Assembly: GCA_026397475.1 (NCBI GenBank)
Contig: JAPLUT010000003.1
Span: forward strand, 1 to 48,789
Length of the DNA: 48,789 nucleotides
Direction: 5' to 3'
Source of the DNA: a candidate division SR1 bacterium
GTDB taxonomy: Bacteria > Patescibacteriota > Gracilibacteria > Absconditabacterales > Absconditicoccaceae
In this document: piece after piece, positions 1 to 48,789 of the stretch
Layout of the letters: every line of letters begins with the position of its first letter
How positions within the stretch are numbered: the first letter of the stretch is position 1
Made by a program: the position numbers and the translations under genes
Notes under the pieces: model-generated
What the model saw: only the letters and a program-made list of their open reading frames with translations
Database searches by the model: none
Told to the model about the DNA's origin: nothing

Positions 1-132
1 GCCTACACAGAAAGTTTCAACAATCAATGTAAAGTTGCTAAGAGAGTTTCACATGGATTCAGAAATAGACAGAATTATTTAAGAAAATTATCAGCAAGAT
101 TTACTAACCCAAATTCCCGAACTTGGAAATAG
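1..132 (+). CDS. ISL3-like transposase, C-terminal fragment (5' end outside window)
   Basis: The frame is open from base 1 and ends at TAG 130-132, giving the last 43 residues of a protein. The residues around ESFNNQCKVAKRVSHGFRN resemble the C-terminal signature of ISL3-type DDE transposases, which end in a NNKIK-x-KR-x-x-x-G-F/Y-R/K-N type block followed by a basic helix. Only the tail is present, so the DDE catalytic residues cannot be seen and I cannot say whether the element is intact. No terminal inverted repeat was recognised between its stop and the next gene. The family call rests on this short motif alone. Confidence 0.6.
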   Translation, partial: AYTESFNNQCKVAKRVSHGFRNRQNYLRKLSARFTNPNSRTWK

Positions 133-144
133 ACCCAATTTACC

Positions 145-172
145 TTGACTTTTACAATAAAAAGACTATTTT
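145..172 (+). promoter_or_regulatory. Putative promoter of the 102-aa gene
   Basis: TTGACT at 145-150 and TATTTT at 167-172 are separated by 16 bp, the spacing seen at most other good promoter candidates in this window. It lies 28 bp before the ATG at 200. Confidence 0.5.
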
Positions 173-199
173 TATTTCTCACAAATAAAAAAAATAACC

Positions 200-508
200 A
201 TGGCAAATTTAAATGGAAAAACCGTAAAACTTATGAGGAAAGGCTCCACTACAGGAAAACCTGACCTTATAGAAGGCATCATTGTCGGCAGTAGCCAAAC
301 AAAGTATGCGAGAACAGCTAAAAACAATAAACCCGCAGAAATGATCTTGCGACTGAAAAAAATCGAAGAAAATACTGCTTGTAAAAAAACAAGAGAAAGG
401 GCAATGCAAGCCATTGAGATTTTCTCTAAGTTGAAAGTAAAGGCATTGGAAACACCAATGTCTCTAGCGAAAAGAAAAGAAGCTTTAGCCCAAATTCCAG
501 AGGCTTAG
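200..508 (+). CDS. Hypothetical basic protein, 102 aa
   Basis: I do not recognise this protein. It starts at ATG 200 (MANLNGKTVKLMRKGS) with no Shine-Dalgarno sequence upstream, only an A-rich tract, and ends at TAG. It is lysine-rich, has no membrane segment or signal peptide, and contains no in-frame TGA, which is unremarkable at this length. It has its own promoter candidate upstream and a strong hairpin terminator 30 bp downstream, so it is probably monocistronic. The small size and charge would suit a nucleic-acid- or ribosome-associated protein, but that is only a guess. Confidence 0.65.
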   Translation: MANLNGKTVKLMRKGSTTGKPDLIEGIIVGSSQTKYARTAKNNKPAEMILRLKKIEENTACKKTRERAMQAIEIFSKLKVKALETPMSLAKRKEALAQIPEA

Positions 509-538
509 TTTTAAAAACAATTTGAGTATAAAATAAAA

Positions 539-565
539 CCCTCTGTTTCCAGAGGGCTTTTTTTA
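539..565. terminator. Intrinsic terminator between convergent genes
   Basis: CCCTCTG (539-545), loop TTTC and CAGAGGG (550-556) form a 7-bp stem followed by CTTTTTTT. It lies between the 102-aa gene on the plus strand and thrS on the minus strand, and may act in both directions. Confidence 0.85.
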
Positions 566-592
566 TTATTTATTTTGATAAGCTATGAGCAT

Positions 593-2494
593 CTATGCCT
601 CTAACTTTCTGGTATTGACTTCATCTAGACACTTGTCGACAAACTCGGAAACGCCAGTTTCGTACTGCTTTTTGCTTCTATATTCGCGGATAGAAAGGGT
701 CTTTGTGGTCTCTTCTTTTTCTCCGACTATTACAATATAAGGAATTTTTTCTATCTCGGCATTACGGATTTTTTTGCTGAAAGAGTTAGTTGTTTCGTCT
801 ACAGAAATTCTGAGTCATTTTGATTTCATTTGTGCGGCTACCTCTTTTGCGTATGTAACAAATGTTTCTGCAACAGGAACAAACTGTATCTGTACCGGAG
901 CAAGCCAAACAGGAAATGCTCATGCATAATGCTCGATCAATATTCCCATAAATCTCTCTGGGGATCAGATGATAGCTCTATGAATCATTACGGGAGTTTT
1001 TTCTTTTCCATCGCTATCAATGTACGCAAGTCAAAACCTCTGAGGCATGATAAAGTCTAGTTGTATTGTTGATATTTGTCGTTCTCTTCACAAAGAATCT
1101 TTTGAAACGAGATCCATTTTAGGACCATAAATAGCAGCTTCTCCTATCGCTTTCACATATTCCATTTTACTTTCTATCAAAATCTCTTCGAGAAGTTTCT
1201 GAGATTTTTCCCAAACTTCTGGCTCTCATAAATATTTTTCTCTCTTACTGGGATCTCGTAAAGAAAGTCTAATAGTATATTCCATACCATAGGTTTCCAT
1301 TGCTTTTTTTACTGCTCAGATAACGGAAACAAACTCTTCTTTGATTTGATTCTCACGACAGAAACAATGTCCATCATCCTGACAGAAGCATCTCAAACGC
1401 GTAAGACCACTCAATTCTCCTGGTCTTTCATCACGATAAAGATTAGCAAAATCTGATATCCTTACCGGCAAGTCTGTATAACTTCTTTGTTGAGACGCGT
1501 AGATTTGCGTATGTTGAGGGCAGTTCATGGGCTTCAAGAAATACTCTTCTTCTGTATAGTTTGAAACGACCTTTAACATATCTTCCTTGTACTTTTCATA
1601 GTGTCCTGATACCTTGAATAACTCTGCTTTGTTCATATTTGGAGTATGTACTTCTTCGTATCAAATATCAGATTGAAGTTCGTTAGAATATTTGATAATC
1701 TCTTTTCTGATAATGTTTCATTTATGAGTATACATAGGCAATCCTGGCCCTATTAGTTCAGAAAAAACAAAGAGTCATAATTTTTTTCCAAGTACTCTAT
1801 GATCACGTTTTCTTGCTTCTTCAATCATCTCGATATATCATTTTAATGCATTTTTGTCTTCAAATGCCAACCCGTAAATTCTTGTCATCATCGGGTTTTT
1901 TTCGTTTCCTCTCCAGTAAGCACCAGCAATTTTATCAAGCTTGAACGCGTCAGCATTGATTTCTCTAGTGTTTTCTACGTGAGGTCATTCGCACATATCT
2001 ATGAAAGTAATAAATTTACTTTCAATTCAGAATTCAGAATTTAGAATTCATAATTTTCTGATGTAAGTATTGATACTTTCATATTTAGCAATATATTCTG
2101 GCTTACTTCCTTTGAGGAGATTCTCCTTTGCGGAAACGGGGATAGTATTGATGTAATAAGAAAAAACCGTCTCGCCTTGAGCTTTAAATTCATCGATAAG
2201 TTCAATTTTAAACTCTGCACCTAACATCGTAATAATCTCTTTTGCTTCATCATATTTAAGATCTACTCTGTGAAATAATTGGCTTTCTTTGACGATCTTC
2301 GTCATCATTTTGTTGAGATCTTTGAGACTTTCCTCTTTGAATTCTACTCCTTCAGAGAAGATAAAATCATAGTAAAATCACGTATCTATAGCGGGTCCGA
2401 TACCAAGCTTTGCAGATGCATCTACTGATCTTTGAACGGCTTGTGCCAAAATATGCGAGAGTGAGTGACGTGGTTTCAAAATTGCTTCTTCCAT
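593..2494 (-). CDS. thrS: Threonyl-tRNA synthetase, 633 aa, without TGS domain
   Basis: This enzyme charges tRNA-Thr with threonine in the cytoplasm. Read with UGA as Gly, one frame runs from ATG 2494 to TAG 593. The N-terminus goes straight into the editing/SAD domain ([12 protein letters not shown], histidines at 10 and 14), so the usual TGS domain of about 60 residues is absent. DMCEGPHVENT gives the CxGPH motif of the editing region. The class II core follows with [29 protein letters not shown] and QDDGHCFC, and the anticodon-binding domain ends near [10 protein letters not shown]. An AT-rich dispersed repeat sits inside the coding sequence just before DMCEGPH and is translated, with two of its codons being UGA. 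There is no Shine-Dalgarno sequence before the start. Identity is secure; whether editing is retained is inferred. Confidence 0.96.
2004..2060. repeat. Dispersed AT-rich repeat arm inside thrS
   Basis: The segment carries AAAGTAATAAATTTACTTT (a small palindrome) followed by tandem ATTCAGA-type heptads (aattcagaattcagaat) and a degenerate tail. The same heptad occurs at 8698-8736, 9096-9132, 33250-33343, 39711-39745 and around 47042-47058. On the thrS strand it is read in frame as LGILNSEFGIES, where the first and last Gly are UGA. Confidence 0.8.
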
Positions 2495-2597
2495 ACTATT
2501 TGTGAGATATATATAAAAATCATTATTTAGTCCTCTAGTGTAATGTTTTGTTATTGAAAAAACAAGATTATTTTGCTAAAAAATAAGGCTTAGGAAT

Positions 2598-2625
2598 TTG
2601 ACAGAAATAATTTTCTGAGTACACT
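2598..2625 (+). promoter_or_regulatory. Promoter of the 96-aa/325-aa operon, shared motif
   Basis: TTGACA (2598-2603), a 16-bp spacer and TACACT (2620-2625). The spacer ends in ATTTTCTGAG. Nearly the same 30 bp occurs on the minus strand at 8512-8539, and a weaker version at 29613-29640. Confidence 0.75.
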
Positions 2626-2657
2626 TAGAAGGGATGTTTATTATGTAAAAACGTTTT

Positions 2658-2948
2658 ATGGATAAAAAACAATATGTACTCAAAGCGCTTTCAGTAATGA
2701 AGGAAAGCCGACCTATCGCAGAATGATTAATTTATCTGCTAGAAAAGAATGCTTTTGATGACACGACTTTAGACGTTTTGATTAAAATCCTACAATACTC
2801 TATAACAAAAGCTACAAGCGAAATGGAAAAAGAAAAGTTAGAAAAAGCACAAGAAATATTTGAGAAAATCAAGGAATCAGAAGCCGAACAAAATAAAATA
2901 GACCAACAAGACATAGAAAAATTGGAAGCAATGATAAATGCCTTTTAA
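2658..2948 (+). CDS. Small hypothetical helical protein, 96 aa
   Basis: Starts at ATG 2658 (MDKKQYVLKALSVMKESR) and ends at TAA 2946-2948, with one UGA codon at residue 23. It is predicted by eye to be wholly helical with a charged coiled-coil C-terminal half (MEKEKLEKAQEIFEKIKES). The next gene starts 18 bp downstream, so the two form an operon. The layout, promoter and general character resemble the 111-aa gene at 8125-8460, which also precedes a large lysine-rich protein. A chaperone-like or adaptor role for the larger partner is possible, but function is unknown. Confidence 0.75.
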
Positions 2949-2966
2949 CTTTTAATACCTAGTAAA

Positions 2967-3944
2967 ATGGGAGCAGCAGAAAACCTTAAAAATGTATTGG
3001 ACGTCAAACCAGCACCAGGTTTGCCTGATAATTTTGAAAATAAATTTACAGAAAAAAAAGATAGACAAAAAATAGTGGATGCAGCAAAAGATAAATTTGC
3101 TGGTATAGAAGAAACTGCTAAAACAGAAATCACTAAAAAAGCAGAAGAAGAAATCAAATCATGGGACGATATGCCTAAATCAAATGAAAGCGGAAAAATG
3201 GCAGTATTATACCTCTATACTGCATTGAAAGATAGAAATCCAAATCCTAGTCCTGAACAAATTAGATCAACGTATACTACTTTGAATATCGCAAAACCAA
3301 AAGAAGTTGTCTTTACAAAACCTGAAGAAATTTCTGGAGCAAAAGAGATGATTCCAGAAACCAAAAAAGAAGCTCCTGGAGAAGAAAATACAAAAAAAGA
3401 CATACCTGAAGGGACGAAAGATGTATCTGGAGGAACAAAAGAAGAAAAAAAGGGATTATTTAAAAGGATAAAAGATAAAATAATAGCAAAAAGAGAATCT
3501 AAAAACCCAAAAGTAGCAGAACAGCCAATCGTCAATTCTGTGGTAGAAGAACCAGGTACTGTTCTAAAGTGAGAAGATATGGAAGCAGGAAATCGAGATA
3601 AGAATAAAGATAAAATTGAAGAAATGTGAAATATTCGAAATAACAAGAAAATAACATTGGAAGGAAACTCTTGAACTATTTCCAGCGTCGACTGATTGTT
3701 ACAAGTAGATCTTGATACATGAGGAAAGATTAGTGCCGATATTAAAGAAATATCTAAAGATAAAATGACATTACTAAAGATATTAGATGACGGAACACAA
3801 GAACAAATGACAATGTATAGGCATTGAGATTTGGTTGATGCTAATCCGTCTAATGAAAATAAAGCAGGAACTACTAAGGCAGAGACAAAAGATAATTTCT
3901 CAGACACAACAGCCTTTTATGATGAATGAATGGCCGGAAAATAA
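2967..3944 (+). CDS. Hypothetical charged protein, 325 aa
   Basis: Starts at ATG 2967 (MGAAENLKNVLDVKPAP) and runs to TAA 3942-3944 with seven in-frame UGA codons, all in the last 40 percent. The N-terminal third is charged and helical, the middle (about residues 110-165) is a low-complexity Lys/Glu/Pro linker, and the C-terminal part (about 200-325) looks more globular, with an alternating beta-like pattern (KITLEGNSGTISSVDGLLQV). There is no signal peptide or membrane segment. It follows the 96-aa gene by 18 bp and is closed by a terminator. I do not recognise the family. The concentration of UGA in the globular part simply follows where glycines occur. Confidence 0.75.
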
Positions 3945-3980
3945 TTTCCATTAGAATTTCTTGATCAAAAAAGTACAATA

Positions 3981-4011
3981 AGGAGTTAATCATATTTAAC
4001 TCCTTTTTTTT
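3981..4011 (+). terminator. Terminator abutting the next start codon
   Basis: AGGAGTTAA (3981-3989) pairs with TTAACTCCT (3996-4004) and is followed by a long T run to 4011. The T run ends 3 bases before ATG 4015 of the following gene. Confidence 0.8.
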
Positions 4012-4014
4012 ATA

Positions 4015-5097
4015 ATGAACTATGTACTTGTTCCTGTCATAGCTGTTATCATTGCCTTTATTGGTCTCAAACTTTTCCGTTGGATGAAAATACTTGATAA
4101 GCCAGGAAATGATCTTAAAAACACGAGAAAACCTGTCCCTACCATCCAAGGAATTTTTGTCTACTTAGGATTTTTTATCACTATAGCGCTCCTCTTTCCT
4201 CAATATTTACATAACAATTTATTCTGGGGACTTCTTTTTGGTTCCCTTCCTATCGTCATATTCGAACTCATCGAAGAATTGAATTATATCGGCAAAATAA
4301 ATTTTAGAATCCCAACAGGACTCAGGCTTGTAGGCCATATTGTATGAGCATTACTTGCGATTTGGATAGGAAGTTTCGCTCCACAGGAATTTATTATCAA
4401 TGGCCATGTGCGAGTCATGCCCCAGTGGCTCTTAGCAATAGGATTCGCTTTTTGGGCCATCCTCTGCATCAATGCAATTAATTGGTTTGATGGTATTTAT
4501 GGACAGGCCAGCGGCGTTTCTAGCATATGATTTCTTACTATATTTCTGTTGATCCAATTTGTAGTATTTAAACATTATACAAACTTTACAGATATTAATA
4601 TGCAGACTTTGTTGTTTGTAAAAGATATTTCTTTCGTTCTTTTCTGTATCAGTCTGGTATCAACTATCCTTGAGTATAAGCCATTAGGACTTGTAAGAGA
4701 TGTGTGAATAATGTTTTTCTGATTTAGCTTGGCCTACCTCTCCGTCGTTGGAGGAGCGAAAATAGGAACTCTGATTGTCGCGCTTTCGTTAGTAATATTT
4801 GATGCGATATGGGTCTGATTATGGAGAATATTTATTATGAAAAAAAATCCTATCAAATGAGATTATACTCATCTTCACCATAGACTCTTGGGCTTGGGGC
4901 GAACAAGAAAAGAAGTAAGAGGATTTGTGCGAATATGGTCAATCGTTATGATGATTTTCATCCTCATCCAATGAACGAATAGGATAAATAAACTTATAAT
5001 ATTTACGGTAATGGCTTTGGTATTTTTTGGCGCAAATTATTATCTCTTTGCAGTAAAAAAATTGCCTTGCGGACTGACTATGAAGAAAAACAATTAA
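4015..5097 (+). CDS. WecA/TagO-like polyprenyl-phosphate sugar-1-phosphate transferase (GT4), 360 aa
   Basis: This membrane enzyme would move a sugar-1-phosphate from a UDP-sugar to undecaprenyl phosphate, the first step of a cell-surface glycopolymer. About ten hydrophobic segments span the protein. Family motifs are LDKPGNDLKNTRKPVPTIQG after the first membrane segment, NAINWFDGIYGQASGVS (the conserved N-x-x-N-x-x-DG site), and DYTHLHHRLLGLG near the end. The HxHH motif favours the WecA/TagO/RgpG branch over MraY. Several glycines are UGA. The first membrane helix fixes the start at ATG 4015, which has no room for a ribosome-binding site after the terminator. With the LCP, CsaB-like and SLH genes elsewhere in the window it suggests a wall polymer that carries the S-layer. 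Confidence 0.9.
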
Positions 5098-5120
5098 ATA
5101 TATCAACTAGCTATATTTAC

Positions 5121-5148
5121 TTGACAAAATCATTATTTTGTATATACT
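5121..5148 (+). promoter_or_regulatory. Promoter of the CAP-domain gene
   Basis: TTGACA (5121-5126), a 16-bp spacer and TATACT (5143-5148). The predicted transcription start is at or near GTG 5155, so the message may be nearly leaderless. Confidence 0.75.
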
Positions 5149-5154
5149 ATAATT

Positions 5155-5820
5155 GTGAGTTTATTTGATAGAATAGTGTATATGAAAGCACAAGGCAATG
5201 ATAATCCATTATCATTAGGCGATATAAATGCAAAAAAACGCAAAAACATGCGAAATATTTTTACTGCTGCTGCTATTATAGCAAATTTTCTAGTAACTTC
5301 TCCTGCGCTCAGTCAAACTAACACTACTCCATCATCTGAACAAAAAGCTAGAACTGAATTGAAATCAGTTACTGACACCATCAGCTACGATGAGATCATA
5401 AAATATCCTATAGATTGGCTAGTAAGACATTATGGCAAAGAAAAAACTTTAGAGATTACACAAAATTGCATACTCAGAGAATTCAACAAGATCAGGCAAG
5501 AACATTCTCTTCCTCCGCTCTCGCTAGAGAAACATCTAGTAGTCGCGGCTCAAAATTATACTGAAGAAATGCAGATGAATAAAAGGTATGGACATACTGC
5601 TAAGAATTGAGACAGACCCACAGATAGAGCAAAAAAATCCTGATACCCATGAGGATATGTAAGAGAAAATCTGTGAAGAAATTATTACTCCATAGAGCAA
5701 GGAATTGCTTCATGGAAAGGGTCAAGCATACATTTTGAAACAATCATAGATCCCAAACTCGTATATTTATGAGTGGGATATGAAGACATATATTGGGATG
5801 CTCTTTTTGGAGGAAAATAA
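5155..5820 (+). CDS. Secreted CAP (SCP/PR-1) domain protein, up to 221 aa
   Basis: The frame ends at TAA 5818-5820. A signal peptide lies at NMRNIFTAAAIIANFLVTSPALSQ, preceded by KKRK. The CAP domain follows: LREFNKIRQEHSLPPLSLEKHLVVAAQ (first helix and the LxxAAQ-type block), then GHTAKNGDRPTDRAKKSG, PGGYVRENLG, and the C-terminal HFETIIDPKLVYLGVGY, matching the H-x-x-x-x-L-D/N-P-x-x-x-x-x-G-x-G signature. Five of the Gly residues are UGA. GTG 5155 follows the promoter directly; ATG 5182 or ATG 5248 are alternative starts, and 5248 would give a normal signal peptide. CAP proteins are extracellular, but the biochemical role in bacteria is unclear. Confidence 0.88.
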
Positions 5821-5826
5821 TATATA

Positions 5827-5858
5827 AAAAATCGTCCGCTTAGGCAGACGATTTTTTT
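5827..5858. terminator. Bidirectional terminator
   Basis: ATCGTC pairs with GACGAT around the loop core CGCTTAGGCA, with A runs on the left and T runs on the right. It separates the convergent CAP gene and the 740-aa gene. The loop core resembles that of the terminator at 46093-46124. Confidence 0.85.
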
Positions 5859-5873
5859 ATTATGACAAATAAG

Positions 5874-8096
5874 CTAAAATACTGGGCAAGCATATGATCA
5901 TCTATTTCACTTATATAATCATCTTGATGACCTAGAACCCAATCTTAATAATTGCGATTTACCTTCTCATGAAGGATCTATTTTTTCTGTTTTAAAACTA
6001 AGCTGGAATCATCTCGCTACAGCCGTTTCCGTATTGTTAAGAGAAATTGTTTTTTCTTGCGTCACAGTTTCTGTCTTTATGACATCTAAATCTAATGTCG
6101 CATACTGCCATTCCTTGAACGCATTTTTAATCTCTTCTTCGTTGGGAACTTTTTTGTTTTTTTCTGTTAATTGACTAACTAATTCTTTTCTTGTTGGTCA
6201 GTTCACTCCGTAACTTACATCAAAAGTAGTTCCTTGTTTTACCTTGTCCGGCAAGCTTAGAACATAATCAGCAAAACTTGCAGATCTATTATAAGCTAGA
6301 TCTGGATTATTAGAAACGTTTATATCGCCCGCTTGATTGACAGGCGGAACTGCATTTACTTTTGTTCATGAAAAAACAAATGGCGTTTCATTTTTATATG
6401 TCGTATAGTTTTTACTTGCTGATCCGTACATTTTACCACCAACAATTTTGTAGTCCTTATTATCTGGACTCAACAATTGTTTCATACGCGGATCTGCATC
6501 ACTCAAGAGCTGATTGATTTTAGCGCCATCTCATATGCTATTTGCGCTAAGCTCTTTTAATTCTAAATGGATTTTTTGTGGAACCTCCTTTGTCTCTATG
6601 CTTTGAATCTGAACATCCGCTATCCCAGCAATTTGATTTAATTTAAAATCAACTTTTCATCGTCCATTTGCGGGATCTTTTACAAAGTCCTTGATCTGAT
6701 TGAACACCACAGCATTGTCTGATCATGCCGGAACATTTATTTGCACATTCCCATTTTTTATATATGAATTTATACTATCTTTTATACTAGACTTAGAAGA
6801 TTCTATGGATTTAGTCCTTACGGTCTCTCACAATTGTTTAGTATATAATCCGGTAGTATCCTTACTTTCTTCTATCGTTTTTATACCTGATTCATTTGTA
6901 GCGGAGACTATTTTAGCCCCATTGAAAGCCCTAACCGGTTCGCTACTTTTTGCATTTTTATCTTGTACTTTTTTTCGAATATCTTCAAGGATAGTTTTGT
7001 TTTTGTCGGAATTAATTACCAATGCCAAAGTATTAATATCCTTCGTGCTTGTTTCTTTTAGCATCGATTCAAACTTCGCCTTTTGTAGTGTGTCATTGTT
7101 TTTTGTTGCGAATTCCTGCAATAAGAATCATCTATTCTCTTCTGCTATTCTGTCATTCAAAGCATGTGTTATTTCTTTTTTAAATGAGGTATTTATTTTT
7201 TCTTTATGAGCATAATTTAATTTTATATCTTCATCTTTATACGTGTTTATAATACTATCTATCTGATTAGACAAATCAGAAGCAACATCATTTTTTTCTT
7301 TTTCATCAAAATCATATTCTGATAATCCCTTATCGGTTATCTTTTTCATGGCTTCTTTTAGCTGTCCCTTTTTGTATTCCATCTCCAACTTTTCTAATCC
7401 TGGAATATTTAACTTATTTGTTTGCAATAAACTATAGTCTTTGCTGAGTAAGGCTTGCAATGCATGGGAACTAAAGTGCCCCTCCTTTGACATATCTAAT
7501 CCTGCATCAAAATATTTTTGTATTTCTCCTTTATCTATCTTAGCGTTCTTTTTAAGAGAATCTATGAGTCCCGTATCATTGATTTCATTTTTATATTTCT
7601 TATTAATATATGCATCAACTACATTTTTATAAAATTTTTCATCCTTCATATCCTCCTTAAGAAGATTAATTTTATTCGCCTGCAATGGCGCATTTATTGA
7701 TGAGGGGAGAGAAACTAATGCTCATGAAGCCTGCATATAACTCAAAATAGCCTCTGTTTTACTCACATTCTCTCTGCTTAAATTATTGTCCTTGAGTCAT
7801 GCAGCAATTCATTCTATTATTTTTGAGGAATTATCATGAATGAATTTATTGAACTCTGGCATACTTGCATTGTTTTGAATATATTCAAATATCTTATTGG
7901 TTTCGTTGGTATCAATTTTTTTGTCCTCAAGTTGTTTTTCTATAAGCTCTTTAGCTGCTCTGAAGGAAAGGTTATTTTTCACTGCAGCATCAAGCTTTTC
8001 AGGATTTCCCTTCACGATCGTTTCCAAAGATTTATCCTCCACACGAGGCGCTTCTACAGGTTTTTCTTCTTTATTTAATATTTCTCATCCTCCCAT
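5874..8096 (-). CDS. Hypothetical 740-aa protein, possible OmpA-like C-terminal region
   Basis: One frame from ATG 8096 to TAG 5874 with UGA read as Gly. The first 480 residues or so are lysine- and asparagine-rich helical sequence with no membrane segment. From about residue 500 the character changes to short beta-like runs; a stretch near residues 610-690 contains LAYNRSASFADYVLS, GTTFDVSYGVNGPTR and EWQYATLDLDV, which loosely recalls the N-R-A...G-x-G...N-R-R-V layout of OmpA-like peptidoglycan-binding domains. I would not assign this without a profile search. The last 40 residues are rich in UGA-encoded Gly and Arg. The 111-aa gene lies 28 bp upstream, so the two form an operon like the one at 2658-3944. 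Confidence 0.7.
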
Positions 8097-8124
8097 CTTT
8101 AATAATTATAGTATAAAGTTTTTT

Positions 8125-8460
8125 TTATATTGTTTTTAATAACTCCTCTGGATTTCATTCACGTTCTTTTTCCATTTCTTCTTTTTTTCTAATCATCATG
8201 AGTACTTGGCCCATTTTTTTAATTTTATCTTGAGCGTCATCCTTGTTTCCTGATGCTATTTCTTCTGCTATCTCTAAAATACCTTGGTAAATATAGACCA
8301 ATATCGCCTCTCATATGTCCGGCATAGTATTTACCGTTTTATAAAACATAGCAAAGGTTTCATGAGTCCCTTGGAGCTGGCTAAGCATTTCCAAAACTTT
8401 ATCTCTCTTGGTTTTGTAAGATAATCATTTGAAATATTCTACTTGTTTTTTTATATCCAT
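8125..8460 (-). CDS. Small hypothetical helical protein, 111 aa
   Basis: Starts at ATG 8460 (MDIKKQVEYFKGLSYKTKRD) and ends at TAA 8125-8127; three codons are UGA. Predicted helical, with a charged coiled-coil-like C-terminus (MMIRKKEEMEKER). It parallels the 96-aa gene at 2658 in size, position before a larger charged protein, and promoter. No family is recognised. Downstream spacing to the 740-aa gene is 28 bp. Confidence 0.72.
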
Positions 8461-8511
8461 TTTAGTTATTCATGAAATGGTAAATAGTAAGAGGGAATAC
8501 ATCTTATATAA

Positions 8512-8539
8512 AGTATACTCAGAAAATAATTCCTGTCAA
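8512..8539 (-). promoter_or_regulatory. Promoter of the 111-aa/740-aa operon, shared motif
   Basis: On the minus strand TTGACA, a 16-bp spacer ending in ATTTTCTGAG, and TATACT. This is nearly identical to the promoter at 2598-2625 and differs in only a few bases over 30. Confidence 0.75.
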
Positions 8540-8697
8540 ATATTTGAGGCCAAATATTTCATTCATTATGCAGTCAAAAATAGAAAATATTTTTGGAAGA
8601 TCTAATACACTTGGTAAGATTATTTTCGAAAATTATTTGCAAATTTTTTTTGATTCCGTATAGTATCACGATACAAACTATAGTGCTATTTAATAAT

Positions 8698-9132
8698 TTA
8701 GAGTCCAGAATTCATAATTCAGAAATAAATTTATGTTTTAATATCAAAAAATGAACCAACATATAGCTGAAAGAAGTTTTGAATTTGCTGTAAAAATAAG
8801 CAAATATCAGCTACGCTTGAAAGAAAAAAAATATTATGAAATAGCTTCCCAATTATTTAGATCATGAACAAGTATTGGTGCTAATATTACTGAAGCACAA
8901 TCTGGCACTAGCAAGAATGATTTCATTAATAAAATGAATATATCACTAAAAGAAGCTAGAGAAACAATCTTTTGGTTAAAATTACTTGAACAAGGATTTG
9001 AAGAGTCCAATAAAGAGCTACAAAAAGAATGCGAAGAAATAACCAAAATACTTGTGACTATTATTAAGAACACAAAAGCTAATATGAAAAAATAGAGTTT
9101 TCTGAACTCTGAATTTTAAATTCTGAATTAAA
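8698..9132 (+). mobile_element. S23-type gene flanked by inverted AT-rich arms
   Basis: The left arm (8698-8736) contains AGAATTCATAATTCAGAAAT; the right arm (about 9096-9132) contains TTCTGAACTCTGAATTTTAA and AATTCTGAATT, the inverse orientation of the same heptad. Between them is one four-helix-bundle gene. The right arm stops about 5 bases before the dnaJ start codon. The unit looks like a small mobile or REP-like element; solo copies of the arms occur elsewhere in the window. Confidence 0.5.
8751..9095 (+). CDS. Four-helix-bundle protein, S23/TIGR02436-like, 114 aa
   Basis: Starts at ATG 8751 (MNQHIAERSFEFAVKISKYQ) and ends at TAG 9093-9095. The pattern SQLFRSGTSIGANITEAQSG followed by KMNISLKEARETIFWLKLL is characteristic of the family first seen in 23S rRNA intervening sequences, which also includes the Avd proteins of diversity-generating retroelements. 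The Gly of the RSGTSIGAN motif is UGA, so the gene has long been in this code. No reverse transcriptase or variable repeat is nearby, so an Avd role is unlikely here. It lies between inverted repeat arms and 41 bp upstream of dnaJ. Molecular function is unknown; nucleic-acid binding is plausible for the fold. Confidence 0.9.
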
Positions 9133-9136
9133 TAAA

Positions 9137-10192
9137 ATGGATTTTGATGTAAAAAAAGACTATTATAATATTCTTGGGGTCAAAGAAGATGCTTCCCCAG
9201 AAGAGATTAAAAAAGCATTTAAAAAGGCTGCAGTTAAACATCATCCAGATAAGTGATGAGACAAAAAAAAGTTTCAGGAAATGAATGAAGCTTATCAGGT
9301 TATTGGTGATGAAAAGAAAAAAGGCCAATACGATGCTTATAGAAAATCAGGATATTCGTGATTTGATGGTCAGTGATGATTTGGTTGAGGTGGAGGTCAG
9401 GGAGGTTTTGACTTTTGAGATTTTGATATTGGGGATATTATGGGAGGGATTTTTGGTGGAGGATTCGGCTCCTGATCTAAAAGGAAAACCTCACAAGGCG
9501 GAGAAGACATCCAGGTCGCAATAGATATCAGCTTCGAGGAATCGTATACCTGAGTTACCAAAAAAATAGCATATAATAGAATGAAAAAGGTTACCTGAGC
9601 AGATGAAAAAAAGTGTGAAACTTGTAATGGTCATGGAAGCGTGATGCAACAGATTCAAACACCGTTTGGCGTCATGCAGAGTCAATGAGCCTGTCCAAAA
9701 TGTGGAGGAAGTGGAAAAATATTTACAAAAAATGGTGAAGTATTAAGCAATTGATGATTAGAAAAGATAAAAGAAGTTTTAGAGGTAAAAATACCTGCTG
9801 CAATCAAAGCTTGAGCCTATATAAAATTTGCAAGCAAAGGAAATGAATCATCGGGATACCAGATTGGTGACCTCTATATTCAAATCAACGTCGTCAGCTC
9901 TAGACTCTATGAAAGAAAGGGAGAACATCTTTATACCAAGGCAAATGTTAGCCTTTTTGACATGGTATTATGATGAGAAATAACTGTTGATCACCCAGAA
10001 GGAAAGCTAAAAATCAAGGTACCAAAAGGGACGCAAGTGGGAGATATGATTAAGGTTAGCGGAAAATGATTTGGCGTGGGAGGAATATTTAATAAGAAGG
10101 GGGATTTATATGTGATTCCCAAGGTCGAAATACCAAAAAAATTAAGCAAGGACCAAGAAAAACTATGGACAGAACTTAAATCTAAAAAATAA
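9137..10192 (+). CDS. dnaJ: Chaperone DnaJ with a reduced zinc-binding region, 351 aa
   Basis: The J domain is clear ([23 protein letters not shown], then HHPDKGG with the HPD that stimulates DnaK ATPase), followed by a Gly/Phe-rich linker with many UGA codons. The cysteine region has only two CxxCxGxG repeats, CETCNGHG and CPKCGGSG, instead of four; their spacing matches repeats 2 and 3 of standard DnaJ, which form the second zinc centre, so the first centre is lost. The C-terminal substrate-binding domains are present ([32 protein letters not shown]). Start ATG 9137 has no Shine-Dalgarno sequence and lies directly after the right arm of the repeat element. A UUCG-loop terminator follows. 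Confidence 0.95.
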
Positions 10193-10250
10193 CGATTGTG
10201 AGTTTTTTGTCTTTTTCTCTCAAAAGCCAGAGACTAATTATAAAAAAATG

Positions 10251-10277
10251 CCTAATCTTCGGATTAGGTTTTTTTTG
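10251..10277 (+). terminator. UUCG-tetraloop terminator of dnaJ
   Basis: CCTAATC (10251-10257), loop TTCG and GATTAGG (10262-10268) followed by eight T residues. Confidence 0.9.
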
Positions 10278-10289
10278 TTTATTTGTTTG

Positions 10290-10680
10290 TGTCCGGATGT
10301 AATAACTAGAAATTAGCTTTAAGACTGAATTTACTCTAGCATTCATCCGGATCCTATTTTTTGTCTTTTCTTTGTCAATTTTTTTCTGTTTTTGTCTACA
10401 TACAATCTCTCCTGGTAATGAGCAAGTATCGAACCTGCAATGAAACATTGATATGTTTATCAGACGAACTTCAACTCATTCCTTATGTTTGCATGGCAAC
10501 AAACAGATGTTCTCTCCCCCGTAGCAATACGGGGAATTGGACCTAAAGCACTCATCCACACTATTCAGGGTTTATATACTCTTATATAAACACTGCTGTA
10601 AGCGCAGCAGATATATACCTCCGGTCCTAGGAACTGGAGCCAGACGGAAATTTTTCTCCACTCATCAAGAAAGATTTCCC
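10290..10680. ncRNA. Unidentified structured region with several successive hairpins
   Basis: No convincing gene lies in this stretch, but it is full of strong stems: TCCGGATG (10292-10299) with CATCCGGA (10344-10351) enclosing CTAGA/TCTAG; AAACAT-TGAT-ATGTTT near 10443-10458; TGTTTG/CAAACA near 10487-10506; CCCCGTA-GCAA-TACGGGG (10517-10534, GNRA loop); GTTTATATA-CTCT-TATATAAAC (10570-10591); CTGCTG-TAAGCG-CAGCAG (10593-10610); and GGAAATTTTTCT with AGAAAGATTTCC (10646-10679). On the minus strand around 10423-10440 there is a tRNA-like T arm with loop TTCGATA. I could not match it to tmRNA, RNase P RNA, SRP RNA or a known riboswitch. It lies directly upstream of the UGA-free M23 gene and may belong to the same transferred segment. 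Confidence 0.45.
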
Positions 10681-10735
10681 GATTTTACATATCTTTGGTG
10701 AGGTAAAACGTAGTAATAAATAAAAATAAATTATC

Positions 10736-11662
10736 ATGAAAAAAATTATCTTAGTAGCATTACTCTTTATAAGTTTAGTAAGCTGCAAAAAAGAAGGAAT
10801 ATCTCCTGTACGGGATGAGGAGCCTTCAACAAACATCAATACGTCGCCCGAGGTATCTGATGAATCTAAATCGGGCACAATGGTGGAATCAATGGTTACC
10901 CCAAAGTTTGGCAGACCAAACATCACTAACTATTACTTTCAAGTCTATGATCCTTCTGGATCTTTGTCTTTGGCGGTAAAACTTTATGAGAGGACAACAG
11001 GAGCAATTAGCTACCTGCCTATGTCCAGGTCTGGTAATTATTGGGTTCTCTCTACAAGCATAATGAACAATGGTTGGTATGATTGGAGGTATGTGTATAA
11101 CGCTTCTCATAGTAATATAAGCAGCAGCGCATATGTTCTCTCCAATAGTAGAAATGCATTTAATAGTTCTCCTTTTTCTCTTGTCTGGCCGTTTGGAGCT
11201 GATGGATCAAGCTGGAGCAATCGAACAGTTTTTTCTCAGACATGGCGAGGCGGACAAGAAGGCGGATCTGGAAATGGCTGGGGTACTGGATATCATACAG
11301 GTGTAAGCGAGTACTATTCTGATGACTGGAATCGTGGTACCGGCAGCCAGGACCTTGGTGCAGAAATTAGATCTCCGCTAGATGGATATGTGGCAGCCTA
11401 TGGAACTTATACAACATCGCTTGGCTTAAGTAACTATGTAGCTATTGTACAAGAAACTGCTGGACCCACATATCGATTCTATGTAGGGCATTTGAACGCC
11501 ATAGAGGCCAGTATGTATGTAGGTAAATATGTTCGTGCAGGAGTAACTAAAATTGGGACACTGGGAATGACAGGAGCAGATTCTCCTCATGCACACACAT
11601 CATTACGAAACACTACTAATGGTGCAAATACCTCCGTTCCCTTTTATTTTAATGCACAGTAA
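10736..11662 (+). CDS. M23-family metallopeptidase lipoprotein, 308 aa, no UGA codons
   Basis: A lipobox is at the N-terminus (MKKIILVALLFISLVSCKK, with Cys 17 as the lipid site). The C-terminal half looks like a LytM/M23 domain: an H-x-x-x-S-E-Y-Y-S-D-D type block (GYHTGVSEYYSDDWNRG), LGAEIRSPLDGYVAAYG, YVAIVQET, FYVGHLNAI, VRAGVTKIGTLGMTG and SPHAHTSL, with the final H-x-H motif. A strand-rich N-terminal module precedes it. The gene has about 30 glycines and none is UGA, whereas its neighbours use UGA for many of theirs; its AT-rich leader resembles Bacteroidetes starts. It was probably acquired from a standard-code donor. A hairpin terminator follows. The substrate would be peptidoglycan cross-links. 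Confidence 0.88.
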   Translation: MKKIILVALLFISLVSCKKEGISPVRDEEPSTNINTSPEVSDESKSGTMVESMVTPKFGRPNITNYYFQVYDPSGSLSLAVKLYERTTGAISYLPMSRSGNYWVLSTSIMNNGWYDWRYVYNASHSNISSSAYVLSNSRNAFNSSPFSLVWPFGADGSSWSNRTVFSQTWRGGQEGGSGNGWGTGYHTGVSEYYSDDWNRGTGSQDLGAEIRSPLDGYVAAYGTYTTSLGLSNYVAIVQETAGPTYRFYVGHLNAIEASMYVGKYVRAGVTKIGTLGMTGADSPHAHTSLRNTTNGANTSVPFYFNAQ

Positions 11663-11698
11663 CTATGGAGCCTTGTATTTAATATGTAATTCTATTAT

Positions 11699-11731
11699 CA
11701 TAGGGGAGGTTTTCCTTCCCTATGTTTTTTA
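11699..11731 (+). terminator. Intrinsic terminator of the M23 gene
   Basis: CATAGGGGAGG (from 11699) pairs with CCTTCCCTATG (to 11724) and is followed by TTTTTT. Confidence 0.85.
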
Positions 11732-11751
11732 TTAAATAATTTAACTGACCT

Positions 11752-12396
11752 ATGAAATATCTTATGATATTCATTATCACCTTCTCCCCTTTATTTTTTG
11801 GTGGGTGTAATCAACAAAAAGAAACAATAGAACAAGCCACAGTATCTTGAAGTGTATCGATAAAAACAGATGAATGAAAAGCAAAATTTATATATTGAGA
11901 TACGCTTTCTTCAACAAAGATTGGTTGAGTCTTTGATTCAATTGTGATCTCATGAAATGTCCTGACCTATAGCTGAATATTTACTATCGCCATTCCAAAA
12001 GAATCAAATATGCGAGAATACAATAGCAATAAGAGTGTGTTTTCAGAGGTATATATTGAATGGATATGATTTAGTGATAAAGCAAAAGAAAAAACAACAA
12101 GCATTCATATAACGACCATCCCCCCAGAGAACATTAAATTATCAGAACAAAATCTTTGTAAAAAAGAATATATGGAGACTCCCTTATCTATAAAATATAC
12201 AACAAAAATATTACAAGGAAGGACAATATACATAAGCACTACCGTGGGGAAGACATCAGGCTTAGGCGTGACAGCTAAAACAATTAAAGAAACATTATTC
12301 TGTTTTGTGAATAGATGAGTCCTCTACAACTTCGATCTAACTAACTATGAATATTCATATTGAGAGAAAGCCATAAACTCAATCATCTTTTATTAA
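11752..12396 (+). CDS. Hypothetical lipoprotein, 214 aa
   Basis: MKYLMIFIITFSPLFFGGCNQQ gives a signal peptide and a lipobox with Cys 19. The rest is strand-rich with no recognised domain (for example GNVLTYSGIFTIAIPK and TTKILQGRTIYISTT). Unlike the upstream M23 gene it has about ten UGA-encoded glycines, so it is native to this code. It lies 20 bp past the M23 terminator and ends before a bidirectional terminator shared with the SLH gene. It would need the lgt-like and lspA products for maturation. Confidence 0.8.
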
Positions 12397-12425
12397 ACAC
12401 AGGTAAATTAAAATTATCTTTTAAA

Positions 12426-12457
12426 AAAACCCTCACCATTTCTAGTAAGGGTTTTTT
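12426..12457. terminator. Bidirectional terminator between lipoprotein and SLH genes
   Basis: AACCCT (12428-12433) pairs with AGGGTT (12448-12453); an A run is on the left and a T run on the right, so it can serve both convergent genes. Confidence 0.8.
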
Positions 12458-12505
12458 CATTGTCCGCGAGAGCGGATGGTATATAAACCAATCACTTAGC
12501 TAATG

Positions 12506-15500
12506 CTACTGAGCAACAGCTGAAGTTGAAACTGGAGCGATATCCCATTTGTATGAACCGAACATATTGTTATGTACGAATTCACTAGAGTCAGAGAATG
12601 TATCGTAGTAAGAAATGTTAGCCATTTCAACACCGATATTTCCTGCTGCACTACTACTTCCTATGTACCATGTAGCCACAGGTATAACCAATGTGAAGCT
12701 TGCAGAACTTCCATTAGTAATATTTACAAGTCCACTAAGATTAGGGAAGTTTAATGTACCATTAGCAGAAACTACTCCTAATGATGTTCCTCCTTCATTT
12801 CCAAGATACAATGTTCCTGTTAAGAAAGCACCTGTAGTATTAGTATTGTTTGTAACTGTTCCTGAAAGAGCGTTTAATTTCATGTCTCCTCCATTAGAAG
12901 CTATAGTAAATTTGTAAACTCCATTGTTTCCAACTCTTGTGAAACTTGTTAAGCTGATAGTTGGTTTAGCTTTTACAAATTCAGTTATTGAAGATACAAT
13001 TGCGTTTACAGGAGATGCTTGTATAGTAACTCCATTCATACTTTCAAATCCAGCTGAAAGAAGAATCAATTTGAATGATGATCCTAAGTTACCTGATGTT
13101 GTAGCATTTTTAAGTGTTGCAACTACATCATATGTTTTAGTAACATCAACTGTCATTGTTTGATTGATATTTGTAGCGAATGGGAACATGTTATTAGTTC
13201 CGCTATTAAGCAATGAAGCAACAACTACTCCACTATCTTTAAGTACTATTTCTGAGTAAGGCAGATCTGTTGTGCTGTATCCAGAAAGTCGTAGATATAC
13301 ATTTTTCAATGTTGCATTACCGTTAAATGGTTTGAATTTCAATGTTCCTAAAGAAACAGTTGATCCATTTAATTGTAACAATTTAGCGTTGAAGCTTTGT
13401 GCAACAGTAGTTACTGTACCAGCGGCAACAACAGTTACTGTTGAGCTTGCTGCAGCAGCAGTAGGATAGATATTGTTGTTAGTAATGAAATTTCTAGCAA
13501 CTATACCTGTACCGAAGTTAAGAATAAGTGTATCATTACCAGTAACAGTGTTAGCTATTTGGTCTATCTTCAATGTGAAGGTAGCTGGGCTTGTTTTAGA
13601 TACATTTACTACGCTTGGTAATACAAAGTTAAGATGAGCGTTTGAAGCTGAAATTGTTTGGCTTACAAGAGCTACACCATTTGCATCGTATACAGTTACA
13701 GTACCTCCTTGGAAGTTTGTAGGTGTGTTTGATCCAGTAGAGTAAGTGTATCCAGTATAGTCAGCGCTGAATGAGCTAACTTTAGATATAATATCAGTTG
13801 TAGTAGAGAATTTAAGATCAGCTAATTTAACATCTCTATCTCCTTTTTGTACGTTTTGTGCATTAGAATATGTGTTAGTCATTTGAAGACCAGCAGCAAC
13901 AACAGTATTAGTAATTGGAGATAATGATCCAATTGCAGAAGCTATTGCTTGACCATTTGAAGCATATTCGTTTGGTCCACCAAAGGTACTTAAACCGATA
14001 GTGTTTGTAAACTTAATGTTTGTAGCGATTGCAGTATCTTTAACATCTGCATATACTGCTACTTGTACTGTTCCGTTAACACTTACTGTTCCATCAAATG
14101 TTACGTCTCCTGTGATTGTTGAAGGAGCATTTGCAGACAATACAGTATTTCCGATTTTGAAGTAGATAGTTCTAAGAACATCTGTTCCTGTCATTACACC
14201 ACCATCAAATTTAAGTGTAGGATTTTGTAATGTTACAGCATCAAGAGAAGAAATAGTTCCTGTATAGAAAACTACAGCCAATGATCCAGGAACAACATCT
14301 TTAGTGTAAGAAGTTGCTGGTTGATTAAATTTAAGATCAGCACCGTTAACAGTAATCATGCTTAAATTTAATACAGTTGTACCATTAAGTATAGTAGCTT
14401 TGAACATTGTTCCAACTTCTTCTACTAGAGTATTTTCTGGATATCTTACAGCAAATTGGTAAGTATCTCCAACTCTATCAGCGTTAGTTATTTTTCCTTT
14501 AACAACATAATTTATTGTTGAAGAACTTGTAGAAGATATTGTGTCATTCAAAACGAATGATACATTTCTACCATCTACAGTTGTTTTTGTAGAAACCTTA
14601 ACATCATCTCTGTAAAGACCAAGATCAGAAAGGTAGCTTAAGCTAGCATTTCCAGATTGATTAAGAGTTACAGCTTTGAATTTAAGATCTTTATCTGTTC
14701 TATTAGTGAATGAGTTCAAACTAAATTGACCCAATTCTACTAATTGATTTGCATCAACCTTGTAAGATGTTGTATCAACAACACCACTCATGTTTACTGT
14801 AGCTATGTTGTAGCTAAGAGTTCTCATTAATGGAGTAGTTATAGTACCATCTACAGTTGCTGCAGAAGCATCTATATATGTAGAAGCAAATTGATATTCG
14901 TTACCAACAGTTGATCCGTTTAATAACACATAAAGATCAACAGTTTCAGTAGCACCTGCCTTAACTGCTAATGCAGTAGAGAAAGAAACAGTTGCTTTGT
15001 TTTGAGAGAAGCTAGCTTTTGAACTAACTCTTGCTCCTTCTTTTTCAAAATACATTCTTGTAGCAGAAGGTATGTCTGAAAGAGCTCTTTTTTCAAATGT
15101 TACTCCGTATACGTTTACATCTTCAGAACCAGCTGTAAATGTAACTGTAGCGAATTTTACTGAACCTGTATTAGGTACAGATGAGTAACTAGCTCCTACT
15201 GCAGAAACACTAAGTGTTCCAGATTTAGCAGCTTGTACAGCTTGACATTCAGATGGACAAGTATTAAGTCCTAATGAACAAGACAATACGTTTTCAGGAG
15301 TTGTACAGATTGCAGGAGTTGAAACACCTTCGTCTGCTCTTTGCATCATAAGCATAACATATCCTCTAACTTCCAATTGATCTGGGTTAGAAATCATAGT
15401 CATGATACCAGCATCTTTAAGAGCTTGTAAGTGTTGTGCATAATATGGATTAGTACTCACATTATTAGCATCACCATAAAGAGCTCTAGAAAGAACTGTT

Positions 15501-15898
15501 CCAAATTGTGCTCTTGTTACATAACCATTTGGATTGAAAGCAGTGATACCTACGCCCATCAAACCCATTTGACAAGCTTCAGTAATATATCCTTGCAATT
15601 CAGCTGATTCGTTAGAAACATCAGAGAAGTCACAAGATAATGCAGCGTTAGGAGTTTGTCCTAAAACTTCTTTAGCGTAATTAACCATCATTTTAGCCAT
15701 GTGAGATCTTTTAAGTGATCCGTACATGTCAGCAGTAGCGATAGCAGATTGTGTAGTAATACCTACTCCGTAGGCATAGTCATACGCACCCTGTAATTCA
15801 TCACTATAACTAGCAGCTCCAAGAACTGTTGTAGGTATAGCTGTAGCGAGCATAGCAACGATTGCCAAACTTGCGAACAATTTTTTAAAATTTTTCAT
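12506..15898 (-). CDS. SLH-domain S-layer-type surface protein, 1130 aa, no UGA codons
   Basis: Start ATG 15898 gives a signal peptide (MKNFKKLFASLAIVAMLATA, cleavage after VLGA). SLH-like modules occupy about residues 25-200, with blocks such as YAYGVGITTQS, LKRSHMAKMMVNYAKE, CDFSDVSNES, GYITEACQMGLMGVG and FNPNGYVTRAQFGTVLSRALYG. The remaining 900 residues are Ser/Thr-rich repeated beta domains with no catalytic motif. SLH modules usually bind a pyruvylated secondary wall polymer, and a CsaB-like pyruvyltransferase is encoded 2.6 kb upstream on the same strand. Dozens of glycines use only GGN codons. For a native, strongly expressed gene this suggests selection against UGA-Gly; transfer is the alternative. 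An in-frame extension of 11 residues upstream of this start is less likely. Confidence 0.92.
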   Translation of the reverse strand: MKNFKKLFASLAIVAMLATAIPTTVLGAASYSDELQGAYDYAYGVGITTQSAIATADMYGSLKRSHMAKMMVNYAKEVLGQTPNAALSCDFSDVSNESAELQGYITEACQMGLMGVGITAFNPNGYVTRAQFGTVLSRALYGDANNVSTNPYYAQHLQALKDAGIMTMISNPDQLEVRGYVMLMMQRADEGVSTPAICTTPENVLSCSLGLNTCPSECQAVQAAKSGTLSVSAVGASYSSVPNTGSVKFATVTFTAGSEDVNVYGVTFEKRALSDIPSATRMYFEKEGARVSSKASFSQNKATVSFSTALAVKAGATETVDLYVLLNGSTVGNEYQFASTYIDASAATVDGTITTPLMRTLSYNIATVNMSGVVDTTSYKVDANQLVELGQFSLNSFTNRTDKDLKFKAVTLNQSGNASLSYLSDLGLYRDDVKVSTKTTVDGRNVSFVLNDTISSTSSSTINYVVKGKITNADRVGDTYQFAVRYPENTLVEEVGTMFKATILNGTTVLNLSMITVNGADLKFNQPATSYTKDVVPGSLAVVFYTGTISSLDAVTLQNPTLKFDGGVMTGTDVLRTIYFKIGNTVLSANAPSTITGDVTFDGTVSVNGTVQVAVYADVKDTAIATNIKFTNTIGLSTFGGPNEYASNGQAIASAIGSLSPITNTVVAAGLQMTNTYSNAQNVQKGDRDVKLADLKFSTTTDIISKVSSFSADYTGYTYSTGSNTPTNFQGGTVTVYDANGVALVSQTISASNAHLNFVLPSVVNVSKTSPATFTLKIDQIANTVTGNDTLILNFGTGIVARNFITNNNIYPTAAAASSTVTVVAAGTVTTVAQSFNAKLLQLNGSTVSLGTLKFKPFNGNATLKNVYLRLSGYSTTDLPYSEIVLKDSGVVVASLLNSGTNNMFPFATNINQTMTVDVTKTYDVVATLKNATTSGNLGSSFKLILLSAGFESMNGVTIQASPVNAIVSSITEFVKAKPTISLTSFTRVGNNGVYKFTIASNGGDMKLNALSGTVTNNTNTTGAFLTGTLYLGNEGGTSLGVVSANGTLNFPNLSGLVNITNGSSASFTLVIPVATWYIGSSSAAGNIGVEMANISYYDTFSDSSEFVHNNMFGSYKWDIAPVSTSAVAQ

Positions 15899-15922
15899 GT
15901 AATCATAAAGTATAATATAAAA

Positions 15923-16014
15923 GAGACACAAAATTTTGTTTCAAAAGTTTTGATGTCGAATTTATCCTGAGGGATAAAAGGAGACACAAAACCCTGTAAA
16001 AATTTTGATGTCGA
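15923..16014 (-). repeat. Duplicated leader/promoter segment of the SLH gene
   Basis: Two imperfect direct copies, 15923-15959 and 15981-16014, share GAGACACAAAA at one end and TTTTGATGTCGA at the other. They lie just upstream of the SLH start on its own strand. Between the near copy and the ATG is TATATTATACTTTA, a good -10 region. Tandem promoters or a duplicated regulatory site are likely. Confidence 0.55.
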
Positions 16015-16020
16015 TTATCC

Positions 16021-16981
16021 AAACACGCAATCCTGCAAAGTCTGAATAAATAATTTGTTTGGCTCACAGCCAAATAGGCGGATTACAATAGTCGTATTTA
16101 TCAGAGCCTTTCTGAATATAGATTGTTACTTAAATAATCTCGAACAGAAACTATCTTATAGTAGCAACTATATATTCCCAAAAGAATATAAACACGAAGA
16201 TGTTCCGTGTATCCACACGGTAACTTTCTTTTACATTAATAATTTGAGTGACAAATACAAGACAATGTTGGACAGTCCAGACTAATATCTAAAAGCTCGT
16301 CCAAAAGCACCTTGTCAGGAGTTTTTTCAAAAAAATACCAAACCTTCCCCTAGTACTATCTACCATGGAAAATCTAACTTTTTTCTGGCAAGACCCCTTT
16401 ATCCGCCTAGGCGAACATGTCTTTACCTCTCTTATTAAAGATCGCATCCTTCTAGTAACGTGTACGCATAAGTGTCTATTTTGTGACAACCTTTTGTTAT
16501 CGCCACCAGAACCACATAGGACGATATGCCACACACAAAGCGCTATTTTTGTTGTTTGTCTCTATCGTCAAATCATATACCATTTTTTAAAAAATTATGT
16601 ATGATATGTCTATAAGGTCATATTTTTGGTCCTCAAACCGCTCTGAAACACACGAAATAGCACTCCCCCCTTTAAAAATACCACTCAAAGCGAAAAAAAA
16701 CGAATACTTTTTAACAAGTTTTCACCAGAAATGCTAAACAAATGTTAAAAACCTCGCTTCTAGCCTCGTCTATCTTGTCAATGTTGTCATTTTTTATATT
16801 CTTTTTGTAAGATATTTATTCTTTTTGTGTGTTATTTTTTTATTCATTTTTACAATAATTATTTAGTTTTTTATAAAATTTATTTTTCTACAATACCTAG
16901 CATATAGAAATATAGACAGCAATCTATATATTCCCTCTATTATTCTGTAATTATAGCCTTATTATCGAACAATAACTACAG
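16021..16981. other. Gene-free region of about 960 bp
   Basis: I see no convincing gene on either strand; the open frames of about 80 codons lack family motifs. It contains stems (for example a GACGATA/TATCGTC pair around 16522-16572 and CGCCTAGGCG near 16400) and a very AT-rich part at 16780-16900. It lies between the SLH gene and comEC, and may hold a long leader or a noncoding RNA on the minus strand. Confidence 0.5.
16383..16511 (-). ncRNA. Weak 5S-rRNA-like segment or other structured RNA
   Basis: On the minus strand it begins TTCTGGTGGCGATAACA, close to a typical 5S start, contains GTCACA at the expected place, and ends CTTGCCAGAA, which pairs with the first bases. The interior does not keep the usual C-rich loop or the CCGAAC motif, and the segment is about ten bases too long. 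It is reported because it is the only rRNA-like signal here, not because it is convincing. Confidence 0.2.
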
Positions 16982-18505
16982 TTATTGCCTGCCTTTTCCT
17001 GCCTTTTCTTGGGACCGATAGCCTATCTTCCGAATTAGAAAAAAGAAGGCAAATAACAGCAGAATAAGAAATTTTAGTCGTAATCATGAAACCATAAAAT
17101 ATATGCCATATTGAGAAAATATATCGGAAATTTTGTAGATATATGTGATTCAAAAATGTTCTATTCAAAGCAGACATTTCCATCATAACAAGCGATATAA
17201 GTAGACACTGATAAAACCATAGATCATAACAAAAGGAACGATAGGCAAAACGAATAAATTTCCTATAAATCCCAATATATTAATGTTTCCCATAAAAAAT
17301 ATGATAATAGGAAATATACCTAGGCTCGCTCAGATACTAGGCTCGATATAGTTTTTATAGACATATTGCAATCATCGTTTAATGTGATTTTTCTCTTTTT
17401 TTATTTCTCAGTTGGTAGTGATTATCTCCTGCTTATTGGCAGCTAGGATCAATTTATCATCTTTTTGAAAGTAGACAATTCCTATTAATGCAGTATATGA
17501 TAATAAAAACCCGGTATCATATGCCAAAAAATAAGGATTAATTAGCAGCATAACAATGCAGCTGATAGATAAAAGTCTCCAAATATTTATTTCTCTTCCC
17601 CAAAAGAGCGCTAGCATATTCAGCCCTCACATTATTGCTGCACGAAATACACTGGAATCTAATCAACAAATGAGACTATACCCTATTATCGTAAAAAAAA
17701 TCAATCCCAACCTGACGTAAAATGGCAGAAAGAAAAGAATAAACTGCAAAAATAATACAATCATAAGAATGTTTCCTCAGCTTACAGCAACTAAATGGAC
17801 GAGTCCTGAATTTATAAAACTTTGATACTCTGATTCTGGTATTTGTGATCTATCTCCTATCACCATACCTAATACTAATCATGAAATACGATTTTTTCCA
17901 TAAACGCTAATTATCTTTTCTTGTATTCATCTCTTTATTGTTCTAATCCACCCAATCCCCATATCTCAGCCATTTATCGTTGAAGAATTGTCCTCATATA
18001 TCGTTCCCTTTCGTCATTTCATTTTCATCCATTTTTCGAAATCGAAAGAGCCTGAAAACAAAGGAATATCGAACGTTCATCTTGAAATATTCCGATAAGA
18101 AAATCCGTCCTTCTTTATATTTTCTTTTTTTCTTCCCACTATTCGAATCTGCTGCCCGATAGCATATTCCTTTTTTGAATAGAGAAGGTAGTCACTGTTT
18201 TGATATTCAAAAACATATTTTCCCTGGCTAGAAATATCAGAAACCGTTCCTGTTCCGATTATTATCTTTTGTGGCTGTGGCATTCCCGCATAATATCTCC
18301 ACTCCTTGATGCAAAAAGCGATGCCAGCCAATAAAAATCATCCCGCAAAAAGATATATTATTTTTGACGAGAGAATTTTTTTATTTTGTATGAACTGGTA
18401 TATCACCAATCAAGTGAGTGCGCATATAAAAATAATGCATGCAAAAAATATATTCTCAAACAATGTAAAAATTAGTGTAAATACCAAAAAAAATAGTAAA
18501 AACAT
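16982..18505 (-). CDS. comEC: ComEC/Rec2-type DNA-uptake channel protein, 507 aa
   Basis: This inner-membrane protein would move single-stranded DNA into the cell during natural transformation. Several N-terminal membrane helices are followed by an OB-like region (residues about 75-150, IGTGTVSDISSQGKYVFEY) and then the competence domain: SGLVHLVAVSGGNILMIVLF, GLDSSVFRAAIMGGL and NPYFLAYDTGFLLSYTALIGIVYF are typical signatures. The usual C-terminal metallo-beta-lactamase-like nuclease domain is missing, so the protein is shorter than the 700 or more residues of full ComEC. Many Gly are UGA. It starts 34 bp after the CsaB-like gene on the same strand. With pilT it suggests a DNA-uptake capacity. 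Confidence 0.92.
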
Positions 18506-18539
18506 TTTGTGTGAAACAAAACTAAAGAAGAAATTAAAA

Positions 18540-19481
18540 TTATTTTTTAGTTATAAGTTTGTTTATCTTGTCGGCATATGGTATTGCAACAATTATTTTT
18601 TTGTATAATTTTAATGGCAAAAGAAAATGAAGTCTTGCTCAAATTCCGGCATCTGCATTATAAAACAAGGAAAGTGATTTTGGTAAAGAATTTTTCGTTC
18701 GATCATACAGCTCAAGACCAGAAATATATTTTTTTATTGTTAAGAAACAGTGCTTATCGTCATTCATATCACAGGGGAAAAATATTTTTTTATGATCTGG
18801 ATATTTCGCACAAAAATCTATGATTTTTTTTATGTTCTCCACATCTACAGACTGTTTGTTTATGTTCACTAATATATATTTTGTGGGTACTGTTTTTCAT
18901 TCATGTTTTATATTTTCAATTATCTCCTGGGCAAAATCCTGATACAAAATAGTGTTTTCTTGATTTAATGACTTTCCTATTGCGAATGATTCTCTATCTC
19001 TTACTGCAATCTTTTCTGCCTTAGGCAAAAGATATGTATAGAGTTTTTTTGTCAGTCATTTGCGGATTTTTCCTATTCATCAAAGAAGGGCAAATTGTCA
19101 TTTTCTAACGCTATAGTTGAAAAGGATCGGGAGACTTCGTCAATCATGAGGAAATGATCTTTCGTCTGAAAGAACCTCTCATCAACCAAAAAACTTAAAT
19201 GCTTTTTTATATTTTCATCGTCATAAAAAATTTATCAAATGGGTAACAATTTTATATTTGTGCTGTTTAGCAGAGACAAATTTAATAGCATTAAGCTGTT
19301 TCTCGGTAAGTAATCATTGATAGTTTTCTCGTACCCAGTCCTCCATTCGTGACGCATTTCCTACCTCTACGAAGAGTTTTGTGAGAGGATAATTTATGAA
19401 TAATCGTTTTACTACTCAAAAAAATAAGAGCTCATCTCCAAAATTTTTATATCCATAATATCCTCTCAAATACCCTTCCAT
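18540..19481 (-). CDS. csaB: Polysaccharide pyruvyltransferase, CsaB-like, 313 aa
   Basis: The protein begins MEGYLRGYYGYKNFGDELL, the G-x-x-G-x-x-N-x-GDE signature of the polysaccharide pyruvyltransferase family. KFFGGGEVLSDE and ALLGGIGKIRKG give the Gly-rich second motif, and ADAGIGARLHFLLP with IVAIPYADK gives the conserved R-L-H and Y-x-x-K at the C-terminus. CsaB adds pyruvate from phosphoenolpyruvate to the secondary wall polymer that SLH domains bind. An SLH protein is encoded downstream on the same strand, which supports the assignment. The glycines of the signature motifs are partly UGA. The stop of the preceding S23-type gene is 67 bp upstream, across a repeat array. Confidence 0.85.
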
Positions 19482-19580
19482 GAAATATAATTAATAATTA
19501 ATAATTAATAATTAATAATGTAGGTATTTAAATAAAACTACTCCATCATTATTCATTATTCACTTTTCATTTTTCATTGA
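19482..19580. repeat. AT-rich arm pair next to the second S23-type gene
   Basis: A tandem run of TTAATAA-type units (aattaataattaataatta, about 19487-19520), a core of roughly 25 bp, and an inverse run of ATTCATT-type units (attattcattattcactttt, to about 19580). The right part overlaps the 3' end of the S23-type gene and supplies its stop codon. A similar pair with another core is at 43469-43570. Confidence 0.75.
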
Positions 19581-19956
19581 TTTTCTTTGCTTCTTTTTTT
19601 TCTTCAGCGGCATTTATGCTTTTGACAAAAGCCATAAGCATATTGGCAATATGCCAAGTAATATCATAAAACTCTTTAAACTCTTGTTGGGTGATACATT
19701 CAAGCTCTAACAACATATATAACATTGATCTGAGTTGGCTTGTTCATCATTTCGCAATGAGAAATGCTGATTTAATTTCCTTATTACTTCTTCTTTCGAA
19801 TCCTTCAGCAATCTGATTCATTATTGTAATGCTTGTTTTGGTGAGCATATCCTTTAGCCCATATTCTTTGCAGTTTTTACAAACAGTATACAATTTTGCT
19901 GTTAGTTCTTTGCCTTTTTGCCAAGCGATTAGATCTTCAAATTTTTCTATTTTCAT
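19549..19956 (-). CDS. Four-helix-bundle protein, S23/TIGR02436-like, second copy, 135 aa
   Basis: Starts at ATG 19956 (MKIEKFEDLIAWQKGKELTA), the usual opening of this family, followed by YGLKDMLTKTSITIMNQIAEGFERRSNKE and FLIAKGGTSQLRSMLYVLLEL. Two consecutive UGA codons encode the GG. Reading UGA as Gly takes the frame past the place where a standard-code gene would stop (after INEK) into the repeat, adding about six residues before TAA 19549-19551. It is more like the classical S23 sequence than the copy at 8751. It lies 35 bp after the lamin-tail gene and next to its own AT-rich array. Function is unknown. Confidence 0.9.
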
Positions 19957-19991
19957 GGTAAATAATTGATAATAAAATAAAAGAGATTCTT

Positions 19992-22535
19992 CTATAGCGA
20001 TGACACAAGAGATTCTTTTCATCCAAAAATCGCTACAATTCAGGGCAATGTGTTTTCTATAATCTGCAATTGTTCTTTTAAATCAGTAATTAAGACAGAC
20101 TGTCCATATATGTCTACATGGGTAAATCATTGGGAGATTGCTTTTTTGTCCTGGACAACACGATCAAAATAGTCTTTGATTGGCGTATCGTAATAAAGAC
20201 TTCTCCAATTGCTTATAATATACTGCTTTATTAAACTCACTAATCATTTATAAAGCTTTTGTTCTTGGATAGTTTTGAGTGCTGCTTTACCTGCTGGGAT
20301 ATTTTTACATGAGAAAGCTTCTCAATTATACCACACACAAAGCTTATTATCGAGCTTTTTAAGCTGGATTTGATTGAGTATATCCAAATTTTCCATGGGA
20401 ATCTCTTCAAGTCAGGCGCTGGATACATATATTTTTTGTCACTCCTTTGGAGACCCGTAGCAAAATTTTACAAGTTCCTGTTCTTTATATAGCAAAGAAA
20501 CACATGCTGCCCTATTTACTAATCATAGACTTCACACAAGAATATTTTCTTTGTTTACCTCCAATATTCACCCCAATTTTTTCTTTTTGGATCCTACCTT
20601 TAAATAAAATCAATCTGAAAGATTAATTCCGGTATGGGGTGATTTTTTAGAATGTACTCCTATTCCTATTTCTTCTTTGGTATCTGATCATTTAGGATTG
20701 GGAAGAACATATCGTATAGAGAATTCTATGTCTGAAATATCTACTAGGGTTCCGGTATACTGAAGGTCCCCCGTACTTGTTATTTCTTCTTCATCTTGAG
20801 AGATGGTAGTGTTGGGAGTATAGGTGTAGGTATCGAAAACATAATCACCATAAGTTAATGATACAACAACCCCTTGTCACGAGCTTGTACTGTTGGGAAA
20901 TCCGAATGTTTTGGTGAATGTAGTGGGAGTATTTATTGGTAATAGCCATGGAAGCGTTTTATTTGTTCCATTTACCTTTAATCTAAATACCTTGCTCAGA
21001 TCCAGTGGGGACACATCTCATGAAATATGACTCGCTAATAAAGTTATTTTTTCGTTATTCGTATCTGATCCCTCAGGATCATAGTCAACATTTAATATGT
21101 GGATTGAATATTGTCCGGTTATTGATCAGCTAATGGCGGTTGTTGTTTCTCAAGAAAATAGACTCACTTGATCTAGAGATTGACAAGCCCCTGTGTCCGA
21201 ATTGTTTCCTGTGTTTACTGATACATATTCAATATTAGTTATGGTAGTACCTGGAAAATACTTTAGAAATTGCCTCTCAAATCCTGGCGAAAAGTCGTCC
21301 AAATCGTCCAAAATCCTAGCACATTGATAGCTTGTAGATCAAAAATAGTAGGACTTACCGCCACTATTTCATGAAAGATAGGCAATGTCCAAAACTCGTC
21401 TAGTTTGTCCACTTCAAGCAGTTAATATAATCCAAGCTCAGGTACTAAGCAGGGAAAAATCACTATTTCGTACACTATTAATTCATTCGGTTTTCCGTGT
21501 CCCCGTAGCAGAAAGCAATAAAATAGTGTTCTTTTCTAGGGTAGTACCTGAACTAATTAACAGAAATTCTACTCCTGTACCTAAACGATTTCAAGATATG
21601 GACAAACTATCTAGACTAGTATTGGCATGAATAGCTAATTCGATGTACGGAGGATATTTTTCGTTCCCTGCAAATATTTCATTGATTTTTACCAGGTCTC
21701 ATTGGTCTATGAAATCGCAAGGAACAGGTAATTCTAAATTTACTCAAGATTGTTGAGAGGGGAGCGTATAAACATCAAAGATGTTTTCTCCTGTAACAAA
21801 ATAAACTCAGGGATTTATAATATATCCACTTTGAGCATTTTCTCTTCTCCCTGTTTGTGCCGGTGTGGAAATTGCTCCGACCCTCTCAAAAGAAGTTTTT
21901 TTGTCATTATATTGATTGACTCGATAGGAATCGACCGAAAAGCTATCAACCATCTGACCTGAGATATTAAGAAAAATATTAAGGGCTGCGGTATCTGCCA
22001 TACCCAAAGCTAATCATGTTTTTCCTATAAACCAAGTACCTGAAACCTGAGCAAGAGTATCTCCGAAAACTTTTGACTCCCCAGAAAAGAGAGAAATGTT
22101 TGGTAATGAAACTAATGTACTTTTTGCTCAGGATAATGTAAAATTTCATTGAAAGTTTCCATCACCAATATTTGTAATTTCAATCCATTCATCTGTTCCA
22201 TCATAATACACTTCGGAAATAATTAAATGAAAAATAGGATCTGAAAGCATTCATGAATTTTCATCTCATCAAGAGGATCAGGGGACTATATTTGGAATAA
22301 ATTCTCCTGATAATCAATGGATATCAGCCCCTGAAATATATAGTCATGAACTAGCATTTTCATTGCCTGTCCACCCTTGTCCACCTCATGTCAACTCACC
22401 TTCTCCGATTATGTCTGGTAGACCTAAAAAGATACCAGAATTTGTTGGATCAAAGACAATTCATGTTCCAGCAAAAGATGATCATAGAATGAGAGAGGCG
22501 CCGACTAATATCAAAATAATTAGCTTTGTTGGCAT
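19992..22535 (-). CDS. Secreted lamin-tail-domain (LTD) protein, 847 aa
   Basis: The N-terminus MPTKLIILILVGASLILGSS is a signal peptide or anchor. Lamin-tail-like modules include one near residues 100-215 (HLIISEVYYDGTDEWIEITN, then a strand-rich run ending MVDSFSVDSYRVN) and a second after LVKINEIFAGNEKYPPYIELA; a third related stretch may begin at TITNIEYVSVNTG. LTD modules are immunoglobulin-like folds found in bacterial surface proteins, often beside nucleases or phosphatases, but no such catalytic domain is visible here. The C-terminal 250 residues are charged and helical. The protein has dozens of UGA-encoded glycines. Stop TAG 19992-19994 lies 35 bp before the S23-type gene. It probably acts at the surface; ligand unknown. 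Confidence 0.82.
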
Positions 22536-22559
22536 GTAAACTCTTTTATGAGTAAAGCC

Positions 22560-22573
22560 GTTCTGCGCAGAAC
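22560..22573. promoter_or_regulatory. Perfect 14-bp palindrome upstream of the LTD gene
   Basis: GTTCTGCGCAGAAC is self-complementary and lies 25 bp before the LTD start, between that gene and the murG terminator. It may be an operator; no matching second site was found. Confidence 0.35.
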
Positions 22574-22605
22574 AAGCAAGAGTGTAAATAAGAGAAAAAA
22601 GAAAA

Positions 22606-22643
22606 AAACTGACAAAGCGAAGACAAAGCGCAAAGTCAGTTTA
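22606..22643 (-). terminator. Intrinsic terminator of murG
   Basis: AAACTGAC (22606-22613) pairs with GTCAGTTT (22635-22642); read on the minus strand it is followed by a T run. The loop contains a duplicated ACAAAGCG. Confidence 0.75.
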
Positions 22644-22653
22644 ATTGATGTAT

Positions 22654-23757
22654 TTATGCGGACAATAAGCTGTCCCGTATTATCTTTTTTGCATGAGAAA
22701 TAATGCTTCTCTTGTCTTTTTGTATACGATTTTTTTTGAATCCCTTGAAGTGTTTGATAGCGTTACCTAGTTGTGCTTCAAAATCATGATCTCTTTGGTT
22801 AATCATAACATCATTGTGACATCTTACATACCATTTTGCATTTTCATATTGATCATGGGTTCGTGGGATAGGGATGATAATTTGTTTCATGTCATATAGT
22901 TTCTGTTCAGCTAGGGATGTTGTTCATCCACGGGTAATCGTAATATCACAGGCATTATACAATTCTCCCATTTTTTTTTGGCTTACAAAGCCATAAGTGT
23001 GTACATGTGGGAACTTGTCAAAGTGTGTCGACATCTCATCACTGAGCAGTCACAAAACAATAAAGAAATCGTATCCTGAGGACAGATCAGGAATAAATTC
23101 TAATATATGAAGAATGTTCTGATATAATCTTTTAGACCCTTGAGATCATCATACAATGAGAACTTGTGTTTTTGTGGTAAACTCAGGATGTGCATCAATA
23201 ACAATATCATCAGACAATATCTGTCCCACGGTTTGTGATCATAACAATGTTCACTCAAATCAGGTAAAGACCTTTTTAGCAAAACGACTAGCAATTTTGT
23301 TGACTAAGCCTGGACGCGTATCTGATTCATGAACAACAATCTTTTTGCGGAGGAGCGTAGCGGCAATAACTACAGGTAAAGCCACATATCCTCACTTACA
23401 AAATACAATATTGATGCGATGATAGAGGAGATGAAATATTGATTGAAAACATCAAATTATAAATAAAAAGAAATCAGAAATGTTTTTGAGCTTAGATCTT
23501 CGATAACTTTCTCTACGATATTTTCATGAATAGATTGGAACGAAAACAAGCTTGTGGGCAGCATTATCCTCTTGAATATCAGAGCATACCTGTTGTTCAA
23601 GGCTTTTCTTTGCTCAAAATCGATATATTTTCTCTACCCTATCCCCATATTCTTTATTTTTATACAAAAACTCTAACAAACTTCTTATTGGAAATACATG
23701 ACCTCAGGTTCCTCACCCCGCCATAGCAATTCTTAGCCTTTTCTTTTTGTCCTCCAT
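22654..23757 (-). CDS. murG: MurG, lipid II-forming N-acetylglucosaminyltransferase, 367 aa
   Basis: MurG transfers GlcNAc to lipid I to make lipid II at the inner face of the membrane. The start ATG 23757 gives RIAMAGGGTGGHVFPIRSLL, the N-terminal glycine loop in which UGA encodes Gly 15 and Gly 18. FCKGGYVALPVVIAATLLRKK, VVHESDTRPGLVNKIASRFA, VLIVGGSQGSKRLY and ITRGGTTSLAEQKLY are the family motifs in the right order, followed by PIPRTHDQYENAKWY. The length is normal. The regulator gene upstream ends 18 bp before this start, so the two are co-transcribed, and a terminator follows. An operon of murG with a HigA-like regulator rather than with other mur genes is unusual. Confidence 0.96.
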
Positions 23758-23775
23758 TACCGCAAGTATAAGAAA

Positions 23776-24087
23776 CTAAAAATCTTCGAATACCTCGTGT
23801 TCTTTTGTTTTCTGTTTTTGAGAAAAGAGTTCCTGAATTTTTTCAACCATACTTGCTTTGGCAAGAACGTAGTCAAAATTATTTTGAAGTTTGATTCGTT
23901 TTTGTTCTGGATTTTCAAAAACCACGGACAATAAAATATCCCATTGAATGGTAATATTTCTTTTTCATTTGATCAATTCATTGACCTCAGAAATTTTCTT
24001 TCAGATCATACTGGCAAATTTTTTTTGCGTCAATCATCTGCTAGTAAGTTCTTGTTGAAGAATTTGTCCTGGATGTTGAAACTCCAT
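23776..24087 (-). CDS. HigA-like HTH regulator upstream of murG, 103 aa
   Basis: MEFQHPGQILQQELTSRGLTQKKFASMIGKKISEVNELIKGKRNITIQWD matches the HigA/VapI antitoxin-type Xre helix-turn-helix: the HPG opening, the helix-turn-helix LTQKKFASMIG...SEVNELIKGKR, then LLSVVFENPEQKRIKLQNNFDYVLAKA. Glycines in the recognition region are UGA. No HigB-like toxin gene is adjacent, and the next gene, 18 bp downstream, is murG. Four palindromic sites lie 26-270 bp upstream of its start, consistent with autoregulation. It is either an orphan antitoxin used as a repressor or the survivor of a toxin-antitoxin pair. Confidence 0.85.
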
Positions 24088-24113
24088 AATCTCTTGTTTG
24101 CTAAAATAAATAA

Positions 24114-24354
24114 TTATACAATTCTATGAATTAGTGAACAACGATAGATTAACAATTTGCACCATCAAATCAAGAGACAATTCACCAATTATACGAACTA
24201 GTGAATCTCTATTTTCATATATAATATATACTATATATTATATACATTGAAATACACAGAAAAGTTCACTGGTTATATAAATCAGTGAACCACTAAAAAT
24301 ATTGTTCTCTCAGAAAATAATATGAATAATTTACTATTTATATGAAATAGCGAA
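24114..24354. promoter_or_regulatory. Four-copy 25-bp operator-like palindrome array
   Basis: Four 25-bp near-palindromes start at 24114, 24181, 24265 and 24330, at distances of 67, 84 and 65 bp. The best copy (24265-24289) reads TTCACTG, an 11-bp TTATATAA-centred core, CAGTGAA; the consensus is TTCACyrrTTATAyrAAyyAGTGAA. The copy nearest the regulator has a decayed left half. The spaces between copies are unrelated AT-rich sequence containing possible -10 boxes. Confidence 0.8.
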
Positions 24355-24493
24355 CTCTTTATAGATATAGAGATATAGATGGAAATCTATTTTATAATCA
24401 AAAAAACACAATGTCTAGATAAGTTCTCTGCAACCTCCTAGTGTTTCTTGTTTTGTTGACTTAATTGAATAATAGCATATAGTATGTTATTTT

Positions 24494-25192
24494 TTACATT
24501 AAGCCCTTGGTGCAGAAATCTTTGTTTAAATCTTCCAGAGATATTTTATCATGAATTAACTGCCCTTTGTGCTTTAATAAAAAGTTAGGCCATGCTTGTT
24601 GGCCAAAAAGCCTTCTTTCTTCTTCATTTACACTACCACCAATATTATCATCAGTTGTGAATCCAGAGATAAGGTCATTAACAATAAGCATAAATTCGTC
24701 CTCATAAAACTCAAAACGAGTAAGTTCCTTTACAATTTCATTATTCACTGCTTCAGTGAATTTTTGTGCGTCATCCTTGTAGGGCCTTACGCTACCCAAG
24801 AGACTTGAAATTAATGGATATACGTAACGATGTTTAATTTTTGCAGTCCCTATTTTTTCATATAAAAAATTTCCAAAAACCGTCTTTCTTGTATCAAGAA
24901 AAACTCTTGCTTTTTTTTCTTTAAGAAGCTTTAATTTATTTTCTTCTTGTAGCGTACGTTCTTTTTTATTTTGTAAATCATTTAATTCTTTATCAATCTT
25001 ATTTGTATTTTCTGTTAATTTGATTCTTAGGTCATTCATTTGATTACAAAAAGCCGTAGCACTAAAATAATGAGGAATCATCCTTTCCCATATTTTCAGA
25101 AAGCCTTCTTTGTCTTTTTTATGAAGATACTCTATTGCTAGCTCCCTTGTTATCGGAACAAACGAATCTTGACCTCATACTACATTTATCAT
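24494..25192 (-). CDS. Hypothetical protein, 232 aa, coiled-coil in the middle
   Basis: Starts at ATG 25192 (MINVVGGQDSFVPITRELAIEYL) and ends at TAA 24494-24496; the only UGA is in the start region (residue 6). Residues about 55-105 form a charged coiled coil (LTENTNKIDKELNDLQNKKE). The C-terminal half is mixed helical with FYEDEFMLIVNDLISG and QQAWPNFLLKHKGQLIHDK. There is no signal peptide or membrane segment. I do not recognise the family. Its 3' end lies about 140 bp before the operator array on the same strand, so part of the array may also influence readthrough from it. Confidence 0.75.
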
Positions 25193-25289
25193 ACTATGAC
25201 GGTATAATCAAATAAATATGTAATGAGTATATTCAGATTTTGTAAAAAGTCAAATTTTCATATGTCCTATACAGGTATTTTATTGTTTT

Positions 25290-26015
25290 TTATTCTTGTA
25301 TTTGAAAACCAATACTCCAAAGACAAAGACGTCATTTTCAATCATCTTTACCATATAAGCTATCTCCTATTACTGAGCATCATATACCGGCTAAATGTAC
25401 TCTAATTTGATGTCTTACTCATTTATATATCCCCACTAAAAGAGTGCTTATTCAGGTTTTTTCTTCAGTGTGGAGCACTTTGACAATAGTACTTGGATGG
25501 TGCATCTTACTTCTTCCCTTAAGCTCATCCTTTGGACTACGGATAAAGATCATTCTATCTGCTTTATGTCTATGGTGCATTATAGGCATAGTAATTTCAA
25601 ATGATGTTTCTTTGGGCGTACCCAGAATCTGGGCTATATACCATTTATGCACCTTTCCCTCACTTTGGAGTTGCCTATATTTTTCAAATATTTCTGGTGT
25701 TTTCACAAAATAAAGAAATCCAGCTGTATCATTATCCAATCTATTTAACAATCCCAACTCTTTCTCCTTTCAAAAAACCCTAAACTGTTCTTTGATAGAA
25801 ACATCCTTAAGGACATAGGGCTTAAAATCGGGAAGATCAATATAGGGAGCGATAAATTTTGGAATAGAAAAATCCATACCCGGATTGGGCTTCTCTCCCA
25901 TTAGAATATCTAAAAAACACGCTTCATTACCAAATGTGGTTGGTATACCACTCGGTTTCCACATTATGTAAAAATCCTTATTTTCGTAACAGACGATACT
26001 GGAAAGAAAATTCAA
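25290..26015 (-). CDS. RluA-family RNA pseudouridine synthase, 241 aa
   Basis: The family converts specific uridines of rRNA or tRNA to pseudouridine. The KPSG motif (YIMWKPSGIPTTFG) is followed by LLNRLDNDTAGFLYFVKT, where the Asp of RLDNDT is the catalytic residue; KVHKWYIAQILG, the late motif GVRHQIRVHLAGIG and GDSLYGKDDG complete the domain. There is no S4 domain. Several glycines, including some in the late motifs, are UGA. No in-frame ATG lies before the KPSG motif, so TTG 26015 is the likely start, giving a short but complete protein. It lies 55 bp after secF. Which RluA-type subgroup it belongs to cannot be told by eye. Confidence 0.9.
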
Positions 26016-26070
26016 AGTATGATATATAAATAAGTAAATTTAATTATTTCCAAAAACAATTTACATGGCT

Positions 26071-27042
26071 TTAGTCCTTTAATGCTAACATTTCTTTTCT
26101 TTCTTTGCGATATTTACCCAAAAGAATGTAGGTAAGTGGAGCAGAAATAAATATAGAAGAATATGATCCAGCAATTACTCAAACACCTATGGTAAATGCG
26201 AATTGTTTAATGTCTCCTGATCATAAAAGATACATAGCAACAATAACGAGAAACAAAGAAAACACAGTTCCTAATGATCTTCTCATGGTTTGTCGCAAAC
26301 TATCTTCAAAAACTTTACCAATCAACATTCCTTTTTGACCAGACTTATTTTTTATGTTTTCTCTAATCCTATCAAAGATAATAATTGTGTCGTTGATGCT
26401 ATATCCCATATTGGTAAGTACCGCTATAATAAACACAGTATTTATTGTCATTGTGTGATTTACCATCATCCAAAACCCATATGCTCATGAAGGGATTCAA
26501 ACATCAAATACCATAGTAAGAACCACAACCACAGCCAATATGCTTGGAGAAATCTCCTTTCTAATGCCGGCAAATGAAAATAGCATATAAATCGCCATCA
26601 ACAATAAACCTACGATTAACGCATTTTTTGCTGATTTTTGCATATATGCTCATACGCTTGGGCCTGTAATAGATTGTGCAAGAACGTCATTTGCGCTTCC
26701 GATATATTTTTTCTGAATCAAGAAATCCTTAATATCGTTTGACAAAACATTTACTTGTTCGTCCTTGTCTACGCTTGTTCTAAGCGAGATGTTGGTTGAT
26801 CAATTTTCTGCTTTTATCGCTACATTTGTATTTTGGTATCACTTACTAGTTAGATAGTTTGTAATATCTCATTTAGCTGTTGTGGCATCCAAGACACCAG
26901 CAACGGTTATTTTTACTCCTCCTGTAAATTCTTCTGATAATCTTACGTTACCAAAAAACAAAAATGCTGCGACAATCAATAATGCGGCTCATATACCTAC
27001 TCGTAAATATGCTCTTTTCATAATAGAAAACGGTCTTTTCAT
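26071..27042 (-). CDS. secF: Protein translocase subunit SecF, 323 aa
   Basis: SecF works with SecD to drive proton-coupled release of exported proteins. Start ATG 27042 gives a first helix, the FTGGVKITVAG motif, a periplasmic domain (to about residue 135), and the remaining five helices with the signatures VVVLTMVFDVGI, FIIAVLTNMGYSINDTIIIFDRIRENI and RRSLGTVFSLFLVIVAMYLLGSGDIKQFAFTIGVGVIAGSYSSIF. Many glycines are UGA. The length is normal. secD is not next to it, although secDF are commonly paired. rnc ends 70 bp upstream and the RluA-type gene follows. Confidence 0.95.
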
Positions 27043-27112
27043 CAGAGAATTAATTATAGTTTAAAAAAACGGTAAAAATGTATAGATTCCTCATCGTTTT
27101 TCAAGGGCAAGA

Positions 27113-27844
27113 CTAGACATTTTCCTTGTTTAACAATAGGTAACAGTTTTTTGCTGCCTCTTCTTGTGCTTTCTTTTTGTTGGAACCAAATCATTCACTA
27201 ACCTTTTTCCCAACAATATATATTTCTGACCTATATTCTACGATATTCTTTTTTTCATCTATTTTATGTTCGATATCCTTATATTCTGGAACAACCTTGT
27301 GTTCTTTTTGAACTATTTCCTGAATCATTGTTTTATAGCTCTTAACTGGAGCTTCTTTTATTTTTTCTAGTTTACTATATATGTGTTTTTTGATGAATTC
27401 CTCCACGACCTCTATTCAAAGATCAATATAAAGATAGCCAATCAATGCCTCCAATGTGTCAGAAAGAATTGAATCTTTTTGCCTTCATTGTGTCTTTTCC
27501 TCTCATTTACTAATAAAAACAACGTCATTGAGGTTAATGTCTTTTGCTGTTTCTGCGAGAATTTCTTCTCTAACAAGAGCTATTTTATAGAGGGTTAGGT
27601 CTGCCTCTGTCATGTTTTGATGATTAATGAAAAGAATCTTATTTATCACCGCACCCAAGATTCCATCGCCCACGAACTCCAACCTCTCATTGTGAGTGAA
27701 GAGATCTTTATAGTCAGCAGCATATGATTTGTGAACAAATGACAGCAACATAAGTTCGTCATTTTGTATGTTTTGGGTTGGTATTCACAGGGTTGCCAAG
27801 TAAGCAATTATGTCCTTTTTCTTTTTGAGCACTTCTTCAAACAT
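27113..27844 (-). CDS. rnc: Ribonuclease III, 243 aa
   Basis: RNase III cleaves double-stranded RNA in rRNA processing. The catalytic signature NERLEFVGDGILGAVINKIL is present, with Glu and Asp metal ligands; the second catalytic block is DTLEALIGYLYIDLG. A double-stranded-RNA-binding domain fills the C-terminal 70 residues (YKTMIQEIVQKEHKVVPEYK and a final FGSNKKKAQEEAAKNCYLLL). Several Gly, for example in SEGFGSNKK, are UGA. The LCP gene upstream ends 22 bp before this start, so the two are co-transcribed, and secF follows 70 bp downstream. Confidence 0.96.
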
Positions 27845-27866
27845 GACAATCAAAATGAAATAAAGC

Positions 27867-29345
27867 CTATTTATAATAACTAAATGGAGCACTTGCTAAT
27901 TGCGTAATATAACTATTCCCCATTACGAGAAGCATATCGGTTCAAGTATATTGTTGCACTAAAAGGGGATCTGGATCTGAAACCACTTCATCAATAGAGA
28001 TAAAACTTTTAAGCATTTTTATGGTATATTTATAGTCTCATGTTCCCAAAATATAGACAGTTGTTCCAGAAATTGGTTGAGAAAAGTTTTGCACCGTACC
28101 TATATTAAAGGCATACTTCTTTAGTTTTATCGCAAGTTGATTCGCAAATCCATCTGATTTTTTGATTGTTGCTTTGGCGAACTTTTTATCTATTCCATTT
28201 AAAATCTCTATCTTTTTATTTTCTATGAGATATTCCTGATTATGTGCAACAAAGAAGCCAAAATTCTTAGTATAAGCATAAAATCATACGTCTGACGGCT
28301 CGCCTCCGTCTGGAATAATTGCGGACGCTCAACCAAAAAGCTCTCTTGGTGGATTATAAAGAAAACATCCTGGATAAGAAAATCTAGATACAATATTGGA
28401 GCATTCAACAGTATATCAAAAAGAAAATACATGTTTAATTTCACTCGCATATTGTACCATTCCAAGCATTTCTTTGAGCGAAACATTTGTTGTTACCATT
28501 TTTGTATACTCTTCATAGAGCTTCTTAAGCTTAGTTATGTTCCCCAATCCATTTTCTTTTATCTTATCCATGACTCATTGAACTATAAGTTGCTGTCTAA
28601 GCGATCTTGAGAAATCTGATGTAGAATGCCTAGATCTAGCATATTGTAAGGCACTTTCACCATCCATAAGATTTATTCCTGAATCAAAATGAACAGTCAT
28701 CACCTGCGTTTCATTTTTTGGATATGTGAAATCTGTAAGATCTTCAGGCACGTTTATTGTGATTCCCCCAAGAGTATCTATAACACGTTGAAATCATTCA
28801 AAATCAATCAATGCATAATAGGGCGTTTTAATTCACATAATTTCCTCTAGTTTTTCTGACAGAATTTTTGCTCAGGTATCAAATTGAAGTTTTCTTCATA
28901 CATTATGTGAGAATAGCGCATTAATCCTTCCTATGGTGTTTTCGTCTTTGTTATAAACATATAAATCTCTCGGCACAGAAAGCATTGTAACTGCTCATAA
29001 CCTTGGATTGAAAGAGGCCACCATAATTGAATCAGCAAGGTATCCTCATGCGTGATTTTGTCCTCAGAATCAAACAATCATTATGTTTATATTTCATAGA
29101 TCGTCTTTTATCATATCATCTCCAATAGTTTTCGATACGATATTTACTGTTGATTTTCCTATGTATCATCAAAGAATTTGCGCTCCCTTAATTAGATATC
29201 TTCCAACAAAAAAAACAAGAAAAACACAAAAAACTATAATCAAAAACTTTGCTGCTCCAGCAGATCAAGAAAATGCTCTATATGAATTATAATTGTTAAG
29301 CTCTCCTATTGTCTTATTTTTGAATGTATTTTTTTTCAAAAACAT
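27867..29345 (-). CDS. LytR-CpsA-Psr (LCP) family protein, 492 aa
   Basis: LCP enzymes attach lipid-linked glycopolymers to peptidoglycan outside the membrane. One N-terminal helix (AAKFLIIVFCVFLVFFVGRYL) follows a short cytoplasmic tail. The LCP domain has MIVGFGGQN, ADSIMVASFNPR, AVTMLSVPRDLYV, the FEGFQRVIDTLGGITINVPEDL block and GESALQYARSRHSTSDFSRSLRQQ, with the arginines that bind pyrophosphate. A LytR_C domain occupies the last 110 residues (IEILNGIDKKFAKATIKKSD to the end). UGA encodes many glycines. The start ATG 29345 is set by the short tail before the membrane helix. It is the natural partner of the WecA/TagO-like and CsaB-like genes and heads the operon with rnc. Confidence 0.94.
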
Positions 29346-29675
29346 ATTTATCTTTCGATAAAATAAAAAACAGACTTATTTTTTATTCTTTCTCTCTATA
29401 GTGGTCGAATACGTACTTTTTCCATATATTCAAATCAACCCATAGTGTATAGGATATTTTGGCTCAACATCAAGCCAAAATGCCACTTTTTTATTATAAT
29501 TCATAGTGAGTTTGGCTTGTGCCCACCACCTAAGAAGTTATGGGGTAAAAATAAAAATGTTTCCATAAATAAATAAAAAGTCAAATTGTTTTGTTTTTGA
29601 TGTGCCCAAAATTTGCAAATTTTCTGTTTCTGAGTACAATTATAAATGTATTTTACATTACTAGATCTTTGAAAA
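29346..29675. other. Divergent intergenic region between LCP and pilT
   Basis: 330 bp without a gene. It contains the hairpin TTTTGGCT-caacatca-AGCCAAAA (about 29457-29480) and, at its right end, the pilT promoter. No terminator-like T run follows the hairpin on either strand. Confidence 0.6.
29613..29640 (+). promoter_or_regulatory. Promoter of the pilT operon
   Basis: TTGCAA (29613-29618), a 16-bp spacer ending in TTTCTGAG, and TACAAT (29635-29640). The spacer end and -10 box match the promoters at 2598 and 8539. Confidence 0.65.
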
Positions 29676-30746
29676 ATGGCAAACTCATTTGATATAGAAC
29701 AAATATTGGCGCTTATAGAAAAAAATCCAAATATTTCTGATCTTCATTTGTCTTGATGAGAAAGTATTTCTTATAGAAGCAATGGAGAAATCATTAGAGA
29801 AGAAACTGCTTGAAAACTAAGTAATGAGTCTATGGAAATTGTTCTTAGACAGCTTTTTCAATGAAATCCACAAAGATTTGATAAGTTTCTTGGAGACAAA
29901 GAGGCTGATTTTGCCTATGTATCAAAGAATGGTGTTCCCTACAGAGTAAACGCATTTTTCAAAACAGGAAGAATCGGTGTGGTAATGAGAAAAATAAATT
30001 CAATGGCTAAAAAGCTTGAGGAACTTATTTTTTCTGATATTGCAGATAATATCAAAAACAACATTCTTTCTGCAAAAAAGGGACTATATTTAGTTACTGG
30101 GCCTACAGGATCTTGAAAATCAACATCACTTGTGGCAATGCTTGAATATCTTAATGAGACAAGAAATGAAAATCTTATCACCATAGAAGATCCTATTGAA
30201 TTTATTTTTGAGCCTAAGAAGTGTATTGTTTCTCAAAGAGAAATTGGTCATGATACCTGGTCCTTTTCAAATGCACTAAGATCTGCTATGCGTGAAGACC
30301 CAAATATTATTTTTGTAGGAGAAATTCGTGATAGAGAAACGGCTGAATCAGCACTAAGTCTTGCAGAAACAGGACATTTGGTTTTTTCTACGCTTCACAC
30401 AAATTCAGCGGCGAACACGGTAAATAGATATATTTCATTTTTTCCACCAGAGATACAGGACAGTATTAGTGATAGACTAGCTGAATCTTTGATAGGAATC
30501 CAATCTCAGTTCTTAGTAAGAACCAAAGATGAAAAATCTAGGGTTGGTATATTCGAGGTTATGATCAATACTACCTCTATAAAAAATAATATCAAAAAAA
30601 GAGCCATTGATCAGATAGATAGCATTATTGAGACATCATCACTTATTGGTATGATAAATCTTAAAAAATATACACAAAGACTTATTGATAAAGATATTAT
30701 TGATCCAAAAGAGGTGGCTTGGTTATTTTGAACCTCACCGCAGTAA
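29676..30746 (+). CDS. pilT: PilT-type retraction ATPase, 356 aa
   Basis: PilT powers pilus retraction. Start ATG 29676. The Walker A GPTGSGKS lies at residues 142-149 and its last Gly, residue 147, is UGA, which alone shows the code. The Asp box is NLITIEDPIEFIF, Walker B is REDPNIIFVGEIRDRETAESAL, and the His box SLAETGHLVFSTLHTNSAANT completes the family set. The N-terminal domain contains ISDLHLSGGESISYRSNGEI. Ends at TAA 30744-30746. Downstream are small genes and two pilin-like proteins, all on the same strand. A pilT without pilB or pilC here suggests those are elsewhere. Confidence 0.95.
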
Positions 30747-30763
30747 ATATTATTTTAGTTCTT

Positions 30764-30841
30764 ATGGATATTAAAAAATGGACGCCCCAGCAGCTTATAT
30801 TTGATGAGTATACAAACAACGTATCTCCAAAAAAGAAATAG
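30764..30841 (+). CDS. Possible very small protein, 25 aa
   Basis: MDIKKWTPQQLIFDEYTNN, ending VSPKKK and TAG. It lies 17 bp after pilT and 5 bp before another short frame. The reading is consistent but too short to be certain. Confidence 0.4.
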   Translation: MDIKKWTPQQLIFDEYTNNVSPKKK

Positions 30842-30846
30842 AAACT

Positions 30847-30963
30847 ATGAAAAAAAATATGAAAAAGGTTCCTATTATACAATCTAAGGCTAATATTTAC
30901 CACATTAAAGAAGAAATCGAAGCCGATAAACTATTATCTAAAATTCATGAAACAAAGAAATAA
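30847..30963 (+). CDS. Possible very small basic protein, 38 aa
   Basis: Starts MKKNMKKVPIIQSKANIYHI and ends HETKK and TAA 30961-30963. It sits between the 25-aa frame and the 136-aa gene, in the same orientation. Charged and probably helical; not recognised. Confidence 0.45.
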   Translation: MKKNMKKVPIIQSKANIYHIKEEIEADKLLSKIHETKK

Positions 30964-30984
30964 TTTTATATATATAATACTATT

Positions 30985-31395
30985 ATGGCAAACACAAATC
31001 TCATAAAACAGAAACTACCACCTGAACTTCGAGAAAAAGCAGGAAATTTTATTATATCTGATGATTTCCTAAATACCATGACCGATATTATTATTTTGGT
31101 ATTGAATTCTAAGTCTATGGACAATCCCGAAGAAAAACAATCTCGATTTAATCTTTTACCTATGATGAATAAAGAACAAACTGACAAATTAAAAGATATT
31201 CTTACTAGAGAGAAACAAAAAATAATAGAAATCGAACAAAAATATGAACAAAAAAAAGATGAAATCAAAGTAAAATATACACAAAAATGGGAAGATATGA
31301 TATATACAAAGAAAATGGAAGAAATAAAAAAACAAGAAATGGAACATGAAAAAATAGAGGATCAACAAGCAGATAATTTACTTAATCAAATTTAA
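30985..31395 (+). CDS. Hypothetical coiled-coil protein, 136 aa
   Basis: Starts at ATG 30985 (MANTNLIKQKLPPELREKAG) and ends at TAA. The second half is a long charged coiled coil (LTREKQKIIEIEQKYEQKKD onward) and the C-terminus is acidic. There is no signal peptide or membrane segment, and no in-frame UGA. It is followed 3 bp later by the first T4SS-pilin-like gene and is probably part of the pilus or secretion operon. Its general character resembles the small helical proteins at 2658 and 8460, whose operons share the promoter motif. Confidence 0.75.
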   Translation: MANTNLIKQKLPPELREKAGNFIISDDFLNTMTDIIILVLNSKSMDNPEEKQSRFNLLPMMNKEQTDKLKDILTREKQKIIEIEQKYEQKKDEIKVKYTQKWEDMIYTKKMEEIKKQEMEHEKIEDQQADNLLNQI

Positions 31396-31398
31396 TAT

Positions 31399-32043
31399 AT
31401 GAAAAATTTTAATCAAAAGTTTATATCACACCTTAGATCGTATAGAACGTTCCATTTTCTGTTTTTTACGTTCATATTACTCATTACTTCAGTAATTATA
31501 TATATTTTTAATGATAAAATATATGCTCAAGATCTCTTAGAGCAAGCATTCCAGCCCGCAATGACAAATGAAACCATCATTAATTTATGAGTGGGAAAAA
31601 ATGCAGTTGGAAATGAAACTTTAACACAATGAGTTGGTGTAAGTGTGGGTATTGGGCCTAGTTGTGATGTTAATGGACAGAAAATTAGTGAATGAGATAT
31701 TGGTAATCAAAAAACTGCTGCATGATTTGGTTGAGATAATCCGACTTTTTGTAGGAATATATTGTGATGAACCTGGAGTGCCGCATTTATTCAGGGTTCT
31801 ACTACAACACAAGCACCATTGATTGTAAGGGTCGCTAAGTTTCTGTTAAGGATGACTATGGTTCTTTCTATTACTATGGTTATTTTTAATGGAATTATGT
31901 GGATTATAGAATCTTCAAAGTGAGCAGACGTAAAAGATGCTAAAAAAAATATACAACTTATTGTCGTAGGTATATTGATTTCTCTTTTAAGTTTAGGAAT
32001 TATCAACCTTATAAGCTCTATTACCGTGAGTTCTCTTAATTAA
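31399..32043 (+). CDS. T4SS pilin-like membrane protein, 214 aa
   Basis: A first hydrophobic segment (FHFLFFTFILLITSVIIYIF) is followed by an extracellular stretch rich in Gly (many of them UGA) with two cysteines (GPSCDVNGQK, TFCRNILGG). Two C-terminal helices contain VAKFLLRMTMVLSITMVIFN, GIMWIIESSKGADVKDAKKN and IQLIVVGILISLLSLGIINL. The arrangement of a helix, a short polar loop with G-x-x-x-x-x-x-A-K-K, and a second helix is that of the VirB2-like pilins common in Patescibacteria (T4SS_pilin). Start ATG 31399 lies 3 bp after the previous stop. Length is large for a pilin because of the extra extracellular part. Confidence 0.75.
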
Positions 32044-32077
32044 TAATTATTACAATTTATTTAATTATATATCTATA

Positions 32078-32452
32078 ATGATTAAAAACTTTTTACATGG
32101 GATAGTATTTACAACGCTTGGTCTTACAATGCTTTTTTCTACGTTTGCTATTGTGGTAGAGGTTCCTCCTAGTCAATGACAACAAGACGTTATAGTAACC
32201 GGACCAACGCTCGTACAGGGTAGCGAATCTACAATATTTAATATTATTCAAACGATTAATAAATATCTGTGGTTTTCTATTTGAGCTATATGTATGGGAG
32301 TGTTAATTTTTTGATGAATAAAATTAATCACAGCACAATGAGATCAAGCTAAAATGAAAGAAGCAAATAAACTATTAATGTGAGCTCTTATCGGTATTTT
32401 AATTGCTATATTTTCATATGCAATAGTAAGAATTATTGTAAACTTATTATAA
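32078..32452 (+). CDS. T4SS pilin-like membrane protein, 124 aa
   Basis: An N-terminal signal or membrane segment (FLHGIVFTTLGLTMLFSTFA) is followed by two helices, WFSIGAICMGVLIFGGIKLI and LLMGALIGILIAIFSYAIVR, joined by the polar loop TAQGDQAKMKEANK. This is the VirB2/T4SS_pilin layout, with most of the glycines UGA. It starts at ATG 32078, 34 bp after the longer pilin-like gene. Two such genes with pilT suggest a pilus or conjugation-type apparatus; no VirB4 is in the window. Confidence 0.78.
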
Positions 32453-32839
32453 TGTTCTAGTTTTTAACATTTTTTTGATACACCATTTTTCTAAAAAAAA
32501 CTTTAAACTCCTTATGTGGTAGTTTTTTCTTTTTATAAAGTATATTTTAAAATTAAAAATAATTATATATTTTATTTTTTAACTGTATTGTATTTATTAA
32601 CAATCTAACATCACAATATTTATGGATTTTTAATAAAAATATGCTTACTAAGTATTGTTTTTTGTCTTTTAACTTATTGTTAATAAATCTTCTTTATAAT
32701 CTATTATTAATATATTTTAAATTAAAATATAAATAAATAATAAATAATATTTTATTCTGATTTGAATTATGGATTGAATATATTTTTGAGATAGATATAC
32801 CTTTCCTGTTTCCAAATTTTAATTTTTTTGTTCTAACTC
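32453..32839. other. AT-rich region without a gene
   Basis: 387 bp, extremely AT-rich, with many runs of T and A. A short frame from ATG 32769 ends after 17 codons. No terminator with a clear stem was found. Confidence 0.6.
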
Positions 32840-33250
32840 ATGAAGGATATTATCAAAAGAATTAGTATAAGCGTTATTTCATGATTGTTTATATGATATT
32901 TAGCTTATTTGTTTTTTCAGGGTACAATTATTGTTCAGTCTTGATATCTTCAATATAATAATTTATATTATCTTATTTTGGCTTTGGTTTATTTGTTTTT
33001 GTTTATTATTTTTGGAATATATCCTATTCATTTTAGAATGACTAAATCAACCCTATTTGTGCTTGGTATAGCATTAATTATTATATGAGATACTGTAATT
33101 CTCAATGATGTGTCGACACGTGTCTATGCTTGAGATTTGTTTAAGGTCTTATGAGTTGTTTTAACTTTATTGGCTTGGACAAATGTCCTTATTACTGATA
33201 AAATACAAAAGAAGAAACAAGATAAAAATATAGAAATTATAGAAGTGTAA
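32840..33250 (+). CDS. Hypothetical membrane protein, 136 aa
   Basis: Starts at ATG 32840 (MKDIIKRISISVISGLFIGY) and ends at TAA 33248-33250. Four hydrophobic segments fill it: residues about 7-26, 38-62, 66-85 and 95-115; the last 20 residues are charged (DKIQKKKQDKNIEIIEV). UGA encodes most of the glycines. No family is recognised. It lies about 390 bp after the pilin-like genes and is followed at once by the dispersed repeat and the tRNA gene. Confidence 0.75.
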
Positions 33251-33343
33251 AATAAATTCAGAATGTAGAATTCAGATCTCAGAATTAGTAAAATTAAATT
33301 TATTATTTTCTGAATTATATATTATAAATTCTGAATTCGAGTT
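33250..33343. repeat. Solo AT-rich inverted-arm repeat upstream of tRNA-Gly
   Basis: The left arm (AATTCAGAATGTAGAATTCA) and the right arm (TTTTCTGAATTATATATTAT then AAATTCTGAATT) are in inverse orientation around TAAATTTATTA. This has the flanks of the S23-type element at 8698-9132 without a gene between them. Confidence 0.75.
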
Positions 33344-33417
33344 GCAGGCGTAGTTCAATTGGCTAGAACATTTCCTTGCCAAGGAAGAGGTTGCGGGTTC
33401 GAGTCCCGTCGCTTGCT
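33344..33417 (+). tRNA. tRNA-Gly, anticodon GCC
   Basis: 74 nt with all arms: acceptor GCAGGCG with CGCTTGC, D arm GTTCAATTGGCTAGAAC, anticodon stem TTTCC/GGAAG with loop TTGCCAA (anticodon GCC), variable AGGTT, and T arm GCGGG-TTCGAGT-CCCGT. The discriminator base is T and the CCA end is not encoded. It reads GGC and GGU, not UGA, for which a separate tRNA-Gly(UCA) must exist elsewhere. Confidence 0.96.
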
Positions 33418-33489
33418 AATTATTATACAGATAAAACAAAGTTAATATATAAAATATAGAATTAATTATCAAAACATTTGGAAACATAC

Positions 33490-33552
33490 CACTAAATTGT
33501 CGGTTGGACAACCGAGGACTCCCTCGCGAGGCGCCGTCGCCTACTAATTATA
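33490..33552 (+). repeat. Structured remnant with a second copy of the tRNA 3' end
   Basis: CGTCGCCTACTAATTAT (33535-33551) differs at only two or three positions from the tRNA 3' end plus flank, CGTCGCTTGCTAATTAT (33408-33424). Just before it are the hairpin CGGTTG-GA-CAACCG and the palindrome CCTCGCGAGG. It could be a degraded second tRNA gene or an attachment-site scar. Confidence 0.45.
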
Positions 33553-33560
33553 TTGAATAT

Positions 33561-33622
33561 TAAAAAAATCTGATGTAAAGACCAGATTTTTTTAATAAAA
33601 AGCATTTTTTTTGCTTTTTTTA
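33561..33622. terminator. Two successive hairpins before the SLT-SGNH gene
   Basis: AAAAAATCTG and CAGATTTTTTT enclose a 10-base loop (33561-33594) and can act in both directions. A second hairpin, AAAAGCA/TGCTTTT around a T run, follows at 33597-33622. Confidence 0.75.
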
Positions 33623-33668
33623 AAAAAAAGAATATAATTGATGTGTTTTATGTTTATGTGTAAATTGT

Positions 33669-36356
33669 ATGGTAGATATTGAAAAACAAGCCATAAACCA
33701 TGAAAAAAAAGATAAAGAAAATACTATTTCTGATGTTTCTTCTGAAAAAAAAGATTTGAATAATTTACAAACAGAAATAGCTACAAAAAACCTTAAAACA
33801 GAAATTATTGATAAAACTGAAGCTAATATTGATTGGTCATATGACCTTATAAAAGATAGTAAAATGTACCTTAAACTTCAAGAAATAGGCAAAACAAATG
33901 GTGAAATCAAAGAATTTGCTGAAAAAATAGATAGAGTAGTAAGAAAGTTTCTTGATCAAGAATTAATTTGATTTTCTAATGGCATTAAAAATAGTATAAG
34001 TGTTGGTATACAATTTGCTATGATGGAGACATTAACTAAACAATGAAATACATGATCAATAGAATTTTTCAATACATTTTCTGCTATAAAATCAGAGTCT
34101 GCGGGCGCTGCATTTAAATGACTTTATGGCTCTTTTGGTAAATTGTGATCTGCTAATGGGTTTTTTGTGCTCGCGAATAAAGTACAAAACTTAACTTGGT
34201 ATCTTTCTGATAAAAAAAACATAATTACTAGTACTGAAAATATTCCAGAGCTTACAAATCCTAATCAATTTAAAAACCTTTTAAATAAAAATATTTGGTC
34301 TGATCAAAAACAAATAGACAAAATCGATATTACAACACTATTGACCTTAAATTCATCGAAATTGGTTGATATTCATTCTTGAGAAGATGAATTAAAAAAA
34401 ATAATTAACAATGATAAAATATCGGGCGTTATTACTAAAAAATCTATAGCTGCTATTGAAAAATCTCTTAATGCTGCTGATGATGTTTTAGATACAAGAG
34501 GGGAATATAAAAACAAATCATCAGAGCTTGTTGATAAAATTGCATGATTTTTGGATATTACTATTCCTTTCTTTGGAAATCTTGGTGAAATGATTGGAAT
34601 GAGCTTTCCTACAGATGTTTTTGGTGAAAGAAAGGATAGGCCTGTTATAGATTTTGTTCTTGGTGTGCTTGGTTTTCGTGGGGGAGTTAAGTGACTTCAT
34701 AGAGAATACATAAAAGAAAAATTACAAGATTTACACATAGATAATGCTTTTGTGGCTGCTAGTTATGCTCATTTTCAAAAAAATAATGATGCTACTTTGA
34801 CTAATGATACAGAAAATAGTACATGGAAAATGTGTGCTTTATCTGTTTCCGATTCCACTCAAGAGCCTGTATTTAAAGACAAGGTTCCTGCTGATTATGT
34901 GTGATTAAAGAAATCTTTAGTTGAAAACATTGCTACTGCAAAAATAAATCCAATTATGGTAATCAAGTTTGCCCCTGAAGTTGTAACTAATGAAAATGGT
35001 ATACAAACTGTAGATATCGCTAAAATCGATAATAAAGATGATTTCGTAGATAGATATCTGAAATATATTATTCCTTTGTTGGTTGATCCTACTGATGATT
35101 TTATTATGTCCAAAAATACAAATAAAGAATCTTTTGCCTTAGCTGTAATATGAGGCCTAGTTTGAGATAAATATTTTATAGAGGGGGTAAATATTTGATT
35201 AATTAATGCTGCTGATTTTAAAGAATTATCTAAAACGCCTATAACGATAAGAAAAATGGATTATGATAATTATTCTCTCCGTAATTTAACTGATACTTGA
35301 TTGCTTAATTGTAAAATGAGCGAAGATGAATATCAAAAATTTGTAAAAAAGGTAATTATTATTTCAAAAGAAGTAGAAATAAACCCAGAAGATATCCTTA
35401 AAGTTATGGTTTTTGAGACTTGAGGAACCTTTGATCCATCAAAAAAAAATATTGCCGGTTCTTGATCTACGGGGCTGATTCAGTTCATGCCAGATACAGC
35501 GAAGGGATTGGGCACCACTACGTCTGATTTAGCAAAAATGACTGCTTTTGAGCAATTAGATTATGTTCAAAAATACTTTTTACCTTACAAGGGCAGGCTT
35601 AAAACATTAGAAGATGTTTATCTTGCTGTATTTACACCAAAATTCGTTGGAAAACCGTTAAATTATGTTTGATATAGTAAGCCATCCAACGAATATACTC
35701 AAAATAATTGATTTGATACCAATAAGGATTGAGAAATAACTGTTGGAGAAATTACAGAAACAATAAAAAATCGTACCAACAGTTATGTCTTTTTCGACGA
35801 AAAACTCGCTGAGGCTGAGGTCGCCTTAAATATACAAATAGAAGCTAAAACCTTGAATGATATTATTTTGGTTGGGGACTCTCATGCTGGTGGAATTATG
35901 GGCATGTGATGATTTGCTTGAAAGACCCTTTATCATAACTGATATGATTCGTGACAAATTTTGGATATTATCAAAAAAGAAAAGATAGATATACAAAAAC
36001 ATAAATCACTACTTCTTGTTGCTTGAACTAACGATATTACCAAATGACATATATCAAAACTAAAAGATAATTTACTTGCTATACAGAAAGAAATATCGCC
36101 CGTACAGCTTGTTTTGTCTACATTATCTTATGCAAAAACAGAAAATATTGTCTCCCATGCTAAGGTAGACCAAGTAAATGCTATTTTTAGGCAATTTGCT
36201 CAAGAAAATTCATTACCACTTATAGATATTAAAAAAGAAATTACTTTATCCTCAAAAGAATATCAAGACGATGAGCTACATCTTGATTCGTCTTGATATG
36301 CTAAAATAGCAAAAAATATTGCTGCCCATATTATCTGAACTGAAAATATTTCTTAA
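33669..36356 (+). CDS. Lytic transglycosylase fused to an SGNH hydrolase, 895 aa
   Basis: The first 560 residues are helical with no recognised domain. The SLT domain follows: KVMVFETGGTFDP with the catalytic Glu at residue 583, then GSGSTGLIQFMPDTAKGLG, the GLMQ-P-x-T-A type signature. An EF-hand-like loop, DTNKDGEITVGEI, comes next. The C-terminal SGNH/GDSL domain has VGDSHAGG (Ser 738), LLLVAGTNDITKG and DDELHLDSSGYAKI (Asp 868, His 871). The likely role is cutting glycan strands and removing O-acetyl or other esters from peptidoglycan, so one part could clear the way for the other; that link is inferred. No signal peptide is visible, and the charged N-terminus is unexpected for a secreted enzyme. 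Many catalytic-region glycines are UGA. Confidence 0.85.
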
Positions 36357-36371
36357 ACTTTCCTTTGATAA

Positions 36372-37508
36372 TTATTGTAACCATTGATTGATCTTAGTCT
36401 CACCAGCTCATTTTTTTACTTGAGACATAATATCGTTGATTATGCTTTCTAGACCAGGGCCCGTTTTCTGTGTGATTATTCCTGTTGTTGCTTTTCCTAA
36501 ATATTGTTGAATGTTATTATAATTTGTTAGATTTTTTTGGTAGGTTTTTGGACTGATATTGTAAAGCGTATTGATGAAGAATTTAATAATCTTGTCTATG
36601 GTTGGGTTTAAAACCATATTCCCTCCTAGTTGGTTTATAAAAAACTCTTGCTTCTTTTGCTCAAACTGTCCTAGAAGGTTTCATCGAATATTATTTTGAA
36701 TGTCTTGAACACTCTTTCCTTTATATTTTCCTATAATTTTAATCGCTCATGCGAGTTCTGGAGGAGTATAGTATTGTATATTTCATTGTAAAATTTGCAT
36801 AATTGTGTTATCTCACGTTTGTTGTAAGGTAACTGATGATTGTGGCGGTATATTGATAAACACGCCATTTCATATGCCTATAAATATCTTTTCAAGTGCT
36901 CATTGTGTTTTTGAACTAAAGCTTATTTGTGTCTTTTGAGAAAGATCTATATCTTTTTTGCTTATTTCACTAACTGGAACCTCTTTTGTCCCTAGGGCAT
37001 TCTTTATTATTATTAATCATTCGCTTGCTCATCACTGATTGATGATTTTTGCGTTCTGTGATCATATGAAATCGCTGATGCTTGGTATGTTGTTGTATAA
37101 TGGAAGCATCCCTGTTAATAAAACAAAAACGATTCCAATCCCCACAATGCTCATAAATATATAACGAACTCGGTGTGTTATATATGTTATTGCTAATGCT
37201 CCTAAAATAAGCCCAAATAATGTCATAAATTGAGCGCTGTTTAGTCCTATATTGTTTCTAAAAAAGGTATCTCACACTATAAAAATATTGACCAATATAA
37301 TTATAAATATCAAGAAATTAAATATTCTATTACTTCATTGAAGCATATATGTCGTTATTATTGAGACAATAAAGATTGTCGTGTAGAGGCTATGTGTTTG
37401 AATCCAATTCCGTAGTGTTCATGGGTTGCCTGCATATAAAAAATATAGATATATAGCTCAAAGCGCTAATGCCGCTATAATTATTCCTGTTATTGGTTTT
37501 TTGATCAT
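36372..37508 (-). CDS. Hypothetical multi-pass membrane protein, 378 aa
   Basis: Start ATG 37508 (MIKKPITGIIIAALALGAIY). Five hydrophobic segments occupy the first 160 residues; the rest is soluble, with a strand-rich part (about 190-250, containing ISFSSKTQGALEKIFIGIGN and NIPPQSSVTLQQTGDN) and a helical tail (FFINTLYNISPKTYQKNL). It is convergent with the SLT-SGNH gene, with only 15 bp between stops and no clear terminator. The preceding FecR-like gene on the same strand is separated by a terminator. I do not recognise the family; a membrane-anchored extracellular module is a reasonable reading. Confidence 0.72.
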
Positions 37509-37557
37509 ATAAAAAATTAAAAATATAAAGTATTGAGATTATGTGTTTTTACTTATA

Positions 37558-37596
37558 TAAAAAAAACTCCCCTTTGCAAAGATTATTGGGGGAGTA
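37558..37596 (-). terminator. Intrinsic terminator of the FecR-like gene
   Basis: ACTCCCC (37566-37572) pairs with GGGGAGT (37589-37595). On the minus strand it is followed by a T run. The stop codon of the gene is in the loop. Confidence 0.8.
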
Positions 37597-39199
37597 TTGT
37601 ATATTCTTTAATTTCTGATTTTTTTAATATTCACTCTAGTTTATTTTGGTTTTCTGGAGCATACTCTATGAGTATTGCCTTTTCTTCTGATTTTTGAATT
37701 TTTTCTTCATGAAGGATATAGGATTGGGTATAGTTGATTCTTCTGATTTTTGTGGCTGCTCATGATTTGAGTAATCAGGTTATTATGTGTTTGAGTTTTC
37801 TTCCATCGTTTTTATAGAAAAAAATAAGCATATATTGTCTATAATTTTTAAAAAATTATTTTTGAATGTTTTCTGTGCCTGTAGCTGCCGCTGGATGTGT
37901 AGCTGTGCTTTCAAATCATTTATTTATAATTACCGTAAGTGATTTCTCTATAGATATAAGATTTTCTATATATTTTGGTGGGGTATTATAGTTATTCGTT
38001 ATTTTATCTTCTATATTTTTTATTGCTGTTTTGAGTCATTCTACTTTTTGCTTTTCAGTCCCTAGTGTTTTATTGTATGTTATGTTAAATCATTGGCATA
38101 TTGTCTGGATCCTTCTTTCTAGTTTGCCATAAGCAATATTGAAGCTTTCTTCATTGCCTTCTGTAAATGCATTTTCTATCTCTTTAAGTTCTGGAGTATA
38201 AAACTCAGGGTAGAGGCTGGCATTTATTTTTTCGTCTTGTGCTGGATCTAAAATCTGCTTTTCATCAGTTAATACTGAAGAAATTTCTTTTGTAGTCTCT
38301 TCTGCTCATTGTGTTGTCGCTGTCGTATTTAATAAACTAAGCAACATTGTGTCTTCTTTTTTGTCTCAAGATGCTGTATCTTTTTCTGTTGTCAATGCAA
38401 ATGATTGGGAGATGTTTTTTTCTTCCACGGCTTTTGTAAAGTTATCAATATTTGCGAATATTTTTATGTCGTTGTTTTGGATAGCTACTACTTGTTGTTT
38501 GCTTATTGTTGTTCACTTACTTTCTCCATTGTTTTTTGTCATAATGATGTTTGCTCCATTATTTTGGACTATTTGATTTTTTCCAGTTTTTACGAATTTA
38601 AAGTTGAGCGGCTTTAGTTTGTCTTCTTGTTTGATCGTAATGTCGTTGATTGATAGTTCTATTGTTTGTGTCTTTGCTTGTTTTCACTCCATTTGGATGA
38701 AGTTACCATAAATTAGGTTAAGTTTATAGTCGTCTGTGTTTGTCTTTTGGATAATGAGTTTTGCAGGACCTATGATTTTGGATTGAGTTCCGCTGTTAAT
38801 TTCAAACACTAGTTGTGCGTCTTGTTTTAGTAAAATAGTGTCACCATTTCCTATGTTGTTTGTTTTTGCAAGAACACCATTATGTTCAATAAAAAAGTTA
38901 CCATTGAAGGTCACTACTTGTGCTATATAATCAGCTTGAACGGTATTGCTTGTGTTGGATCTTATCGCGAATCGGTTGTAATCTTGAAGATTGTCATTCA
39001 TGAAATATACTCCGTATGTCCCCATTATAAGTACCGCAAAAATCATGGTATAGACAAAATATTTTGCATGGACAAAAGATGACCTTTTGAGAGAGGCCTG
39101 TTTTGTCTTTTTATACAAAATAGATTGATATAGATCTAACTTATCTATATCGCTATATGTGCTATGTTTTTGTGCGTTAAAAAATTCTTTAAGTTTCAT
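37583..39199 (-). CDS. FecR-like membrane-anchored protein, 538 aa
   Basis: Start ATG 39199 (MKLKEFFNAQKHSTYSDIDK). A cytoplasmic N-terminus of about 45 residues is followed by one helix (YFVYTMIFAVLIMGTYGVYF) and then a FecR-like domain (residues about 88-170): ADYIAQVVTFNGNFFIEHNG, GNGDTILLKQDAQLVFEINS, IIGPAKLIIQ. The rest is helical, charged and probably extracellular. FecR proteins carry signals through the membrane to sigma factors, but no sigma factor is adjacent; instead an ArsR-type regulator is divergently encoded 252 bp away, with inverted repeats in between. Only a handful of glycines are UGA. The exact role is not known. Confidence 0.72.
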
Positions 39200-39249
39200 A
39201 CTGTATTAAATATGTGAAATAGAGCATTCTTACACTGCTATATACGAAC

Positions 39250-39315
39250 GAGTAGACATTTTGTGACAACAAAGTGTGTTGTCTAAACCTATTGGTGTTG
39301 ACATATTGTCTAAAA
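39250..39315. promoter_or_regulatory. Cluster of TGTC/GACA half-sites between FecR-like and ArsR-type genes
   Basis: TAGACA (39253-39258) and TGTCTA (39280-39285) form one inverted repeat; TTGACATATTGTCTAA (39298-39313) is a second, imperfect palindrome that overlaps a possible -35 box. Two more half-sites (TGACAAC and TTGTC) lie between them. This would suit an operator of the ArsR-type regulator. Confidence 0.5.
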
Positions 39316-39451
39316 TCTGTCTTTTGTGGCTTTTGGGGATTTAAATTCAGCCTGGATACTTGCTTTTTCTCTTGTATTTTCGTTTTTAAAGCATAGTATT
39401 TGTAGTATATATGGTATATATAGCCATTTATCTATTAGCCAATATCTTAAA

Positions 39452-39709
39452 ATGATGGATACAATCTTCAAGACCTTGTCTGACAGGAATCGTAGAAGAA
39501 TAATCCAGCTTTTGAAACAGAAAGAAATGACAGTTTCTGAGTTATTAACTCATTTCGACATTACTCAGGCTTCTTTGTCTCATCATCTAGATGTCCTGAA
39601 AAGATCTAACCTTGTTTTCGATGAAAGAAGATGACAGTTCGTTTTCTATTCTTTAAATCAGCCTGTGTTTGAGGAAACCGTGAATATGATCCTGAATCTA
39701 TTGGTGTAG
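39452..39709 (+). CDS. ArsR/SdpR-type winged-helix repressor, 85 aa
   Basis: IFKTLSDRNRRRIIQLLKQK, EMTVSELLTHFDITQASLSH and HLDVLKRSNLVFDERRGQFV form the complete ArsR-type winged helix, with FYSLN at the wing end. The SdpR branch (LSDPxRRxIL, F-x-x-x-Q-x-x-x-S-x-H-L) fits best. No metal-binding CxC motif is present, so metal sensing is unlikely. UGA encodes one Gly. ATG 39455 is an equally good start. It is divergent from the FecR-like gene and has inverted repeats upstream, which suggests autoregulation. A dispersed repeat starts 2 bp after the stop. Confidence 0.88.
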
Positions 39710-39710
39710 A

Positions 39711-39745
39711 ATGAATTCAGAATTCAGAATTCAGAAATAAATGAT
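39711..39745 (+). repeat. Dispersed AT-rich repeat, single arm
   Basis: ATGAATTCAGAATTCAGAAT continues to TTCAGAAATAAATGA. It is the cleanest tandem copy of the ATTCAGA heptad in the window (three units) and lies directly after the ArsR-type gene. Confidence 0.75.
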
Positions 39746-39811
39746 TTTATAATTTTTAAAATAGAATAATATTAGAATATTGATGAACCTTTTTTAAATT
39801 TTCCTGAAAAT

Positions 39812-40366
39812 ATGTCGTTAAAAATATCTATTTCGTGACCTGCATGATCATGAAAGTCTTCGCTTATCGCGGCGATAGTGAAAAAATATTGAATGGAAAC
39901 TGCCGATGTCGGCCACATTTATAGACAGAGAGGTATTGCTAAGTGATTGACGATATCTGAATATGATAAATTGGTAGAAATGCATCCTGAAGAAGATATT
40001 GAAATGGAAAGGGAATTTAAACAAATTGTAGAAAATTGTCCTGGAGATATTATTGTTTCGTGGAGGATGTGATTTCATCTTCTTCCTAATATGACATCAA
40101 TTCGATTAGATGTTTCTCCTGAAGAATGAGCTAAAAGAATATTTTTAGATGATAGAGGAAAAGAAGAAAAAAAATATACAAATATAGAGGAAGTTATCAA
40201 AACTGATCATGATAGAATGGAGAGATTTAGACAGAGAGCCATAAAATTATATGGAGTAGATTTTACGGATACATCTCATTATACGAAAGTGATAGATACT
40301 ACGGGGAGATCTTTTGATGAGAATTTGGAAGAGCTTGAGGAGTTTGTTAAGACGTTGAGGAAATAG
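39812..40366 (+). CDS. cmk: Cytidylate kinase, archaeal/type 2 form, 184 aa
   Basis: This enzyme phosphorylates CMP and dCMP. The P-loop SGPAGSGKS is at residues 8-16 and all three of its glycines (9, 12, 14) are UGA, which is strong evidence for the code. DVGHIYRQRGIAKGLTISEY, DIEMEREFKQIVENC and VSWRMGFHLLPN match the archaeal-type cytidylate kinase layout, and TDHDRMERFRQRAIKLYGVD with YTKVIDTTGRS is its C-terminal signature. The start ATG 39812 lies 66 bp after the dispersed repeat. The length is normal for the short form. Confidence 0.9.
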
Positions 40367-40410
40367 TCTATTAATTTAAAAAATTCATGTGTAAAAATAA
40401 ACGCTTCGCT

Positions 40411-40575
40411 GGAGCTACTTTTTCTCTTGATAGAAAAAGTAGCCAAAAAGATCAAGACACCATTAGGGGAGTATCACGTTTATGGTTTTTAACATATTCG
40501 GATAATGACCCAGCCGTCGTTGGGTCCCGTTGCTCGACCTACTTTTCACACTGATTTAATAATGGTGTCACCAAA
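40411..40575. repeat. Nested palindromic element between cmk and hflX
   Basis: CTACTTTTTCT (40415-40425) with AGAAAAAGTAG (40432-40442); GACACCATTA (40456-40465) with TAATGGTGTC (40560-40569); inside it GACCCA (40507-40512) with TGGGTC (40521-40526). The first hairpin may act as a terminator for the convergent genes. The whole 165 bp looks like a short palindromic mobile element or a structured RNA. Confidence 0.55.
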
Positions 40576-40596
40576 AGCAAACTTTAAAATTATTAT

Positions 40597-41727
40597 CTAT
40601 AAATTTTCTACTATAAGTCTTTTTACAGCGTCCAGTCAGCTAAGATTTTTTATGGAAATCCGTGCGTTGTCTTTTGTTCCGTATGTTTTTTGTAATTCTT
40701 GAAGTTTTTCTGGTGAGATTAGGTCGATCTTGTTGAACAAGATAATTCTTTTTTGTTTAGCTCCTATTTCATTTAAGATGCTGTTTACGATATCAATTCT
40801 TTCTTGTACAAAAGGATCAGATGCATCTACGACATGTAAAAGAAATTGTGCTTCGATACTGTCTTCTAGTGTAGAAGAAAATGCTTTGATGAGTTTTGGA
40901 GGAAGATCGCGAATAAATCCTATGGTGTCATTGAGGAGCACTTCTTTTCCTTGTCCCGTTTCAGGATTTGTCATGACGTAGAGATTTCCTACATGTGTAC
41001 CTAGGGTTGCGAAGAGCTTATTTTCTGCTAAAATACCTTTTTTTGTAAGTGCGTTTAATAATGAAGATTTCCCTGTGTTGGTATATCCCACTATTCCTAT
41101 CGTCGGCATCCCTTTTCTGAGCCTAGAATCTCTATGAAGTTTTCTCATCTGTTCGTATTCTTTGAGCTGTGTTTCTATTTTGTGTATTTTGTATTTAAGA
41201 TGTCTTTTCATAATTTCAGTGTTGGTTTCTCCAATTCCTCTCATCGCTCATTTTCCTCCTCCCGCATTACCTCACTGTTTAGAAAGTTCCATTCCCATTC
41301 CGTAGATTCTTGGCCCCATATGCTTGATTGCTACAAGTTCGACTTGCAATCTTGCCTCCATGCTTGTTGCATGTTTATCAAAGATTTTTAAAATAAGATC
41401 AACTCTGTCTCGGGCTTTAGCCCCTATCGGACGAAGCAATTCGTTAATGTGATAAATTTGTGATGGCTTGAGAACATTTCCAATAATTAAGAGATTTGAA
41501 TTCATTCTTTGCATTTCTGCTATAATTTCTTCTAATTTTCCTTTTCCAATGTATGTCTTATAATCGGGTTGGTCTTTTTTCTGAAACTTTCTTAAAAGTA
41601 CCAGTCCACCATAAGTATTTAGTAAGTTTTCTAGTTCTATCATTCTATCTTCCAGAAGCGCTGGAGTAATGTCTTTGTTCACAATATCTACTAGGAACGC
41701 CCTTAGTTCTTCCTTGTTTTCTTCCAT
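40597..41727 (-). CDS. hflX: GTPase HflX, 376 aa
   Basis: HflX is a ribosome-associated GTPase that splits or rescues stalled ribosomes. The N-terminal HflX domain contains YGGLVLLRKFQKKDQPDYKT and IGKGKLEEIIAEMQ (G-x-G-K) and the Gly-rich linker GGNAGGGKGAMRGIGETNTE. The G domain has G1 GYTNTGKSS, G3 LNDTIGFIRDLPPKLIKAFS, G4 NKID and a short G5. The Gly codons in the linker include UGA. Start ATG 41727 has no Shine-Dalgarno sequence but a good promoter upstream. Length is slightly short because the C-terminal domain is missing. Confidence 0.95.
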
Positions 41728-41761
41728 TTTTACTTAAATTTATTAATTAAATATGAGATAT

Positions 41762-41789
41762 AGTATAGTGAAAATTACTTGATATGCAA
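41762..41789 (-). promoter_or_regulatory. Promoter of hflX
   Basis: On the minus strand TTGCAT, a 16-bp spacer and TATACT, ending 35 bp before the start codon. Confidence 0.65.
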
Positions 41790-41886
41790 TTTTATACTTC
41801 ACATCTGGATATTAGTGCTTGTTCTTTTGTTTGTTAGGCTTATTGTGTTCTTCGGTTCATCAAGGTGAGAACAAACGGATTTTCGG

Positions 41887-41914
41887 TTGAAACTTATGAA
41901 ACAAATAGTATACT
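41887..41914 (+). promoter_or_regulatory. Promoter of rny
   Basis: TTGAAA (41887-41892), a 16-bp spacer and TATACT (41909-41914), 44 bp before the start codon. Confidence 0.7.
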
Positions 41915-41958
41915 CACGTCACGTATAATTTTTTTATACTCTTAATTATTCCTTTATC

Positions 41959-43461
41959 ATGAATATACTGAGCATTATCTTGATTGTCATCGCCTTGGGC
42001 GCATGAGGATTGGGTGGTTTCTATGGATACAAAAAAACGTTGACCCAAAAGGCATTAGAATTTAAACAAAGAATGGAAAAGGTAAAAGAAATCGAAGAAG
42101 AAATGATTGATGTCGCAAAAAAGAAAGCAGAAAAAACTCTTGAATTTGCTGAAGAAAAAGCTCAAAAAATCGAAGCACAAAGATTAGAAAAGATGGATGT
42201 CATTCAGAATAGGCTCCTCGCTAGAGAAGAAAAAATGGATGAAAAACTTGAAAAATTAGAGCAAGAAAAAGGAAAGCTCAATGATAAACAAAAGGAGATG
42301 GATCTAGTCATCAAAGAACAAATGAATAAAATATCTGATATTGCTAAACTGACTAAAGAAGAAGCAAAAGAACAACTTTTCTCTAATGTCGAGAAGGAAT
42401 ATCAGAAAGATATGGTTATCTTTATTGAAAAACTCAAAACCATCAAAAAAGAAGAGGCAGACAAAGAAGCTTCTATGATTATTGCGCAAGCATTACCAAG
42501 GGTTGTGGTGAATAGTGTCGATGAATTCACTGTTAGAAGCATTGATTTGCCCAATGAAGATATCAAAGGAAAGTTAATTGGAAGAGAATGAAGAAATATC
42601 TGATATTTTGAAAAAATGACAGGAGTGGAGCTTATTGTAGACGACACACCCTTGACCGTTAGAGTTTCTTCTTTTGATAGTGAAAAGAGATATATTGCTT
42701 CTGTTATGCTTCAAAGACTCATTAAAGACGGAAGAATCAATCCGTTCTATATTGAAAAAACATACAATGAGGTGGTCGCTGAGCTTCAAGGCATACTTGC
42801 AGAAAAGGGTAAAGAGGCTCTTGCTATGCTCAATATTCCTATGATGAAACCTGACTTGGTTAAAATGATTGGTCAGTTCTACTTGAGATCTAGCTATGGA
42901 CAAAATCTTTGGAAACATAGTATTGAAGTTGCTAAAATATCTGAGGCTATTGCAGCAGAACTTGGGCTTGATCCTATTCTTGCCAAAAAGGCTGGGCTTT
43001 TCCATGATATTGGAAAGATCATAGCAACAACATGACAATCTCATGCTATCATTGGTGCTGAGGTATTGAAGAAAATGGGAATGGATCCAGCCATCATTAA
43101 TGCGGCTGAAGCACATCATTATGACGTGCCTATTACTCATTCTATTGCTTGGATCGTAACTGCTGCTGATGCAATATCAGCATCTAGACCAGGAGCAAGG
43201 TTCAATACAAAAGATCTCTTCATAGAAAAGATGTGAGATCTCGAGAAACTTATTTATGAAATTCCTGGTATTGATAAAGTACATATTATGCAAGCAGGTA
43301 GAGAAATTATGGTGTACGTAAACCCTAAAGAAATATCAGACAACGAACTAGAAAAATTGCTTAAAACTATCGGTGAAAAAATAGAAGAAAAACTTGATTA
43401 TCCTGGTATTATCAGAGTGACGGGGATCAGAGAAACAAAGATTATAGAATTTCTTAGATAG
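41959..43461 (+). CDS. rny: Ribonuclease Y, 500 aa
   Basis: RNase Y starts mRNA decay at the membrane. One N-terminal helix (ILSIILIVIALGAGGLGGFYG) is followed by a long coiled coil (about residues 25-185), a KH domain ([28 protein letters not shown], with its Gly at the GREGRN site coded by UGA), and an HD domain (LWKHSIEVAKISEAIAAELG, KAGLFHDIGKIIAT, AEAHHYDVP and TAADAISASRPGAR). The catalytic HD is in FHDIGK. Standard length and order. Upstream promoter and an AT-rich start with no Shine-Dalgarno sequence. A repeat pair follows directly. Confidence 0.96.
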
Positions 43462-43468
43462 ACAAACT

Positions 43469-43570
43469 AAATGAATAATGGATAATGAACAATGAATGCT
43501 GTCGGAAAAATAGTTCATAAAAATCTCAAAAAACCAGCACTATTCATTATTAATTTTTAATTATTAATTG
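43469..43570. repeat. AT-rich arm pair between rny and the lgt-like gene
   Basis: Left arm aatgaataatggataatgaa, core GCTGTCGGAAAAATAG to AAACCAGC (with complementary ends GCTG/CAGC), and right arm attcattattaatttttaat. It matches the array at 19482-19580 in its arms but not in its core. No gene lies between the arms. Confidence 0.7.
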
Positions 43571-43575
43571 TTTGT

Positions 43576-44355
43576 ATGTATCCTTATCTCATCATATGAT
43601 GATCTAAATTTTATATGACTGGAATTGGTATTATTGTTTCGTTTTTTGTTTTTTTGGGGATAGCCCAATATCTTACTAAAAAATATCATCAAAATTTCTG
43701 GAAACTTTTCTATTGGTTACCTTTTTTGATCGTATTGACCTATTTTCTTTGATCATATACTAACTTTCTTTTTGATGTGTGATTAGTTCCTACAACTTGG
43801 ACTGAATTTGTTACTCTCCTTTCTCCGTATGGATATAAATTTCATTTTATGGGATTGTTGATTGGGATATTTATCTCCGTTTGAGTATTCCTTAAGAAAA
43901 TAACGAGAATAGAAAATAAAAAAGTTTGGTCAGATATCTTGTTTTTTTCTTTCGCATTGTCCTTAGTCCCCTTGTGATTATTTCTTTTGATGGGAGATAA
44001 TTTTATAGGAACGACAACTACTTCTTGGCTTGGAATCAAATCACTACACTCAGATAGTCAACGAAATAAATTTAATCTGATTTATCCTATATGACTTTTT
44101 CTCTCATTGGGATCGTTGTTTGTTGCTCTCTATATTAAAATTATAAAGAAAAAGAGATTTGGTTATGGAATGTTGGGTTTTGCATTACTTCTTATTGTTA
44201 TAAGTCTAATATTAATATTACAACAATATTCTAGGCACGCCGTATTTTCTTTGTGAAATATTATGTTTGACATAAAACAATACTCCGCTTGGATTGTTGC
44301 CATTATCTGCTATTTCGCTTATGCTAAGCGAAAAAAGGTTTCAGATTTGCAGTAA
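43576..44355 (+). CDS. Prolipoprotein diacylglyceryl transferase-like membrane protein, 259 aa
   Basis: Seven or so hydrophobic segments. The order of motifs recalls Lgt: a membrane loop YGYKFHFMGLLIG where Lgt has H-G-G-L-I-G, then GLFLLMGDNFIGTTTTSWLGI where Lgt has G-R-I-G-N-F-x-N-G-E-x-x-G, and NLIYPIGLFLSLGSL where Lgt has Q-L-Y-E. The essential Arg of the GRIGNF motif and the HGG are not kept, so either this is a very divergent Lgt or a related protein with another substrate. With lspA in the same window and clear lipoproteins encoded, an Lgt function is needed somewhere. Many Gly are UGA. Start ATG 43576 lies just after the repeat. Confidence 0.5.
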
Positions 44356-44510
44356 TACTCGTTACGCTCGTGACGAATAATTGATAGCTATCTTGTAATA
44401 TAAATCCCTCATCCGAGAAATGCGGAGATCCTTTGACTTCGCAAATTACAAGCCTCTCCCTTTATCAAGGGAAACAAAATTTGTTTTTTATAGCCTCTTG
44501 GTTCTTATCT

Positions 44511-46055
44511 ATGAAATTATTTTTTCTCAAAGAACATAGCTTATACAAGATATTCAAAACCATAGAGAAGGTGCCTAATGGCAGAACCATCTATATTTAT
44601 ATCGATCCTGAACATTCTTTCTTTGATAACGAGTGGCGATGAAAAGAAATAAAAGAACTTCTTCAAAAGAAGAATATTAATGCCTTATTTGTCACTAAAA
44701 CAGAAAAATCCAAATATTTTTTTTCTGGTTTGGGACTCAATGTTCTCCATGAGGAGAAGCATGTTATAATAAAATATTTGAGACTTGTGTATGATTTCTT
44801 CTTTAATATTAAAAAATTTCATCTTCAGGTATATACAAAGAAAAATTATATATTTTATGTCGTTTTTGGTTTCGAGGTTCTTTTTGTGCTCCTTGTTTTG
44901 TATCTTTTGTATTCATTAATTCTTCCGAGTACTAATGTGAACATTGTTCCAACTAGTCAGATAGAAAGTGTAATTTATAATTTCCGTTATTTCCCTTCTT
45001 CTGATGTGCAGTTCCAAGAATCATCGAGATATCTTAATGTGCCTTATTTTACTGGATATATCGACTATAAGTATGATATGACTATAAGTACTGCGAATAT
45101 TAAATACATTCAAGAGCCTTCTCAGTGAGTTGTAGAAATTACCAACAAAATACCCAAAGACTATTCGTTTTTAAAAAATACAAGATTTGTGGCTGATGAT
45201 TGACGTCAATTTTTGTCAATGAAAGACTTTCTTGTCCCTCAAGGGACCGAAATAAACCCTGGTAAGGTTGTCGTAACATTAAAGGCCATGGAACAAGATA
45301 TTCAGGGAGTATTAATGTGATCAAGGGGGAATATTGTTAAATGAACTAAGGTATTTATTAAAAATATAAAAAATAGTTATTATGCACAAAATATTTATTG
45401 ACAGGTAATTACCGATTTTACCTGATGAAACCTCCGCTCCCAGGGAGTTGTTTCTGTAAAAGATATTGGAATCCTTTCTGGAAAACTTATAGACGCTATT
45501 TATAAACAAAAGATGAATATTGTTTTTAATAATTTTAAATCGCCTGAAAATATTGTTCTAAGCTTCGATTCTCTCGTATCTACACAAATAAAAGATGTTC
45601 AGATTAAAAATATTCCTGGTGAAACAACGCCTTTGCTTAGATGATCTATTGTCGCTCGTTTTAACTTTAATTTTATTAAAAAGGCCGATCTTCTTGCTGT
45701 CGTTGATAAGTATGTTAAACAGAGGCTTTATGATAAAATGAAGGTTTTTGATGTAGATACTTCATCTATAGTGTTTTTTAAAACCATGAAAGAAGAAGTA
45801 TGACATGTTCTTATAATCCCTACTAAAGTGGATATCAAACAGTCTTATGATTTTATAAAAGATATTAATGGTATCTTGCCTGATATGAAAGAACGTATTG
45901 TTGGACTTGGTGAAGAGGCGGCTAGAGATATCCTTTTCTCTTATCCAGAGATATCCTCTTTTGTTATGACTATTAGACCGCCTTGGTATACTACCGTTTC
46001 TAAATTAAAGTCGAGAATCAATGTGTATGTGAATGGGAAAAGCATAAAACGTTAA
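44511..46055 (+). CDS. Hypothetical single-pass membrane protein, 514 aa
   Basis: Start ATG 44511 (MKLFFLKEHSLYKIFKTIEK). A cytoplasmic part of about 120 residues is followed by one helix (VVFGFEVLFVLLVLYLLYSL), then a large extracellular region of beta-type character (VEITNKIPKDYSFL, TFVP-like repeats such as FLVPQGTEINPGKVVVTL) and a C-terminal module (IKDINGILPDMKERIVGLGE, ISSFVMTIRPPWYTTVSKLK). Similar single-pass proteins are common in Patescibacteria and sometimes labelled baseplate-J-like, but I cannot confirm it. UGA codons are frequent. A longer start at TTG 44433 is possible but less likely. A terminator follows. Confidence 0.72.
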
Positions 46056-46092
46056 AAATTTTTTTGTAGACGAAGAATATCTGTTTTTTAAT

Positions 46093-46124
46093 TAAAAAAT
46101 GTCCGCCTAAGCAGACATTTTTTA
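46093..46124. terminator. Bidirectional terminator
   Basis: AAAAAATGTC pairs with GACATTTTTT around the core CGCCTAAGCA, with A and T runs on either side. It lies between the convergent 514-aa gene and the SSB-like gene. Confidence 0.85.
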
Positions 46125-46196
46125 ATATGTTTTTTTGAAATCTCCCACCCTCACGGGTCCCCTCTCTTTCAAACTAAAGAGGGTATTTGAAGAAAA

Positions 46197-46526
46197 CTAG
46201 AATGGTAAGTCGTCGTTGTTTTCCTTTTTGCTAGCTCCTTTTTCGCTAACTGCTCCTTGTTCTAGTCTTCGTCCTGTGATACTGTTGAAGTATCTTCCTG
46301 GTTGTGTTTTAGATTCATTTACTCTTGTGTTGATGTGGACAGTAATCATATCACCAACCTTTACTCCGTTGAGTAACTCTGTCTTTTCTTTGAAAAAATC
46401 TACTGCAAGTCCACCTTTGAATTCTCTGTCAGTTTCTTCTTCCAATACGATAGTTTGTTTTTCTAGCGCATTTGCTCCAATGGTTTCTTTTGGTCCAATG
46501 AATTTTACGGTTCCTGTGTACTGCAT
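46197..46526 (-). CDS. DUF3127/SSB-like OB-fold protein, 109 aa
   Basis: MQYTGTVKFIGPKETIGANA, ALEKQTIVLEEETDREFKGG, LAVDFFKEKTELLNGVKVGD and RYFNSITGRRLEQ give the OB-fold pattern of DUF3127-type proteins; the C-terminal ...NNDDLPF matches the acidic tip (DDDIPF) through which SSB recruits partners. It would bind single-stranded DNA during replication or repair. No UGA is used, which is not telling at this length. Start ATG 46526. The lspA stop is 52 bp upstream on the same strand. A true SSB is not visible, so this may be the main one or an auxiliary. Confidence 0.75.
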   Translation of the reverse strand: MQYTGTVKFIGPKETIGANALEKQTIVLEEETDREFKGGLAVDFFKEKTELLNGVKVGDMITVHINTRVNESKTQPGRYFNSITGRRLEQGAVSEKGASKKENNDDLPF

Positions 46527-46578
46527 AATCTAATAATAACGAATAAAAGAATTGATTTGTGGTCGCAATTCTAGTTTT

Positions 46579-46995
46579 TTATTTCTTTTTTTCAAGCATA
46601 ACTACAGCTATTCGTGTTATTACTCAGAGAGTTATCATTATGTCTGCCATATTGAAGATTGGAAAATTAAATAATCATATATTTATAAAATCTCTGACTC
46701 CTCAATAAATAATTCTATCTAAAAGATTTCATACTGTTCCGCTTACTAGTAATGCTGTTATTGCTAGGCTATTTTGTTTTTTTATGAATAAAATAATGAA
46801 TACGATAATGCCTATTAGGCCAATTAAAATTGTCATGAAAATCGGTGCAGGTAATGATCGAGAGATTCCCTTATTGAGTATTGGTAAAATCATTGAATTT
46901 CCCTCCATAAATTTATTATTATAAAAAAAATATTTTGAGACTAAATCTAAGCTAATTAATATAATCGATATTATTCATAATTTGATATATTTTAT
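46579..46995 (-). CDS. lspA: Signal peptidase II (lipoprotein signal peptidase), about 138 aa, start unclear
   Basis: LspA cuts the signal peptide from prolipoproteins. The motifs are SLDLVSKYFFYNN (first helix end), SLAITALLVSGTVGNLLDRIIYGGVRDFI with the first catalytic Asp, and FNFPIFNMADIMITLGVI with the second. UGA encodes the Gly in these motifs. The frame is closed by TAA 46579-46581 and is open upstream to TAA at 47002-47004. Between that stop and the first conserved residue there is no ATG, GTG or TTG in frame, so the start must be a non-standard codon (an ATA at 46993-46995 follows AAAGGA) or the 5' end is damaged. The annotated start is therefore provisional. Confidence 0.82.
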
Positions 46996-47210
46996 GTCCT
47001 TTTAGTGAAAATATAAAATTTGTTAGGAGTATGGTATTGAAAGATATTCTGAATTCAAACATATATTATATCATAATTTCGTTTTTTTGTTGTTATTTTT
47101 TTATCTTTTTTCTTTTTTTGTTGCTTATATAGTAATATAAGGTGTTGGTTTCTTGTCATATAAAATATCCACGAGTATACTTATGATGTTTTATATATTA
47201 GCGTCTTTCT

Positions 47211-48789
47211 GTGCTGCCAAGGAGAAACATATTATTTAAGCTGAAATATATTATAGGGACCGTTGTTTTCTCTTTTTTTCTGATTAGTTTTTCAACTCAG
47301 GCATCAATAACTATCCCTGATAGTATTGCCAATGTCCTTCAAATTGTCCAAAGACTTCTTGTTACAGATAATGGGAATACTGATGGAAGTCCAATTATTG
47401 ATCTTAATACGGGATGAAACATTGTCGTTTATTGACCACTAAAAAATAGTTTGGGACAATCGTTTATCACTACAGAAACAGATCCGATATTTTCTGCAAG
47501 TTATGCGGCATGAATTACTTCTACACAAATCTCTCATTGGAACTCTGCTTATTGACGAGGAAATTATGCTTTGATGTGATATCTTACCTGAGAAGCTGAT
47601 CCCATTTGGAATGCAGATAAATCATTATATTACACAAAAACAGACGTGGATAATATTGTCTCCTGACTTGCAGGATGATTGTTATATAAGTGAGTTTGGG
47701 ATTATTCTACCGGTAGTTTGCCTTCTGATATTATTATTGGTGATTTATATATTGTTTCTAGCTCATGAAATTTTTATTGATTTGATTTGTCAGTTGGAGA
47801 TATGATTATTGCCAATAATGATGTTGTTGGCTCTAGCGTTTCTACAGATCGGGATGTTGTAAGAAACGTAAGTAATCCTGAGCTTGATCCAATATTTTCT
47901 GCAAGTTATGCGGCATGAATTACTTCTACACAAATTTCTCATTGGAACGATGTATATTCTCGATGAAATCATACTTTGATGGGATATCTTACGTGAGAAA
48001 CAGATCCGATATGGAACATAGAGAAATCTAACTATTATACTATCTCAGATATAAATGCAAAGTGATATCTTACATGATATGCTGAAACTGATCCTACATG
48101 GAATATGGAAAAATCTAATTATTATACTACAGGACAAATAAATGCGATGGGATATCTTACTAATTATGTAGAAACTGATCCTACATGGTTAAGTGAAAAG
48201 CCTAATTATTATACAAGTTTTCAAATAGATACTTTGTTGAGTTGATTGGTCCTTTCTGGCTGAGGTGCTTGAGGCGTTTGAGCAACAGGAGCCCAGGGTA
48301 TACAAGGTATCCAAGGAAATACTTGAGCAATGTGAAATACTTGAGCAACGTGATTGAATTGATTAGATTGAGTTGACTGAGTTGCTTGAATAAATGGAGC
48401 TACTGGTGCTGTTTGACCTACATGAGCACAAGGTATTCAAGGTATACAGTGATCAATAGGAAACACTTGATCAATAGGAAACACTTGATCACAAGGAATT
48501 CAATGAAATACTGGTGCGAAATGAGATAGTTGAACGATGCTTGATTATGAACGATCAGGAACGGAACTAAGATTTTGATATCTATGAGTACGATGATGAT
48601 TCACTAATCTTATAGGACCACAAGGTATACAAGGAATACAGGGTATACAAGGAATACAAGGAAATACTTGAGCGACTGGAGCAACGGGAGCCGTTTGAGT
48701 AACTGGCGCACAGTGAATACAATGAATACAATGATTAACATGAAACACTTGATTGCAAGGTATACAAGGAAATACTTGATCACAAGGTA
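47211..48789 (+). CDS. Collagen-like secreted surface protein with tail-fibre-type repeats (3' end outside window)
   Basis: GTG 47211 is the first possible start after an in-frame TAG at 47199-47201 and gives a signal peptide (KYIIGTVVFSFFLISFSTQA). Residues about 90-340 hold imperfect repeats: two copies of TDPIFSASYAAGITSTQISH (63 bp nearly identical, 405 bp apart) and four copies of a block like GYLTGETDPIWNIEKSNYYT. From about residue 345 the protein is a Gly-X-Y collagen-like run (GIQGIQGNTG, GATGAQG), broken once by TMLDYERSGTELRFGYLGVR. Most of the triplet glycines are UGA, so in the standard code the gene would hold dozens of stops. The protein is presumably a surface fibre or adhesin; similar repeats occur in phage tail fibres. 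Confidence 0.9.
47481..47948 (+). repeat. Direct 63-bp repeat inside the collagen-like gene
   Basis: 47481-47543 and 47886-47948 differ at only two positions. They encode the same TDPIFSASYAAGITSTQISH unit. Recombination between them would remove 135 residues in frame. Confidence 0.8.

Follow-up and report, generated by a model that had tools for sequence, protein, structure and literature searches.

Positions 8694-9130 of the window (the whole 48,789-nucleotide stretch of candidate division SR1 bacterium DNA analysed here) probably represent a minimal, roughly 440-bp mobile element, in which one S23/IVP gene lies between inverted arrays of short units. Comparison between genomes shows the gene and its arms behaving as a unit, which is present or absent at orthologous sites, recurs at unrelated sites, has numerous gene-less arms and hairpins beside it in its genome, and is found in several bacterial phyla. 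Statistical comparison shows in addition that the sequence of the arm unit and its length (7, 8 or 9) track the S23 protein.

An S23 element in the dnaJ leader

The 437-bp unit is placed between a CIRCE-like promoter motif (about 8665-8691, located by comparison of dnaJ leaders) and the dnaJ start codon (9138-9140, plus strand). Its left arm (8694-8725, plus strand) consists of the four degenerate heptads AATTTAG, AGTCCAG, AATTCAT and AATTCAG followed by AAA, and its right arm (9099-9130, minus strand) is the inverse of AATTCAG, AATTTAA, AATTCAG, AGTTCAG and AAA; both were delimited from the sequence and by local alignment of the left arm to the inverted right arm. The S23 gene between them (8751-9095, plus strand; 114 aa in code 25, with TGA read as Gly) is the only gene of the element, and a profile search found no encoded transposase or recombinase. 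A sequence-only reading of the window had placed an S23-type gene between inverted arms at 8698-9132, and this is borne out by the profile matches of the protein and by the opposite orientation of the heptads on its two sides.

The protein matches PF05635 (E 1.2e-20, 74.2 bits against a cut-off of 33.8) and TIGR02436 (E 1.9e-27, 95.6 bits against a cut-off of 24). PF05635 was the sole family above cut-off, and the Y1 HUH domain of RAYT proteins is absent. An AF2 model (pLDDT 96) predicts a four-helix bundle as in 2rld and 2gsc, and Foldseek matched the predicted fold to 2rld (TM 0.87), 2gsc (0.76), the Avd protein 4dwl (0.73) and the complex 8ub7 of a diversity-generating retroelement (DGR; 0.73). 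S23 is best known from inserts within bacterial rRNA genes, and its solved relatives 2GSC and Avd are pentamers; to our knowledge it has no catalytic motif. The title of a reference listed in PMC10053308 describes 2gsc as five four-helix bundles. An anti-phage defence gene was also considered and was rejected, as PADLOC gave no match for the S23 element.

The S23 gene is absent from the dnaJ leader in all ten relatives compared (five congeneric, the other five from the same family), in which the promoter motif is unchanged. The left arm is likewise absent from the leaders of the relatives, and in G001, the closest relative, the sequences that flank the element lie only 9 bp apart. Since the more distant relatives are also empty at dnaJ, the simplest reading is an insertion in the lineage of the window. 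The element thus has terminal inverted repeats together with occupied and empty sites among relatives, as transposons and MITEs do.

The second S23 gene of the window

A second S23 gene (19549-19956, minus strand; PF05635 E 1.9e-20) belongs to a clade whose members here lack heptad arms of their own when arms are mapped on the protein tree, and its closest homologues (L082, L094:1198 and L111) are armless as well. The two arrays beside it, 19479-19525 and 19542-19581, both lie on its 3' side, and in an alignment the orthologous S23 gene of G001 has no such array. Because the array is absent in G001 and the homologues are armless, 19479-19581 is a separate gene-less hairpin insertion of another family (AATGAAT/AATAATT) at the 3' end of the gene. 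The second gene was therefore rejected as an arm-bearing element on the evidence of the G001 alignment. The earlier proposal that both S23 genes of the window carry arms holds for 8751-9095 and fails for 19549-19956.

Inverted arms beside S23 genes across phyla

PF05635 was found, patchily, in 34 of the 59 genomes searched, with at most 13 genes per genome. For 120 S23 genes with flanks, taken from the window's genome and its relatives, each 300-bp upstream flank was compared by alignment with its 300-bp downstream flank in reverse complement, and a score of at least 30 was counted as strong. Inverted arms of this strength were found at 58% of these loci (median score 32) versus 2.2% of 319 control genes from the window's genome (median 20; Mann-Whitney p 2.5e-32). 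Mismatched upstream and downstream pairs reached the threshold in 0.7% of cases, and reversed but uncomplemented flanks in 0.8%. The excess of arms beside S23 genes, which the sequence-only reading had named as a check of its proposal, was thus found. Arm identity is 0.54-0.56 at lag 7 versus 0.25-0.40 at lags 2-6 and 8-13. Arms are lacking beside a minority of S23 genes.

A scan of named genomes added 80 S23 loci outside the window's relatives, in Bacteroidota, Clostridia, Verrucomicrobiota, Desulfobacterota, Cloacimonadota, Spirochaetota, other Patescibacteria and more; its query was a two-sequence family alignment, so it samples mainly one S23 subtype. Strong arms were present at 41% of 78 of these loci, while mismatched pairs reached the threshold in 1.8% of cases and the 290 shifted controls in none. 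The period is 7 at 30 of the 32 strong-armed loci. Less AT-rich arms of like layout occur among them, with the units AGGGGTT, AGTGGCT and AGTGACG. About 200 loci therefore bear out the pairing of gene and arms, though the window's two genes, from which it had been proposed, are no example of it.

Among the period-7 loci, 76 of 87 arms hold three to five units, and the upstream arms of the 87 loci have in common the framework G[AT]NN[TC]N[AG] (score 187 versus a shuffled maximum of 163). Variant units occur in matching order on both arms of a locus (0.80 versus 0.72 for permuted units), which marks the arms as genuine inverted repeats that pairing or copying has maintained. Rfam has no match to the window's arms or to 40 S23 loci, and the arms were rejected as a known RNA family on that ground. 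No rRNA match was found in 40 S23 loci of other phyla.

The confident periods of S23 arms are mainly 7, 8 or 9 bp. Mapped on the S23 protein tree, unit length requires 11 changes versus at least 18 in 200 label shuffles, and within the window's relatives 9 changes versus at least 15. The 5-mer similarity of arms grows with protein identity, from 0.05 below 25% identity to 0.62 above 80% (Mantel r 0.25 versus a null maximum of 0.07). Common descent alone predicts part of this match, so linkage of unit and protein is shown more strongly than recognition.

These results bear on the simplest alternative, that AT-rich slippage repeats happen to flank some S23 genes. The arms of the window's genome are indeed AT-rich and degenerate, but the flank, shuffled-sequence and shifted controls refute chance overall, less AT-rich arms have a like layout in other phyla, and unit length follows the protein. 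We regard such a coincidence as scarcely credible.

Gene-less arms and hairpins

The window also contains arms without a gene. Two single arms of the AATTCAG family lie at 2018-2057 and 39705-39745; the inner end of the latter, CAGAAATAAA, is also found in the left arm of the dnaJ-leader element. An inverted pair of the same family (33254-33338) has a predicted hairpin fold of -20.0 kcal/mol and lies just upstream of a tRNA gene, which follows directly at 33344-33417. A hairpin of the AATGAAT family (43467-43575) has the layout arm - TGTCGGAA .. ACCAGCA - inverted arm. Arrays, single or paired, are thus present at all four window sites at which gene-less arms had been claimed. By eye, the inner ends of AATGAAT-family hairpins (TGTCGGAA .. 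TACCAACA) resemble those of the gene-bearing loci L007, L081, L099 and L124.

These arms are numerous in the genome. The pattern GAATTCAGAATTCA, with at most two mismatches, has 197 genome matches versus 6 for the reversed pattern, and 449 kb of the window's genome contain 70 period-7 arrays versus 1 after block shuffling; none of the other periods tested gave more than 6. The midpoints of 49 of 64 arrays fall outside ORFs and 15 inside, though ORFs cover 89% of the 20 stretches tested. Units of the genome's own arms are in excess (GAATTCA at 54 versus 8 sites, AATTTAG at 74 versus 29, AATGATG at 24 versus 5), while units of other phyla show no excess there on average. The excess of gene-less arrays is limited to the S23 arm families of L004, L006 and L007, with none for the S23 genes L001-L003 of the same genome. 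A like specificity is seen in Paludibacter: AGTATCA, the arm unit of the S23 in that genome, has 73 occurrences there versus 0, and only 0-1 in four genomes with another S23 unit.

The S23 gene of the AATGATG family in the window's genome (L007, G000:C1:159485-159643) is frameshifted, though the genome has many hairpins of this family. Orphan arrays of AAGTAGA/AAGTATA (L161:8744, L168:4359, L171:3188 and L176:16456) and of AACTAAC (L169:8507, L170:4603 and L174:14480) in the window's genome, G000, match the S23 arms of relatives (G006/G008 and G005/G007/G010, respectively) and no S23 gene of G000.

Presence and absence among related species

Sites were compared between species that are about 80% identical rather than between strains. 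Within a ribosomal-protein region, G000, G001 and G005 differ in which orthologous gaps contain an array. For the element L117 of G007, the exact empty site is found in G003, immediately past a stop codon, and at the site of L097 (G005) the window's genome has an array of another family. L097 and L117 encode proteins that are 83% identical, with arm alignment scores of 59 and 61, and their flanks are not homologous; L081 and L099 likewise have matching arms, proteins 88.6% identical and unrelated flanks. Five genomes (G001, G002, G009, G011 and G021) have an empty leader at a lexA-like gene; in six others this leader contains S23 genes that differ in clade and arms. Of 245 S23 pairs with at least 60% identity, 99 share both flanks, suggesting that many copies are inherited in place and that movement is slow. 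No target-site duplication was recognised in the alignments, at a divergence too high for short duplications. The earlier suggestion of a mobile element with gene-less derivatives is supported by the empty sites, the occurrence of gene and arms at unrelated sites, the inner ends that hairpins have in common with gene-bearing elements and the differences between species at orthologous sites.

The lexA-like leader (L271-L282) appears as an insertion hot spot, which holds S23 genes of several clades, another small gene in G005 and a REP-like palindrome in G010. Ahead of the lexA-like gene in G006 (L277), the S23 gene, which has a GTAATGAATAG arm, is followed by some ten direct repeats of 20 bp, ACACATTACAATTCATTACT, that are nearly identical; the arm has apparently expanded on one side. 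In the leaders of L046 and L278, relatives have REP-like palindromes (CGTCATTCCGG; GGCTGTCATTCCGGTG...GGTTGCAACCGGAATC) rather than heptad arrays.

One S23 element with arms (L142:1127-1572) is inserted in the first variable region of a 16S rRNA gene. Some 100 bp on, at about 1675-1880, the same gene has a second insert, a gene-less AT-rich hairpin. The 23S rRNA gene of the window's genome is uninterrupted and contains no S23.

The location of the arrays in leaders and between genes would also suit a domesticated regulation at the RNA level, in which S23 controls the translation or stability of its own transcript and of others by binding their units, while the arms multiply by ordinary duplication and are retained for their regulatory effect. 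The constant polarity of the arms to the gene, seen in the common upstream framework, and the preserved order of variant units fit this account, and heptamer repeats just 5' of start codons in Beggiatoaceae have been interpreted as regulatory (PMC4679880). However, sister species differ at orthologous sites and different families occupy one leader, a turnover that fits a conserved regulon poorly. S23 genes are codirectional with the next gene in 67 of 81 cases versus 77% for other neighbours; this excess is not clear, and operon-type coupling to the downstream gene was rejected on that basis. We consider RNA-level regulation unlikely as the explanation of the arms.

Candidate partners in trans

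Since no transposase or reverse transcriptase can be recognised in the element, enzymes acting in trans have to be weighed. Reverse transcriptase (PF00078) is present in 15 of the 59 genomes and missing from the S23-rich G005, G006, G008, G039, G040, G044, G051 and G054; Y1_Tnp is missing from the S23-rich G003, G005, G007, G008, G039, G040, G051 and G054. Both are missing from G005, G008, G039, G040, G051 and G054, which are drafts of 95-99% estimated completeness. Neither enzyme was retained as a required partner, as S23-rich genomes lack both.

A retroelement without its own reverse transcriptase, in which S23 would act like the Avd protein of DGRs while a reverse transcriptase copies the element RNA in trans, is consistent with the Avd-like predicted fold and with the rRNA-inserted copies, which suggest an RNA stage. 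It agrees poorly with the restricted distribution of PF00078 and with the true DGR Avd of the window's genome: at L008 (G000:C7:29309-30829) a reverse transcriptase is followed by a bAvd gene (PF22296), and this locus has no arms. The reverse transcriptase matches of that genome lie on contigs C2 and C7, with none on the window's contig, C5. We consider this retroelement quite improbable.

One S23 gene with many gene-less palindromic copies of its flanks per genome is also the layout of RAYT and REPIN, and the window's genome has one Y1_Tnp gene. A TnpA(REP)/IS200-like HUH enzyme could accordingly be supposed to move the arms in trans, with S23 as passenger or helper. But Y1_Tnp is missing from the eight S23-rich genomes named above, and the one gene in the window's genome has no adjoining heptad arms, which makes this explanation very improbable.

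Relation to known systems

The nearest described system is the intervening sequence (IVS) of rRNA genes. IVSs with an S23 ORF and a terminal stem of 28 bp, such as the Coxiella 23S rRNA IVS, which codes for S23p, have been called selfish elements (PMC4990558), and a mobile origin of S23-coding IVSs was proposed by Ralph and McClelland in 1993, as cited there. The two are alike in having one S23 gene within about 430-480 bp, terminal inverted repeats with a stem of about 28-32 bp, gene-less hairpin forms and a suspected mobile origin, and L142 is such an insert, in 16S rRNA. They differ in that the dnaJ-leader copy lies outside any rRNA gene, as do most others here, that the arms here are tandem 7-9 bp units specific to S23 clades, and that gene-less arms are dispersed by the dozen.

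RAYT (TnpA-REP) with its REP/REPIN sequences (PMC8266576, PMC3116915) resembles the S23 element in combining one protein gene with many short gene-less palindromic copies of its flanks per genome, but S23 lacks the HUH domain, tandem heptad arrays take the place of REP hairpins, and Y1_Tnp is dispensable. Avd proteins of DGRs (PF22296, 4dwl, 8ub7) share the predicted fold; the 8751-9095 gene has no adjoining reverse transcriptase, whereas the L008 Avd has one and no arms. TAACTGA heptamer repeats of Beggiatoaceae, Cyanobacteria and Bacteroidetes (PMC4679880) likewise form intergenic tandem arrays, with one heptamer per genome, but were described as direct repeats without mention of S23.

In the searchable literature (subscription journals and bioRxiv lay outside its scope), heptad arms beside S23 genes are not described, and no paper was found on S23 elements that are dispersed, have tandem units specific to their clade and are accompanied by gene-less copies. 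The earlier statement that no mechanism had been described thus stands for the pairing of gene and arms in these papers, but not for the mobile origin of S23 IVSs, which was proposed long ago (PMC4990558).

A possible mechanism and its meaning

For the minimal mobile element that we favour, the S23 protein would recognise the repeated units of the arms. TRAP binds spaced triplets, and by analogy an S23 pentamer may contact perhaps one unit per subunit along the strand. In this way S23 would single out for movement both the element and the gene-less copies related to it. With its inverted arms the element may fold into a hairpin, which would explain how leaders, intergenic gaps and even rRNA can tolerate it. 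With no recognisable transposase or reverse transcriptase in the element, and with S23-rich genomes that may lack both, movement would fall to host enzymes. More broadly, it is plausible, if still short of probable, that these loci form a pan-bacterial class of mobile elements, in which the sole protein has the Avd fold, is probably a pentamer and reads tandem units of 7-9 nt. Each family would have its own word, of a length set by the protein, which would act in trans on dozens of gene-less copies, and rRNA IVSs would be copies that landed in rRNA genes.

No role is known for the PF05635/TIGR02436 proteins, which are spread over many bacterial phyla. If S23 reads the words that flank it, a large orphan family would gain a testable function, rRNA intervening sequences would gain an explanation of their origin, and the heptamer arrays scattered in many genomes would be relics of one kind of element. 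With about 200 natural S23 loci, many of which have readable units of 7, 8 or 9 nt, a recognition code is directly testable. A mobile element without a cutting or copying enzyme of its own would be a new way to move DNA.

What the first reader, a model, noticed from the sequence alone, without database searches (positions are those of the whole stretch)
23776..24354. HigA-like regulator in an operon with murG, behind a four-copy operator array
Four 25-bp palindromes at intervals of 65-84 bp precede a HigA-like gene that has no toxin partner. Its next gene, 18 bp on, is murG. An antitoxin-type repressor apparently controls peptidoglycan precursor synthesis, which would suit a cell that depends on a host. 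Multiple sites suggest cooperative binding or looping.
Basis: partly seen in the sequence, partly recalled or inferred. Interest (0 to 1): 0.65.

Follow-up and report, generated by a model that had tools for sequence, protein, structure and literature searches.

The report
Toxin-free HigA repressor with operator array
In a family of tiny host-dependent bacteria, a protein related to antitoxins has lost its toxin, appears to bind a row of DNA sites in front of its own gene, and always ends in the same short tail that probably docks something unknown; it sits next to a cell-wall gene only in part of the family.

Summary
Four 25-bp sites (starts 24114, 24181, 24265, 24330) precede a 103-aa HigA-like gene (code 25) with no HigB toxin found, and murG starts 18 bp after it. 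Relatives are Absconditabacteria (SR1). There, 27 of 49 genomes of the window's family carry this orthologue; 25 of 25 tested form one clade (99/98) apart from 24 toxin-linked or other HigAs. All 26 with readable upstream DNA have 2-7 sites (110 against 2.1 expected). In 29 family genomes the sites occur in higA promoters (13 of 13) and never outside coding sequence where the gene is missing (0 of 15). The site is TTCACT-N13-AGTGAA with an inner TTC-N3-GAA, or half of it, TTCACT-N5-AGTGAA: two overlapping dimer sites 8 bp apart, as published for P. aeruginosa HigA and GraA. Free positions do not covary, which speaks against an RNA hairpin. The murG part is weaker: direct adjacency in 11 of 27, and murG promoters without higA have no sites (0 of 14). 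New: 27 of 27 end in [VI]FxxF-COOH after a linker of variable length. Best reading: a domesticated HigA autorepressor whose tail takes an unknown input; murG is co-controlled in some genera.

The parts
23776..24087 (-). higA-like XRE/HTH_3 regulator, 103 aa, code 25 (TGA=Gly at residues 18, 29, 41)
   Evidence: 27 orthologues in 49 genomes of the family
23779..23793 (-). codons of the C-terminal VFEDF, the [VI]FxxF-COOH motif
   Evidence: 27 of 27 orthologues; 0 of 24 other HigAs
22654..23757 (-). murG (Glyco_transf_28, both domains), 18 bp downstream of higA
24114..24138 (-). operator 1 (proximal, -51 from the start codon; one half degenerate where it overlaps a TATAAT)
24113..24118 (-). TATAAT, candidate -10 box overlapping operator 1
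   Evidence: same arrangement in G001, G007, G008
24181..24205 (-). operator 2 (-118)
24265..24289 (-). operator 3 (-202), perfect outer half-sites
24330..24354 (-). operator 4 (-267)

Best explanation
A domesticated, toxin-free HigA lineage of the Absconditabacteria (SR1). The protein binds as dimers. Each 25-bp site is two 17-bp dimer sites overlapping with an 8-bp offset, so it would hold two dimers; an array of 2-7 such sites covers the higA promoter and gives steep negative autoregulation. Where murG follows directly (the window's genus and a few others) it is read from the same transcript and is held down too. The HTH domain carries a linker of variable length that ends in an invariant [VI]FxxF-COOH peptide; in place of a toxin, an unknown partner (a protease adaptor or an envelope or other sensor protein) probably grips this tail and sets repressor level or activity. 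Shown: sites, their conservation and link to the gene, the clade, the tail, the gene order. Inferred: binding, repression, co-transcription, tail docking.
For: Sites: 110 vs 2.1 expected in 26 upstreams. In 48 genomes, 33 of 39 matches within 2 mismatches lie in higA promoters, against 5 matches of the reversed control (4 of the other 6 are inside long ORFs). Half-site spacing takes two values: exact k=5 20 times, k=13 28 times, k=23 twice, nothing else from 0 to 30; with one mismatch 63 and 60, others at most 6. Free positions do not covary (28 of 83 vs 28.3; 33 of 83 vs 32.0). Two genomes have TTGACA-N16/17-TATAAT directly 5' of the proximal site; in the window a TATAAT overlaps it. HigA fold: pLDDT 90, best hits PDB PA4674/HigA. 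Clade 99/98, tail columns not used. Tail 27 of 27. Other HigAs: 4 weak sites in 24 x 600 bp.
Against: No binding or expression data. In 15 of 27 genomes murG is not directly downstream on the same strand (one more, G008, is cut by contig ends). Perfect consensus promoters next to a site are seen in only 2 of 26 upstreams; elsewhere AT-rich DNA makes calls ambiguous. The site pattern was refined on these same loci, so its enrichment is partly circular, though shuffles, reversed controls and genome-wide specificity stand apart from that. TIGR02607 is below its cut-off for the window protein (38.2 vs 47.7).
Confidence: 0.72

Rival explanations
1. An ordinary type II antitoxin whose toxin is unrecognised (the upstream ORF or an unlinked gene).
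For: HigA fold; [quoted passage not shown] the upstream ORF 24494-25261 has no family.
Against: Relatives of the upstream ORF appear at this place in 5 genomes only, all in the window's genus, while the regulator is in 27. PF05015 is absent from the window's genome and 8 congeners. Toxin-linked HigAs form a separate set and lack the tail.
Confidence: 0.1
2. The 25-bp repeats work as RNA hairpins (terminators or attenuators), not as protein sites.
For: They are inverted repeats in an intergenic region.
Against: No covariation at positions 7-19 and 8-18 in 83 sites; positions 12-14 pair less often than in shuffles (17 vs 33.4); 17-bp variants with an 8-bp logic.
Confidence: 0.04
3. A dedicated regulator of peptidoglycan precursor supply: murG is the real target and autoregulation is secondary.
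For: Adjacency in 11 of 27 genomes, gaps 6-154 bp, over several genera.
Against: 0 of 14 murG upstreams without adjacent higA have sites; gene and array persist in 10 genomes where murG is not next to them; murG is convergent in G036. murG has its own conserved neighbours (LTD, csaB) also in genomes without higA.
Confidence: 0.1

Closest known systems
Pseudomonas aeruginosa HigA (PA4674) and P. putida GraA on their operators (PMC6987408, passages read; PDB 6jpi, 6lb3, 6fix)
   Same: HigA fold; operator made of overlapping palindromes; two cooperative dimers on opposite faces of the DNA; autorepression; PaHigA also binds promoters of unlinked genes
   Different: They have a HigB/GraT toxin and one operator region; here no toxin, 2-7 operators, and a tail of variable length ending in FxxF
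Vibrio cholerae HigA2 (PMC11006873, passages read)
   Same: HigA with a disordered arm that modulates operator binding; dimer on a 17-bp operator fragment
   Different: The arm is N-terminal and neutralises HigB2; a single operator
M. tuberculosis HigA2 (PMC11205783, abstract and outline read)
   Same: Antitoxin acting as a wider transcription regulator
   Different: Next to higB2; eight further sites in the genome rather than one array
Orphan HigA antitoxins in marine genomes (PMC12654330, passages read)
   Same: HigA genes without a recognised toxin are common
   Different: No array, tail or lineage analysis in the passages seen

Membership tests
HigA family (TIGR02607 / HTH_3) | HTH_3 domain over gathering score | tested here: met
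   26.7 vs 23 bits
HigA family (TIGR02607 / HTH_3) | TIGR02607 equivalog score at or above cut-off | tested here: not met
   38.2 vs 47.7 bits for the window protein; 25 of 25 orthologues match at E<=0.001, their scores against the cut-off not listed
HigA family (TIGR02607 / HTH_3) | HigA fold | tested here: met
   AF2 pLDDT 90; the 26 PDB matches at E<=0.001 are HigA-type or HigBA entries
Type II toxin-antitoxin module HigBA | adjacent HigB/RelE toxin gene | tested here: not met
Type II toxin-antitoxin module HigBA | neutralises a toxin | not testable with these tools
   needs an assay
PaHigA/GraA-type double-dimer operator | two overlapping palindromes in one site | tested here: met
   spacing classes k=5 and k=13
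PaHigA/GraA-type double-dimer operator | cooperative binding of two dimers | not testable with these tools
   needs ITC, footprint or structure
RNA terminator or attenuator | compensatory changes in the stem | tested here: not met

The most novel reading that the evidence does not exclude
The array is not only a promoter switch but a single-locus nucleoprotein hub: many HigA dimers with flexible arms, each ending in FxxF, gather one partner at one chromosomal place, for instance to hold an origin-side region in cells that mostly lack ParB. Hints: ParB_N found in 1 of 10 genomes; sites essentially only at this locus; in complete genome G033 the array (1.100 Mb) lies beside a broad GC-skew minimum from about 1.12 Mb to past the end of the 1.178-Mb record. 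The hints are weak: the minimum is broad, dnaA is 285 kb away, and the window has no excess of DnaA-box-like sites.
Probability: 0.07. Interest if true: 0.85.

Novelty: new variant of a known kind. Interest (0 to 1): 0.52.

Why it matters
It shows an antitoxin-type repressor that lost its toxin, apparently once, and then stayed with its operators through much of a bacterial family, and carries a conserved tail of its own. That gives a clean case for how toxin-antitoxin parts become house regulators in reduced genomes, and the FxxF tail gives a concrete bait for finding the partner that replaced the toxin. In the genera where murG follows, it is a testable candidate for control of lipid II synthesis in uncultured, host-dependent bacteria.

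Tried and rejected
Rejected: RNA hairpins (no covariation). A wider regulon: 3 extra 25-bp matches in G001, G003 and G007 lie in one conserved coding gene, and one in G012 lies inside a long ORF; one extra in G010 C26 is intergenic or in a doubtful ORF near a contig end and stays open; one in G054 was not examined. Phage origin: a viral-contig scan gave no relative. Operators shared with toxin-linked HigAs: only 4 weak sites in 24 upstreams. Upstream ORF as toxin: no family and absent from most orthologous loci. Origin function: GC skew too broad to decide. Promoter scan: too noisy in AT-rich DNA except L065 and L066. Literature searches whose listings named no paper on this group.

Rows dropped: L073 (G024) has no upstream and was left out of site counts. 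G026 and G031 were not in alignment A1, so the tree has 25 of 27; their tails were read. Duplicate paralogue loci (L084=L141, L085=L142) were counted once. Two of 59 skew samples read N.

Full report
What is there. The window is one contig (C5) of a 1.17-Mb genome, G000, read with TGA=Gly (ORFs). Relatives found by sequence are SR1/Absconditabacteria, among them RAAC1_SR1_1 (CP006913), which matches G033 in contig length and place. On the minus strand: rnc, secF, rluA, an unassigned ORF (24494-25261), a 406-bp gap with four 25-bp sites, the HigA-like gene (23776-24087), 18 bp, murG (22654-23757), an LTD-like protein, a csaB-like gene, comEC (the names rnc, secF and comEC are by recall from sequence and gene order, not from a family hit).

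The protein. HTH_3 26.7 bits over its cut-off of 23; TIGR02607 antidote_HigA 38.2 bits, under its cut-off of 47.7. AlphaFold2 from 25 orthologues gives pLDDT 90, and the 26 PDB matches with E<=0.001 are HigA-type antitoxins or HigBA complexes (PA4674, P. vulgaris, E. coli, Nostoc, Coxiella).

The lineage. A profile search of 118 genomes finds strong matches (E<=4e-36) in 27 of 49 genomes of the window's family and in 0 of 69 others; the next match is 7.6e-26 and is a copy with a HigB-like ORF beside it. Several complete or nearly complete family members lack it (among G012-G020). In a tree of 25 of these and 24 other HigAs, built on about 80 residues without the tail, the 25 are one side of a 99/98 branch. 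At least 8 of the 24 others sit next to a HigB/RelE-like ORF, counting weak and cluster-only cases; the partners of the rest were not examined.

The sites. Of 27 loci, 26 have 600 bp of upstream; all hold 2-7 sites scoring at least 13/18, in total 110 against 2.12 in dinucleotide shuffles. In 48 genomes the 25-bp pattern with up to 2 mismatches occurs 39 times: 33 in higA promoters, 3 in one conserved coding gene, 1 inside another long ORF (G012), 1 near a contig end in G010, 1 not examined (G054); the reversed control occurs 5 times. Of 29 family genomes in that call, 14 have the gene: 13 have sites and the other (G024) has no upstream sequence; of the 15 without the gene none has a site outside coding sequence. 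Close relatives keep the spacing: 65-84-67 in the window (from distal to proximal), 65-83-68-66 in G001, 65-83-66 in G008.

The logic of the site. Counting TTCACT-Nk-AGTGAA over all k from 0 to 30 in the upstreams gives k=5 (20 exact) and k=13 (28 exact), k=23 twice and no other; with one mismatch 63 and 60, others at most 6. The difference of 8 bp, and the inner TTC and GAA at positions 9-11 and 15-17 of the 25-mer, mean that a 25-mer is two 17-bp dimer sites that overlap. Published structures show this arrangement for P. aeruginosa HigA and GraA: two cooperative dimers on opposite sides (PMC6987408, passages). The unconstrained positions do not covary, so this is a protein site, not an RNA stem. 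The proximal site is 40-53 bp before the start codon in many loci. In G036 and G028 it follows a perfect TTGACA-N16/17-TATAAT at once; in the window's genus a TATAAT overlaps it. This fits repression.

murG. It is directly downstream on the same strand in 11 of 27 (G000, G001, G004-G007, G010, G024, G026, G033, G041; gaps 6-154 bp; in G026 murG is interrupted); G008 is cut by contig ends on both genes. In G022, G028, G031 and G039 one or more opposite-strand ORFs lie between; in G036 murG is convergent; in 10 genomes it is not next to higA. The order murG-LTD(-csaB) is also present in genomes without higA, and no murG upstream of the 14 examined has sites (2 of these 14 upstreams are only 86 and 103 bp). 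So murG is a neighbour that probably shares the transcript in part of the family.

The tail. All 27 end in [VI]-F-x-x-F-COOH. The stretch between HTH domain and tail is 18 to 199 residues, 69-89% of polar or helix-breaking types (on the 25 of A1). Of 553 ORFs of at least 80 aa in the window and 40 loci, 26 end in [VILM]FxxF: 25 are these HigAs and one is a 91-aa ORF. None of 24 other HigAs has it; many of those end in alanine. A fixed end on a free linker is the mark of a docking or recognition peptide. What it meets is unknown; protease recognition or a sensor protein are the main options.

Verdict.

Noticed in passing
24744-24760: A perfect 17-bp unit (TTCACT-N5-AGTGAA) inside the upstream ORF 24494-25261; G007 has one at the matching place in its own copy of that ORF (C44:584-600). 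It may be a far operator or a kept coding stretch.
   Followed up: partly
L053 (G010 C26:6004-6028 and 6134-6150): A 25-bp site (1 mismatch to the pattern) and a 17-bp site 130 bp apart after comEC, near a contig end, away from the higA of that genome: a possible second target.
   Followed up: partly
24494-25261: Fast-changing ORF without any family hit, found beside the array in 5 genomes, all of the window's genus.
   Followed up: partly
29346-29645: GC skew turns from negative to positive near 29-30 kb, where lytR-type and pilT-like genes diverge; no excess of DnaA-box-like sites in the window.
   Followed up: partly
G000, G001, G005, G013, G017, G022, G033, G037, G041: No ParB_N domain found in these 9 of 10 family genomes searched (G021 has two hits).
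   Followed up: no
L080-L088, L135, L138: Toxin-linked or other HigA paralogues of this family often end in ...LALA, LAVA, VAVA or AYA, a little like protease tags.
   Followed up: no
L130:1479-2546 (G018): A HigA-type HTH fused to a domain with an HELGH motif, probably a zinc peptidase of ImmA/IrrE type (by recall).
   Followed up: no
47211-48788: Collagen-like Gly-x-x repeat protein at the contig end, with 48 TGA-coded glycines in the part seen.
   Followed up: no
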